DNA of 64,000 nt, from contig JBAIAA010000097.1 in NCBI GenBank assembly GCA_037893245.1, positions 62,001-126,000 of the forward strand, in the 5' to 3' direction. The translations under genes were made by a program, and so were the position numbers. Positions 1 to 64,000 of the stretch are shown here, piece by piece (position 1 is the stretch's first letter; each line of letters opens with the position of its first letter). Under the pieces are notes generated by a model that did no database searches, was not told the DNA's origin, and was given only the letters and a program-made list of their open reading frames with translations. Source of the DNA: Crossaster papposus (lineage: Eukaryota; Echinodermata; Asteroidea; Velatida; Solasteridae).

Positions 1-306
1 GATATTATTGTGATATTTAGCCCAGTAAACAACGACTGGGGAAAATGGTGTGTCCATAAATTGGGCGGAAAAGTAGTTAAAGGGTTGCCTAACATGGGAT
101 ACTTGAACAAGAACAAAGAAATCCCTAAAATACATTTTAACGTAGATATGATTATTGTAAGCAACACAAAACTTTAATTTGGTTTTTTTTTCTTTAACTT
201 GTTCAAGACTCTCACCTTAGGCAACCCCTCACCTATCTTTTAGCTCAATTTATGGACACACCATTTTGTCCCAGTCGTTGTTTGCTGGGCTAAATATCAC
301 AATGTT
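1..306. mobile_element. Fold-back MITE (left end may lie outside window)
   Basis: Bases 1-124 and about 188-306 are imperfect inverted repeats of each other. The outer parts read GTGATATTTAGCCCAG on the left and CTGGGCTAAATATCAC on the right. The inner parts (GGGTTGCCTAA / TTAGGCAACCC) also pair, so the arms are over 100 bp with a loop of only about 60 bp. No coding potential is seen. This is typical of a non-autonomous DNA transposon; the family is not recognised and no target duplication can be judged at the window edge. Confidence 0.75.
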
Positions 307-764
307 ATTATTGTTCATATGATTTTTCATAAAGTTTTAATAGGATAACTGTGCCAGTAAGCAACTTGGATAATTTGAAGCTCGTCAATACTGACTACTT
401 GATGATATCTGGAGACAAGGTAAATGCGTGCAAATTGTAATCATTTTGGACCATTACTATATTTTCATAAATATTTTGTCACTTACATGCTTCAGAAAAT
501 GTTATTGAAGTAAGGATGTGTAAGTAGAATCACCAAAATAAACTTTTTAAAAAATAAAAATGAAATATATACCAAAATAATGGGAATAAACATATTACAC
601 GGTAGGGATTAACGATTTACGCAAATTAGACATATTTCCATCACTTGGATTTTTAGAGCCTTTTAGTATGTCATTCTAGGGACCTTAGAAGTGCACTGTG
701 GTGATTTTTGTTGTTGCAATTTGTGGTAGGTCAACAAAACAAAATTACGTATTTTGACTGGACT
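307..764. other. Intergenic, nothing recognised
   Basis: AT-rich sequence without a convincing coding frame, repeat boundary or RNA gene. Confidence 0.5.
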
Positions 765-1094
765 ATATTTCCATAAATACAAAAACCCAAATGTTCCAAA
801 ATACAAGTAAAACCACCAACAAACATTATTGGCATGACAAATTTGCCCCATTTTACGGTATGTTCACATGTGCAGTGCACATGTATGGGTTCTGATTTGA
901 TACTTAATATACCCCTTTTCTCTCCCCGGGGTGGAAATGGAATAAACCAGTTAAGGCATCTGTGTTTTGGTACGTCTGACAGTAATTACAAAAAACCAAG
1001 TTTTGGCGTGGACGGCACTGATAATCATCAGGGACAAACGTCCCCTCTGGAAGCTTGGTTTACAATACTCTATACTTGGTGTAAGTAATTACCA
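765..1094 (+). repeat. Dispersed repeat, copy A (left part)
   Basis: This stretch matches 3860-4195 in the same orientation (shared stretches such as TTTTCTCTCCC, GGTGGAAATGGAAT and GGTGTAAGTAATTACC). The match resumes at 2215-2256 (TGTGTTCCCTGCATTTAAAG), so copy A is split by the element at 1096-2213. The two copies are roughly 75-80% alike by eye. No protein is evident. It is an old dispersed repeat of unknown family. Confidence 0.75.
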
Positions 1095-1095
1095 T

Positions 1096-2213
1096 GGGCC
1101 GGTTGCACCAAACATGTTCTACATGCTTGTCGTAAGATAAGAAATTTAGGACAACCCTAAGACATGTCGTAACTGCGGTTGCACCAAAAAGCTTTTAGGC
1201 CTGTCCTAAAATGCATATCTTACGACACGCCGTAGGACATTTCCTAGTGTATAATTATAACTGTATTGGGACCGACGCATTTCACAATCCTGAAATTAGA
1301 TATAGCAACTGTACACAGCATGTTTTCAATCAAACATGTTTTATTTTTCTTAAAAAGCAATCAAATTTGATACACCAATCAAGCATGTAAATAAAAAGCA
1401 TGTTCTCTCACTCATTTCGAAAAAAAGAATTACCGAAATTGATCCATCTTATTAGAAGTTGTGCATGGAATACTATTGTAAGCTGTTAAATTCAAATACA
1501 AATTAGATTTTAATAATTGAATTAATTAATTAAGACTAAAAACCTTATTTGCATTGTCAGATTTTGTATTTAGAATTGGGAACAAGTGAACACCTTTCAC
1601 CCGAAATATTAATGGCGATTTTTGTGGTTCTTTTTTGCAAGTCAATAAAATGTACCTTATATCCCCGTAAATAAGAATATACATGTATATACTGGAGTGA
1701 GCCAAATATTTTTCATTTTTTCCCTTCAAATTCGGTCACTTTTTGTGTGGACTCGTCTAGTGCGTGTTCCGTTTCGATTAAAACAATTCCGAGTTGTATA
1801 TTGAACAATTTCACTTTGTTAGACCCTACTTTTGACCCTGCTGTAATAAATTGTTGTATTTGTTGGTAGAAACAATTGGAGCATTTGAACAAAATCTAAA
1901 TAGTGAATCCCACGTGCAGTCTTCAAACGTCTTTTAAAATCGCTGTCTGGTTGTTTTTTCCATCAACTACTGATTTTCGGAAAGATTTGTTGATAAGTTT
2001 TGCCTAATCGTTTTTTAACACGATTTTCGTGTTTTACGAAAACTCGTCTAATGTGATGCTATTTCTTCGGTTTCACGAAAGTTGTCTTACACAACACGTA
2101 AGTCAAAATACGTACGGCAAGGAAGTTAGTACATGTCGTAAGACATCGATGGTGCAACCCATTTTTGTTCGTAACTTTAGTACAGCACTTAAGACCATTG
2201 GTGCAACCAGCCC
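1096..2213. mobile_element. TIR element inserted in repeat copy A
   Basis: The ends are GGGCCGGTTGCACCAA and, inverted, GGGCTGGTTGCACCAA (15 of 16 matching). Further inward lie more copies of GGTTGCACCAA (about 1175, and inverted near 2150) and of GTCGTAAGACA-like motifs, which look like subterminal binding sites. The uninterrupted copy B at 3860-4242 shows the empty site, which places the insertion just after TTACCA; CCA on both sides may be a 3 bp target duplication, with an uncertain boundary. No transposase is seen, so it is a non-autonomous element of about 1.1 kb. Confidence 0.8.
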
Positions 2214-2214
2214 C

Positions 2215-2256
2215 AGACCTATGTGTTCCCTGCATTTAAAGTGGTTTGATCCTCAC
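2215..2256 (+). repeat. Dispersed repeat, copy A (right part)
   Basis: Continuation of copy A beyond the inserted element, matching 4197-4242 (TGTGTTCCCTGCATTTAAAG followed by GGTTTGATCCTCAC). Confidence 0.7.
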
Positions 2257-2728
2257 AATTATATGGGCGGCCATTGGGGCAAAACAAAAACAACCGCAAA
2301 ATTAAAGTAAGACAAAAAAATAAATAAACAATAAGCTACAAATAAAAATAACAATGCAGCAAAATAAAAACAAGAATAAAATAAAAAGAACATACGAAAA
2401 AAAAATTGCAATAAGCTGCAATTAATAATTGAAATGCAGACAAAAAGAACTCCCAAACAAAAATTAAACGCCAACAAATTAAAAAGAAATTAACAAATAC
2501 AAAATTTGTCTTAATTACAAAATTTACAAACATGCCGTGGAAATCCCCGCGACAAATTAAAGCTCTGCCAAGACAAATTAAACTCAATCAGCAATAATAA
2601 TAGCCACGCTTCACACGAAACGCGAATGATAAAAGCCCCGCGATGTTAAAGTGTCCGAAAATTACTAGAAGCCCCGCGACGAATGTAAACCCCCAAATTA
2701 CTAGAAGTCCCAAAATTACTAAAAGCAG
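2257..2728. repeat. A-rich low-complexity stretch
   Basis: From 2280 to about 2510 the plus strand is strongly A-rich with short AAATAAA-like runs. From 2640 to 2725 the phrase AAATTACTAGAAG recurs three times with small changes. The minus-strand frames through it are phenylalanine-rich artefacts of the A-richness. No gene is seen. Confidence 0.6.
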
Positions 2729-2756
2729 GATACCAGTCGACACGGACTGGTATCCT
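2729..2756. repeat. Perfect short hairpin
   Basis: GGATACCAGTC and GACTGGTATCC form an 11 bp perfect stem around a 6 base loop. It stands alone and its role is unknown. Confidence 0.7.
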
Positions 2757-2891
2757 ACGGCCTATCATTTCATGTGGTTTTGCCGTGTCTATAAAACTGA
2801 AGTTGGTTACTTATTCCTCGACGTTTTACATTACAAAAGTAACAGTTACTTATTCGACATTCGCGTGTGCACTAAGTGGACACGGTGCGAT

Positions 2892-3581
2892 GCCGGTGTG
2901 GAAGGTAATTCTGTCCCCCGGTAAAATTGTCCGGGGGGACAGAATTACCTAGGTAAAAGTGTCCCCCTAGAGCCGTTAATTCCGTCCCTCTCCAGTTTAT
3001 TTTGTCCCCTCTCTAGGTAATTTTGTCCCCCAATGTTCCACACATAAGTGGTTATTTTGATGTTATTTCAATGAAAAGCCCACATGGTATTTATTATTTG
3101 GACTTCTGTTCCCTTCATCGATTTATCAAAATAAAAATAAAAATATAAATAACTGTGTTAATTAAATCAACCGATCTACGTTTCTGCGCGAAAGGGAAAT
3201 TAGCGGTAATCAGTATTTTCAGACTTCTTGCACGCGTACAAATTCTGTATACCCAGCACGAAATGTGGCAGCACTTTTGACCACCTGTAATTTGTAGTAC
3301 CTACACATCCTACAGTCTGCCACAAATGATGCACCATGAAGGTGTGAACCTGTACTACACTGGTTGTTGCGTCTAGTGGGTGCTAGACTTGTGACGTTGC
3401 ACGGGACAATTTTACAAGGGGGACACGTTTAACGTTGGGCAGGGAGACAGAATTACCTGGAGGGGGACAGAAATACCTAGGTAAATGTGTTCCCCCGGAC
3501 AGATTTACCGGGTCACGGCCTGGTAAGTCTGTCCGGGGGGACACATTTACCAGGGGGGAGAGAATTACCTTTCACACCGGC
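2892..3581. mobile_element. TIR element built of GGTAATTCTGTCCCC repeats
   Basis: The element starts GCCGGTGTGGAAGGTAATTC and ends with the inverted form (GAATTACCTTTCACACCGGC). Inside each end, variants of GGTAATTYTGTCCCCC recur in both orientations, about five on the left (2900-3040) and six on the right (3440-3570). The middle (3050-3420) is unrelated and non-coding. The length is 690 bp. Clustered subterminal repeats suggest transposase binding sites; the family is not recognised. Confidence 0.75.
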
Positions 3582-3859
3582 TGCACTCAGTCTGAACGTG
3601 AAGATTATGTGTACAAATACAACAATATGGCGAATGTGAAACGCGTGTGTTAACGTATTTAAAAGAAAAACCGGAATGATACTGTACATGTACTATAAAT
3701 CCACGCCCAGGGTCAAAGATTCATTTTGTTATTCTTGGAGACCCCCTATATCTCCTCACACCCAGCCCTGTCCGCAGGTATGGTGGCCCTGGAGGGACAC
3801 GCATATCGTGAATATTGACGTCAATATTCGCGACAAATTTCACGACTTGCCCTCAAAGT
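3582..3859. other. Intergenic, nothing recognised
   Basis: No convincing gene or repeat boundary is seen in this spacer between the TIR element and repeat copy B. Confidence 0.4.
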
Positions 3860-4242
3860 CCATAAATAAAAATAAAAAAATGTCTCAAAATAAAAATAAA
3901 ACCATCAACAAAAATTATTGACATTTAGTGGCCAAAGTTACACAGCATGACAAAGTTGCCCCATTATACGGTATGTTTGGGGGTGGGGTGCACGTTTATG
4001 GGTTCTGATGTGAGAGTTAATATACTCCTTTTCTCTCCCTGGGGTGGAAATGGAATGCACCACTTATGGCATCCGCGTTTTGGTACGATCTGACGGTAAT
4101 TAAACAAGGTTTTTTTTGCGTGAATAATTATCAGGGACAAACATTCCCTCTGGAAGCTAGGTTTATCAACTCTATACTCGGTGTAAGTAATTACCAGGAC
4201 TTTGTGTTCCCTGCATTTAAAGCGGTTTGATCCTCACATGCA
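3860..4242 (+). repeat. Dispersed repeat, copy B
   Basis: Uninterrupted counterpart of 765-1094 plus 2215-2256. It gives the empty-site sequence for the element at 1096-2213. Confidence 0.75.
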
Positions 4243-4653
4243 TGTTGAAAATACCCTATTGAAATTATCGCCATGTAGAGTACCTGTACGTATCCCATTG
4301 TACCTTGTAACAATATAAGCCGGCCGGACGTCATTGTAAGCGTCATTGTACACATCTAGTTAGTCATCACCAGCGGGAGGAGGGCGTGTATATACCAATA
4401 ATTTGAATAATCATGTATATCGTATGCTAGGCCTTATTACGAATAATAACAAGCTTAAGGTACAGTCCCGGTAGTTCATTGGATGGGACCCTAACCCTCA
4501 TGAACACTCGCGAGTGCTGATTGGCTAGGCTTGCCTACAACGGTAATTAACGGTCTAAAACGCATGTGTTAAAAACGTTATATCCCACATCACATCCGTA
4601 TACAATATATTGTGTTCAATGTCACTCTAAATTCAGTTATAAAACGATATGCT
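4243..4653. other. 3' flank of the transporter-glycosyltransferase gene
   Basis: This should hold the 3'UTR of the minus-strand gene that stops at 4654. No canonical AATAAA is visible on the minus strand near the stop. Nothing else is recognised. Confidence 0.4.
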
Positions 4654-7600
4654 CTAGTAAACATTACTGCACAGAACACAAAATGAGTTAAACAAATGTT
4701 TGCAAATAGTTCCGTTTTGTAGTTTGCCAACTTGCCTATTCAATCCCGTAATCTTTGCGAAAAGTGTTGACTGCTGTACTAGTCTCATATTAGATTCAAA
4801 AACACTGCCGGATGTGCTATCTAAGCAATCCTTGACATGTTTGTGGCTGTTAAATTTCTTGAAGACAGCTTGTTGGGCCCAAACTTTTACCCCACTTTTG
4901 AAGTAGTTAGACCAAACATGAAACAGTAATGCTTGAATTGTTGAGAAATGGCTGTCATCTGGGGATGTCGGTCTTTCATAAGCTTTTAGAATAGCACTTT
5001 GTAAGAATGGATGCTCTCTCTCAAACATCATAAAGGAAAGATCAAAGGAATTCTGCTCCTCGTTTTCCCAAACTAGTGTATTTATCATCGAGTGATCGAG
5101 TTGCCGCAAAAGGATAGCATCTGCGTCAATGTACACCCCACCCCATTGGAATAGTATCTCCAGTTTTGCAAATTCTCCTTTGTTTAAACCGGATCCCAAT
5201 CTCTGGTGATTTTTGATGTCAATTTTTGTTTTGATTATCTCATTACCGATGCTGGCACTGAGTGAATGTACTTCAATAGTGTAACCAGCCTCTGTTAACA
5301 CGTCGAATTGGCCTGTCTGTAAGCTATCACTATGAATGACAATCCTGCCACGGGGATAATGATATAAGATGGACTCAATGGTCCGCCATTTTGGCCAGTC
5401 GAGACTTGTACCATTTATAGTCGTGTCTAGGATTAAATGGAATAGCTGACTCGACGTGTTTGTGGCGGGAGGTGACAGGGGTAACAGGCCAAATTTACGA
5501 GCGCTGTCGTATAAAGCTTGGTCTTTTCGAATCACGTTCCAGTTCGTTGCCCGAAGGCGCATGCGCAGGCTAAGGTTGGGATTGGGCGGTGGATGTGTCC
5601 AGTTAAAATCACGCAGCCGTTGCGCAATGGACACATTCGACATGCCGTTGGCCTCTATAGTGTGAAAGAGAGGTGTAAGTCCCGTCACACGGGAAGAGAC
5701 TTTTAAACCATGATCCGTGTTACCCCCGGGCATGCTATGGGAATTTAAAAAAATAACAGGTGTTCCTAAGGCAACACAAGGCAGTGCGCAGTGGATGCGT
5801 TGCGTAATGACAATATGAGCTTCGGAGTATTTTTGTATCAAACCGTACGCTGCTTGAAAACGTTTCTTGCCAGTGAATTTAGCGCCCAGATCATGCCCGA
5901 CTCTGGTTGCTCTTTTTCGTATATCTGAAGGGAGAAGGGCAGCAAATTTGTTATTCACGTCGACCAGGAATATTTTGCCTGAACGTTTGTTTTGTATGTT
6001 TGGGGTTTGGGTGAGGAGTGTTAGGCAGCCAGAAAAGAATGCATCGACGTTTATTTTCTTTAGAAACTCCACAGTGTCAGTATCCCTACATCCTATTGGT
6101 TCTTTAACCTGAAGATATTTAGCATATTTTAAGAATTTCGGTCTGACGCGAGGGGAAATATGCACAGACAGGAAGACGGGATTGATGTTTTGCGGCGGTG
6201 GCCATGACATTTTTCTAAACCCCCACCACGCGTTAAAGAACACGCGGATATTGGTAGCCTCTCTTGATTGAATGAGGTGATCTCTTTCAACAAAACGATC
6301 AACAAAAGGTAAGAATTGCGCCCCAGGAAAACACTGTACCTCGTCGCCAATATTGGCCCTCTTAAGACGACGTAATCTCCTTGCGTACGAAAGGGTTCCG
6401 AAATGGCGGCCTCTTGTATTGTCTAATGGAATCATCTTGAGATCAGTTTCTATTATTGTGGGACAATGGTCCTCAGACAAGCAATATTGGTTGAACATGT
6501 AACTGACCAACCTCTGGAAATCAAACTTCTGGAACGAGCGTGGATCTCCATTGGTGATATTCCGAGAGTATTCACCGCAGAACGCTTTGGTAAGATTCCC
6601 AATGAAAGCGCTGTACGCTGGAAACCGAGACACGCTAAGAATTCCGCGTGTTGTAGTTTGTGTAAGGTTTGTCCCAATACTGACCCAAGACTCTTCGTGC
6701 CTCAAGACAGTAAAGTGGCTGAGCTTGATCAAGGGATCGAAATGAATGCCGCCATGATGCCACAGCAAAGCTAACCTCACCGCCTCGTACAATTGGCCTT
6801 CAAAGTCAACACCTGTCAGAATCTTGTGGATTGGATGTCGGGCTAACCAAGCCTGCAAGGGGGTATTCTTGAAGATTTCTGGTAGCACTAAAAACTTCGC
6901 TGTAATCGCTGGGTTGCCCAAATCGTGTACTGCCTTCATACAGTTGGAGGTACCGCAGAATATCTTCATGGTCATATCGGGATTCATATCCAAAAATGAC
7001 TCGAGGTTTTCTACCACATTGTACGGAATGGGTCTATTATAAACCCAAGCTGATGTGATGACTTCCCTTGGTGTGTATGAGGCAGGTCGCATTTGTAATA
7101 ATTGGTTCATACGTGCAGCAGATTGGAATAATCCCAGGAACCAGCAAAATGACGAAATACCCAAGAGGATGATGGTAAGAGAAAAACATTGTCGATATTT
7201 TACAACCTTTATCGAAATGCGGCCGCCTTGATATTGATAATGTCCAATTAAAATAACCAATAAACCAGTGACTGTCCACAATGTAAACGGTGTGGAGAAG
7301 ACTATCATGTTTGCCAGGATGACAAACATTCTCTTCGCGAGGTTCAATACAGCATGTTCCACAGGACTGAATGCTTGTAGCACCGTTATGGAGGCGACGT
7401 TGTAGATAAAGTGGAAGGTGGCAGAGGTGTAACTCTCCACAGGAGGTAGTTTATCAAAGCTGCCTATTCTGAATATTGCGAACGGAAGCAGAACCAGGGT
7501 GTTTAAGGTAGACACTACTGCAAATTGTTGAAGAGGACCATCCCAAGCCGTACCCAACTTCTTCAGGTAGATGTTGCGTATCGGGAAAGCGATGTTAGAA

Positions 7601-8118
7601 ATAACTGCAGCACTAAGTCCCCAGATATTAAAGGAGACCTCGCCCGAAATAAACAGACACGTGCCCACCACCATTGCGATGATTGAGGGCAGCACATTGC
7701 GGGTCAGGTTGCTACTAGTCTTGAACAACAGCAGTGAGAAAACAAAGGTGAAGATTGGCTCACACGATTTGATGACCTGAGTCAAACTTGAACTGGAAGC
7801 AGCAAACGACGCATTTGTGGCCAAGTTTCCTACTACGTTGCCAGTAGCTGCCAGTAGCACGTATTTGCGATTGGAAGAATATTCGGGAAAGACTGACTTG
7901 CCACGGACTACAAAGAGCCACATGTTGGCTAACAGCGCACCCAAGAGGTGTTGTAGCATTGTCAATTCAATCCACCTGATATCCTTGAAGGCCGGTGTCC
8001 AAGTAGTCAGACTGTCGATGACGTCAGGTTTGATGCCACTCACTGCTTTTTTCGATGCTATTGTGGCAACCATGTTGGCAATCCACCAAACGGCCACAAA
8101 TAGCACGACTTTGTCCAT
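4654..8118 (-). CDS. TPT transporter / GT32-like / pyruvyl transferase / GT32 fusion protein
   Basis: One open frame of about 1,154 codons. Residues 1-300 form a TPT/EamA-type carrier (SLC35E-like start MDKVVLFVAVWW, about 10 hydrophobic helices). An extra helix at about 311-331 follows the basic stretch RISIKVVKYRQ and should carry the remainder into the Golgi lumen, where about eight N-x-S/T sequons lie. Residues 380-560 resemble GT32 but the DXD position is HFDP (D461). Residues 640-800 match polysaccharide pyruvyl transferase (EPIGCRDTDTV, FFSGCLTL, and QRIHCALP with R774/H776). Residues 894-1130 are a second GT32 domain with YIDADA (D998/D1000). The start is the first in-frame ATG, just past a 3' splice site; the frame runs upstream only without ATG. 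Donor, acceptor and sugar specificity are inferred. Confidence 0.88.
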   Translation of the reverse strand: MDKVVLFVAVWWIANMVATIASKKAVSGIKPDVIDSLTTWTPAFKDIRWIELTMLQHLLGALLANMWLFVVRGKSVFPEYSSNRKYVLLAATGNVVGNLATNASFAASSSSLTQVIKSCEPIFTFVFSLLLFKTSSNLTRNVLPSIIAMVVGTCLFISGEVSFNIWGLSAAVISNIAFPIRNIYLKKLGTAWDGPLQQFAVVSTLNTLVLLPFAIFRIGSFDKLPPVESYTSATFHFIYNVASITVLQAFSPVEHAVLNLAKRMFVILANMIVFSTPFTLWTVTGLLVILIGHYQYQGGRISIKVVKYRQCFSLTIILLGISSFCWFLGLFQSAARMNQLLQMRPASYTPREVITSAWVYNRPIPYNVVENLESFLDMNPDMTMKIFCGTSNCMKAVHDLGNPAITAKFLVLPEIFKNTPLQAWLARHPIHKILTGVDFEGQLYEAVRLALLWHHGGIHFDPLIKLSHFTVLRHEESWVSIGTNLTQTTTRGILSVSRFPAYSAFIGNLTKAFCGEYSRNITNGDPRSFQKFDFQRLVSYMFNQYCLSEDHCPTIIETDLKMIPLDNTRGRHFGTLSYARRLRRLKRANIGDEVQCFPGAQFLPFVDRFVERDHLIQSREATNIRVFFNAWWGFRKMSWPPPQNINPVFLSVHISPRVRPKFLKYAKYLQVKEPIGCRDTDTVEFLKKINVDAFFSGCLTLLTQTPNIQNKRSGKIFLVDVNNKFAALLPSDIRKRATRVGHDLGAKFTGKKRFQAAYGLIQKYSEAHIVITQRIHCALPCVALGTPVIFLNSHSMPGGNTDHGLKVSSRVTGLTPLFHTIEANGMSNVSIAQRLRDFNWTHPPPNPNLSLRMRLRATNWNVIRKDQALYDSARKFGLLPLSPPATNTSSQLFHLILDTTINGTSLDWPKWRTIESILYHYPRGRIVIHSDSLQTGQFDVLTEAGYTIEVHSLSASIGNEIIKTKIDIKNHQRLGSGLNKGEFAKLEILFQWGGVYIDADAILLRQLDHSMINTLVWENEEQNSFDLSFMMFEREHPFLQSAILKAYERPTSPDDSHFSTIQALLFHVWSNYFKSGVKVWAQQAVFKKFNSHKHVKDCLDSTSGSVFESNMRLVQQSTLFAKITGLNRQVGKLQNGTICKHLFNSFCVLCSNVY

Positions 8119-8146
8119 GATGCTGATCGTTGTGGAGTAGGCTTGC

Positions 8147-8180
8147 CTACGTAGAAATAAAATAAGAGAAAACAAAGAGT
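8147..8180 (-). promoter_or_regulatory. 3' splice site before the fusion gene start codon
   Basis: Read on the minus strand, a pyrimidine-rich tract (TTTTCTCTTATTTTATTTC) ends in TACGTAG, followed at 8146 by 28 bases and then the ATG. The coding region is therefore probably one exon preceded by a non-coding first exon farther upstream. That first exon was not located. Confidence 0.65.
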
Positions 8181-8202
8181 CAGTTTAAGAGGAACATTGC
8201 GC

Positions 8203-8402
8203 TTAACCAGTTCGCGCCGGATGACGCATAAACACGCCAAGTTCAAGTTCGGAAATGTATGTCAGCAGCGAGCAAGGCCGGAAATGCGTGGGTGTGCTTC
8301 CCGGCACTATCAGCCTGAACCCGCTTTGGATCGAGTTTCGTTAAAAATAATCCCGCCCGTCGGCTCGGCGATGTTAAAATAATCCCGGCGCGAACTGGTT
8401 AA
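8203..8402. mobile_element. TTAA-flanked MITE
   Basis: An 18 bp perfect inverted repeat, TTAACCAGTTCGCGCCGG at 8203-8220 and its complement at 8385-8402, brackets 200 bp. TTAA at both ends fits a 4 bp target duplication around a CCAGTTCG...CGAACTGG element, as in piggyBac-type transposons. It lies within the presumed 5' intron of the fusion gene, about 55 bp above the splice site. Confidence 0.8.
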
Positions 8403-9320
8403 ATCCCCGACAATTGTATGTTTTGGATTGTTTACTTATTCTATTTCAAACATCTGGTTGAAAGGAAACCAACCTAACGTCTTAATACCGTTCCCGAGAA
8501 AAGACGTGGGAAAAACACGTTGTTTACGTTTGACGCGCGCGGCGGACATTTTGGGTTTTCCGTAGACGCATTTCCGGCCGTCATAGAATAATGACAGGCT
8601 GTATCTCGTGTAAACAGACTGGTGCTGCTAAAAGTGCATCGATACACGACCGATATTACACTGGAAATTGAGGTTTTATGCAACTGTAACATCTCTGTAA
8701 AACCTAGACATGATATTTGTCGTTTCAGAAACTTTTCTGAATATTGATTTGCGTATAGAATACGGGTGTGACGCGCGCACAAGAGGACGCAAGCTTGCAA
8801 TATTACGCGTAAAATAAAATTCAAACTGTGTGTTCTGAGAACGATGCGTGTATAGATATTATTAGATGTCTATGGTGTCGGCGAGGTACAATGTAGTACG
8901 CACCCGTTTTCAAAGGACAGAGATGGAAGACAAATGAACAGCTTGACCACTCTCTGCCCAACCGAGCGGTTACCACAAACATGAAATACAATTGGGTGTG
9001 GAAGCAAAGATTATTGTCTCTGTCTACGAATATATTTATTTACACAATTTAACGAATATTAGCAAAATAGTTGATTTATTAAAAATAGAGACAGTGAAGT
9101 ATATACAATGTATCGGTGGCTTGTAACTAACGAGAGCTACAAAGTACTAGCTCTATGACGAATTATACTACCAATAGGGTTGTACTAAGAACGATAAATA
9201 ATGACGCGATTATAAGAACAGTAAAGAACGATGTGCCTATAAGAACGACAGTCAATGGGGATGTGTTGTAGATCTGTATCCAGATATCTGAAATAATAAT
9301 AAGATACAGAAATAATTGCC
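8403..9320. other. Upstream region of the fusion gene
   Basis: CpG-containing sequence near 8500-8580 and 8770-8830 could include the promoter and non-coding first exon of the minus-strand fusion gene, but no donor site or TATA box is convincing. A minus-strand frame of 116 codons at 8474-8824 has no recognisable domain and is not called a gene. Confidence 0.3.
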
Positions 9321-9683
9321 AATTCGAGCGATTCACAATACATAGAAGCTGCCGTTGGAGGCGCAAATACTGCTATACCCGCAGTGCATCATGGGGAAAA
9401 GTCGGCATCAGTTTGAAAAACGGTATTCATTTTGCATGAACTCATCAGTTTTTACGTCTTTTTGGACGCGCACGATTAAAGTTCCATTTTTTTCTGCAAA
9501 TAACAATGTTTTAATCAACGACGCTTCCAGATACATTTATGTTTGTGTTGTACCTCGCGTGAACAATGAAGAATAGATATTTCACTACAGTATGATATAC
9601 GGAAGAAGTCGACCGTAAAGTTTAAAAGTGGCTCTTTTGAGTCAAACGCTTGATGGCGCACTGCATTGTGAATCGCCCAAATT
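9321..9683 (+). mobile_element. 363 bp MITE, copy 1
   Basis: The ends are AATTCGAGCGATTCACAATA and the inverted AATTTGGGCGATTCACAATG. A copy of the same length lies inverted at 50762-51124, so the boundaries are well supported. Short frames inside it (for example MRLQRQLL on the minus strand) occur in both copies only because of the shared repeat. Non-autonomous; family unknown. Confidence 0.85.
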
Positions 9684-10810
9684 GTTAAGAAATAATATTT
9701 TTGTATTTAACATTTTCGATTTAGTGAAAACAAGAATAATATTTCGTCGCTGGTCGCACGAAGTGACCTATCTCAGACTTTTTCAGTTGTTATTTCGAGA
9801 AAAAACGCGTTTTAAGTTGAGCCTATTTTGCAAGAGTTATTTCACCTACAAGTGTATAAATTATATTTTTCTATTATAAACAAGTTGGAAAGTTAAATTA
9901 TAGTGTCAGTTTGTTCCAAAGATAATAACTCCTCACCATCAGGTAAAAAATAAGCGGGAAAATGATAAGTCAGTTCGTAAAATTAGTTTTTCATGTGCGC
10001 GGGTAGCGACCTATCCCGATAGGTCACTTCGTCGGACTAACAATGTCGGTTTTTCAATCTATGTCATTATGTATATATATACGCGCGCCGAGCGACGAAT
10101 TGAGATTGGTCACTTCGTGCGACCAATGGTTTAATAGATTTCCGCATTGACCCTATACAGGAGTTTGTGTGACAAACACATTTCACATTAATGTTACCTA
10201 AAGTTCTTCGCTCGTTTTAGGGGTATATATTATCATAGAGCAAGTACTTGTATATCCAGAAACATTGTTGATTACTCGTTTGAGGAATATGACATAACAT
10301 ACGGCCACAATACTACATGTGTATAGCTATAGTGTGGCCACTCTGACGAGTGACGGTCTTTATTCACGAACAATAAATTAGGCGATTTATTTTTCCTTGG
10401 TAGGGGGGGGGGGGGGGGGGGGGAGATTGAAACTCAATGAAACTCGGAAGAGAGTCCCAATTAATCTTTATCTAAAAACAAGTTTATTGATATTATGGAT
10501 TGGGTGTCATGTCATATAATTTTACATAAAATCAGAAACCGTATTTTATTTTGAGATGAGAACAAACTAACAATTTTTGAACCTACAATTTTTAATTTGA
10601 GAAAACTTTAACATTTTTGCAATTCATCTGCACGTTTCGGTACTTACTACTAGTTAATTCGAATTGGATGAAATTTGTAATGACAGTTTTACAAGCACAA
10701 ATTCTAAAACCTAAACATTTCTTAAAAGTCTTCATCAGCACGCTTCAGTAAGTTTGCTTAGTACTTAAACATTGAGGTGTAATCCAAAAAGACTAGATTC
10801 TCAATAATCG

Positions 10811-10977
10811 TTAAAAAGCACAGGCTGCCCCCAAAATCAAGTCTTTGTTTTGACGACCACAGGAAGGAGAACCACTGACCACTGGAGTGGGAAATGCAGT
10901 ATTATCAGATGGACCACTGCCGACCGACATGATAACTGCTGCACCGTCGGTTGCAACCAATGATTGCTGTTTATTGC
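10811..10977 (-). pseudogene. Possible last exon inside the TIR element
   Basis: On the minus strand TTTGTGTTTATTTGCAG is a good 3' splice site at 10978. It is followed by an open frame beginning NKQQSLVATDGAAVIM and ending DLILGAACAF-stop. The frame joins in phase with the exon-like piece at 11146-11213. The predicted peptide is Ser/Gly/Pro-rich and unlike any family I know. It may be the tail of the element's own transposase gene or a captured host exon. Evidence is splice signals and phase only. Confidence 0.35.
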
Positions 10978-11145
10978 CTGCAAATAAACACAAAACTAAA
11001 TTAACAATGCATTAATACTTTTGCTAACATTGTTGGCTGGATGAGAGTACCAAGTTTTTCATTTCCCACAGTGTAGCCCTCATACAAAACATATTGTCAA
11101 GAACGCCTACTACAATGATTAAAGGTTAAAACAAAATTAACTTAC

Positions 11146-11213
11146 TGGAGTTACTCAGTAATGTACTGAGTGGAATATCACCTGTACCACCACTGTCACT
11201 ATCTCCATAGTTC
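11146..11213 (-). pseudogene. Possible penultimate exon inside the TIR element
   Basis: A 68 base piece between CTTATTTCTGTTACAG (acceptor) and GTAAGTT (donor) on the minus strand. It reads NYGDSDSGGTGDIPLSTLL in the frame that continues into 10811-10977. A further donor-like GTAAGT near 11408 does not give a compatible open frame, so the gene, if real, is incomplete here. Confidence 0.33.
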
Positions 11214-12097
11214 CTGTAACAGAAATAAGAAACACTGAAAGTTCGCACTTAACCTCAAACTTCTTATTGTATTTAACCCAAGTGGAACGTAAGGCTTCAA
11301 GTTACGCTTATGCTCAGCTTATGCAGTGATTTATAACAGCATGCCGAGCTATTTCATCATTACAGCTAAATTTCGAATGGGCTTTTAGGATAAAAACACA
11401 ATACTTACACAAAAACCACAGGCAGGCATCAAGAGGTGAGCTAGGCTGAGTGTTGTTACCAGCGCCGGCGCTAGCGCGCGCCGAATGGAATCGACTGATT
11501 CCTAGCGTTATCCACAAACAGAGTTACTGGGGGACGAATGTATTGCAACGTCTAGAAACCAGACGCCCGTCCTTGCTAATAACTATTCGCTTGTTATTTT
11601 GCAGAAATAGTTTTTAAGTGAAAGGTGTAACTTTATTTTCATTTGCAGAATTTGTTTAAAGGAGTAAATATTTTATTTAATATTGGTATTAACCATTTAG
11701 CATTTTCGAAGGAAAAAGGGGCGCTGATGGAATTATATAATCTTAAAACTTTAACATGTGTCACTTCGTGAGACCAGCGTATTCGGTTTCTGTGAGGGCA
11801 GGAAGTGACCTATCTGGATGTGTCACTTCGTGAAAATAACTCATTTTTTGGGTAGTGTCGTTTTTAAATATCCAAAATGTGGGTCAAAAACCTAGATTTT
11901 GAGAAAAAAGAAGATATTTGGAAAGATCTTAATCTAAGGAATAAAATTCGACCCAACAAAATCGATAGGTCACTTCGTGCGACCAGCGACGATTTACAAA
12001 ACTATTAATATTTTCAAAATACATGTAATGGTATAAAGTAGCCATGATAATTAAAGCATTTTGGGAGTTTGCTGAATGTTAAAACAAAACCAATATT

Positions 12098-15000
12098 TTG
12101 GGGAGAGTCGACTCCATTTGTTCATCTCGCATGCCTTCAACGCTCAAACAACTACCGAAGCAAACGCCATCACCTACTTGTACCAATAGTAATGTGACTA
12201 CTCTCCCACGCTTTTTGTTAACGAATGCTCGCTCTGTACTTAATAAATTTGATGAGTTGGAACTGAAGCTCAATAATGAACAAATAGATGCTGTTGTAAT
12301 AACTGAGTCGTGGATAACTCCAGACACTTCAGATGAGCAATATTCCATGGAAGGTTACAATGTATTCAATAAGTGCAGACCGGATAGAAACGGAGGTGGT
12401 GTTCTGCTGTATGTGAAGGAACACATACAAGCTTCAGTGATTGACAATCTGCATGTTCCGCCAGAGATCGAGGGAGAATGGATTATGTTACACCACCCTA
12501 AATTCCCAAGATGTGTTCCATCCATAGTGGTGTTTGCAGTATACAGCCCTCCAGACTCTCAGCATGAAGATCTCTTACGACATCACATCATCTGCTCAGT
12601 TGACAGACTTCCGACTCGTAAACCATGTATTGGAATAGCTCTACTTGGTGACTTCAATAAAGTGGACATTAGACCTATTTGTAATGGTAATAATCTTGTG
12701 CAAATTGTGACCAAACCGACTAGACAAGATGCTATTCTCGACCTTATTATTACCAACTTTTCTGACCAATATCAATGTCCTATTGTATCCGCTCCAGTTG
12801 GTCGTAGTGATCACAACTGTATTACATGGGTTCCCAAAAATGTACGTATCTACAATAAAATAACTACTAAAGTTATTAGACCTATGAAGGAATCTGGTAT
12901 TAGGTCCTTCGGTATATGGGTACAGGCACAGAACTGGGATGATATTTCGAATACTAATGCTTGTCAAGCCAAAGTAGATGCCTTCTATAGTCTGGTTCAT
13001 TGTGCCATTAAAGATCATTTTCATCTAAAAATTATCAAGCGTCACAATAATGATAAACCTTGGATGACTGATCAAATTAAGGACATAATTACACAGAGGC
13101 AGAGGGCATTCGCTGAAGGCAACCGACATCAATTTAATTGCATGCGTAACAGAGTTAATAGGGAAATAAATGCTGCCAAACAATCTTACTATGCTGGTAG
13201 AATTCGGAAATTGCAAAAGTTGGACCCGTGGAGATGGCACAAAGAAGTACGTGATCTGGCTAACATCAGGAAAAGTGATTTTACTATTTACATACCAGAT
13301 TTGGACTCATCTGAACATGAATTAATTGCCAATGCTATTAATAATCGCCTGGCTATAGTTTCTCACAATCAAATAATCCTCCGAATTTTCATGAACTTCC
13401 AGCTTACTTACCGTCACGTGAGCCACCGTCCCAGGTTAAACCTTGGGAAGTCTATAATGAGCTGAAAAGAATCTCTGTTTCAAAATCTGGTGGTCCTGAT
13501 AACTTACAAGCCAGAATTATCAAGGAGTTCGCATACGAACTGAGTATCCCTGTAACTGACATCATTAATTGTTCGTTATCCCAGGGCATTGTTCCAGTCC
13601 GGTGGAAACAAACAAACGTTGTTCCTATTCCTAAGCAATTCCCGCCCACATTGGATAAACTTAGGCCCATTTCTTTAACCCCATTGTTAGCCAAAATAGC
13701 TGAAGGATTTATTTGTAAATGGGTTATGAAGACAATTAAACCTAAGATTGATAAAAGACACTTTGGCAACCAGAAAGGATTATCAACCAAACATTGCCTT
13801 GTGGATGTTTACCATCACTTAGTCACTGGTGCTAGTACTTCGAATAATATTGGTTCTATTGTACTAACAGATTTTACTAAAGCCTTTGACAAGATTAACC
13901 ATGTTATAGCTATCAAGAATCTTTTGAATTTGGATGTGTCTCCAGCTATTGTACATTGGATTGCTAATGTTTTTAATGATCGACAACAAGGGGTCAAGTA
14001 TAAATAAACATTTTCGGACTGGCAAACTGTATCTGAGGGCGTCCCACAGGGAAGTAAATTAGGGCCGGTGATTTTTCTAGCTTGCATTAATAGTTCTGCT
14101 GATCCTGTTCACAGTAAATGTTGGAAATATGTAGACGATCTTACACTTAGCGAAAATAGGCACATCAATGTTGCTAGCAAGATTCAGCATAATTTGAACA
14201 ATTTGAATGATTGGGCTTTAAACAATAAACTTTCCTTAAACCCTTCAAAACATCAAGTCATGCAAATCTACTCTGGTAGGAAGGAACCACCTGTAGTAAC
14301 ATTGTCTATACTAGATGTTCAACTTCAACAGGTTCACAGTGTTAAATTATTAGGCGTCACCTTACAACATAATTTGAAATGGGACATGCATATTGGTAAT
14401 GTAGTTAAAAAAGCCTCCAGGAAACTTTTCATGTTGAGGAAACTAAAAAAGAATGGTCTTACTAATGACGAACTAGTGACTGTGTATAAGGGTTATATCA
14501 GAACCTTTGTGGAATATGCAGCTCCTCTATGGCACTCTGGTATTTCCCTCACTCTTTCTGACCAACTAGAATCCATTCAAAAACGAACATTTCGTATCAT
14601 TTTAGGCAACAAATATACTCATTATGATCAAGCATTAGCCACTCTGGGTCTGAAACCTTTATGCACTATAAGAATCAAACTGTGTACAAATTTTGCATTG
14701 AAATCATACAACTCAAATATATTTAATGAATGGTTTGTTAAATCCAAAAGCTCCCATTCCATGAATGTTAGGTCCAAGAGAACTCTCCATGAATTAACCT
14801 GTAAAACTACACTTCTCAAAAATAGCCCAGTTCCATATCTCAACAGACTCGTCAATAAGGCTCTCAGCACACTCCAACCATCCCCATAATTGTTTGTTTT
14901 GTTTTAGAATTTGTATTTGTGTATCTTTTTGTGTGCAATATTTTCGTGTGTTTTGTACAGATATATAATTATCTTGTTAATTTTTTTAAATATTTTGTTG

Positions 15001-15145
15001 TTGTATACAATTTATGTGGTTCATCCTTTACTTAATCTTAATCTTCATGTATATTTAATATTTTTAAATGTAAACTGTCTTGTAATTCAGCCGTTAGGCT
15101 GCAATGAGCAGATTTTGATATAAACCACAATAATAATAAAAAACA
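12098..15145 (+). mobile_element. CR1/L2-type LINE, broken
   Basis: An AP-endonuclease domain occupies about 12215-12840 (LLTNARSVLNKFDEL, ITESW, GGGVLLYVK, LLGDFN, SDHNCITW). Reverse transcriptase follows: LRPISLTPLLAKIAEGF, LTDFTKAFDKINH, SEGVPQGSKLGP, and the active site YVDD near 14130. The C-terminal region ends at 14889. A frameshift lies near 13365-13372 and an in-frame stop at about 14005. The 3' tail is AT-rich and ends in AATAATAAAAAAC-like repeats near 15130. No ORF1 is visible. A plain non-LTR element, degraded but nearly full through ORF2. Confidence 0.88.
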
Positions 15146-15481
15146 AATACTGAATTGGAACATGGAATTAACAACACTTTAAGTTTTGTTTTAAAGGGAA
15201 ATTCCAGGCTCAATAATATTTTACCTAGTCTAAAAGAATATATGGTAACATACTGACTCCGCAGAGAATTTGTTTTGATTTGTTATCGAGAACGACACAC
15301 GCGCTTATTATATTCACGATTTCTTGCCATTCAGAAGTACAAGGGCGCGGCCATATTGTTCAAATTTCCCGCCTCGCCCGGGAAATTATGACGTAGTGTC
15401 TGCACCTCATTGCACATCGCTTTATTGCATATGAAGCACGATATGTGGCAGTAAAAAAAAACCCTCTTTTGTGTTGACCAT

Positions 15482-15620
15482 TGTGTTCCTGGAATTTTAG
15501 GAATTCTTTTTAGGTTTCAAGGGGGGATGGGTTAGGTTACAATAGTGTTGAGTGTGTATGTATAGGGATAAGAGGGGGGTACCCCTCTGCCACATATCGT
15601 GCTGGGTATACTTTATTGCC
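15482..15620 (+). repeat. Short dispersed repeat, copy 1
   Basis: Resembles 26980-27115 (order of landmarks: GGAATTT, TTTAGG, G-run, GGTTAGGT, AATAGT, AGTGTAT, then ATATCGTGCTGGGTATA). Its end also pairs with GCACGATATGTGGCA at about 15437 as a 15 bp inverted repeat. Inserted in, or part of, the hairpin element. Confidence 0.55.
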
Positions 15621-17054
15621 CGTTGTTCGCACTGGTATCCCACCTTGACGCGGCCAACTACATTATGCAGACTTATGTTGTACGCACCGCCGTTTCTTAA
15701 GCGACATACAGTTGTGCGCATGTGTCATTTTCAAATCCAGATCAAATGAAATGCATAATTCAAGAGCAGTGACCCGCGACAGAGGGACGATAAAAAAACG
15801 GAAATTACCAATGAATACTAACATTAGGGGCTTTTAAATTTTCATCAGTTTATTCATAAGAATATTCGTGATTTAATAAACCCCCAAAACCAAACAAAAT
15901 TTGTATGACAAGCGCAAAATTTAAACTTAAATACAGACGCTCTGTTTCGTTAGGCATTAAGGGAAAGGATGGTTTTCAGGACAAATTTGACAGTGAAGAT
16001 GACTTTTTCCAAACTCAAAAAATGGTTTGTATAAAAAAGCAGATTGTGATCTCTTTGAATCATGTGTTTTTGTAAGAGCAAACCCAACAAGTGATAACAA
16101 AACTAGGTTTTAATCTTAATTTTTTTCTATCTTTAACGGAGTTTTCTGCAACGCGACATTGCGGCCTAGTATGATACCCGTGTAAATAAGTCTCGCATAT
16201 TGTTTAAGGACACGTTTGGGAATACGCGGTTCTAGATTTTGAACCAGAGTGGGCAAATACTAGGCTGCATACTGTTTACAATTTTTAATTTGCCGCGTAT
16301 TCGGCCCGAGATTTGCCAACTTGGATTCGAAATCTAGAACCGCGTATTCCCAAACGATATGCGTATTCCCATTTGGACGGGTATCATGCTAAACCGCAAT
16401 GTCGCGTTGCGGAAAACTCCGTTCAAGATGAAAAAAACTAAATATTCAAACCTAGTTTTGTTTATCACTTGCTGGGTTTTCTCTTTCGAAAACACATGAT
16501 TCAAAGAGATCACAATCTTCTTTTGTATACAAACCATTTTTTGAGTTTGGAAAAAGTCATCTTCACTGTTAAATTTGTCCTGAAAACCATCCTTTCCTTA
16601 ATGACTAACGAAACGGAGCGTCTGTATTTAAGTTAAAATGTTGCGCTTGTCATACCAATTTTGTTTGGTTTTGGGGGTTTATTAAATCACGGATATTCTT
16701 ATGAATGAACTCATCAAAATAAAAAAACAAACTAATGTCAGTATTCATCGGTAATTTCCGTTTTTTGATCGTCCCTCTGTCGCGGTTCACCGCTCATGAA
16801 TAATGCATTTTATTTAATCTAGATTTGAAAATAGCACATGCGCACAACTGTATGTCGCTATACACAATGGCAGAAACAGCGGTGTACGGCGCCCGACTAT
16901 TGCGAGTACATGTATTGCATTTCTGTGCAAAATATCGACTTGACGCGCCACAAACTATCGTTTATTTTTGTATTTTCTGAGAAGAATAGAAAATCTGTGA
17001 GCTAGTAATTATGACATTAGGTCCTTCTCCGTATGATTTTGAGCCCACTTTCAC

Positions 17055-17220
17055 ATGTACAGTACACATTGTGTATACACTATGCCGTACATAAAAGGGT
17101 TCACTTGCAATCCTTGATAGTGCAGGGCCGCTATCGATGTACAGTACACATTGTGTATACACTATGCCGTACACAAAAGGGTTCACTTGCAATCCTTGAT
17201 AGTGCAGGGCCGCTATCGAT
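17055..17220 (+). repeat. 82 bp tandem repeat, two copies
   Basis: Two head-to-tail copies of an 82 base unit starting ATGTACAGTACACATTGTG and differing at about one base. Recent duplication within the right flank of the hairpin element. Confidence 0.9.
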
Positions 17221-17455
17221 CGGGCTTCGCGTACTGATTGTGCAGACACTACACCATAACACAATATCCCGGATGCGATTTTGTACCGATAAACCAGAAC
17301 AAAATGGCGGTTCGCATGACGGTAAGCGCAGTGCGAGAAAATCTGTTTTATATGATTACCGAAACCGATACAAATGAAATAAAAATCAAGTCACAATGGC
17401 AATTGACACTCTTTAACATTATGCAATTATAAACTATGGGTGGAGTTTCCCTTTA

Positions 17456-18682
17456 AGCACAAGGATACATTTAAACCAATACACATTATTATAATAAATA
17501 TAGTTGTTTTTCCAGATCCTTTAAAAGGGAGTAAATATGTTTCTGTATTGATAAAAAAATCACAAACAATCCTTCATCGCCACTATGATCAATCGATCAA
17601 ATCGCAAATCGCCGTGTCAGATTTTACAACGGCCTAAATCTGAACGTACAAACAGTGTTCGAATTTTTTTTTTTTTTTTTCAGATTGTGGCATCAATAGA
17701 TTGTTACACAAAACTATACAAATAAAACACAAATCTTGAATTACTCACCACTTGGGGAGATCTAAGTTCATGCCAACGCCGCCATCCAGGAATCAGAAAT
17801 AATTTCAAAGTAGATGTTTGCAAATACACTGGCTGCTATTATTTGCTGGTGATCACGGCAAGGTGAGATTTTCAAATCGACTGACAGTTGCAGTCATTAC
17901 CAACACACTATCGTAAAAGTTGGTACCTTAATCCTGTCTTAACTTATTCTTCATATTGGGGCTTGTGGTTTACACACTGGCAGTTTTATGTGCGGTCAGG
18001 GAATTTCAGTCTTTCGACAGTGACTGGGTCAGTGGAGGGTCAACTTCATGGTCAACCCACTGGAGAAAAGACCATTGACTCTCAAATTTGTATCCTAGTG
18101 GAGACATCTCTTTGTTCTCGTGTACAAACTGCTTAAAAAGTCGGGCACCTTTTTCAAAATGCTCCTATTTCAACCACAATTAATTTCCTGGGTTGAAATT
18201 TCGACCCAATATACCCTTTATCATACCCTAACCCAAACACTAACCCTAACCCACATCCTAAACCTAGTTTTTGAGTAATTTGAGGCACACTCCAAAAATC
18301 TAATTCGTGAAATTCCCTGTTGCGACCTATTCATCTATAGAAATTTACCCTCCGGCGTCCTTTTGTCTCCATTATACACATTGTGTTCAGGTCTCCAGAG
18401 CGTACCGAATTTCAGATCAGGTCAACCTCGTTATAGCTAGCATAGGGAACTGTACATGTACACACACACGCATACATGTAGACACTACCACACTGAGGGC
18501 ATACTTGTCATTCTATCCAATGGAGGACACTTGAGTGTGTGTGAATTACACCTATCAAATGCTGGTTGTCCATTGGTTTCATATTGATGTGCATTCTAAA
18601 GTCATCATTGCGATTGAAAATTCTAAATAGTCAAGTACTCTGACGCATCCGTACATGTATGTGAACTGACGAAACACCCTGC
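17456..18682. other. Intergenic with telomere-like patch
   Basis: No gene is recognised. A T20-like run sits at about 17667-17683. Between 18220 and 18265 there are degenerate CCCTAA units (CCCTAACCC, CACTAACCCTAACCC), too few and irregular to be a telomere. Confidence 0.5.
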
Positions 18683-18936
18683 TTAACTTTGATGAAGCTT
18701 CATTTTGTTCCGACAAAAGTCTTTGATGTTCCTCCAGGTTTGTGTCTGCAGTGCCACAGGACAGGATGTTTCGATGTCTCGTTTGCCAGGAAGCTTCTTC
18801 AGCAGAAAGAATTTCTGCAAACCCTTCGTAACGTCTCCCTTCTCCTCGGCAGTCCAGGGACGACGTTTCACTCGCCTCGAGTTGTTCAGAGATGCCAGAC
18901 TTCCAGATGGAACACTGATAGGAGCCTGTCGAGTAC
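18683..18936 (-). CDS. C-terminal exon with SANT/Myb-like PWT domain
   Basis: On the minus strand a pyrimidine tract ending GACATTAG (18937-18938) is followed by an open exon of 84 codons ending at a TAA (18683-18685). It contains RRPWTAEEKGDVTKGLQKFF, then KKLPGKRDIE and TWRNIKDFCRNKM. This W-rich helical motif occurs, from memory, at the C-terminus of many uncharacterised fish, cnidarian and echinoderm proteins and resembles a SANT/Myb fold. Upstream exons were not found; the polypurine tract lies directly upstream. Either the last exon of a host gene or a stranded fragment. Confidence 0.5.
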
Positions 18937-19073
18937 CTAATGTCAAATAGGAAACAAGTCGATATAAAACACAGATATTTAGGCACTTTTAATTAAGACA
19001 GCCCGATAGCCAGATGAACAAACAAATGGACAGACAGACAGACAATTGTTTTTTTTAAGACAGCCCGATTTAA

Positions 19074-19684
19074 GGGGGGGGGAAAGGGGGGGGGAAAGGG
19101 GGGGGGAAAGGGGGGGGGAAAGGGGGGGGAAAGGGGGGGGGAAAGGGGGGGGGAAAGGGGGGGGGAAAGGGGGGGGGAAAGGGGGGGGGAAAGGGGGGGG
19201 GAAAGGGGGGGGAAAGGGGGGGGGGGAAAGGGGGGGGGGGAAAGGGGGGGGGGGAAAGGGGGGGGGAAAGGGGGGGGGAAAGGGGGGGGAAAGGGGGGGG
19301 GAAAGGGGGGGGGAAAGGGGGGGGGAAAGGGGGGGAAAAGGGGGGGAAAAGGGGGGGAAAAGGGGGGAAAAGGGGGGGAAAAGGGGGGGAAAAGGGGGGG
19401 AAAAGGGGGGGAAAAGGGGGGGAAAAGGGGGGGAAAAGGGGGGGAAAAGGGGGGGAAAAGGGGGGGAAAAGGGGGGGAAAAGGGGGGGAAAAGGGGGGGA
19501 AAAGGGGGGAAAGGGGGGGAAAGGGGGGGAAAGGGGGGGAAAGGGGGGGAAAGGGGGGGAAAGGGGGGGAAAGGGGGGGAAAGGGGGGGAAAGGGGGGGA
19601 AAGGGGGGGGGAAAGGGGGGGAAAGGGGGGGGGGGGGGGGAAAGGGGGGGAAAGGGGGGAAAGGGGGGGGGGGGGGGGGGGGGG
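19074..19684 (+). repeat. Polypurine G-run/AAA microsatellite
   Basis: About 610 bases of G runs (6-20 long) separated by AAA or AAAA, with no pyrimidine at all. It divides into blocks by unit: G8-9/A3 (19074-19330), G7/A4 (19330-19505), G7/A3 (19505-19600), then long G runs. The long frames through it (glycine/lysine or proline/phenylalanine repeats) are not genes. Confidence 0.95.
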
Positions 19685-19998
19685 TATTGACATGTACAGT
19701 ATGCTTTACCTTACATACGCACTGTGGACATTCCTTTGTCTTCGGGTAGTTAACCAACTTTGACTAAATACTCATTTTGCTCGCTTCCCCAAAACAAATT
19801 TACCCTCAAATTTGGATTATGGGCCTCTCAGCTGTCCCTTCTATCTTTTCTATATATAACCCTAACCCGTTTTTCCTCTAGCGCTCTTTTTCGGAAACTG
19901 AAAAACGGATTGTGGACGTGTGCAAGTCCACAAACCGTAACCTCTTCCCGCATCGTGTGGACCTATATTGTTCGGAGGTCCACAGTGCGTATGCAAGA

Positions 19999-20185
19999 CT
20001 AACTCATATAATCCTCTTCCGATATCTCATCAGGGCCGAGTGCTTTACAATTGCAAGCTGCAGTGCATGGCTGTTCATTCTCAAGACACTTGCAATCTAC
20101 GGTATCACATGATCCTGGACGACAGTTACATACAAGGTCGAAATCTGTCGGGTCAAGGACCTCTGGTATGGCCACAACGGCTTAT
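19999..20185 (-). pseudogene. Cysteine-rich tail of the TGCDT family (fragment)
   Basis: The minus strand reads AVVAIPEVLDPTDFDLVCNC, then RPGSCDTVDCKCLENEQPCT and AACNCKALG, ending at TAG (19999-20001). The CxC...CxC...CxxxCxC spacing matches the tails at 39695-39800 and 46869-46985. The frame is closed by a stop just upstream. With the piece at 23050-23370 it probably belongs to one family copy that a LINE (20417-23048) has split. No function is assigned. Confidence 0.5.
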
Positions 20186-20416
20186 CGCTATACTCGAATC
20201 TGATAGATGCACCTCAGTAAGTGCAGATGGAAGCTGTCTTGACAGGAACACTCTTCTTACTTGCCTTTTCACATCTGAGCGCATTTATTGATTCACAGTC
20301 CGATTTCCCATAGAGGTAACCTACACATTTCGTAGCTGCATCCCTTTCAGGTTATCGTAGTGCAGTGCTGGTTCCAAGCCGAGACAAGTCTTGGAGCTGA
20401 TTACTCCTCTCCATCA

Positions 20417-23048
20417 TAATTATTATTATTATTATTATTTATTCGACCAATACATACACACCAAGTTACAAAAGCACAAGACAGAACATTAACGGAAAAA
20501 ACAATTATACAAAAGCAAGAAATAAGGAAAATAAATACACAATTATATAAATAAATAAATAAGTAAATAAAATTAAGTGAAAATAAATAAAATAAAATAA
20601 AATGAATAAATTATTTGAACAAGAAAACAAAAACAAAAAATAAACAATAAACACTGTAAGAGGGCGGCTGAGGGCGGAGCATGCAGGAAGAAAACAAAAC
20701 CAAATGGGAACGACAAACAGAAGAGATAAAAAACAAGGACAAATCATGCCGGTCAGGGGTAACAAAAGTAAACCAAATTACTGTTGCTCGAAAGCATGCT
20801 GCCCCATGCATGACCAACAAACACAATGAACTCAGAAACAACAATAGGAAAGGGAAACCAAACAGGGGATCGTTCACGACCTGCATGCAAACAAATTGAA
20901 CATCTATTACAATGTGTGGTTTAAACAGTGATCCTTAAGGAGGCGGAGAAATGTCACAAGAGGACAAATTACAGCAGCTTCGCGAATGCAGGGTGGTATA
21001 GTGTCCCACAATTTGGGAAATCGATGGGAGGGTGAATGGAACAATGAGTCGGTTCGAGCGTAAAGATGGCGAAATGTGAGTGAGTCAAGATGACGAGGAT
21101 TAATGAATACCCCGGAAAGAATGGATTCGCAGTGAGCAGTGCCATGTAAAACCTTGAACACAAAGGCACTGAGCAAGTAATTACGCCTGTTAGTTAGAGG
21201 ATGCCAGTGAAGATGCTGCAATCTGTCGTCATAAGACATTACTCTGCGCCTTTGTTTAAGAGCAAGCCGGGTGGCAGTTCTTTGGACCCTTTCAAGCTGA
21301 TTTTGTTGCGATAGTGTAAACGGATGCCATGCTGGGAGACCATACTCTAGGATTGGGAGAACAAGAGATTTGTACAGTGAGAAAATTGCGTTAGTGGAGG
21401 ACCCTCTAGCAACTGATCTGATGAAACCTAACATGCGGTTGGCTCTGGCAACTACTAAAGAGGTATGAGTAGCCCATGAGAGTTTGGAATCAAGTGTAAG
21501 CCCTAAGTACTGAAACGACTTGGTAGATTATATTGGAAGAGTACCTAGGTTGTACAATATTGGGTCAAGGTTCCTACATCTTGTGATATGCATGGCCTTG
21601 GTTTTACTAATGTTGAATGTCATTTCATTGACATCGGACCAGTTAGTAAGCCTATCTAAGTCGGATTGAAGCACATGTTCGTCATTGGCGTTTTCTATTG
21701 TGCGGTACAAAAGGATGTCATCTGCAAACAACACACAACTGGAGGAAATTGAATGAGATATGTCATTAACAAAAAGATTGAACAGTAACGGCCCTAATAC
21801 ACTGCCTTGAGGTACACCAGAAGTAATGTTAACCCAGGAGGAGACTCCGCCCCTAAAGAGAACCCGTTGCTTGCGGTCTGTCAGAAAAAGACCGAACCCA
21901 ACACCACAACTTGCCCCGAACATTGAAAGCGGTAGCAAGTTTTTCAAGTAGGATGTGGTGTGGCATTGTGTCAAAGGCTTTTGACATGTCCAAGAAAACG
22001 GCATCTACTCTTGGGGGGCGGCGTCTACCAAGGGAGGATGACCAAGATTGAATAATGTTCACCAGTTGGGTAACACAACTCCTGTGTTTAACAAAGCCGT
22101 GCTGAAAGGGATTAAGGAGAGCAAAGGTGTTTAAGTGACTATTTAAGGCAACATTTATAATGCGTTCAAGAACCTTACATAACACAGAAGTCAGAGCAAC
22201 AGGCCTATAATTAGTTAACAATACCTTATCCCCTTTCTTGTGAACTGGCGTAATATTAGCACACCGCCAAGCATCAGGCAATTGACCGATGCTCAGCGAT
22301 GCGTTAAACAATAAGCCAAGAGGATGAGCTATTTCGGAAGAGATTTTGTTCAGAATATTAGGCAAGACACAATCAGGTCCGGGAGATTTATTAGAGGGTA
22401 GATTTTAAAGCAACGCAGCAATTTGGCTGGCAGAAACTGAAATGTGAGATAACTCAGGAATATGCAGTGAGCAAGGCGGGGAGAGGTGGGGAACCGGACC
22501 TGATTGTTTACAGACAGAGCAGAAGTAATCACTGAATGCAGATGAAATTATGTCAGGGCTGGTTATTTTACAGTTATTATGATAAAATGTTGGAGGCGGG
22601 GGCGATTGTTTCCTGCCTCTGACAAAGGACCAGAAACTACGTCGGTTGTCATTACATTCTAACAATCGATTAACGTAACTCCAATATGTTTTACGGGTAG
22701 TTTTTTGGACTATATTGCGAGCAGTTTTGTAATTAGTCCAGTCAAGTGGGCGACCAAATTTACGGGCTAAATTGAACAGTTTGTGTTTTTGTTAATCATT
22801 TTTTTAAGTTCTGGGGTGATCCAAGGTGTATGACGGGATCTTCGTTTGGAGACCTTTGGAATGGAATCACGGATAGCAGCATCAAACAAATCATTGAAGT
22901 TCTCTGTGGACTCGTTGATGTCGTTGGTATCTATGAAAACAGACCAGGGAACTAGATGAATTAAGTGTTTTAAATGATCGAAGTCACCGTGTTTGTAAGA
23001 ATGTCCGAAGAATTGCTGGGCTAGGGGCAGGTCGAGTAGAGCGGAAAG
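20417..23048 (-). mobile_element. CR1/L2-type LINE, 5' truncated and broken
   Basis: The minus strand encodes the end of the linker (HTPWITPELKKMINKN at about 22800, RKTYWSYVNRLLECN), then reverse transcriptase (NYRPVALTSVLCKVLERI, LDMSKAFDTMPH, TSGVPQGSVLGPLLFN, FADD near 21730) and the C-terminal region ending at 20907. Stops lie at about 22406 and 21526, with a frameshift near 21885. The 3' end is a microsatellite-like AATAAT tail at 20417-20442. The endonuclease is missing. It sits between two parts of a TGCDT-family fragment and so is younger than that fragment. Confidence 0.85.
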
Positions 23049-23049
23049 T

Positions 23050-23370
23050 AGTCATTACTGCAAGATGGTCAGAGTGGACGGGATTTTAAACTGTGTAGAT
23101 GGTGGAAATAATGCGGTAGGCAGCCGTTTTCCCATGTCCCAAGAATGAACTAATTGTGTCGCAACCAGTGAGGCAGTAAACTGACAGCAAGATAGCACGC
23201 TGTGATTCATCAAGGCTATCATAAATTTGGTGAATAGGAATGTAGCGGCTGAAATCGGCATGCTTTCCTTCTCTACTGGTGAAGAACAGCTTGCCTGCAC
23301 TAATGGCAAAGCAAAGCGGTGGTGCAAGAGCAACACAAGGACATCGGTCATCGAAAGATAACTCACCCGG
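23050..23370 (-). pseudogene. TGCDT-family core fragment
   Basis: Minus-strand frames read TDVLVLLLHH, then (in the neighbouring frame) GKLFFTSREGKHADFSRYIP, IHQIYDSLDESQRAILLSVY and CLTGCDTISSFLGHGKTAAY. The same order of motifs (DTDVMLLL, then FHALTGCDT and F-GHGG) is present in 39695-44085. One frame change separates the first two pieces. The adjoining LINE cuts it off downstream. Confidence 0.55.
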
Positions 23371-23379
23371 GCACCGAGC

Positions 23380-26013
23380 TCATCACAGTTTTTGACATCC
23401 CGACACTACCAAATTCATGGCAATGGACTGCCACCTCCTGTTTCCGGCCAAGACTTGCTCCGCCCAGTCACCCAGCGTAAAAATCTCTCTCCGTCTTGGC
23501 CGGATGTCCAACTCCGCACCAGGGAAGGACTGGTTGGAGTACCGCCACATCAGACAAGCCGATGGCGCTTTTCGTGTCACTGTGGCCATCTTCAACCGGT
23601 GGCTGCGTGAAAGCCGGGTCCCGTCCTCCTGGAAGTCAGCTACTACGTCCTACAAAAAAGGGGACCCTACCGACCCGTTGTCCACCGTCGTGAAGGATGC
23701 CCGTCGAAACCTGAAAAACATCAACGTCGTCTGGCTCTACCTACAGAACACCTTTTGCAGACGCCATCACCTAGTTTGTTACACCCACCGGCCGCACTGC
23801 AGCAGTCCAGCTCCGTTCAGGCGTGAAGCAGGGCTGCCCCATCTCTCCTGCGCTGTTCAACCTGACGTTGGTCTTACTCATCCGTGCAGTCTCTACCAAA
23901 GCAGCACAGGACCGCAGTGCGCAGGTGGTCTATGGCCAGGCTATTCCAATACTTGCGTATGCGAATGACCTGGTCATTCTCAGCCGATCTAGCGACCACC
24001 TGCAGAGTCTCTTGAGGACCGCCTCCATCCTAGCGACCAAGCTCCAGCTGTCGTTCAAGCCTACCAAGTGTGCTACTCTATCCCTGGAGTGCCGACGGGG
24101 GAACCAATGTACGACCCACAGTCTTCACCGTGCAAGACCGTCCCACCCCAGCATTGAGTGAGGAGCAGCACTACGGGAACCTTGGTGTCCCAATCGGCCT
24201 CTACCGCACCGACGAAGATGAAGATGACCCGGCGCATCGAAGCCTCTCTGCTAGCACCTGCTTGCACCCTGACAGAAACTGGATGCCATCCAGACCTTCG
24301 TACAGCACTGCCTGGCCTACACCCTGCGGGCGGTGGACTGCTTGAAGAAACATCTTCGTCAACTTATACCCCAGTCACAATTAAAGCGGAGCCCGGGCGG
24401 CGTGTGCGATTTCCAGGCATCGGCCGGCGTGTAGAGGTCGGCGAAAGATCGTGCGATATGGCGGTCACAGTCACAATTAAAAGTGCCCCGTACGCTGCCA
24501 TGACGGGGCCCGGGGAGTCGCCGACCGGCGATCGGCTGACTTTCCTGGAAATGGGGTCGAATTCTTGGCCCGTTTATCGGCCGGTGACCGGCAGGCACTC
24601 GTCCGGTGCTCTGCTTATGTCCTTGCGATACCCCTGCGGTATCCGGCAGGGTGCCAACCAATTCGTACAGGTCGTACGGCGGCCGGACGGGCATCTGTAG
24701 TGTGCCTGTCGAGTGGCCAGCGATCAACGGCCGAGGTTGGCGTTTGCACGCTATACCGCTACAACCTAGTTCTTGTTGCATTGGTGGCTGAAGAAGAGAT
24801 GTAGTACTTGCACTATTATGAAACTTGTGTGATAAACTGTGTGTAGATGTAGATGTAAATGAGCCGCTTTTTTTACCCTGCGAGCCCCGGCCGATGCATA
24901 ACCGATTCCAGGCTGGGCGCCGGCAGGGCGCCGTCTGGCCCCCGGCTGATTTTTGGCCAGGCACCGCCAAGTCGGCCGGACGCCTGGCGGGACCCGGCCG
25001 GCGTGTGGGCGGCGCCTGGCCGATATATTGATTGTCTGGGTTGTCCAAAATTTTGCTCGGCGCCCGCCCGCCCTGCCGGACATCGGCTAAGCATCGACCG
25101 ATTTATTGGCGATCAGTTTGCGATGCGAAACGACGCACCAGGTTTTAAGTCCAAGTTAAAAGTAACTCGATGCCCGCCCGATGCCAAAAAATGACCCGGC
25201 AGCCGCAAGGAGTCTCGTGGGGCCCCGGCCGAAAATGCCTAGAAATCCGCCGCAAACTAATCGCAAACCCATCGCAAGCCAATTGTGACTGGGGTATAAG
25301 GAGACAGCTGGTGAAGACAGCACGTGTGGTGTGCAACCTGCCCACCTGGGCCACCACAAACTACATCTTCGCAGATCGTAGGGCGGGTGGCCTGGGATTT
25401 ATCGACCCCAATATCGATGCTGACATTCAAACTGTCACGCAGGCTGTACGAATGCTGTCTTTTCCTGATGACATCACTAGAGCCATCGCAACCGGCCAGC
25501 TGTCTTCCCTAGTTCATCGCACCATCCACCGTGCACCGATGGAGGCGGAGGTCGACAGTTACCTGAGCGGGTCCGTGGAGGGGGACTTGGCCAACAGCGG
25601 AAACAGCGGAAAGATTTTCTCCCTCTGGTCCAGAGCCCGGGTTGCGGCAAGACGTCTGAAAGTCACCATCAGCGGGAGCCTTTCCGGTTCAGTGATCACC
25701 AAGTTAACAGAAAGCCGGGAATTTGCTGGCAAGTCCATCACCGCCGCCCTGCGTGCAGTCAGCCGTGCCAAATACACCAGCCGGCTGCTGTCCCTACAAG
25801 ACCAAGGGAAAGTTGGCCAGTTCCTCCACCAGGACTCCTACCTCAACAGTTCATCATGGGTGACCTCCGGTAACTACATCCGTTTATGTGACTGGAGGTT
25901 CATCCACCGTGCCCGACTGAACTGCCTGCCGACCAACGCAACGGCGAAACGCTGGAGCCCAAACACCAATCCAGCGTGCCGCCGTTGCAACTACCCCCAA
26001 GAGACGCCATTTT
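23380..26013 (+). mobile_element. R2/NeSL-type LINE, truncated and broken
   Basis: Recognised by SAPGKDWLEYRHIR, VPSSWKSATTSYKKGDP, VKQGCPISPALFNLTL, the RT active-site region LAYANDLVIL, and a C-terminal region (VCNLPTWATTNYIFADRRAG, AGGLGFIDP, RARLNCLPTNA) leading into a CxxC start (ACRRCNYPQETP) of the zinc finger that precedes a restriction-like endonuclease. The endonuclease itself is absent because the match stops near 26013. RT is internally deleted between about 23670 and 23740, several stops and frame changes occur, and the catalytic YADD is YAND. A TIR element interrupts it at 24369-25294. Confidence 0.8.
24369..25294. mobile_element. 926 bp GC-rich TIR element inserted in the R2-type LINE
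   Basis: The ends CCCCAGTCACAATT and AATTGTGACTGGGG are perfect inverted repeats, flanked by TATA on both sides (24365-24368, 25295-25298). Dropping the element and one TATA restores the LINE reading QLIRRQLVKTARVVCN, so the site is exact. The interior is unusually GC-rich with many CGGCCGG and CCGGCG words, and AGTCACAATTAAA recurs at about 24466. Long frames inside (such as 24359-25048) are by-products of composition. The four-base duplication suggests a superfamily with 4 bp targets, not identified. Confidence 0.88.
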
Positions 26014-26979
26014 GTTCCGCCATTTTGAATTTCAGCCTTGCCTTCGTCTAAATGATCTCAAAATGTCTTCATTGGATTCCTTGACCCCGAAAACATATGG
26101 TTTGAAACACACAAAAAACATTCTACGCTGGCTGTTACCGAGTTATTAGATGTTGTAGAGGAATGGCGGCCATCTTGAAAAATGGCGGCCGTACGCAAAT
26201 CGCACGCAATGTTGACGATGTCATCACGCAGTTTCGTGATCCCTACACTCTAATGATTAATTTTAGACATGAGGACTAATGTTATTATTCGGCTGCCACC
26301 TACTCAAAAACAAGGGCCTTTTGGGGGCCTCTGCTGCAGCACTAATATGCTCGCAGAAGATATTGCCGTAAGTGACAATAGACATTACATTTTTGCAAAT
26401 TACGACAGAGGTTTACTACACACTCTTACTGATACTACATAAATATTGTTTTCCCTGACTAACTATACGTCTAATTCATAATAAGTAAGTATGCTGTGAT
26501 GATGCGGGCGATATCTACATGTATGTTGTCCTTAATAAACAGCTACATAATGGTGTAGTGGAGAGTGGTGTAGAAAATAAAAATGTGGTTGGAATTGGGA
26601 CTAGGTTATACGGACTCATTGTTTGTATTGCACATGCTGTTAGAGGTTTCAACCAATGAAAAGGTCATGGACCAAACTTCATTAGAGTCCAAATATGATG
26701 TACAGCTGATCACTTGTACTGGCCGTGGGGCATAACCTTTTCTCCAAGCGGTGAACTTCTAGTGGCTGATCACTTCTCCGTCAATATTTGTCATCGAATA
26801 TGAACTTGCCTTAATGAGACGTATAACAATTACCAAACCAACACCAATTGTGCATACCATACGTAGAAAATTGCGATCTCGAATTTACGGGTTCTTATCA
26901 TATGAAGCGAGACATGAGACGAACCCCCCCCCCTTTCTTATTTTAGTGGTCATTGTGCTTACGGAAAGTTCCGCTTTCT
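26014..26979. other. Intergenic, nothing firm
   Basis: Directly repeated AATGGCGGCC words at 26163-26192 (around CATCTTGAAAA) are the only notable sequence. No gene is recognised. Confidence 0.45.
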
Positions 26980-27190
26980 CAGGAATTTTGTTTAGGTTGT
27001 TTAGGGGGGGGGGGGGGGTGCGTTAGGTAAGAATAGTCTATAGAGAGTGTATAGGCATAGGGGACTAAGGGGGAGTCCCATATATCGTGCTGGGTCTCAT
27101 ATCGTGCTGGGTATAGTTTTAATTTTCTGATAAACAGGGTTACCCCCCCTCCCCCCCCCTCCTCCCCCCCCCAAAAAAAACAAAAAAAAC
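26980..27190 (+). repeat. Short dispersed repeat, copy 2, with G and C runs
   Basis: 26980-27115 resembles 15482-15620. It contains a G15 run (27004-27018), and ATCGTGCTGGGT occurs twice near 27085-27113. It is followed by a C-rich run at 27143-27172 and an A8 run. Confidence 0.6.
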
Positions 27191-28116
27191 CCAAAAACCG
27201 GACAATGTGTGATTTCGACCGCGCTAGCGCATTTATACGTCTGCATGAAATGCTTAATTTGCTTTTAAATATATATAAATATATGTAATCAATATTGTTT
27301 GTAAGGTTTATTACTGCAATGTTTTAATTTGTACACTGATCCATTAATACTACACTTATACACTTGCAGTGGTTTTTAGTGAGATCCTCAACTTTATCCG
27401 TCAGCCTCATAGAGCTATATTCAATTACTCGATATACAAAGTGATGCGGGCTTGGCGCATCCATGTTTGTGCACAAACCTATGGGAACCTTAACATTTTG
27501 TACGGCTTCTGTACGGTTATTTGCATATCTGCGCGTATATGCGCGCTGCAGACGATTTTGCCTTGACTTTTTTTTAGTTGCATGACGCACGTAAGTTGTT
27601 TGCGTCTGTTCTACATGCACGCGCGTTGCATTTAGATTACACTTTCAAAAATTCAATCCATCTATTTTTATTCTGTTCTACAAGCACGCACATGAATTCA
27701 AAACGTCTGCGCGCAGAATGGATTCAAAGTATCTCTGCGCGTAAGAATGAAGAGTTAGCGCTCTAGTAATGTATAGCTCTATGGTTAGCCTTGACAATCT
27801 AATCATGAAGATGAATCAACCAACTTTAACAGGTAACTTTACAATGAATATATTTTAAATCACACATACTATATATCTACGTCTTTAATAATGTTTCACG
27901 TGTAAAGTGTTAAAATTATAAACACCTTTCATCAGCCCCAGACTGTCATTCTCCCGGTGTGAAGGCTCCAGTTTACACGCTGCAAACCTCCCGCTCTCTG
28001 TAAAATCGACAAATAAAAACACATGTATAGTTACATTATGATTGTGCATGTCAGCTTGAGCGTCCAATTTACATCGTCGTGCGGCTTTGAACCGCCGTAT
28101 TTATGGACTGACCTAA
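27191..28116. other. Intergenic flank of the LTR element
   Basis: No gene or repeat boundary recognised. Short frames have no domain similarity that I can see. Confidence 0.45.
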
Positions 28117-28876
28117 TGTGACAGTTAAAAAGATACCCCCCCTTTTAAATTTAGTGTATTCCTTGATTATGGTACATTAGGTGCAACTCTGTATCCGTAC
28201 CTGTTGTATCCATCCGCCATTCACCTTTATTATGTAAATTTATATAAATGTACCTTTATTATGTAAATCTTACATGACTTCACTGGTTTCACTGGCGCCC
28301 TCACAAGCCCTTACACTCACATTCACATTTGAAATGCTAGAGGATCAACATCGTTGTAATATCTGCTCTCTTCTCTACATTTATTACAGGTAAATACATC
28401 ACTTCATTTATTCACATTATCTTAATCAACTAGAGTTCGTTTTATTAGTATTATTACATCCTCAGATTCGCAGTATCCTCTAAGGTTTATAGTAACAGTG
28501 TATTTTCATTAATTAATTGAGTCCAAGGAGTGGCAGCAAGATGGCGGCCGATACTTACCTTTTGGCGGGAACGCCACATCGTTTGAATTAATATATTGCT
28601 AACGTGTTTATTCATAATGGTTTTTGATGCTATAACTGTCTGATTGGATTAACTTCTCTTTTGATAATTATTGCATTTTGTTAAGTTCTAGTTGTGTCTC
28701 ATTTGTGTAAATTACTTAAAGATTATTGACACACTGACATTCACATTTGAAATGCTAGAGGATCAACATCGTTGTAATATCTGCTCTCTTCTCTACATTT
28801 ATTACAGAATAAACCAATGGTAAACGAAAGCTGTTCTTCCTCGTCCCTATTTCGACTCCGACTTCCCGGTGTCACA
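28117..28876 (+). repeat. 5' LTR
   Basis: 760 bp, begins TGTGACAG and ends TGTCACA (7 bp inverted ends). It contains a 70 bp direct repeat (28320-28389 and 28738-28807). The first copy is followed by GTAAATA and the second by AATAAACC, which could serve as the polyadenylation signal. A YY1-like AAGATGGCGGC lies at 28538-28548. Confidence 0.95.
28538..28548 (+). promoter_or_regulatory. YY1-like site in the LTR
   Basis: AAGATGGCGGC matches the YY1 consensus of animal promoters exactly and is repeated in the 3' LTR at 37347-37357. A role in LTR transcription is inferred from the motif alone. Confidence 0.4.
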
Positions 28877-30342
28877 TTTGGTGGAAGATCCGGGTAGAGG
28901 AAAACAACCACAGCCTTTCGAATACCTTCAAGCCGGATCCGCTTGCCGTACAAGCTGATATTGTCCATTCAAGCCAACATGCTACCCCTGTCCTGATCAC
29001 GACCACAGCGCCACAGCCAGCCGGCCTCGCCAGGATTCGTCTTTTGGATGTACCAGCGGCCAAACCGCTGACTGCGACTGGACGAGCCCGAGTCCTGCAG
29101 CCAAGTCGGTGTCAGGACATCGAACCAGCTCGAAGTACTCATCGATGTTGAACCCGTGGGCCCGTCGAACAAGCCAGCTAGCTGTCCTTTCCCCAGTGGT
29201 CACACATCCAGTGACTACAGCGAAGAAAATCTACATTTAACTTGGACAGGTGTTTCTCTTTCTCTGAAACAGAGTTCGAAATTGCGGAACATATAGGCTT
29301 CTTGATCACCACATTACAATCATCACTGAGTGAAGATTCAAGAACTGCACCGTTTTTTCTTGTTAGTTGAGTTTACGTTGAAGACCTTGAACTGTACATT
29401 TACTCGCCTTGATCAGCCCGGCCAGTTACTGCAGAACCTGCCGAGAAGTACATTACGAGTACATGCCAACTCAAGGGTCAACCAAAGAACACCTGTGAAC
29501 ATACTTCAAGACAAGAATCCGGATTAGCAAAAGGTAGAGGCTTGAGTTATTTTACCAAATTACTGCGGACAAAAGTCCCAACTGGTTGCTAGTTCATTGT
29601 TGTATTGTGTGTGTTAGCCCAAGCAATAACACGAACAGTTATTTGTCTTGGTCCCATACTCCAGCTAAGCGCACCCATTAGAAGGCGTATTGACAGGCGT
29701 CTGTTTATGACTAGGAATTTACACAAATAGTCGATTTGAGTTTACGGAAAGAAGAAAAGTATTACTCGTAGCAAACCAAATGCCGTAAGAACCAACCCCA
29801 AGCCCGTACGAGACGCAACTCGTGTGTTGGAGTTTTGATTTGTATTATTGCATGGTAAACTGAGTGTTCTGATTTCACTGATTTACGCTCTTTTTCACTT
29901 TCCCAAGTTTGCTTTCATTTTGCATCTTATTGTGGTGTCCAATTTAATTTGGTTTGACATTTAAGTCAGTATAGCTATCAGATTTGATATTTTCATTTGC
30001 AGATTTGATAAATACTGTATTTATACCATTTTACAATTTGGTAATGGTTCTTCTCGAATTAGCTGTTCCTTTGTAATCGCAAATTCACTCGTTGACTGAT
30101 CCACCCACAGCGCAAGTTGAGCGATATTTTATGTGAATGGGTAGAAATTGTTTTGTTGATTGATCTTTGACAGGAAGATTTGAATAATCGTTATTGTTTT
30201 TCGTATATCGTTTTCGTTCTTGCAATATTCTTGATCTTGTATTTTGTTCCTAAACTGTAATAATTTGATGCCTAGTACCATTGACGCTCTTGCTTTTATA
30301 GTGTTAGTAGGGCTACTACTTAGTACTTCATTATCAGACATC

Positions 30343-31828
30343 ATGGCTACTTCTAGAAAACGGTCTCAAGAAGAGTACTTATACCCCGCCACCCCTAGAA
30401 CAGTCCGATACTCAGGAACCCCATCAACAACCCATTCCACAACCTCACCTCGCCATCCCACAACAGCTTCAGAAACCCACGATGAACTGCCGATCCACGG
30501 ACAACACCACACAGAGACAGAAGAGCAACTAATCGCAGACCTGCAGACTTTGGAGAGACGAATTGATCAAAGCTTTCCCCGGCCTCAAGCACCCAACCGA
30601 CGACAGTCGAGAGCTACGTACAGTGACACAACCCGATATGAGCCTGGTACCCGTGCCGAAAGCTCCAGGCCGCCGGACTACACAGGATATACACCTCAAC
30701 GGAGAAATCAACAATCTCGTTCTCCTTCAACCCCTCTGCAGCTGATGCCATCTCATCAGATTAAAAGTGTACCCATATATACCGGCCGAGAAGGTTCAAC
30801 GGTGTGTATTGAGGACTGGGTGAGGGACATGACTTACCTAATTGAAAACACAGCCATGCCATCAGAGATGAAATTTTCGACCATTGTCAGGAACCTCGGA
30901 GGAGCAGCCAGGGAAACTCGTGCTTAATCTGTCTACTGACGAACAAACTCCAAGCAGCGCCTTTGCTGAGCTAAAGGCACAGTTCGGAGACATAGCCATG
31001 AGAGGGGACCCACTCGCCAATTTCTACGAGCGTTTGAGACAACCAAATGAGTCACCTGGTATTTACGCTGTAGAACTTGAAGCAACACTTCGGACAGTGG
31101 AGGAGCAGATGAACAACTGCCACCCCCTTCCCAGCAGAAACGGAATGCTCACACAGCAATTTATGCGTGGCGTCAAAGATGAAAAGATAACCAACCGCCT
31201 GGCCCCAATGAAACCTAGGGAGATGTTATTTCGTCAGCTGCAAATGGAAGTTAGACAGATTGAACGAGAACGCAGGACTGAAACCCTATCACACCCCAAA
31301 ACAGAAGCGAAGGCCCAGTCGCAGCCACAGTATGTTCCACCACAACCTACATCCCACACTCAATCACAGCTGAAACAGCATAAAGTGACATCCGCTCTTA
31401 AACAGCAGGCGGCGTCCACTAGCGATCTACCAACAAATCAAGGGCAGAGTCCCACTGATGAAATTCTTCAGAGTCTGATCTTGAAAGTTCAAGAATTGGC
31501 CCAGACTGTGGAGCACATCACGACACCAGCACCAAACCCGTACCAACAATTACAGCAGCAGCGACAGTACCGACCGCAGCAGCAACAGTACCGACCGCAG
31601 CAGCAACAGTACCGACCGCAGCAGAGTCCCACTGAGCAGTATCCCAAACAGCAACAGCAACAGTATCAGCAACAATCTCCTTCAGATGCGAGCCAGCAAA
31701 AAGTTTTCATCTGTTTCCGATGTGGCCAAGGGGGTCATATAGCTCGAGGTTGCAGAAACATTCCGTTAAACTTCCAGGGCCCCCGGAACCAGGGCAAACC
31801 GTCGGTGGCCCCAAATCAAGCCCAATAG
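30343..31828 (+). pseudogene. Gag-like region of the LTR element
   Basis: Starts at an ATG (MATSRKRSQEEYLYPATPRT). It has a Ser/Thr/Pro-rich first part, a capsid-like helical middle (NFYERLRQPNESPGIYAVEL, FMRGVKDEKITNRL), a glutamine-rich stretch with QQQQYRPQ repeats, and a CCHC zinc knuckle (CFRCGQGGHIARGC) at the end, as in Gypsy gag. About one break. It overlaps the start of the pol frame. Confidence 0.8.
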
Positions 31829-34800
31829 GCCGAACTCTGCCCAAATCTACAACAGGCCAACAATGTTCAACGATTCATTGTGATAATGTGAGGCTAGACC
31901 ACCAGCAGTTGATCGGCCCACACAATGAAGACATTGTAGAGGTTAATGGACAGAGTTATCGAGCATTGATCGACTCTGGATCCCAGGTAACCTCTGTTAC
32001 TGAAGATATGTGGAGGAAACATCCCAAGCTCAAAGATATCAAATTGTCCTCGGGTGATGTTTACATAGAAGGTGCCGGCGGCCAAAAAGTTTCGTACTTG
32101 GGGATTCTTCGCATTTCTCTCACGGTCCTAGGCATCACGTACGATGATGTACCAGTTTTTGTTGTTCGTACCGATAGCTACCGTCAGCAAGTACCAGTTT
32201 TAATAGGAACGAATGTCATCCGGGCTTCGAGACGAGATCAGCAGATTGAAAGAGGTAACTACTTTATGCAACACCTAAAAGAGGAAAACACAGCATGGTA
32301 CACTGCATACGTCAATACATCCATCACTGATTTTGGGGACCAACACGGCAGAATGGGTTATGCAAAGTACGTGGGACGCTACCCTAGAAAGATACAACCA
32401 GGCACAGAAGTCGATATTATCTGCGAAGCGCCGCCCAACCCAACAGGTCGTCCTTACACTGCCGTAATCGAAGGTCTACCAAATAGTGCATCCTGCTTAA
32501 GAATTGGACATCTGCTTGCCGACGTAGGACCGAACCGCCGAGTACCAGTAAGGATATGCAACATTTCAGCCAGACCTGTTGTAATCTCTAAAAACTGTCA
32601 GCTAGCCCAAGTATACTCGGTTCTACGGGTAGATGAGACAAAACAAACCACCAAGATGGCAGAAACACTGTCTACTTCACTTCATCCTAATGATGGCTGC
32701 CCGCGTGCTCATGTGAGGAACATCGGAACAACTAAGCAACTAGCCGACATCATATCGTCTCTCGACCTGCCTGAATCTGCACTTGAAGATGAGGTGCAGA
32801 GGGAGCAACTTCATAATCTCCTTCTAGAGTTCACAGATATCTTTTCTGTCGACTCTCTCGACTTCGGACGAACCGTTACTGTGAAGCATTCGATACCTCT
32901 CATGGATAACCATCCGTTCCGGCTTCCTTATCGGAGAATACCTCCTCGCCAGTACCAAGCGGTCAAAGAACAACTTCAGAAGATGGAACAGGCTGAGGTT
33001 ATTCGCCGTAGCAACAGCCCTTACGCCTCACCATTGGTTATCGTCCACAAAAAAGACGGTACCTTACGAATCTGTATAGATTACCGCCAACTCAATAGCA
33101 GGACCATCCGCGATGCGTACCCTCTTCCGCGGATTGAGGAAGCTTTAGATGCCCTGGGTAATGCCAAATTCTTCTCCACCCTCGACCTAACATCAGGCTA
33201 TTGGCAAGTTGAGGTAGAGGAGCAAGACAAGGCCAAAACTGCATTTACTTCCCCTATGGGTCTCTACGAGTGCAATCGAATGCCTTTCGGCCTTCAAAAC
33301 GCACCGGCAACGTTCCAGCGATTAATGCAGACCTGTCTAGAGGACCAGAACTATTCTTCTGTACTACTTTACCTTGACGACGTCATCGTTTTTTCATCAA
33401 CATTTAAACAACACCTGCAGCGATTAGAGAAGGTATTTGCCTGCCTCCGTCGGCATGGATTGAAGCTAAAGCCTTCCAAGTGCCATCTCATCCGAAAAGA
33501 AGTGACATACCTTGGCCACATTGTGTCGGCAGCAGGCATATCTACAGATCCTGATAAAGTTGCTAAAGTTAGGGACTGGGAAACACCTCGCAACCACAAA
33601 GAATTACTTCGGTTCCTAGGTTTCACGGGGTATTATCGACGATATATCAAGGGATACTCAAACATCGTTGCACCTCTCTACAAGCTCACTGCTGGAAACC
33701 CAAGACGGAGGAAAAATGGCAAGAACAGGAAGTCTGTATCGGTTCCTCCTTTCATTTGGTCAGACGAATGCCAGCATGCGTTTGAAGTCCTGAAACACCT
33801 GATGACATCTGCACCAATCCTTGCATTTGCTGACTACACTCAACCATTCATTCTACAAACTGACGCGTCAGGAACCGGACTTGGAGCGGTGCTAAGTCAA
33901 ATTCAAGATGGTCAAGAACGAGTCGTAGCCTACGCCAGCAGGGGACTAAGTCCATCAGAGACCCGTTATCCAGCGCATAAGCTCGAGTTTCTCGCATTAA
34001 AGTGGGCTGTTACCGACAAACTGCGGGATTACCTTTTAGGCAACACATTTACCGTTTGGACAGATAACAACCCACTCCTCTACATCCAGAGCACAGCAAA
34101 GCTTGACGCCACCGGACAACGATGGGCTGCTGCCCTTTCACAATTTAATTTCACCATCAAATACAAGCCTGGGAGAAACAATTCTGCAGCAGACGCCTTG
34201 TCTAGGCAACCACAGCCGAAATTGTCAGACCCTTCACCCACCTTGGATCAGGGAGCACTGGCAATTCCCCCCGATGTTGTTCAGGCGATCTGTGGTGGTC
34301 ACCCTTCCAATTCATATCCTTTCATAGAAGCCCAAACGGGACAATGTAACGTCACAACCAGACAGCAAGCAAGGCTCCCTACTTCTGTGAAGCTCAAGGT
34401 CGGTAAAAATGATCTTCCGGGTTTGTCCAAACATCAACTGGCTCTGACTCAACGCGATGACCCCAGTATCTCCCTAGTCATCCAGCTTCTCGAGAAAGGC
34501 CAGAGACCTGACGACCAAATCAGAAGAGATAGCTCTCCAGAATGTCTCATATACTTCAGACAGTGGGAAAAGCTGGAGTTAAGAGACCATGTCCTCTACC
34601 GTCTCCGCAAGACAACGGATGGTACATCTACACACCAGTTGGTCCTGCCTACGTTCTATCGAGATACTGCCATGACGGGTCTACACGATGACATCGGACA
34701 CCTTGGCTACGACCGAACTTTAGACATGGTCCGACGGAGATTCTTTTGGCCTAGAATGGCTCAAGATATTGCAAGGTGGTGTAAGACTTGCCAACGATGC

Positions 34801-36459
34801 TGTCTAAGAAAAACTGCGACAGGAAGGGTCCGTGCTCCGTTGGTCTCAATTCAAACAAACGAGCCACTGCAACTCGTGTGCATCGACTACTTGAAGCTTG
34901 AACGGAGTAAAGGTGGTCATGAAAATATCTTGGTCATAACGGACCACTTCACCAAGTATGCCCAAGCGTTTCCTACTCTAGATCAGAAGGCAGAAACGGT
35001 AGCACGGGTACTATGGGAAAGCTTCATCCTTCATTATGGATTTCCAGCCCGCATACACTCAGATCAAGGTCGTAACTTTGAAAGTCGAGTCATCCAAGAA
35101 CTTTGTAAAGTTTGTGGAATTCAGAAAAGTAGGACGACGCCCTATCATCCTCAGGGTAACGGGCAAACCGAAAGGTTTAACCATACCTTGTTGAACATGT
35201 TGGGAACACTCGACGACAGTCAAAAGAAAAATTGGAAGCAATACGTAGGAGCGATGTGCCACGCTTACAACGCTACCTGCCACGACACCACAGGTTTTCC
35301 TCCGTTCTTTTTGATGTTTGGGCGTCACCCCAACCTCCCGGTCGATCTCATGTTTGGAATCAACAACACAAATGACGACACACCTCCCGAGTATAACGAC
35401 TATGTACAGAACCTCAAACAACACTTAACATCGTCCTACAAGACAGCCAGCAAGCTAGCAAGTCAGGCGAAAGCAAAACAAAAGCGCAACTACGACCACA
35501 AGACCCATGATGCCCCCCTGCAACCTGGTGACCGTGTCTTGGTGCAAGAAAAGCATATCATAGGAACGCACAAGTTGGCGAACAGATGGGAAATGCATCC
35601 CTACATCATTGTTTCGAAACATGAAGGTATCCCCGTGTACACTGTCCGTTCCTCTACTTCTAGTAGAGAAAGAACAGTACATAGGAACCTCCTCACACCT
35701 TGCATGTTCCTCCCAGTAGTGATAGGAGACGGAGAACCAGCTTCACCTGAAGTCAAAATAAAGACAACCCCTGAGAAAATCCAAGCAGACAAAAAGATCA
35801 TCTATGAAGACAGCAGTTCAAGTGACAACACGGACGAAGATGCTGGAATTGTCTTTTATCCTGTTCACATAAGACAAGAACTTCCTCCTTCAGAACCTCC
35901 GCCAAAACTTGTATCTCCATCATCAGAGCCACCATCTCCATCATCGGAACCACCATCTCCACCATCGGAGCCTCCATCTCCATCATCGGAGCCTCCATCT
36001 CCGTCATCAGAGCCACCATCTCCACCATCGGAGCCTCCATCTCCACCATCGGAGCCTCCATCTCCACCATCGGAGCCTCCATCTCCACCATCGGAGCCTC
36101 CATCTCCATCATTAGAACCTCTATCTCCACCCGAACCTCCGCTAGAGAGTTTATTTCCACCAGAGCTTCATTCTCGGCTTTCCTCGACGCCTCAACCCCC
36201 TTTTGAACCACAGTCGAAAATACTCCCCGAGCCTATTCTTGAACCTCTAGGAGCAATATCTAGACCAAAGAGAACCAGAAGACCAATTGATCGACTAACA
36301 TACGACTTCTTAGGGCAGACTAAACAACACCTCGTTAATTATGACAAATCTCACTTATGTAAACTTGAAAGAGGTAAAGCTCTCTTAGTGAAATGGAAGA
36401 GCCCAGAAATGGCTTTAACTAGAAAGAAAGCATTGTTGAGATTAATGTCAGAAGATTAA
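31829..36459 (+). CDS. Pol polyprotein region of the LTR element
   Basis: One long open frame. Aspartic protease lies near 31960 (ALIDSGSQVTSV). Reverse transcriptase spans about 32930-33540 (LRICIDYRQLNS, FFSTLDLTSGYWQVEV, YLDDVIVFSS). RNase H spans about 33840-34190 (LQTDASGTGLGAVLS, VWTDNNPLLY). Integrase spans about 34680-35420, with an H-H-C-C zinc motif and catalytic D-D-E (VCIDYLKLE, HSDQGRNFES, GQTERFNHTL). A proline-rich tail follows at 35870-36250. Neighbouring gag lies upstream in another phase, as is common for Gypsy. Its openness agrees with the near-identical LTRs. Confidence 0.92.
35909..36120 (+). repeat. 21 bp minisatellite encoding SEPPSPP repeats
   Basis: About ten 21 base units (CCATCTCCACCATCGGAGCC-like) encode repeated SEPPSPP/SEPPSPS near the end of pol. 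It is the only low-complexity part of the frame and probably varies in length between copies. Confidence 0.9.
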
Positions 36460-36925
36460 TTATTTCAATGTTTTATGCCATCTCAAAATTAATTTGTTTG
36501 TATTAATGTATAAAATATTCAAGCTTTGCTTAAAGTATGTATACAAGAAAAGTGGAGTTAATATACTTCTTGACACTGTAAATAATGCAAATTTATGTTG
36601 TTTGGTATATGCGCCCCTCTTGTTGAAGGAGCTGTAATATTCTCGTTCTTTCTGGGTGGAGGGCGTAGTCCCTCCGGTAAGGTCTCCATTTAGGAAAGAC
36701 ACCCATTTCCAGGAGCACCCTCTTGGATTGCATTTCGAGAGTTCGAAGTGGGATCTCCAAAATTATATATTTAAAACAAAAGGATACATGAAAAATGTTT
36801 ATGTAATACATGTGAAAGAAGTTGACCACACAGTAAACTTAAAATTATTTGTATTTTAAATATGTACAGTATAATTTAAAACAAAGCAAAAGTCGAGGAC
36901 GACTTTTCTTGAGCAGAGGGGATAA

Positions 36926-37685
36926 TGTGACAGTTAAAAAGATACCCCCCCTTTTAAATTTAGTGTATTCCTTAATTATGGTACATTAGGTGCAACTCTG
37001 TATCCGTACCTGTTGTATCCATCCGCCATTCACCTTTATTATGTAAATTTATATAAATGTACCTTTATTATGTAAATCTTACATGACTTCACTGGTTTCA
37101 CTGGCGCCCTCACAAGCCCTTACACTCACATTCACATTTGAAATGCTAGAGGATCAACATCGTTGTAATATCTGCTCTCTTCTCTACATTTATTACAGGT
37201 AAATACATCACTTCATTTATTCACATTATCTTAATCAACTAGAGTTCGTTTTATTAGTATTATTACATCCTCAGATTCGCAGTATCCTCTAAGGTTTATA
37301 GTAACAGTGTATTTTCATTAATTAATTGAGTCCAAGGAGTGGCAGCAAGATGGCGGCCGATACTTACCTTTTGGCGGGAACGCCACATCGTTTGAATTAA
37401 TATATTGCTAACGTGTTTATTCATAATGGTTTTTGATGCTATAACTGTCTGATTGGATTAACTTCTCTTTTGATAATTATTGCATTTTGTTAAGTTCTAG
37501 TTGTGTCTCATTTGTGTAAATTACTTAAAGATTATTGACACACTGACATTCACATTTGAAATGCTAGAGGATCAACATCGTTGTAATATCTGCTCTCTTC
37601 TCTACATTTATTACAGAATAAACCAATGGTAAACGAAAGCTGTTCTTCCTCGTCCCTATTTCGACTCCGACTTCCCGGTGTCACA
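36926..37685 (+). repeat. 3' LTR
   Basis: 760 bp, offset 8,809 bp from the 5' LTR, and the same apart from about one base seen near its start (CCTTAATTATGG against CCTTGATTATGG). The 70 bp internal repeats fall at 37129-37198 and 37547-37616. Confidence 0.95.
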
Positions 37686-37828
37686 TATCTAACACATTGA
37701 GCAAACATCTATGTTTTTCTGTATCATGATATTTTCCTCGGACACCGGCGGCCTGACAGCCTTCATATTTGGCACGGGTACCAGCAGGGATCTCGAGTAG
37801 ACAGTGAAGGGGTCGGATTTTGTAATAT

Positions 37829-37898
37829 AGGTATAGGTAAGTTGGCAGAGCGCCGGTCCGGTATTCCGGAGGACGCAGGTTCGAGTCTCGTTTTGCCA
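37829..37898 (+). repeat. tRNA-like sequence (tRNA-Thr-type SINE head or pseudo-tRNA)
   Basis: The A-box-like GTTGGCAGAGCGCCGG and B-box GGTTCGAGTCT are correctly spaced, with an anticodon-type stem CCGG...CCGG between them and an anticodon position reading GGT. The D-stem and acceptor stem pair poorly and position 33 is not T, so a working tRNA is unlikely. Best read as the head of a tRNA-derived SINE or a tRNA pseudogene. It lies 144 bp after the 3' LTR. Confidence 0.45.
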
Positions 37899-38521
37899 AT
37901 TTCCTTGTCCACTTTTTGTGTGTGCAAATTTACCTAGTCCATTTTGCTTGTGGCTTATTTGTGTAATTAACATTAACGTTGTTAACGTAGTGATAAGTAT
38001 CGATTTAGGACGCTGTTCTTTTCACGCGTAGTATTAAACTTGCAAAAGTACCTTGATCACTGTAATCCGGCACATTTTAAACGGGCGTAAGTTGTACACG
38101 TACGAAGATCGACAAATCGCGGACGTCAACAGGCTCGCAATATTAGAACAACTTCTCATTGTAACCAATCACTACACCCAGCAACTCTATGCGTCATACG
38201 AACCGCTAAACGGGTAATCGGCCTAGTTTCTATGACGAAGATAACAACATTGAAAGAAATTACATAGATGCTCACTTTTCCTCGGTGGTCGAGCAGGTGT
38301 CCTCCGCATCTTCTTTGATTTCCTTCTTGGCATTTGTCTCAGTATCTTTCTCAACTACGTTGCAGGAGCTCGACGTCGTGAGCTCTAACGATACCTGCGG
38401 TTTGACACGATGACTGTGCTCGAAGCGACGCCGGATGCGGCCGATTGCTTGTTTGACCTTATTTAATCCAATGATCAAAGCATGTAAGTTGTTCGCTTGA
38501 TGATAACAACACGACATTTAA
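37899..38521. other. Intergenic
   Basis: A minus-strand frame at 38272-38517 (81 codons, rich in K, E and T at the end) has no domain I recognise and no splice context that convinces. Left uncalled. Confidence 0.35.
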
Positions 38522-38665
38522 CACACAGTCAAAGTGTGGCATGAGAAAGACATTTGGCTATAGGGCCAGCATTTTAAAAATGGCTGCCATTTCTTGTTAT
38601 TCTAACTGTATTCTGCGACGGCCCTATAGCCAAATATCTTTCTCATGAGAAACTTTGACTGTGTG
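38522..38665. mobile_element. 144 bp MITE
   Basis: The ends CACACAGTCAAAG and CTTTGACTGTGTG, and the inner pair TTTGGCTATAGGGCC / GGCCCTATAGCCAAA, give arms of about 45 bp around a short centre. Non-coding. Target duplication not clear. Confidence 0.8.
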
Positions 38666-39002
38666 GCAAATGCCATGTTTTTATCATAAACTTAGTAAAC
38701 AGTGCTATCAAATTTTGCACCAATCTTGCTTACTAATTGGATGAAAGGACGGATCGAGGCACCAATTGAACAAAAGTGTCCTGTTTTGTGTGCATTCATG
38801 TTTTGTTTAGTTTTCACGGATAAACATAACAAATTATAGTGATGTCCACTTCCAACACAGAGCAACACGTTACTCACAAAGCGAAAGTAAATGACGCACA
38901 ATAAAATACACGAATGAGAAAGAAGTTCAAAAATAACAGATTTGAAGCTTTGCATGGCGAAAATGCAATATAAGTAGTTTGCGGTAAAACCACAGTTGTA
39001 AT

Positions 39003-39127
39003 GACTCGATCCAATAACTCGACTCAGACTCGAGTCATAATTTGTAGGGACTCGATTCGACTCCAGACCCGATCGGTAAACGACTCGACTCGAGTCCCTA
39101 ATAACAATGACTCGACTCGACTCGAGT
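39003..39127. repeat. GACTCGA simple repeat
   Basis: About a dozen GACTCGA or CTCGAGTC words, many forming the palindrome GACTCGAGTC. Unstable, self-pairing sequence; no gene. Confidence 0.75.
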
Positions 39128-39263
39128 AATAGTAGGCCAGCCAAAGTGTGAAAATAAATTTTGGACGTCATTGTTTGTTAATGGCCGGCATCCATGCTAG
39201 ATCTATTGTTCATGGGATCAGGAAGACGATTAGGGTGGACGCCACGCATGTTTTTGAATTTTA

Positions 39264-39298
39264 AGGTCATTTTGAGGTCAAAAGGTCAAATAAGGTCA
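39264..39298 (+). promoter_or_regulatory. Four AGGTCA half-sites in a row
   Basis: AGGTCA occurs at 39264, 39275, 39283 and 39293, giving direct-repeat spacings of 5, 2 and 4. These are spacings used by nuclear-receptor heterodimers. Whether it is used is unknown, since no nearby intact gene is seen. Confidence 0.3.
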
Positions 39299-39694
39299 AA
39301 AATCAGTATTTTCCAAATTTGTACGATTTTGTTATCACAATGGATAGATCTATCTATAAAAGTTATTGTTAACTTCATGTTGATACACCAAACCCATGAA
39401 ATTAACGGATCAACTTTCATCTTGTACACACAAATATAGCAAAATTAAACTTAAAAGTGCGATTTCTCAACAAGTGCATATCTTAAGAATAACGGATATT
39501 TGCTCTCCCTATATCTCAACGGTGCATATATTTGTTTCAAACAACTTTTTTTTTTTCAAGGTAAAGGTACCCAGGCAGTTTTTGATTCAACAACAAATTC
39601 CATACCACACATTCATATAATGTTATGATGTAACGAAACAAGTACATTTGAACGAAATAACTTTGAACGTGAATGGACAAATTAGTTTATGAGT

Positions 39695-42600
39695 CTATTG
39701 GCCAGCTGGGTTGTTGCAGTAAGTTGCGTCACACCCGCAGGCATAAGTGCACATTAGGTCCTTTTTTTAAGCAAGTGCATCGGGATGTCCTGCACTTTGA
39801 TTTGCATCCACAGGAAACTAGCTCAAGACATGCATCTGGGATAGGAGGTAGTCTTGTCCAGACAGCTTCCAGGTAACCCGACTCTTTCTTCCAAGCTGCT
39901 GTTTCTAGGGGTGATGAGACATCTATGTGTTCCTCGTCTGCCTGAAAGTCCCAGTGCATCTCTTGTTGGTGGTTACATCTCCGACCCTTCTTTGCCTTGC
40001 TAAAGAGTTGGAGTCTGGCATGGTTGATGGTTGGCTGTTAGGTGCACCATATAGGTGACATACAAACTGCTCAATGTTCTCAATGTTCTGGGCAAGTTCT
40101 CCATCACAACCAATTCCCTTGACGAGAAGTGGTTGCTTCTCAATGATTTTCCAGCACATTTCCCCCCCATGGCCATGGAAGGAGTAATGTATCACACCCT
40201 GTAAGAGCATGAAAGCTGAGCAGGTTATCCCCCACAGGTTGTGCGAGTCTCTCAGATACTGCATGTATTGGGTAATATTTGCGCTTTTAGCCGTTCCAGA
40301 GATCATCCAAACTTATGTTGCTTTTGAAGACACAAAAGTTCACCAGAAGTAGCATCACGTCTGTATCCCTGCCGATGACTACCACTCTTTGGTATCCTTC
40401 ATTGACTGCCTCACACGCATTGAGTATAGTATCAACCTGGTGTCAGCCTCTTTATGGTTTCCTCGAAGTTTTACGTCATCTCTGCTCGTCGACCTAGCAT
40501 CTGTAACATCAAGGAACCCACCGACTGTTACTATATCGTATCTTTGCAGTAGATCCTTGCCCTTCTGTACGATGGCGTTAGACAAGAACTTGGCGAGATC
40601 AGCTTTGTTCTCATCCAAGGCAATGAATTGGCCCCAAACCGGTGGGAGTGGGACCTGGGGTCCATCGATGAGCTTTCGAATTGGCTTTTCCTTTCCCATT
40701 CGCTTTGATCGAGTCACTGCCTTGATGGAGCCCTCTCCAATGTAGCGATCAAATTCATGTTGGCAATTGGTATATTTGTGGGCGTGGTAAGCCCAGCCAT
40801 TAAGATGTTGATCAGATCTGCTTTTGCTGTTGAATTCATCTCTGGGACTGGAGACAGCTCATGCTGGAAAATATTCACCAATTCCAATGGTCGACCTCCA
40901 GTGGCAGCATTGAGCAATCGTTGCAGTAACTTTCTGTCATCTTTGATAATCTTCTGTACATTTTGTTTGGTGGAAACATTTGCTTTGTATAGATCAGCAA
41001 ACGTTTTTGAGCGATGCTTCTTTAGGGCGTCATGAAAACCAACAGTTCCACGATCTTCAGCCGTTATAAGATCACTTACCACACCAATTGGTGCAGTGTC
41101 TTTGGTTGTCAATGATACCAGTGGTATCTCTCAAACATTATCTGAGTCTGTGTCGTCTTCTTCAGTGTCGACAGTGTCGTCTTCAGCCAATGTGGGGTTT
41201 ACTCGGAACACATCAAATCTTGTTAGCTGTGTGGTAAGCTTCTTAACGTCATCAACATCTCGCTTTGTGCGAGATGGAAGACTGTCAGAGCGGGTGAAGT
41301 GGTTTCTTCTTCATCATCTTCCAGATAGAAGAAAAATCTTATGTATTATGTGATGCGTGATCGCTCGGACCATGTGATACAAAATTTGTCCCTGGCTTGA
41401 TCATTTCTCGTAATTCCAATTATGCCATTCTGCATTTTGCATGTCCTGTTCATCCACTCAGTTTCTTGATCAGCGGGAACCTGGTTGAAGCGCCGCTTTG
41501 TTCTCTTCACAACAACATTTTCATTAATCAATTCTGCATACACTTCTGGTGCTGTCTTCTCGAGGAGTTTCATATCTGCGATATAAACAGGTCGCCACCG
41601 GGCATAGTTGCTGTGATCATAGATGGTGAACCATGGTAGCATTGCTGAAAAAGCTTCCAGATGAAGGGTCCAGTTTCTGAGCTCTGATAAAATCTAGCAG
41701 AATCTCTATGTAATGAGACCACAGTCGGAAGTTTGGATTCTCAGAGTGCTTGTTGTTGAATTCTTTGATTAGCTCTTGAACATTGTTACTGCTCAGAAAA
41801 TCTGACAAGTTCTGCTATGTGATTGCCATCTCTCTTTTTGAACTGCTTAACCACCCTTTGGGCTAGTTTGTCAACTTCCACATCTTTTTGTTTACCATTT
41901 TCAACCAGCCAAGATTCAAGCATAGACCATTTGATGTTCCACAGCGCCTCATAGGTCAGTTGGTGTCCTCTAACGGCGCGGTAATAGGCTTTGCCTTGAA
42001 GCATGGTCTCAGTCGTGTTGGCTGCATAAACACCGGCCTCTGTCCACAGATCATCAAGCCCAGCACTTTCCATGTGTTGACCAATAGCCTTCAGGAAGTT
42101 GAAGCAGACATGGAGTCCTCCCATAAGAATGACATTCTCAAACTTTGGATTCGCCCATACGAGTTATTTTCCTCTGCTGTATAGTGGCTGGTCCGCTGTG
42201 ATGATGGTGTGTTTCTGACCTGTGTGGTTTGAAATGTCCACAAAGCGATTGATCACGGTGAAGAGTGGGTCATTGTCATCTGCTGGTGCCTGAAGAATAA
42301 GTAGCATCCATGCTGTTGTCACAGGAGGGTCAACTATACTGATGGCTTCATTGAGTTCTTCAACAGAACGATCCTCTCCATCATCATGTATGCGTGACAC
42401 TACCCATGCTAAATATTTTGCCCGTGCCTTTGGCCTTTTATCGCAGATGATGTCGAACCACTCTGCTTCAATTTCCTTCTCACCACTAAACGAATGTGAA
42501 GGCCTCCTTCCTGATGGCAAGGTAGCATGATCAAGTCTTTGAAACTCACGCAGAGCATCAGGCTTGATAGCCCTTGCTCTCAGAATGTGCTTGCTTTTTG

Positions 42601-44085
42601 GATCACCTTGACCTTGTTGTGGGGCAGGTCCTCTTTGCCAAACCATAATCTGTGTGCAGTGGAAGGTGTTTTTTCCATCAGGTGTTGCTTCCAGGACATC
42701 AATGTTGTCACAAGAGCAGTGGATCATCCCCTCTTTTACAATATTGTTTGGGACATAAACATTGCCGTTCTGTGCAAATCTCTTGAGAATGTCATGAGCT
42801 ATGGTTGTGTCAATTATCCGCACAGTGTCGATTCCGATGGTATGGTTGTTTGCATGGAACAAGTCAAGAAGTGCTTCAGAGCGGGTAGCTTGGTGGACAG
42901 CAAGACCCAAACCAACATGCTTTGGCTTCAACTTCCGTCTATTGGAAACAGCAAAGACGATGTCTTAGGCAATACTGCATACAGTCTGCTTGACACTGTC
43001 GTCATCTTCAATGCCCTCATCCACCATATCTGTGCCCCAAAACAGCAAGCGCAGAAGAAGGTACAGGCTGGAATTACTTGATCCACGTTTTCTTGATTAA
43101 GTTCTTGCCAGGTGCAAGAATGTCCTGGCGTGTCAAGCAGATCTTTCCTGACTCTGAGGGTCACATGAACCATCTCTTGGAAGATGTCACCTTGTGCAAT
43201 ATCAATCGTGGCATCATCTTCTTCTTCGGCCGATTCAGAATCTGATGAAGAAAATACTCCTTGTTGTTGACGAGACTTTGTCAGGGTTTTGGATATTATG
43301 AAGTCTGATTTGTCACCAGCATACATTAGAAGAGATCCAGTCGGTTCGTACACAACTAGCCTGTTGTCCGACCAGTAGTTGAACCTTTTCATAGAATGTC
43401 GTTCTTCGGGACTGGTATTCCATTGGCACAGAAATGCCCTTTTCACTGCACATGGGGTTCCTGTAGATCGAATGATTTTACTCTCACAGATTTTCTTTCG
43501 AATATTATCAAGCGTGCAAGATCATAACAACCTTCGGCTGCAATCAGGTCTCTGACTCCTGACAGTCGGATACTCATTTTTGGGTCAGTTTTGGCACGTT
43601 CTATAATATTTTGCCGATTTTTCCAGTGTCTGTACTTTGTGAACTGTTCTTGTACCTGGTGATTGACAAAACATGCACAATGACCAGTTGATTGCTGACT
43701 TAGAACTGCGTGCTGTGGGTGCTGAAGAAGAGCTTGAGCTGGGATCAGTTGCACTTGCAGCACTGGTTGATGCCCCTGGTGATACCTCATGTTTCTTTCT
43801 CAATCTGTGTATCTTGGTTTTGGAGCTAAAAGATGAGTAACAGTCTTTGTGCCATCTGATTTCCAGTGCCTGAAACTGTTCCTCGAAACGGACCTCTAAT
43901 CTGTCTAACACGTCAGCATAGGTGGTATCACCAAGTTTTCTTCGCTGCTCACCAACAGTCCATGTCCTTTTCTTTCCGTCTGATGATGCTATACGAAGGT
44001 CACCTGCACCGTTGTTGCAGAATAAGCATCTTGATTTATTAATGTGTGTTTGTCTCTTACGCTTGATGGTGTACACATGATCCAT
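39695..44085 (-). pseudogene. TGCDT-family gene, near full length, broken
   Basis: From an ATG at 44085 (MDHVYTIKRKRQTHINKSRC) the minus strand shows, in order, two CxFC-type motifs (SRCLFCNN, LCMFCQSPG), SGVRDLIAAEGCYDLARL, KPKHVGLGLAVHQATRSEAL, MIHCSCDNIDVLEATPDGKN, MGGLHVCFNFLKAIGQHMES, HYIEILLDFIRAQKLDPSSG, PWFTIYDHSNYARWRPVYI, NHKEADTRLILYS, RVVVIGRDTDVMLLLV, SFHALTGCDT, IEQFVCHLYG, LPPIPDACLELVSCGCKSKC and the tail CTYACGCDATYCNN with a stop at 39695. The pieces use all three frames with at least eight frame changes or stops. EADTRLIL/DTDV recalls PIN/FEN nucleases (inference). No LTR or TIR was found. Function unknown. Confidence 0.7.
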
Positions 44086-45602
44086 GTTTTCTTGTGTAAC
44101 ATCCCGGGGTTTAGGAAGTCATTAATATACTAAGTTCACACATGTATATTAAAAGAATAACAATCAACACATTTGTTACACCTTGTAGCCTTTGGTACAA
44201 CACAAAATTGCTCATTTACCAAATTGTGGGAAACTATAGATTCAAAACAAAAGTTATTGCGTTTCAAAGAAAACTTAGTTTTACCTTAACTAATTATATC
44301 ATACTCTTAAATAAAGAAAAACAAAAGGCCTCTAGCTATCACCATGGATGATCCTCTATGAACCAACACAGCTAAATAAACAGACAATGTTCTAATGCAT
44401 AATAATGAGCTATACCCAAAGCCCAGCTTGCCCATGGTACCCCATGCTTTGGAGACAATCAGTCTACACCTACATCTTGGAACATAAACAACCCACCTTG
44501 GCTTATACGCAGGCTGGTGATGGTGACGTGATTGCATAGCAATTATAATTCACCCAGCACAGTCTACACACACACTCAGCATGCAACGCACTATTAATAA
44601 CATTGATAGTAGAACATTATAAAATGGGATTGGTAAGGAAGCTATGCAGTCAACTATATTCTCAGCTTTGAGCTCAGTATTCTAAACATCTGGAAAAGGT
44701 AATAAAGAATTTGCATGTGTATTAAGAATTGTTCTAATGTTGTCGAAACAATCATGAGATTTGGAGAAGGGATGATTTAACCAGCACGGAGGACTTCTTT
44801 CTCCATGAATGTACAAGAATCTCAGGATCATTTCAAACAATTGTAAATAACAACACGTTATAAGCTCACAAACAGTGATTTACAATTAATCTGCAATCAA
44901 TATTCAAACTTTACAAAAGAAAACAGAAAAAAGATAAGCCAACATATCATGAGTGTTTCGAAAATATACAATGGTACAATATTAATCAACTTGGATTTTA
45001 AAACAATACAAAATTGCTACTTTGCAATCAATGATGCAATAGTTCATAAATTCCTACATTGGGCCATGAGCAAGGACTAGATGTTTTATACCATACAGTT
45101 TACACATGTCTCTATAATTACTATATAAATAAAATGCAATTAAACAACTTGAGATAAAAAGAGAAAGTCTACTTAGGCCTACTCTAACAGATGATGTGAG
45201 CATTCTTTCATCAAAGAAACTGAGGGTTGATGGCTTCAGATTTGGCCATACACACTTGTCAGAGCATGTCCAGTATTGTCTGATCAGAAGAATGAATGTA
45301 AGTACAGTGTGGCAATGGGGCCCTTGATGTCTGAACTAACCCAAAGGTCAATGGTCTGGGCAGTTGCTAGGCAACAGAAGTACTTAGGGTGTCTATCTTT
45401 TGTGAGAGAAGTGACCTTGGAGTGCCTGGTCTGCGCTGGAGCTACATGTTACAACATGTAGCTTTTAAAGGCTATAATTTATCACTGCAGGATACCCCAT
45501 TGTGTAGAAAACTGGTATAACATAGGAAAAAGCCAAATCACAAAAATGTTCAACATTTTAACTCATTGTGAGTTTGTTGACTGTGTTGGAGTCTGACAAA
45601 TT
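44086..45602. other. Intergenic, nothing recognised
   Basis: AT-rich; no coding region, repeat boundary or RNA gene seen. Confidence 0.45.
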
Positions 45603-46868
45603 AGGCCGTCAGCTGAACCCTAAAAACAGGCTGTAAAATGCGTTTCGCTCCAGCAACACTGGGTCTACTTTTGTAATGCATAAATGTGAGGTTTATTACA
45701 TCACAAACATCATGTTAAAAGTTCTTAAAAAAATGCTGCAGTTATTTGTTTACACTCCATCGAAGTTGGCCTTTATTATGTACAGCGGGGTCCCCTATCG
45801 TGACGCACTTCCTTGACGTATCCCTCGACTTTCCTGGTGCCGTGTATCCGAACCTCTTTGTTGATCGACTTTAAATTCATGGAGCTATTAAAATACTGGA
45901 ACATTTGGCTTCATAATACGTGCTCTTGAACCTTTGTTAACAATTTAATTTTTATAAAATGTCCGAATTACAAAAAAAAACGTGCTGTCCGGAAAATGGG
46001 CACAAAATCGTCACCACTCCCCATAAATGTGGCGCACTTGAACAAATCTCAGAAAATCACAATAACAATACATGTGTTAATTTTGCAAACTCAAAATAAA
46101 CAGGAATGTTTACAGGTTGAGGAAATTTCACAAGCTGTAACATTTAATTTCAAACTTAGGCACTATGAAGCCGAACAATCAAAGAGCGCCATGTTACAGC
46201 CTGAGGGGCTGTGCGGTACGAGGCCTTGCTTTGGCATTACAAAAAATGTAAAATCGTATATAGTAAGACCAATCGTTTTATGGACATGTATATGTACATG
46301 TATATTGAACATTTATAACACAGCAAAACAGCTACAAGTCCGTTTTTGGCATCTGTATCTGAGGAATTCTTAACCGAGATCTTGATATTTTCTGATCTGG
46401 TGGACATCACCTTGCTCTTACAAAAATATGTCATTATAATCTAAATTATTAAACGGTAAACATCTTTAGGCTTTAACATTTAGGCTTTAAAACAATAACA
46501 TATTCAGTTGACAGCAGAAAAAACATAACAGAAAAGATTTGCCCCTCTAAAAATGGGAATCAGGTACCCCTGGACAAAACCACTGCATGTACTTGCAACA
46601 AATTGAGAAAACTTGTTCTAAATTAAAAAGAGTGTGTTGGCTCATAGTGGCAAGCGTAGTGTCAACGTTCACATGATTAACCTTTAATTGCACCCAATTA
46701 AATTATTTCTTTAATTAAGGTACTGAATTGGCCTAAAATTAGTTAACAGAAGGATATATAGCTGTAAAATCTGAATGTTTTGTGCTTCCTGGTAATTATA
46801 TTTAGTTTAATTTTATCTAACCAGAACTGCAAAACAAATTTCCTCATAACTGTACATCCAAGTTTATG

Positions 46869-46985
46869 CTACAAGTCACCCTCGCCTAAACCTGCGAAAT
46901 CAGCTACCTCTAGCTCTGTAAAGTTGCTGCAATTTGTGCATTCGCACAGATCTGGACATGGTAGCTCTGCATTCAGACAAGGACA
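46869..46985 (-). pseudogene. Cysteine-rich tail of the TGCDT family (fragment)
   Basis: The minus strand reads CPCLNAELPCPDLCECTNCS, then NFTELEVADFAGLGEGDL and a TAG at 46869-46871. The cysteine spacing matches the tails at 19999-20185 and 39695-39800. Upstream in this frame a stop soon appears, so it is an isolated remnant or a last exon whose splice site I could not place. Confidence 0.45.
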
Positions 46986-47065
46986 CGATTGATCTTATCG
47001 TTAAATTGTACATCAGCGTAGGTTGTAATGCTTGGCACTTCAGTTTCCCAAATACACCAAACCAT

Positions 47066-47149
47066 TTAGTGGAAAAGTTCCAAAGAAAAAAATCTTCTTG
47101 CAACTCCAGAGTTATACTCATCTGACGTTGGTGGCCAAGGACCAGTATT
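47066..47149 (-). CDS. Possible terminal exon, unknown protein
   Basis: After an acceptor (ATTTGACCGTACAG) the minus strand reads NTGPWPPTSDEYNSGVARRF and stops at 47066-47068. It joins in phase with the exon-like piece ending at 47875. No recognised domain. Confidence 0.3.
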   Translation of the reverse strand, partial: NTGPWPPTSDEYNSGVARRFFSLELFH

Positions 47150-47874
47150 CTGTACGGTCAAATCTATACATAATAGAAACATAATAATGAATGTTAATTA
47201 CATACACTTACATGTATTTCCAAGCACTCAGTGGAATTTTCCTGCAAATAATGGGTGACAATGTTTCCCCAATGTTTTCCCCTCCCCGTGGGGTGGCCAA
47301 TGTACCAACAATTGAATTTTCCTGCACCCCCCGCCCCACATTCTACCTCTGTTATTAATCTTTTTTAATCAGCATAGTTTTGTTCACTGTCTCAAAACAG
47401 ACTTCAACCCATGATAGACAGACTAAGTACCCAGACCCCACTTTTGTGCTCTGCAGAGTGCCAACTAAATGACTGCAGCACAACCTCATACTTACAAAAT
47501 AAAATTGTGGGAATCAGGAAAGAAATACAAGCAAATACTGCAGATATCTGAGCAATTGCATGATAAATCAATATAAATTATGCTGACCAGCGAAAGCATA
47601 CGAACATCAGTTATCAGTTCTCTATCACTTCTGTATTAGAAGAAAAAGTAATATAGACTGGTGAGTACCTGATGAAAACCGTTCGCTGGACAAGTGACGT
47701 ATACAGTGCAACAGTCGACTGTCATAAAAACAGCAAGTTGTGTATTTATGATAAGATATTGGCTATTGGTTTGCTAATATTTTTGTATTTATACCAGATG
47801 ACCATTAAGATAGCACATGCAAGTCAAACAATATGCAACCTACAGAAATTAACATGAATACAACAAATAACTAC

Positions 47875-48075
47875 CTCCATCAGAAATGTCTGCTTGTTGT
47901 AGAACTTAGCAGCTAATGTCCGAGATTCATTTTCCATGTTTAAAAAGCAATACCTCCGAACTTGAAGCTCTTTCATCATGTCCAGCATGTCCAGAAGACG
48001 ATTTTGATCTTGCCCAGGGGATTTTTTGGGGGTGAAATCATGGCAGCATTCAGGCGTGTTATACTTTGTAAACAA
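47875..48075 (-). CDS. Possible exon, helical unknown protein
   Basis: The minus strand is open through TPECCHDFTPKK and LLDMLDMMKELQVRRYCFLN to AAKFYNKQTFLME, followed by the donor GTAGTT. It is predicted to be helical. The phase fits the exon at 47066-47149. No start codon is in place, so the 5' end lies elsewhere or the piece is a relic. Confidence 0.3.
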
Positions 48076-48135
48076 ATGTAGTACACCAGGTCGGACTGTG
48101 TGCGAGTGCGGCAGGGCCCACAGGCATCATGCATA

Positions 48136-48377
48136 TAGACGATGTGCCTCTGTTTACATCTGTATTCAAATGTGCCCGTCAATGTGCGCACGCATCATGT
48201 TTTACATAAATTTGGTTAAGAGATGACATCAGAGGTCACATAATTCAAAGGCGATCTGACCTGCGACGTCACTCTTTAAGCAAATTTGACGTAAAACACG
48301 ATGGGTGCGCATCACTGCCGGGCACATTTGAATACAGATGTAAACACGTGACGTCAGAGGGCACATCGTCTATACTT
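48136..48377. mobile_element. Fold-back MITE
   Basis: Arms of about 100-130 bp pair around 48240: TATAGACGATGTGCC and GGCACATCGTCTATA outside, CATCTGTATTCAAATGTGCC and its complement inside. No coding content. It lies inside the possible TIR-bounded element at 45603-48943. Confidence 0.7.
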
Positions 48378-48943
48378 TACCAATGCAAATCGTATGCGTA
48401 ACGACAGGCCCACACGTTTTGGGATTGTCCGGTGATTTCACGAGCTCTGCCGATAAAATTAAGCCACTCTTTGGCACAGGAAGTAAATTGATCTTTGTGA
48501 GGGTCTTCACTTTTTCACATTTTACGGATTCAACAAGCATCAAACACATTACTCTAGTCACATTTCATGCATTTACATCGGTCGACTTTGACGCACCGTC
48601 TGCACTAGACGTCGCCATGTTTGATGTCAAATGTAGGTCAGGTCATGACCGTCGACCTTGCACGCACGGACGAGTTGGTGTGGGATTGGACAATTCGTAA
48701 CACGTGATGCGATTGCGTCATTCGCGAACAGATTTTGTAACGTTGCGCATTACGTCTTTGAACGTCCCTGATGCCAAAATAGTTCGCTCTTTACAGCAGG
48801 ATTATTAAATAACTGCAGGATGAAATATGGAGAACTATTTTACTAGTAATTTAGAGTCATTTATTTAGTCGGAACTGTTCAAAACATTTAGACCCACTCT
48901 TGCTGGAATGAAACCAACGAATTTGAGCACTCAGCTGACGGCC

Positions 48944-49454
48944 TATTGTGCGCCGGGCAATTTTTCCTAAAAATGTATTGAGGCGTGCAGGGCGTGGTGG
49001 CCCTTTATAGGGAAGAGATTCTTGTCAAGATCTTTCAAGCGTCACCATACACTCCGGTGGAAAGTGTAATCTCATTGTAAGTCCTTCAGTGTCGGTGATT
49101 TAATCGATAGAATTCTAATTAAACGTCATTTCATTCGTTTAATTTTTAAATTTTACATCCAAAATCCGTTAAACTAAACTACGGCGATGGTTTGTTACTT
49201 TACAGGTGAAAACCCCCGTTATTTAATCCCAAACTATACATTGTACCTTGGCAGAATCGCAAGCCAGCCGGCAATCGTTGGAAATATCTTACTATTTTCA
49301 AACACTGTCTCACATTTTTAAAATTTAGTGAGTCCTCATTTGATTTGCAATCACATCCGTAAATGTGTGCCAGCCAAATAGAGTCTGGTTTCCTAACCCG
49401 ATACATCTCCAAGGTCTATAAATTGCTCTGTTTTGTTTGAATGAAGTCGGGGAA
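48944..49454. other. Intergenic, nothing recognised
   Basis: No convincing gene or repeat. Confidence 0.4.
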
Positions 49455-50330
49455 CTAGACTGCAAAACAACATTAATGTTCTTGGTTTTCTAGCATCTAT
49501 GGGCAGCGTCACGAGTATACGAACCCTCTAACCCATCCAATTTAGAAAATTACAGCAAAAGCAAATAGTGTATACTACCTTTAAGAGGTTATATTTCCGT
49601 TACGCGATAGATCCATTTGAAAATCCATTTTTCACGGTTTTGAAACTTTAATAAGTAAAACAACGTACACGACAGCTGTTTTTAATCTTTATTTTCACTT
49701 TATTGTGTTTGGAAATCAACTCTTAAATTTTATTAGCTATTATTTTGTTTTTTAGAAGCATCGAGTTGTAAATAATAATTAGTTATCACAAACTGATTTC
49801 AAATCGAGATTATTAAATTGAAACAAATTGTTCTACACCTTTTTCTAACCGTAACACGTCTCTTTTCTAAAGTAAAGAGGAGAGATGCTTCGCCAGAAAA
49901 GGCTATTATCCAAAATAAATACACCTCGATTTCAAATGAAATCTGTGAATATTTATTATTATTCTTTATTGCATACATAAAGACATATGTAAAGTCCATT
50001 GTGAACTTCCCTAGTTTTACGTATAAGACCAGTGGTCTAACATTTAATTGGAGAGTTAAAAATAGCAACTGGGTTTTTCCACGGAGCTGTTGTGTAGTTA
50101 ATATGTTAATAACTTACCAGTATACTCGTTGGACTATGTACATTGTTATGAGCTACCCAACGTAATATGTTAATGATTCACCTGATGTACAATCACCTGA
50201 TGTACACGTAGGAACCTATTGTCTATAAAGAAGGCCCTGTTTGTTCTCGGGCGTGAGGCCCTATTCAAACGCTGCGCAGTTGTTGCACAAATTCACAGAT
50301 AAATGGCGTCTACAGAAGTTGGCCTATTAC
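49455..50330 (+). repeat. Segmental duplication upstream of the TRIM gene, copy 1
   Basis: Collinear with 51715-52455 through shared landmarks (AACATTAATGTTCTTGGTTT-like, ATTACAGCAAAAGCAAAT, ACTACCTTTAAGAGGTTATA, TTATCACAAACTGATTTCAA, AAACGCTGCGCAGTT). Similarity is about 80-85% with small gaps. Copy 1 has about 160 extra bases near 50100-50260. Non-coding. Confidence 0.8.
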
Positions 50331-50561
50331 CCTCAACTTGAATTATGGGAATTTATGTGTTAATATTTTGTGCGACACAAACCTTTCATCCCCTTGATGT
50401 TGAGTGAAGCAGTACTACTAATTCACTACATGTACTACTAGGCTTGATCACAGCTTCAGCCGTTCAAAGTAGTTTTGCAATTCTTGTGTTTACTGCGGGA
50501 TTTCTGGTGCTAAATATTTGTGGTTGAAGACCCCATCCAACTGGCGAATCAGTTTTTAAAA
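50300..50561 (+). promoter_or_regulatory. Candidate non-coding first exon and promoter of the TRIM gene
   Basis: A donor-like AAAAGTGAGTAC (GT at 50562) lies 2.4 kb upstream of the acceptor at 52950-52951. No TATA box stands out. Assignment rests on the donor match and position only. Confidence 0.25.
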
Positions 50562-50761
50562 GTGAGTACATTGTACATGTTGAATAGATTCAATGTAATT
50601 GATTTTTTTAATAAGTGAAATAGCTTCAATAATCATGCCTGATATTTGTTAGAACGATTAGCTTTTGGGTAGTTTGTTTGTACATGTACATGTACAATGC
50701 ACTGTTGGTAGAACAAACTATGGGTCAGATTAATGGATCCTGAATCTGAACGTACCTGTAT

Positions 50762-51124
50762 AATTCGGGCGATTCACAATGCAGTGCGCCACCAAGCGTT
50801 TGACTCAAAAGAGCCACTTTTAAACTTTACGGTCGACTTCTTCCGTATATCATAATGTAGTGAAATATCTATTCTTCATTGTTCACGCGAGGTACAACAC
50901 AAACATAAATATATCCCGAAGCGTCGTTGGTTAAAACATTGTTATTTGCAGAAAAAATTGGAATTGTAATCGTGCGCGTCCAAAAAGACGTAAAAACTGA
51001 TGAGTTTATGCAAAATCAATACCGTTTTTCAAACTGATGCCGACTTTTCCCCATGATGCACTGCGGGTATAGCAGGATTTGCGCCTCCAACGGCAGCTTC
51101 TAGGTATTGTGAATCGCTCGAATT
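50762..51124 (-). mobile_element. 363 bp MITE, copy 2
   Basis: Inverted copy of 9321-9683. The ends are AATTCGGGCGATTCACAATG and GTATTGTGAATCGCTCGAATT. Its position between the two segmental duplicates suggests it arrived after or during the duplication. Confidence 0.85.
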
Positions 51125-51224
51125 GCTCTACCCATTTCAGGGTAAAAATGTCACTTTCTCGGTCGAAAAGAAATTTAAAAAAAAATGTAACTTTTGTTTC
51201 TTCGGAAAAGTTTAATTTTGACGA

Positions 51225-51315
51225 TGAAAATCAAAGGAGCAAATATAATTTCATATTCAGTCCATAGTGTGCACTGTAGTCCTACCTATAGGTTAATAAC
51301 GTCACTTTGGAATGG
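51225..51315 (+). repeat. About 90 bp repeat, present three times
   Basis: GGAGCAAATATAATTTCA...CACTTTGGAATG recurs at 52475-52565, and a weaker, shorter version is at 52665-52735 (TTCAGTCT..TAGTGTGTAC..TAGCCCTAC). Part of the repeat-rich upstream region of the TRIM gene. Confidence 0.6.
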
Positions 51316-51714
51316 TGTACCCATTTCTGGACAAAAATGACAATTTCTCTGTCATTTCGCGGTCAAAATAAACAAGAAAAAGTTCATAATTATTGAACAT
51401 AATCATATTTTGCTTTTCACTGAAGAGAGTGGGAGATAGTTCATGTTTCATGACAATGAATTTTTTGGGGCATCTCTTTCGAGTGAAAAGTAGTCTATCT
51501 CTTTAAAGGAAGCATCGATCACACCCTTTGCAAACAAAAATATTGGTCAATCTGTATGAAGGTAGTGTACACTATTTGCAAATATCAATGACTGAATAAC
51601 AGCCTTTAAGCATCCTGTGAAATCACAACATCTAATGTGCTGCGGTTTTTGAGAAAAGTGGAATTTTGTATCAATTTCCGACGATTGCCGGCCAGACTGG
51701 AACCAGACGATTGG

Positions 51715-52455
51715 AACCAGACTACAAAACAGCATTAATGTTCTTGGTTTTCCTGCATCTATGAACACCAAATTTTAAAAACAGGTCAGCTTCACAATTT
51801 TACTACACAAACCTCCTAACCCATCAATTTTAGAAAATTACAGCAAAAGCAAATGGTGTGTACTACCTTTAAGAGGTTATATTTCTAAAACGCAATAGAT
51901 CCATTTGAAAATTTGAAAAATCTTCCCGATTTTGAAACTTTAATAAATAAAACAACGTACATGACGGCTGTTTTTAAACTTCATTTTCACTTTATTGTAT
52001 TTAAAAATCAACTCTTCAATTTTAATAGCTATTTTTTTTAAGAACCATCCAGTTGTGAATAATAATTTGTTATCACAAACTGATTTCAATTTCCGATTAT
52101 AACATTTTCTACACCCTTTTCTACCCGTAACACATCTCTTTTCAGAAGTGGAGAAGAGAGATGCTTTGCCATAAAAAGTTATTATCCCAAAAAAATACTA
52201 CTCGATTGCAAATGAATTAGTGAATATTTCAGGGAATAATTATTATTCTTTCCTGCCTACATGGAGATTATGTAATGTCCATTACGAACTTCCGTAGTTT
52301 TACGCGTAAGGCCAATCGTCGGAACTTTCAACTAGAGCGTTAAAAATAGCAACTTGGTTTTCCCATGAAGCTATAAAAATGTTTCCCTCCTCAAACGCTG
52401 CGCAGTTATTGCACAAATACACGGATATAAAATGGTGTCTACGGCCTGGCCCTTA
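51715..52455 (+). repeat. Segmental duplication upstream of the TRIM gene, copy 2
   Basis: Second copy of 49455-50330. It lies in the presumed 5' intron of the TRIM gene. Tandem duplication of upstream DNA is what one expects if TRIM paralogues arose by local unequal exchange, but no second TRIM coding region is present between the copies. Confidence 0.8.
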
Positions 52456-52717
52456 AGGTCTCAAAAGTGTCAATTTTGACTAGTGGAGCAAATATAATTT
52501 CAGGTTCAGACTCTAGTGTTTAATGTAGCCCTACGACTAGGTTGATAAAGTCACTTTGGAATGATAAAAAACACCTGTGACTTGAATTGATTTGATCATA
52601 ACTAGAGGCCCGTAACTATACACAATCGCCATTTCCGCATACTATGCTCTTTCTCGGTTACTCGGAAAGTGTCATTTTGACCATGAACAATATATTCAGT
52701 CTGGCCTAGTGTGTACC

Positions 52718-52846
52718 TAGCCCTACAAACAGGGCTGTATTAATTGACTCTTTTTGGTCTATCATCTTATCGTTATTACAGGCGTCAAAATAAGATAAGA
52801 TATAATAAGACACAAGACAAGACTCAATTACAGCCCTATTTGTAGG
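52718..52846. mobile_element. Small fold-back element
   Basis: CCTACAAACAGGGCTGTA (left) and TACAGCCCTATTTGTAGG (right) are inverted, extending inward through TTGACTC / GACTCAA. About 129 bp in total, non-coding. Confidence 0.7.
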
Positions 52847-52964
52847 ATAAGTGTTCACCCTTCTCTATTTTTTAGCTCTATGCCAACATAAACCCCTACA
52901 TGTCGCACACTTTGAGTATTCCTAACTTTGTTGGTTCTTTTTTCGTTATAGGATCATAATCACG

Positions 52965-54884
52965 ATGGCGGAGGCTGCAGCCCGAACCGTGTTGGACACA
53001 ATTAGCCAGGGGCATCTGGAATGTCCAATCTGCTGCGATCGATTCAAGGATCCTAAGATGTTAGACTGTCTCCATAGCTTCTGCCTGAAATGTCTGGGTA
53101 AGATGGTGAGCAAAGAGACGACAGAGAGGGCGAAGATAACATGTCCAGTCTGCAGGAGAGAGACGGTCGTTCCTGAGGAAGGAGTGCAGAGTCTGTCTTC
53201 TAGCTTCTTTCTGATATCTCTTGTCGATGAGATAAGCAAACAAGAACAGTTATTAGGAAAGGTAATTACTACTAGTGTGACTTGTGAATCCTGCGAAGAA
53301 GAAAATGAGGCCATGTTAAGATGCCTTGACTGCAAGAAGAACATCTGCAAGAAATGTCAAGAGGCGCACCGTCGCTTGAAGTCCACCAAAAACCATCGCA
53401 TCATTCCAGCAGACGACGTGGACAAACCGAGGGCTTCACCAACAGATGCTAATAAACCTGCCACACCAAAATGTAGAAAACATAGTGATCACGCCATATG
53501 CTTTCACTGTGAGACTTGTGATGTGTTGATTTGCGCTATGTGTGTTGCAACTGAGCACCGAACAGCAGAACATAAGTTTATTGGTATCGGTGACACCATC
53601 AAATCATTCCGTGAGAGTGTCAAAAACATATTGCAAAAGTTCCAGAAAAGCAAAGAGCAATTTGCATCAAACGAATCCTCGATCAAACATGCACGGAATA
53701 GATTGCAAACGAAACTGGCTCAGGCTTGCAGTGATATTTCTGCAAAAGCGGATGCCGAAATTGCTAAAATCAGAAGCAAAGCGAAGGTAATCACCGAACA
53801 AGTCAACAAAATCGGTCAGGAGAGAGACGGCGAGTACGAAAAGACGCTCAGGCGCAACCGTGACCAGATAAAACGCGCAGATCAGATCGTCACGGCCGTA
53901 AACGACTTGATGAGTCAAGTCGATGATTTCGAGCTCTTTGAACTCAAACCGAAGGTGATGCACAACTTGGAATTCCAGAAGGAGCTCAAGTGCGAACCGG
54001 CAAAGGTAGATCTTTCGTTCATTGGGGTCAAATGTCAAGATGTCGTCAGTGAAAAGGATCTTGGGAAGATGTTGCTCAAAGAGAAGTGGCAGGTGAAGGA
54101 AGAGTTTGGCAAGGAAGGAAACGGTGACGGGGAATTCCAATTGGCCAGCCGAGTTGCATGTTTCAGCAACGGAGACATTGCTGTGACAGACACAAGGCTG
54201 AAACGACTATCAATATTTACCTCCACTGGACATTTCAAAACTTCGACCGCTCAAAGCGGCCATCAGCTGGACGCTCCTTGGGGCATTGCTGTCACCTCAG
54301 ATAGTCTGCTTTTTGTTACTGACAAAAAGAAAGTGAAGGTTTTTGACGACAATCTTCAGTTGATTCGCGAATTCACACCATCTAAGGAAGAATCAAGTCA
54401 GTTAACCGCTATTGCGATAGACGCAGATGGAAAACGACTAGCTGTGGCTGACTCAGGAAAGAAAATTGTTTCTGTGCATTTGCTTGATGGCTCCTTAGTA
54501 GCAACTATTCCAAATGAAAATGTGACATATTATTTAGCGATAGATGATATGGAGCGCCTGCTCATTCCTAACTGCGAAAATAAAACCCTCTCCTGCGTAG
54601 ACCTCAATGGCAATGAGGTGTTCAGTATCAAGACACTTGTGGACAAACATCCTGCGAGTCCTACCGGGATCCTTTGTGACAGTCGAGGTTACTTTAATGT
54701 AGTTGTTCATTACGGTGGTAGGGGAAACTCAAAAATACAGCAGTACGACCCAAATGGATCACTGGTAGGAACTGTAGCCGAAAAGCTGTACAATCCACTA
54801 GAAATGGCATATACACCCACTGGCGACGTGGTTGTTGCAAGCTTACATTCCGTCAAGATCTTGCAGCGGGAGGGAATTGCCTGA
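52965..54884 (+). CDS. TRIM protein with NHL repeats (RING, two B-boxes, coiled coil, NHL)
   Basis: 639 residues in one exon. The C3HC4 RING has C20, C23, C35, H37, C40, C43, C60 and C63. B-box 1 has C107, C110, C120, C123, C128, C131, H135 and H144. B-box 2 has C170, H173, C182, C185, C190, C193, H198 and H203. A charged coiled coil covers about 214-330, and beta-propeller NHL-like repeats run from about 385 to the end (GEFQLASRVACFSNGDIAVT, APWGIAVTSDSLLFVTD). No filamin domain, so it is closer to TRIM56/TRIM32-like invertebrate genes than to TRIM2/3. The expected role is a cytoplasmic E3 ubiquitin ligase; the target is unknown. A splice acceptor (TTCTTTTTTCGTTATAG, 52951) lies 13 bases above the ATG. 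All zinc ligands are intact. Confidence 0.93.
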   Translation: MAEAAARTVLDTISQGHLECPICCDRFKDPKMLDCLHSFCLKCLGKMVSKETTERAKITCPVCRRETVVPEEGVQSLSSSFFLISLVDEISKQEQLLGKVITTSVTCESCEEENEAMLRCLDCKKNICKKCQEAHRRLKSTKNHRIIPADDVDKPRASPTDANKPATPKCRKHSDHAICFHCETCDVLICAMCVATEHRTAEHKFIGIGDTIKSFRESVKNILQKFQKSKEQFASNESSIKHARNRLQTKLAQACSDISAKADAEIAKIRSKAKVITEQVNKIGQERDGEYEKTLRRNRDQIKRADQIVTAVNDLMSQVDDFELFELKPKVMHNLEFQKELKCEPAKVDLSFIGVKCQDVVSEKDLGKMLLKEKWQVKEEFGKEGNGDGEFQLASRVACFSNGDIAVTDTRLKRLSIFTSTGHFKTSTAQSGHQLDAPWGIAVTSDSLLFVTDKKKVKVFDDNLQLIREFTPSKEESSQLTAIAIDADGKRLAVADSGKKIVSVHLLDGSLVATIPNENVTYYLAIDDMERLLIPNCENKTLSCVDLNGNEVFSIKTLVDKHPASPTGILCDSRGYFNVVVHYGGRGNSKIQQYDPNGSLVGTVAEKLYNPLEMAYTPTGDVVVASLHSVKILQREGIA

Positions 54885-55961
54885 TAGGCCCCGCTGCTTA
54901 CTTGAACCAAACTACGTCTGCTACGGGCTCCATGCTCAAGTACCCCCTCGGCGGAAGGAAAAGGCGAGCTAGGGGAGTCGTATCAGACGCCATCTTTATA
55001 CCCTACTTCAATTTAAATCCCAGCTTCGTCTCCATCTTTGACTTCGTTCATGCAGTTTGGCACTAGTGATGGAGCCGGAGATTAATTTATCGTACTTACA
55101 ATAGCATGGGGCTAATTAAACTAACCATAAAGTGCGTGCCGAGATTTATCACTTAATAGGGGGCCTAAACTGTCTGAGATTGTTATCCTTGATGTGTGAG
55201 GAGCTGGCAACCGCTCAGACTCGTAGTGTTTCCGACGCAGCCGAAGTCTACAAACTAACTGTCTCTCTAAATGTAAAAGAGTAAAAAGCTCATTCTCAAA
55301 AGGAGTGAACCTCATATAAAACCACTCCAACAAGAGTGAAATATAGTTTTTGAGAGTAAAGGCAACTCCGAAAAAGTGAAAACCACTCCAAAAGAGTAAA
55401 TGTTCACTCTTCCAAGGAGCCACAGGAAGGACAAATCTAAAAGAGCTGTCCTAATCAGCATGGCTCATCGAAATAGTGAAAAGTTACTCTTCTGGAGTGG
55501 TTTTCCCTTTTTTGTGTGTGGTTTTCTACTCTGAAAAAGTAAATTTCACTTTTTGTGAGTGAACTTTTCACTTTTATACATTGAGAGATTTAATATGTGT
55601 TTAGGTTTCAGCACATCTAGGGGTACATGCGGCGCCGCGTTGATTGCTTGATCGGAGCTGCTAAGTTCCCAGCATACTAACACGGTCCTGTTTGAGTTGG
55701 TGGAACATGTGGCCGTCAGACGGCGCCCCACTCGTGCTCCGCGCTGCATCGGCCCTGGAGTAGTTTATTCGATGACAAAACATATTCCTTCCATCTTGAT
55801 CTGATATCTTCTGAAACTGTACTTCCAAGAGCTTAAAGATCCCAAAACCTAATAAAATCATAATAAATCACATGATGGCGTCATCATGACGTCGCCTCAA
55901 TTTATATCTAAACCACATCCCGATATACCTGCATACCAAATTTGAAGCCAATCTGACTTTA
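54885..55961. other. TRIM 3' flank with GAGTGAA/AGAGTAAA-rich patch
   Basis: 55270-55580 is crowded with variants of GAGTGAA, AGAGTAAA and CCACTCC in both orientations, some pairing as short hairpins (CCACTCCAAAAGAGTAA against TTACTCTTCTGGAGTGG). AATAAA occurs near 55852 but is far from the stop codon. No gene. Confidence 0.45.
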
Positions 55962-56540
55962 TTCGATATAGGGCCTCCAAATTTGCACCTTGATGTGACA
56001 TTTCATGACACCCGATCATGTCATCGTGGCAAAAAAGTTCGATACTTGACGAAACAGCTCTTGTTTTTGTTATTTATTTTTGTGTCTCGCTAGCTGAATC
56101 AAGTTCGGGAAGAGAATATGCAATCACTATGTATGTATGCAGTAATTATGTGTTTGTATCCGCATTCAAATACTGTATGTAGCACAATAGAGGACAATAA
56201 GGTCCACAATTGACATTAAGTCCACGATTATAAATAAGTAATTCATTAGATATAGGGCCTCCAAATTTGCACCTTGATGTGACATCACATAATACCCGAT
56301 GATGTAATCGTGACAAAAAGGTTCGACCCTTGACGAAACAGCTCTTGTTTTCGTAAACTTGTGGGTTTTTCGTTAGGGGCTCGCTAGCTGAACCAAGTTC
56401 AGGAAGAGACTATGCAATCACTATTTCTGCATGTAGTATGTAGCATGTATGGGTTTGTATCCGCATTCAAATAGTGGACGTTGAACAATAGAGGACAATA
56501 GGGTCCACAATTGACATAAAGTCCATGATTGAAAGTCGTA
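55962..56540 (+). repeat. 285 bp tandem duplication
   Basis: Two direct copies starting GATATAGGGCCTCCAAATTT at about 55966 and 56251, roughly 80% alike over 280 bases (shared TTGACGAAACAGCTCTTGTT and GGTCCACAATTGACAT). Non-coding. Confidence 0.85.
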
Positions 56541-56608
56541 GGAGGCCTAGGAGGCCTTCCAAAAACGTTCAAGTATAACAGCAGGCGCGAATCTAGGATT
56601 TTTTTAGA

Positions 56609-56609
<1 letters not shown>

Positions 56610-56644
<35 letters not shown>
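56610..56644 (+). repeat. G35 run
   Basis: Thirty-five consecutive G, directly before the tandem array that follows. Confidence 0.95.
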
Positions 56645-56647
<3 letters not shown>

Positions 56648-57400
56648 CCAAAACTAAAAAATGCGAGCGCGAAGCGCCAAGCCCTTACGGCGTGGGGTCC
56701 GGATTTTGGATTCTATATGCTTTGTGGTGCAATCTGAGGCGATTCCTGGCCTTTTTCCTCTGATTTTGTTTACAAAAGTTGTTTTAATGATATGGAGGTA
56801 AAATGAAAAATTATTGAAATTTTAATGTAGAATATATGTATAAATAATAAATATATACTATTATATAAATTTATATAAGAATGTGGTGCACACCCCAAAC
56901 TTTAAAATGCGAGCGCAAAGCCTGGGGTATGAGGCCCGCTTAAGGGCCCCGGAAAATGTTGGATTCTATATGCTTTGTGGTGCAATCTGAGGCGATTTCT
57001 GGCTACATTCCTCTGAGTTTTTTAGCCAAAATATAAAATAAAATATATGGAGATAAAATGGAGAATTATGGAGATTATAATAGAGAATATATATATATAT
57101 AAATATATATTACATATACATTATTAATAAATGTGGAGCACACCCCGAATTAGAAAATATGAGCGCAAGGGCGCGAAGCCTTTACGGCGCGGGGTCCGGG
57201 GCCGGCTTAAGGGCCCCGGGAAATGTTGGATTCTATAAGATTTGTGGTACAATCTGTGGCGATTCCTAGCCTCTTTTCTCTGATTTTTTCAAGATTATAT
57301 GGACATAAAATGGAGAATTATGGAGATTATTAATATCTTATAAATATATAATATATATAAGTTTACGTGGGCCACACCCAAAACTGGACCATGCGATAAT
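56645..57400 (+). repeat. Tandem array of about 240 bp units
   Basis: Three units and a partial fourth begin at about 56645, 56889, 57140 and 57372 with CACACCCCAAAC-like sequence. Each goes on to a GCGAGCGC-rich part, GTTGGATTCTATA, GTGGTGCAATCTGAGGCGAT, and an AT-rich end full of ATATATAAAT. Units differ by roughly 15-25%. The G35 run abuts the first unit. Confidence 0.85.
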
Positions 57401-59160
57401 ATATATAAATATATATAGCAAAACTGTCGCCAAAGGCCACAAGGCCATATAAACAACATAAACATTCATCCAGATATACTGCAATAAAAGGGTAATTGGC
57501 AATGGAGGGGACATTACTGCCAATTCAATGACCACATGTCTACCAGGCGCGGGGTTATCGAACCTCAACATGCAACAACAGAAACCATGCGCGATTATGA
57601 CGTAGCACTACGAACCAGATTCATTGTGCAACGCAAGGTCACGCAAGTTCGATACTCCGATACTCCAAAAGGATGAAAAATCGCTAGCATTCATTGGTTT
57701 GACAGTGTTTTCCCCTGAAAATGAAATGGGACCCCACAGTTCGCTATGCTCGTTTCGAGTATGCCTTTAGTTTTGCTCTGTGGTGCGTAGTTCTCGAGTT
57801 ATCAGCGGACAAACACTTTTCTGACCACAGACACAACTTCGCTTTATACATGTATATATGAATTTGTAATAAAAGGAACAAGCATCTACAATACACATCA
57901 CATGATAGAGTGAGCTTTCATTAAAATAATTTTTTTTTAATTTTTCAAATAGCTGATTGCGTTGTGAAGTTATAGGAAATTTTTCAGTATTTTTTATTTT
58001 TGGGGGTTTGCTAATAGTAAGAGGTTAAAGGTCATTCTATGTTATTCTTCATGTCTGTTTTGGTACTAAAGAGATAAACGATATCAGATTTACTTAAAAC
58101 AATTGTATGCATTGTATGATATAATTTGAATAATTAAATAACTAATTAGGCGTATAATATGAAATTTTTAAAAAGAGATAGCCTCTGTCAATAGTGAATA
58201 AGCTGATCAAATGTTACACAAGTCTTTAAATCTGGCTTTTGGGAATGTAACAAGGTGTGTAAATAATAATTAACGAATGCGCATAATTAATGAGCGGATT
58301 TTCCAAAATAGCTACATTTGTCATTGTCTCACATGAACTTTGACTGAAAACAGTTTACCAAAGGCCAAATAAGTCTTAAACATGTGGCTGTTGGGAATGC
58401 AAGCAGATCTGTTTCTAATAATTACCAAAGGTGCATAATTTATAGCTAATTATATGTATCTAAAAGTAAAAGGAAGAAAACATTTCGAGTTGTTTTGAAA
58501 AGCTCGGATTTGCAACCCCAAATAACCGTGAGTACCAATAAAGCCATAACAGTTCTTCTTTAACATGTATAGAAGCCAATGTGCGCTTTCCAATATATAT
58601 TGTCAAGTATTTGGCATGTTTTTGGCAACTTTTGTGGTCACAACTTCTTTTTTTATTGGCAATAGGCTTTACAACGGTTGGGGCGTTAGAACGACAGACA
58701 AAATCCAAAATTCGAAAAAGGAGTGAAAACGCCCTAATTATTGGGTCTAGTGACGCACTAGAGCCTATCTAGCCCGGACAAACATGACAAATACCTTCCA
58801 AGCTCATCAAAAAGCACAGATCCATGTTGCTGATCGTTGTAGGCCCAGTACTAGTGGAAGTCAAAGGTATTTAGACAAAATTTCATTTATTAATTTTGGC
58901 CCAGCTTAAAAAAAAAATATGTTATCAATTGTTTTTTTGTAAACATTGCCTCAACTGAAACAATTATACACAATGAATATGCAGGAAGGGGGAGGAGGAG
59001 GGGGGGGGCGGGATTTCAGGATACAAATTCCCATGGATCATGATACAGACGGTTTATACTTCTTTAAGGCAAATTTAAAAGTAGGTAAAGATTGTAGAAA
59101 AACAATTGTATAATATTATTATTAGTAGTTATTATTGGGGATTTTTCATGGTGTCATGTC
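57401..59160. other. Intergenic, nothing recognised
   Basis: AT-rich; short frames only. A purine run at 58986-59010 is the only low-complexity patch. No gene seen. Confidence 0.45.
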
Positions 59161-59750
59161 AACTTGTCCCCTGACCGACTCGCCCCCTGGCGGACTCACC
59201 CCCTCAGTAGGCAATCCACTCGTTTGAATAATTGACCTTGTACGATGTATCGGTATAAACCATACACTTCGTCATTTTCAGGAATAAAAACGAACTCTCA
59301 ACCTAGACATGACTGTACATGTACATGTACTGTATTTTTCCCGTATGAGCCCACGATGTAAATAAAATCATAGCTTTTTGTTATAAGCGATAAAATTTTA
59401 TTCAAAACAGCTATAGGTTTTGAAAAAGTTATAAAACGTAAGTATAGGCCTATTTTTACTAACAATTTTGAATTTGGAAATTAATTGCGATTGATTGCGT
59501 GTATACGTGAATCTCTCTTCAATGATACATAATTGATATTAGGAACAAAAATCAAAATGTCTAGGTTGAGAGTTTGTTTGTATTCCTCAAAATGTATCAT
59601 TTTATGGTTAGGGATACAATGTCCATGGTTCAAACTGCCTACTGGGGCGAGTCGGTCGGAAGGGGGCGAGTAGGCCAGGGGACGAGTCGGTTAGGGGGCG
59701 AGTTTGTAAGGGGCGTGTAGGAAAGGGGCGAGTCGGTCAGCAGGCAAGTT
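59161..59750. mobile_element. TIR element with GACTCGCCCC repeats
   Basis: Arms 59161-59312 and about 59555-59750 are inverted copies (inner landmark CTCTCAACCTAGACAT and its complement). The outer part of each arm holds variants of CGACTCGCCCCCT, two or three on the left and six or seven on the right. Length 590 bp, no protein. The organisation parallels the element at 2892-3581. Confidence 0.75.
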
Positions 59751-60492
59751 ATTTTATACACATCTAAAACTTAATAAGCATTGCATATAAACGATTCATG
59801 AAAAGTTGACTGGTCCATCAAAACACTGGAAGGAGCAAGACCACCTAGGCACCTACCCTTTTGTGAATGTACCCCTAAGCACCCTACACAAAACCTTAAC
59901 GTCACCATCTTTATTATTTTCACATTCTATAAGCAAAGATAAACAGTTTTCTTAGAGGCTCGATATTTAAGGATTAAGCCTAATTTTATTAAAATGAGTA
60001 ATTAGGGCCTAATTTATTTAATTTTTTTAAAAATTAGACTTGGACGCCTTGGGTACTATATTCAGTGTTATTGGCACTTCTGCAATACAACGACAATAAA
60101 GTGGGCAGAGGAGAAACAGAGAAAGCTTGAGCTGAACAAAACAACAAGGTAAAGAAACAATTTCTTCATTACTTTTTAATTAACAATTAATTTACGTAAC
60201 TTTCTTCTTCTTTTTATTTTTGGTAATTGTCAACTGAGACCAGTATCTTCATTTGGTATATCTCAACATTTGCATAAAATAACAAACCTGTGTAAATGTT
60301 GGCAAAAAGTTGAGAGAAGATAATACAAATGTATTTTTGATCTAATTTTTTAATTATTATTTGTGTTACCAGTTCGTTACTCAATGCTATTGCTTTTCTT
60401 AATACTGTATACTGTTGTTATTGTACCATCACCAAAACTATAGATTCTTTTCCTACAATGTCGCTGAGTATCTTTTTCTAATTCACTTGCAG
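59751..60492. other. Flank of a family fragment, with splice-like sites
   Basis: A donor-like ACAACAAGGTAAAG at about 60148 could pair with the strong acceptor at 60491-60492, but the upstream frame meets a stop, so no exon is called. Confidence 0.3.
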
Positions 60493-61104
60493 AAAGGGAG
60501 AATAGTGATGTCAGTGACAAAGAGACAACTGAAGATGAACCACGTCCCAAAAGGTTGCTACGCTCAGGCACTGGTGATTCGGAAACGCCTCAGCTACCCG
60601 GTAGAGCACACGTGCTCCCCGTCCAGTGCATCATATGCAGAGGAAGAAAGTACATCAACGAAAAAGTCACACGGAAGAGAAAGATTGAGCGACTAGTGCA
60701 ATGCGAGACAGGTACAGGGAAAAACTGGTGAAAGCAGCAAAGATCAGACAAGATGAACGTTTGCTACTGGACATCCAGGACAAAGATTTGGTAGAAGTAG
60801 AAGCAATTGCTATGTATAAAAGTACACTAAGGTTGCTCGAAATATATCTGAACGTCCTGATACTGAAACTCATAATATGGATTTAATTGAGTCATATGCT
60901 AAATTCGGTTAAATAATACTTAAAGAGAAAATCATCGATGGTAAGGAAATCTGGCGTTTAACAAAACTAAATAAGTCGTTCATAAAGATGGTAAAAGAAG
61001 TTGAAGGTTTAGATTTGCCCAACTACAAGACACACAGCCTAAAGTGTAGAATGAGAAAGTCTCATCCAATTAATATACAGTTTTGTAAACCGTCACGTTT
61101 TTAG
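60493..61104 (+). pseudogene. N-terminal part of a TGCDT-family gene
   Basis: After a strong 3' splice site (CTTTTTCTAATTCACTTGCAG) the frame reads RENSDVSDKETTEDEPRPKR, VQCIICRGRKYINEKVTRKR, then in neighbouring frames KAAKIRQDERLLLDIQDKDL and, farther on, KEIWRLTKLNKSFIKMVKEV and KTHSLKCRMRKSHPINIQF, ending at a TAG (61102-61104). The CxxC motif, acidic RxDExLL stretch and DLxxxEA motif fit the N-terminus of the family seen at 39695-44085. At least two frame changes and two stops; the middle and C-terminal parts are absent. Confidence 0.5.
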
Positions 61105-61580
61105 TAACAAAGACAATTGAATCACACTTACAATGCAAATAATAATGTTTTATAAAACTCAACAAATGTTTGTAAACAAACAATGTTTTTTTTACATAAG
61201 TGTGACATCTGAAAGGAAGGAATAACAAAATCCATGAGATCATTAAAATGTGTATCACGTGTCAGCAATATAGTGTCAAATTATTTATTTTATTTTAATG
61301 ATTAGGTCTTTCTAAGTTCTATTTTAGCAAATGAACAAAATGAGATCCAGAAAGTTTGTCGGTGACAGTAATTTGTAACCATTGCAGTATTTATTAAATA
61401 AAATCATGGGGAAAATTATTGACTTGCAAAATAAGAAACATTTGAATGTTTTCCGTGTATGTTAAAAAACAATAATTGTATGAGATCTGGGCAAAAAGTA
61501 TTCAAAAACCTGTAAAGGAAAAGCAAGATAAAATAGTCAGGGTAATATCACCATGATAAAATATCATGTTTTCTATTAAA
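61105..61580. other. Intergenic, nothing recognised
   Basis: AT-rich flank of the second LTR element; no gene seen. Confidence 0.45.
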
Positions 61581-62052
61581 TGTAAAAGTTGTAAGGGTTG
61601 ACCTTCAAGGAGCAAGACCACTTTCCTGGTCTAAGGAATGGCAAGTCTTAACCACACGGCCCTCAGGGGAGGACGCTGGGCTAGGCCGGTTGACCACAGT
61701 GAATCGGCCAACGACCTTATAAGGAAAACTATTTGTCCATTAATTTGCCTAGCCCTACCCCCAAACCCGAGTGGACCAAACACCATCAGTTATAAGGTAT
61801 TAATATTCAAATTATTAGTCAACAATCCCTAATAAGGCAAGAAACCTGTAAGATAGCTGTGTAGATTGGAATGTCCATTTTAGTGTGAAAAAGCCTGGTA
61901 GAATCTAGCACTCGGACAGAGAGGGCCGGAGTTACCGAATAAACCACATCAGTCAAGTACAGCTTTGTCTCCAAGTGTTTTCTGTGTCCATATAACTCGC
62001 CGGGTTATATTTGGTGGAGAATCCGGGCACCTCTCTCAGCATCAAGTCTTTC

Positions 62053-62979
62053 ATGATCACACGGTCGCAGTCTAAGCAACAGCTTTCATCAGCCATGGCG
62101 TGTAATGCACATATCGAATCCATCATGCCAAAGTTTACCGGGTATGATGCGGAGGACCCTGAGTTGTGGATCGATCGGTATGAAAGATACGCCCTTCAGA
62201 AAACTTGGACTGTAGTACAACAAGCCAGCAATTTCCCCCTCTATCTAGCTAGTTCGGCTAGTTATTGGTACAGGGATCTACCTGCAGCAACCACGACCAC
62301 TTTTGCAACGTTGAAACAGGCTTTTCTCAAAAAGTATCAGCCCCATGAAGGCATGCGATGGGTACGATTGGCGGAGCTAGCCGACAGAAAACAACAGGCG
62401 AACGAAACAGTGGAAAAATACATCGTAGACATCGAAAAACTGTGCTGTCAACTAAAGAAGTCGTCAGAAGAAAGAATGGAAGCCTTCATCAGAGGACTGC
62501 TTCCTAACATCAGAGCTTATGTAATTAAGGCTCATCCAAAGACCGTCGACGAGGCGGTGACCCAAGCCAGGATAGCCCAGTCAACGTCGACACAAGAACA
62601 AGCCCCATCGACTGAGGTGAACTCAGCTATCAAGCAGTTAGCTGACCAGATTATCGCCCTACAAAGCCAGCTCACGACAATTTCAGCTGCTCAGCCACCT
62701 CCCAGACAACTTCCGAGTGCAGTACAGCATCAGTTCCAGCCCCAGCGACCCCAAGGTTTCCGCCCGCAGCAAGGCCGAGGACAACAGCAAGTTCGACCAG
62801 CACCGTCCCTGTCGATGTACCCGTGCCATGGATGTGGAGGTGAGTGTACAAGTAGGCAAACATGTCCGGCCTGGGGTATCGAATGTAACTATTGCCATAA
62901 GTTCGGTCATTTCGCCAGAGTGTGTTTTCAACGAAGCAGACCCAACACTATCAATGATATCCACCCCTCAAATCAATGA
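62053..62979 (+). CDS. Gag of the second LTR element
   Basis: The open frame from ATG at 62053 (MITRSQSKQQLSSAMACNAH) has a retrotransposon gag domain (PKFTGYDAEDPELWIDRYER, SYWYRDLPA, LLPNIRAYVIKAHPKTVDEA), a Gln/Pro-rich linker, and a cysteine-rich knuckle region (CHGCGGECTSRQTC, then CNYCHKFGHFARVC, a CCHC knuckle). The layout is typical of Gypsy gag and unlike the gag of the first element, so this is a different lineage. Confidence 0.85.
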   Translation: MITRSQSKQQLSSAMACNAHIESIMPKFTGYDAEDPELWIDRYERYALQKTWTVVQQASNFPLYLASSASYWYRDLPAATTTTFATLKQAFLKKYQPHEGMRWVRLAELADRKQQANETVEKYIVDIEKLCCQLKKSSEERMEAFIRGLLPNIRAYVIKAHPKTVDEAVTQARIAQSTSTQEQAPSTEVNSAIKQLADQIIALQSQLTTISAAQPPPRQLPSAVQHQFQPQRPQGFRPQQGRGQQQVRPAPSLSMYPCHGCGGECTSRQTCPAWGIECNYCHKFGHFARVCFQRSRPNTINDIHPSNQ

Positions 62980-63000
62980 CTAGAGAATCAGAGACCCAGA

Positions 63001-64000
63001 GTGCCACACTTGAGTAATGTTTCTGCCATGTCAGATGGAAGCAATCTAGTCCACGTCAAAGTTGGTTCAGAAATTCGATTTGCGTTACTCGATACGGGTG
63101 CATCGGTATCATGCATGACCAGAAACACATACGCACAGTGTTTTCCGCAAGATCAGTTCCCTTTGGGTCAGTCAGATGTGCCACTTATTTCAGGTGTTGC
63201 TGGCCACATAACAAGAGTTTTGGGCAAAGTTGTTCTGCCAATTTCTATCAAGGGGCAAAATTTCGAGCACCCTTTCTACATCCTCGAAACAATGAACCAT
63301 GAAATTATTCTTGGTGTCGACTTCTTGAAAGAGCACAAAGCCCAGATATCGTTTGAGAAAAATCACTTAGTGTTCCCCGATTCCCCTTCTATTCCATTAG
63401 TAGGTAAAGAGGCAAAGAGGGTGACTGTCAGAGCATTGTGTAATGTATCATTGCCAGCTAGAACACAGACTATACTTCCTGTTCAGTGTAGTAATTATAA
63501 GGCCCAGTATGGTATCATTGAACCAGTTCCATCTCTGTATGCCGATGAGCAGTTAGTAGGAGCAAAGTGTGTCGTTAAATCTGTTCAGGGTAAATCAGTT
63601 TACCAGCTCATGAATCCTACTGACAATGCTGTAGAGATAACGCGTAACCAGGTCGTTGGCTTTTGGGAGACGTTGTCCGGCGATATGTCTGTTGAAAGTT
63701 TTGAGGTAGACGGAAATGAGACAAATGCACTTAGGCCTAGACAGACAGACGATGTTGCAAACAAACATAACGTCACTGTTACCGATAGTGTTGATTACCA
63801 TGACATCCTAAGCAACCTTGGTATCGCGGTGGAAGATTCTGATTTGTCAGCAGATCAGAAGCAACAACTTGCCAAATTTTTGACTCGACACAACGAAGTA
63901 TTCGCAAAACATGCAACTGATTTGGGTACAACTGACATGCATCACCACAGAATAGATACTGGTGACGCAAAACCTGTCCACCAACGTTTCTATCGTACTT
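63001..64000 (+). CDS. Start of pol of the second LTR element (partial)
   Basis: Open to the window end. The aspartic protease has FALLDTGASVSCMTRNTY and a flap/second-half region (EIILGVDFLKEHKAQISF). The approach to reverse transcriptase is seen at the end (LAKFLTRHNEVFAKHATDLG, HHRIDTGDAKPVHQRFYRT). Reverse transcriptase proper, RNase H and integrase lie beyond the window. Confidence 0.85.
   Translation, partial: MPHLSNVSAMSDGSNLVHVKVGSEIRFALLDTGASVSCMTRNTYAQCFPQDQFPLGQSDVPLISGVAGHITRVLGKVVLPISIKGQNFEHPFYILETMNHEIILGVDFLKEHKAQISFEKNHLVFPDSPSIPLVGKEAKRVTVRALCNVSLPARTQTILPVQCSNYKAQYGIIEPVPSLYADEQLVGAKCVVKSVQGKSVYQLMNPTDNAVEITRNQVVGFWETLSGDMSVESFEVDGNETNALRPRQTDDVANKHNVTVTDSVDYHDILSNLGIAVEDSDLSADQKQQLAKFLTRHNEVFAKHATDLGTTDMHHHRIDTGDAKPVHQRFYRT

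What the first reader, a model, noticed from the sequence alone, without database searches (positions are those of the whole stretch)
4654..8118. Single-chain machine: putative PEP carrier fused to a pyruvyl transferase and two sugar-transferase modules
Seen: one frame carries a TPT-family transporter, an anchor helix, a GT32-like domain, a polysaccharide pyruvyl transferase domain and a second GT32-like domain. Known: ketal pyruvyl transferases use phosphoenolpyruvate; the TPT family includes plant phosphoenolpyruvate/phosphate translocators; fission yeast needs separate Golgi PEP transporters and a pyruvyl transferase (Pvg1) to pyruvylate galactose on glycans; sponge proteoglycans carry pyruvylated galactose. 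Inference: this protein imports PEP into the Golgi and uses it there on a glycan it also extends. I know of no described animal protein with this order of parts.
Basis: partly seen in the sequence, partly recalled or inferred. Interest (0 to 1): 0.93.

Follow-up and report, generated by a model that had tools for sequence, protein, structure and literature searches.

The report
Sea star carrier-pyruvylase-glycosyltransferase fusion protein
A sea star gene encodes, in one protein chain, a membrane carrier of the phosphoenolpyruvate-carrier family, a pyruvate-adding enzyme and two sugar-transferase folds; relatives in a sponge, cnidarians and other sea stars make it a candidate for the unknown machinery that puts pyruvate on animal sugars.

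The parts
4654..8118 (-). Coding sequence, 1154 aa, single coding exon, ATG at 8118, stop 4654-4656
   Evidence: ten open copies in own genome; ATG supported by upstream comparison
7219..8118 (-). TPT carrier module, residues 1-300, ten transmembrane helices in the model
7768..7770 (-). K117, equivalent of K204 of GsGPT (5y78)
   Evidence: alignment; Lys in 84 of 92 ungapped rows
7330..7335 (-). K262 and R263, equivalents of K362 and R363 of GsGPT
   Evidence: alignment; Lys 83 of 95, Arg 82 of 94 ungapped rows
7096..7212 (-). Eleventh helix / linker, residues 303-341, expected to bring the enzyme domains into the lumen; low confidence (block pLDDT 38-65)
   Evidence: dN/dS 0.84-1.10 over residues 301-345, window against four copies
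6406..7068 (-). First GT32-like (GT-A) domain, residues 351-571, no DXD
5521..6396 (-). Polysaccharide pyruvyl transferase domain, residues 575-866
5791..5799 (-). R774-I-H776, equivalent of Pvg1p R337-L338-H339 (PEP site)
   Evidence: profile alignment to 5ax7 (numbering offset worked out by me); R 92 of 99, H 96 of 99; roles from PMC4872226 and PMC10435577 passages
6085..6087 (-). R678 in GCRD, proposed equivalent of Pvg1p R217 / CsaB R148 (by motif, not by superposition)
   Evidence: R in 90 of 99; invariant in the nine sequences aligned, seven of them bacterial-type stand-alone proteins
4660..5463 (-). Second GT32 (GT-A) domain, residues 886-1153
5119..5127 (-). DAD (DXD motif), residues 998-1000
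   Evidence: sequence; DxD in 46, [DNE]x[DN] in 19, neither in 27 and domain absent in 7 of 99 rows
8147..8170 (-). Putative 3' splice acceptor of a 5'UTR intron
   Evidence: AG|GCAAGCC in 8 of 8 copies examined, with a 2-base insertion in two; no transcript data

Best explanation
A single-chain pyruvylation unit of the secretory pathway. The ten-helix TPT module exchanges cytosolic PEP for lumenal phosphate; the eleventh helix puts everything downstream in the lumen; the PF04230 domain transfers pyruvate from PEP as a ketal to a terminal sugar (galactose by analogy with Pvg1p) and releases phosphate, which the carrier can export; the C-terminal GT32, related to alpha-1,4-glycosyltransferases, probably adds the sugar that is pyruvylated or one next to it. 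The first GT32 fold is a DXD-less remnant kept for structure or acceptor binding. Shown: architecture, predicted folds, conserved residues, conservation of the fusion in several animals, joint decay of carrier and pyruvyltransferase in three relatives. Inferred: PEP as cargo, Golgi location, ketal product, acceptor, order of steps.
Against: F178 keeps the Phe thought to exclude PEP in plant TPT (rule; F in 83 of 93). K361/K328, another PEP contact: no Lys 19-23 residues after H776 in the window; K at 795 in 26 of 99 rows, and Lys at that spacing in 3 of the 7 bacterial relatives aligned. No sequon enrichment in the supposed lumenal part: 0.71 per 100 aa against 0.74 shuffled, 99 rows. The loss link is not significant once kinship is counted: 9 independent pairs, same way 3.4, other way 0.5, no difference 5.1, median p 0.375; without the three decayed rows the TPT-PPT partial correlation falls to 0.27. 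Ten rows vary in the carrier triad with the enzyme intact and 7 the reverse, of 91; the Hydractinia protein P0089 has a very divergent carrier (Z -3.6) with a near-normal PPT (-1.0). P0098 has the enzyme with a GT8 domain and no TPT match. The papers differ on the Pvg1p acceptor: alpha-linked Gal, beta-Gal and beta-lactose in vitro, so the link to an alpha-Gal-forming GT32 is loose. No report of pyruvate on sea star glycans was found. No transcript data.
Confidence: 0.7

Rival explanations
1. The TPT module carries another substrate (triose phosphate, other sugar phosphate or mainly phosphate), or is now only an anchor, and PEP reaches the lumen by a separate carrier; the pyruvyltransferase works as above.
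For: F178 at the position thought to block PEP; the closest solved structure, 5y78, is named a putative hexose phosphate translocator. The NCBIfam TPT/PEP model is far under its cut-off, 83 against 317.9 bits. In P0089 the carrier diverges without the enzyme.
Against: The pocket is kept across most of the family and decays with the enzyme in three rows; an anchor would not need Lys/Lys/Arg. A diatom carrier with that Phe and altered His and Tyr positions does carry PEP (NspTPT2, PMC6981301 passages); here the His position is N98 (N in 63 of 92 rows) while Tyr is kept.
Confidence: 0.2
2. The PF04230 domain no longer transfers pyruvate; the protein is in effect an alpha-glycosyltransferase with large vestigial domains.
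For: P0086, P0088 and P0092 look like this; no Lys at the K361/K328 spacing in the window; PPT has the highest dN/dS of the folded modules between the sea star copies, 0.57-0.66 for the window against four copies.
Against: In the window both Arg, the His and the proposed Asp are present; H776 in 96 and R774 in 92 of 99 rows; none of the ten copies has a stop; dN/dS below 1 in the PPT of all seven comparisons printed.
Confidence: 0.1
3. Separate neighbouring genes joined by assembly or gene prediction.
For: None found.
Against: One coding exon without a stop; ten copies in this genome on five contigs; same domains in many other contigs and in named species.
Confidence: 0.01

Closest known systems
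Pvg1p with Pet1p/Pet2p, Schizosaccharomyces pombe
   Same: PF04230-type enzyme with a matching fold and PEP-site Arg/His; Golgi PEP carriers of the same role (PMC4872226, passages)
   Different: Separate proteins there, one chain here; identity to Pvg1p 9% in the structural alignment; by sequence the domain is nearer to bacterial stand-alone proteins
Bacterial polysaccharide pyruvyl transferases (CsaB and EpsI-like)
   Same: PF04230; named stand-alone relatives are bacterial, e.g. Cyanobacterium sp. 33% identity, E 5e-61; an Alteromonas one at 42% lies among ORFs that I read, by eye, as exopolysaccharide genes
   Different: Single-domain proteins of about 300 aa in bacteria; here fused behind a membrane carrier
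Plastidic phosphate translocators (TPT/PPT/GPT; solved GsGPT 5y78)
   Same: Ten-helix fold, Lys/Lys/Arg phosphate site
   Different: Plastid envelope there; here followed by an extra helix and three further domains; His185 replaced by Asn
GT32 alpha-1,4-glycosyltransferases (lactosylceramide 4-alpha-galactosyltransferase kind)
   Same: PF04488 in 39 and Gb3_synth in 17 of 42 family members scanned; a sea anemone protein of the family is named lactosylceramide 4-alpha-galactosyltransferase-like
   Different: The window protein itself does not reach the Gb3_synth model at E 0.01; stand-alone type II proteins otherwise (recalled)

Membership tests
TPT / plastidic phosphate translocator family | PF03151 profile above cut-off | tested here: met
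   116.1 bits against 30
TPT / plastidic phosphate translocator family | Ten-helix DMT fold nearest to a phosphate translocator | tested here: met
TPT / plastidic phosphate translocator family | Lys/Lys/Arg phosphate site | tested here: met
   K117, K262, R263
PEP-specific translocator (PPT) | PEP-permitting pocket: no bulky Phe at AtTPT F262 | tested here: not met
   F178; rule from PMC6981301 passages, which also report a Phe-bearing carrier that transports PEP
PEP-specific translocator (PPT) | PEP/phosphate exchange | not testable with these tools
   needs transport assay
Polysaccharide pyruvyl transferase (PF04230) | Profile above cut-off | tested here: met
   47.5 bits against 25.3
Polysaccharide pyruvyl transferase (PF04230) | Pvg1p-like fold | tested here: met
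Polysaccharide pyruvyl transferase (PF04230) | PEP-site Arg (R337) and His (H339) | tested here: met
   R774, H776
Polysaccharide pyruvyl transferase (PF04230) | R217/R148 equivalent | tested here: inconclusive
   R678 by motif only
Polysaccharide pyruvyl transferase (PF04230) | K361/K328 equivalent | tested here: inconclusive
   no Lys 19-23 residues after H776 in the window; K at 795 in 26 of 99 rows; Lys at that spacing in 3 of 7 bacterial relatives aligned; no superposition available
Polysaccharide pyruvyl transferase (PF04230) | Ketal transfer from PEP | not testable with these tools
   needs enzyme assay
GT32, second domain | Profile above cut-off and DXD | tested here: met
   32 bits against 23 alone; DAD 998-1000
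GT32, first domain | Profile above cut-off when tested alone | tested here: not met
   18.7 bits against 23
GT32, first domain | DXD motif | tested here: not met
   DPL in the window; DXD in 4 of 99 rows
Golgi membrane protein | Lumenal enzymes after an odd number of helices; sequons | tested here: inconclusive
   11 helices in the model fit; no sequon enrichment

The most novel reading that the evidence does not exclude
Carrier and pyruvyltransferase form one evolving unit that hands PEP directly from membrane to active site, so that pyruvylation in these animals does not need free lumenal PEP; the pair was assembled once from a bacterial pyruvyltransferase and a eukaryotic carrier, and in sea stars the acceptor half is being diversified among ten gene copies to make varied acidic surface sugars.
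Probability: 0.2. Interest if true: 0.92.

Novelty: new variant of a known kind. Interest (0 to 1): 0.8.

Why it matters
Pyruvylated galactose has been known on a sponge adhesion proteoglycan since 1993 (reference in PMC4872226 and PMC7828597), and pyruvate on sea hare glycolipids (PMC6994554 passages), but the passages that I read name no animal enzyme. This family gives a single gene to test in a sponge, cnidarians and sea stars, and a rare case (as far as I recall) of a membrane carrier covalently joined to the enzyme that should use its cargo. Predicted consequence: these animals bear pyruvate ketals on surface or secreted glycans.

Tried and rejected
Assembly or prediction artefact: rejected. 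Bacterial contamination of the window: rejected, since relatives are in named animals and the gene is repeated on five contigs; the only PF04230 match outside the fusion is on another contig beside bacterial-looking genes. Stand-alone relatives of the carrier module: at my own cut-off of 1e-10 only 4 hits, all unnamed; weaker hits were not listed, so there is no direct comparison with known PEP carriers. Sequon enrichment as a sign of the lumenal side: none. Kinship-corrected test of joint loss: too few events. Gb3_synth in the own genome: nothing rang, also not in the controls, so uninformative. Literature: ten searches; no listed title or start of abstract described this fusion or an animal pyruvyltransferase. 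One search held 545 papers, of which 15 were listed; the library holds open-licence PMC papers only. Opened for passages only: PMC4872226, PMC10435577, PMC6994554, PMC6801904, PMC6981301, PMC7828597 and PMC11976392 (of the last only the first 300,000 characters are held; nothing relevant). The third paper (PMC3877892) was not opened.

Rows dropped: the module-divergence counts use the 80 of 99 rows that have all four modules; the joint-loss table uses 91 of 99; the PPT tree uses 26 family rows and 103 stand-alone ones, chosen as P0118-P0225 of 270-400 aa without P0120 and P0130. P0099-P0101 (GT8 matches only) were left out of all alignments.

Structure-library rows for the first GT32 fold included glycosyltransferase domains of bacterial toxins; they were seen in the listing only, and nothing of them was fetched or followed.

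Full report

It is a real gene family. The genome in which the window lies (1.02 Gb, 1841 contigs) has ten full-length copies without stops: the window's own and nine others at 87-89% identity to it; six lie on contig C1176, the others on C97 (window), C607, C78 and C442. Some may be haplotypes or recent block duplicates (L003-L005, L006-L007 and L008-L009 are nearly identical). Among 7986 scored database candidates, 101 matched; 73 of 101 carry the TPT, PS_pyruv_trans and GT32 Pfam families, 88 of 101 TPT and PS_pyruv_trans (own count from the table). Named: Patiria miniata (3), Acanthaster planci (1), Asterias rubens (2), Halichondria panicea (1), Xenia sp. (1, GT32 not in its precomputed list), Hydractinia symbiolongicarpus (1); a shorter protein in Actinia tenebrosa. 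Most others come from unnamed contigs, so their hosts are unknown. The window falls with Patiria (74%) and Acanthaster among sea stars. No other named bilaterian appeared, but the search is word-limited, so absence is not shown.

Selection. Between the copies whole-gene dN/dS is 0.27-0.45 for the pairs with more than 30 differences. By module, window against four copies: TPT 0.32-0.47, linker 0.84-1.10, GT32a 0.16-0.27, PPT 0.57-0.66, GT32b 0.28-0.33. So all folded modules are constrained, in these four comparisons the DXD-less GT32a most. In PPT the variable sites crowd in residues 581-700 (51 of 120) and 741-760 (11 of 20), while 761-780, with the PEP-site RIH, has one. That fits a changing acceptor side and a fixed PEP side, or merely weaker constraint.

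Active sites. R774 and H776 align with Pvg1p R337 and H339. The Pvg1p paper proposed D106, R217 and R337 as catalytic residues, and the CsaB paper found R148, H308 and K328 critical to PEP binding (PMC4872226 and PMC10435577, passages). R678 and D592 are proposed equivalents of R217 and D106 by motif only. No Lys lies 19-23 residues after H776 in the window; 26 of 99 rows have K at 795, and 3 of 7 bacterial relatives have one at that spacing, so the K361/K328 question stays open. For the carrier, the alignment to 5y78 gives N98, T101, K117, F178, Y239, K262, R263 for H185, T188, K204, F263, Y339, K362, R363 (alignment, numbering worked out by me; pocket positions from PMC6981301 passages; T188 recalled). 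The commonest pocket, NTKFYKR, is in 48 of 99 rows; HVKFYKR in 13. That plant PPT bears Asn at the first place is my recollection, not from a call.

Joint decay. In 91 rows with letters at all sites, carrier triad and enzyme tetrad are both intact in 67, carrier alone altered in 10, enzyme alone in 7, both in 7; Fisher p 0.0037, not corrected for kinship. Three rows are clear: P0086, P0088 and P0092 have lost both enzyme Arg and both carrier Lys (the enzyme His is lost in P0086 only); their TPT and PS_pyruv_trans Pfam scores are under cut-off or gone, while GT32 and Gb3_synth score 47.6-64.6 bits. Their module identities are low for TPT and PPT, mildly low for GT32a and normal for GT32b. They stand in two places of the tree (quick method, long branches). 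Against: Hydractinia P0089 has a very divergent carrier (Z -3.6) with PPT at -1.0. Partial correlations over 80 rows are 0.53 for TPT-PPT and 0.72 for GT32a-GT32b; without the three rows 0.27 and 0.65; in 36 rows thinned at 55% identity 0.54 and 0.75, without the three 0.28 and 0.63. The kinship-corrected pair test goes the expected way but has too few events. This is the best computational evidence here that the carrier serves the pyruvyltransferase and not the glycosyltransferase, and it rests mostly on three rows.

Origin. The named stand-alone relatives of the PPT domain are bacterial polysaccharide pyruvyl transferases; the genome scan gave 28 loci, bacterial but for one archaeal bin; identities run from about 25 to 42%. 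In a tree of 26 family domains and 103 stand-alone ones the family is one side of one branch (SH-aLRT 99); many of the 103 have no named host. A bacterial origin of the domain, entering once, is the simplest reading, not proven. Five rows (P0093-P0097) have TPT, GT32a and PPT but no C-terminal GT32; four of them are the only rows with DXD in GT32a. So the catalytic glycosyltransferase may have moved from GT32a to an added GT32b. P0098 has a GT8 domain at the end and no TPT match.

Own genome. PF04230 gives 11 matches: ten in this gene and one on contig C8, a 320-aa frame whose neighbours read as a GT25-like gene and a transposase, probably a bacterium in the assembly (the neighbours were named by eye).

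How it likely works, and verdict. See Best explanation. Confidence: architecture near certain; pyruvyl transfer about 0.8; PEP carriage about 0.75; the whole about 0.7. The parts are known kinds and the pathway is known from fission yeast with separate proteins; the one-chain form and its animal range appear undescribed in the searches listed under Tried and rejected.

Noticed in passing
G000:C1176:630258-1097613 (L003, L004, L005, L008, L009, L010): Six of the ten copies lie in one array; spacing suggests two genes per block of about 200 kb, repeated three times, or an assembly duplication.
   Followed up: partly
window 5521-6396 and the copies: The pyruvyltransferase domain has the highest dN/dS of the folded modules (0.55-0.88 in the seven pairs printed), with variable sites away from the PEP-site motif.
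   Followed up: partly
G000:C8:1526164-1526910 (L041): Bacterial-looking stretch in the assembly with a different PF04230 gene next to a GT25-like gene and a transposase-like gene (by eye).
   Followed up: partly
P0086, P0088, P0092: Natural variants that keep the C-terminal GT32 but have decayed carrier and pyruvyltransferase modules.
   Followed up: yes
window 52965-54884 +: TRIM-like frame in one exon: RING, B-boxes and NHL repeat matches.
   Followed up: partly
window 30235-36459 + and 61996-62979 +: Gag/pol-like frames of LTR retroelements, by reading only.
   Followed up: no
window 12083-14889 +: Endonuclease/reverse-transcriptase frames of a LINE-like element, by reading only.
   Followed up: no
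window 18979-19763: G-rich repeat that opens long frames on both strands; strong GC skew there.
   Followed up: no
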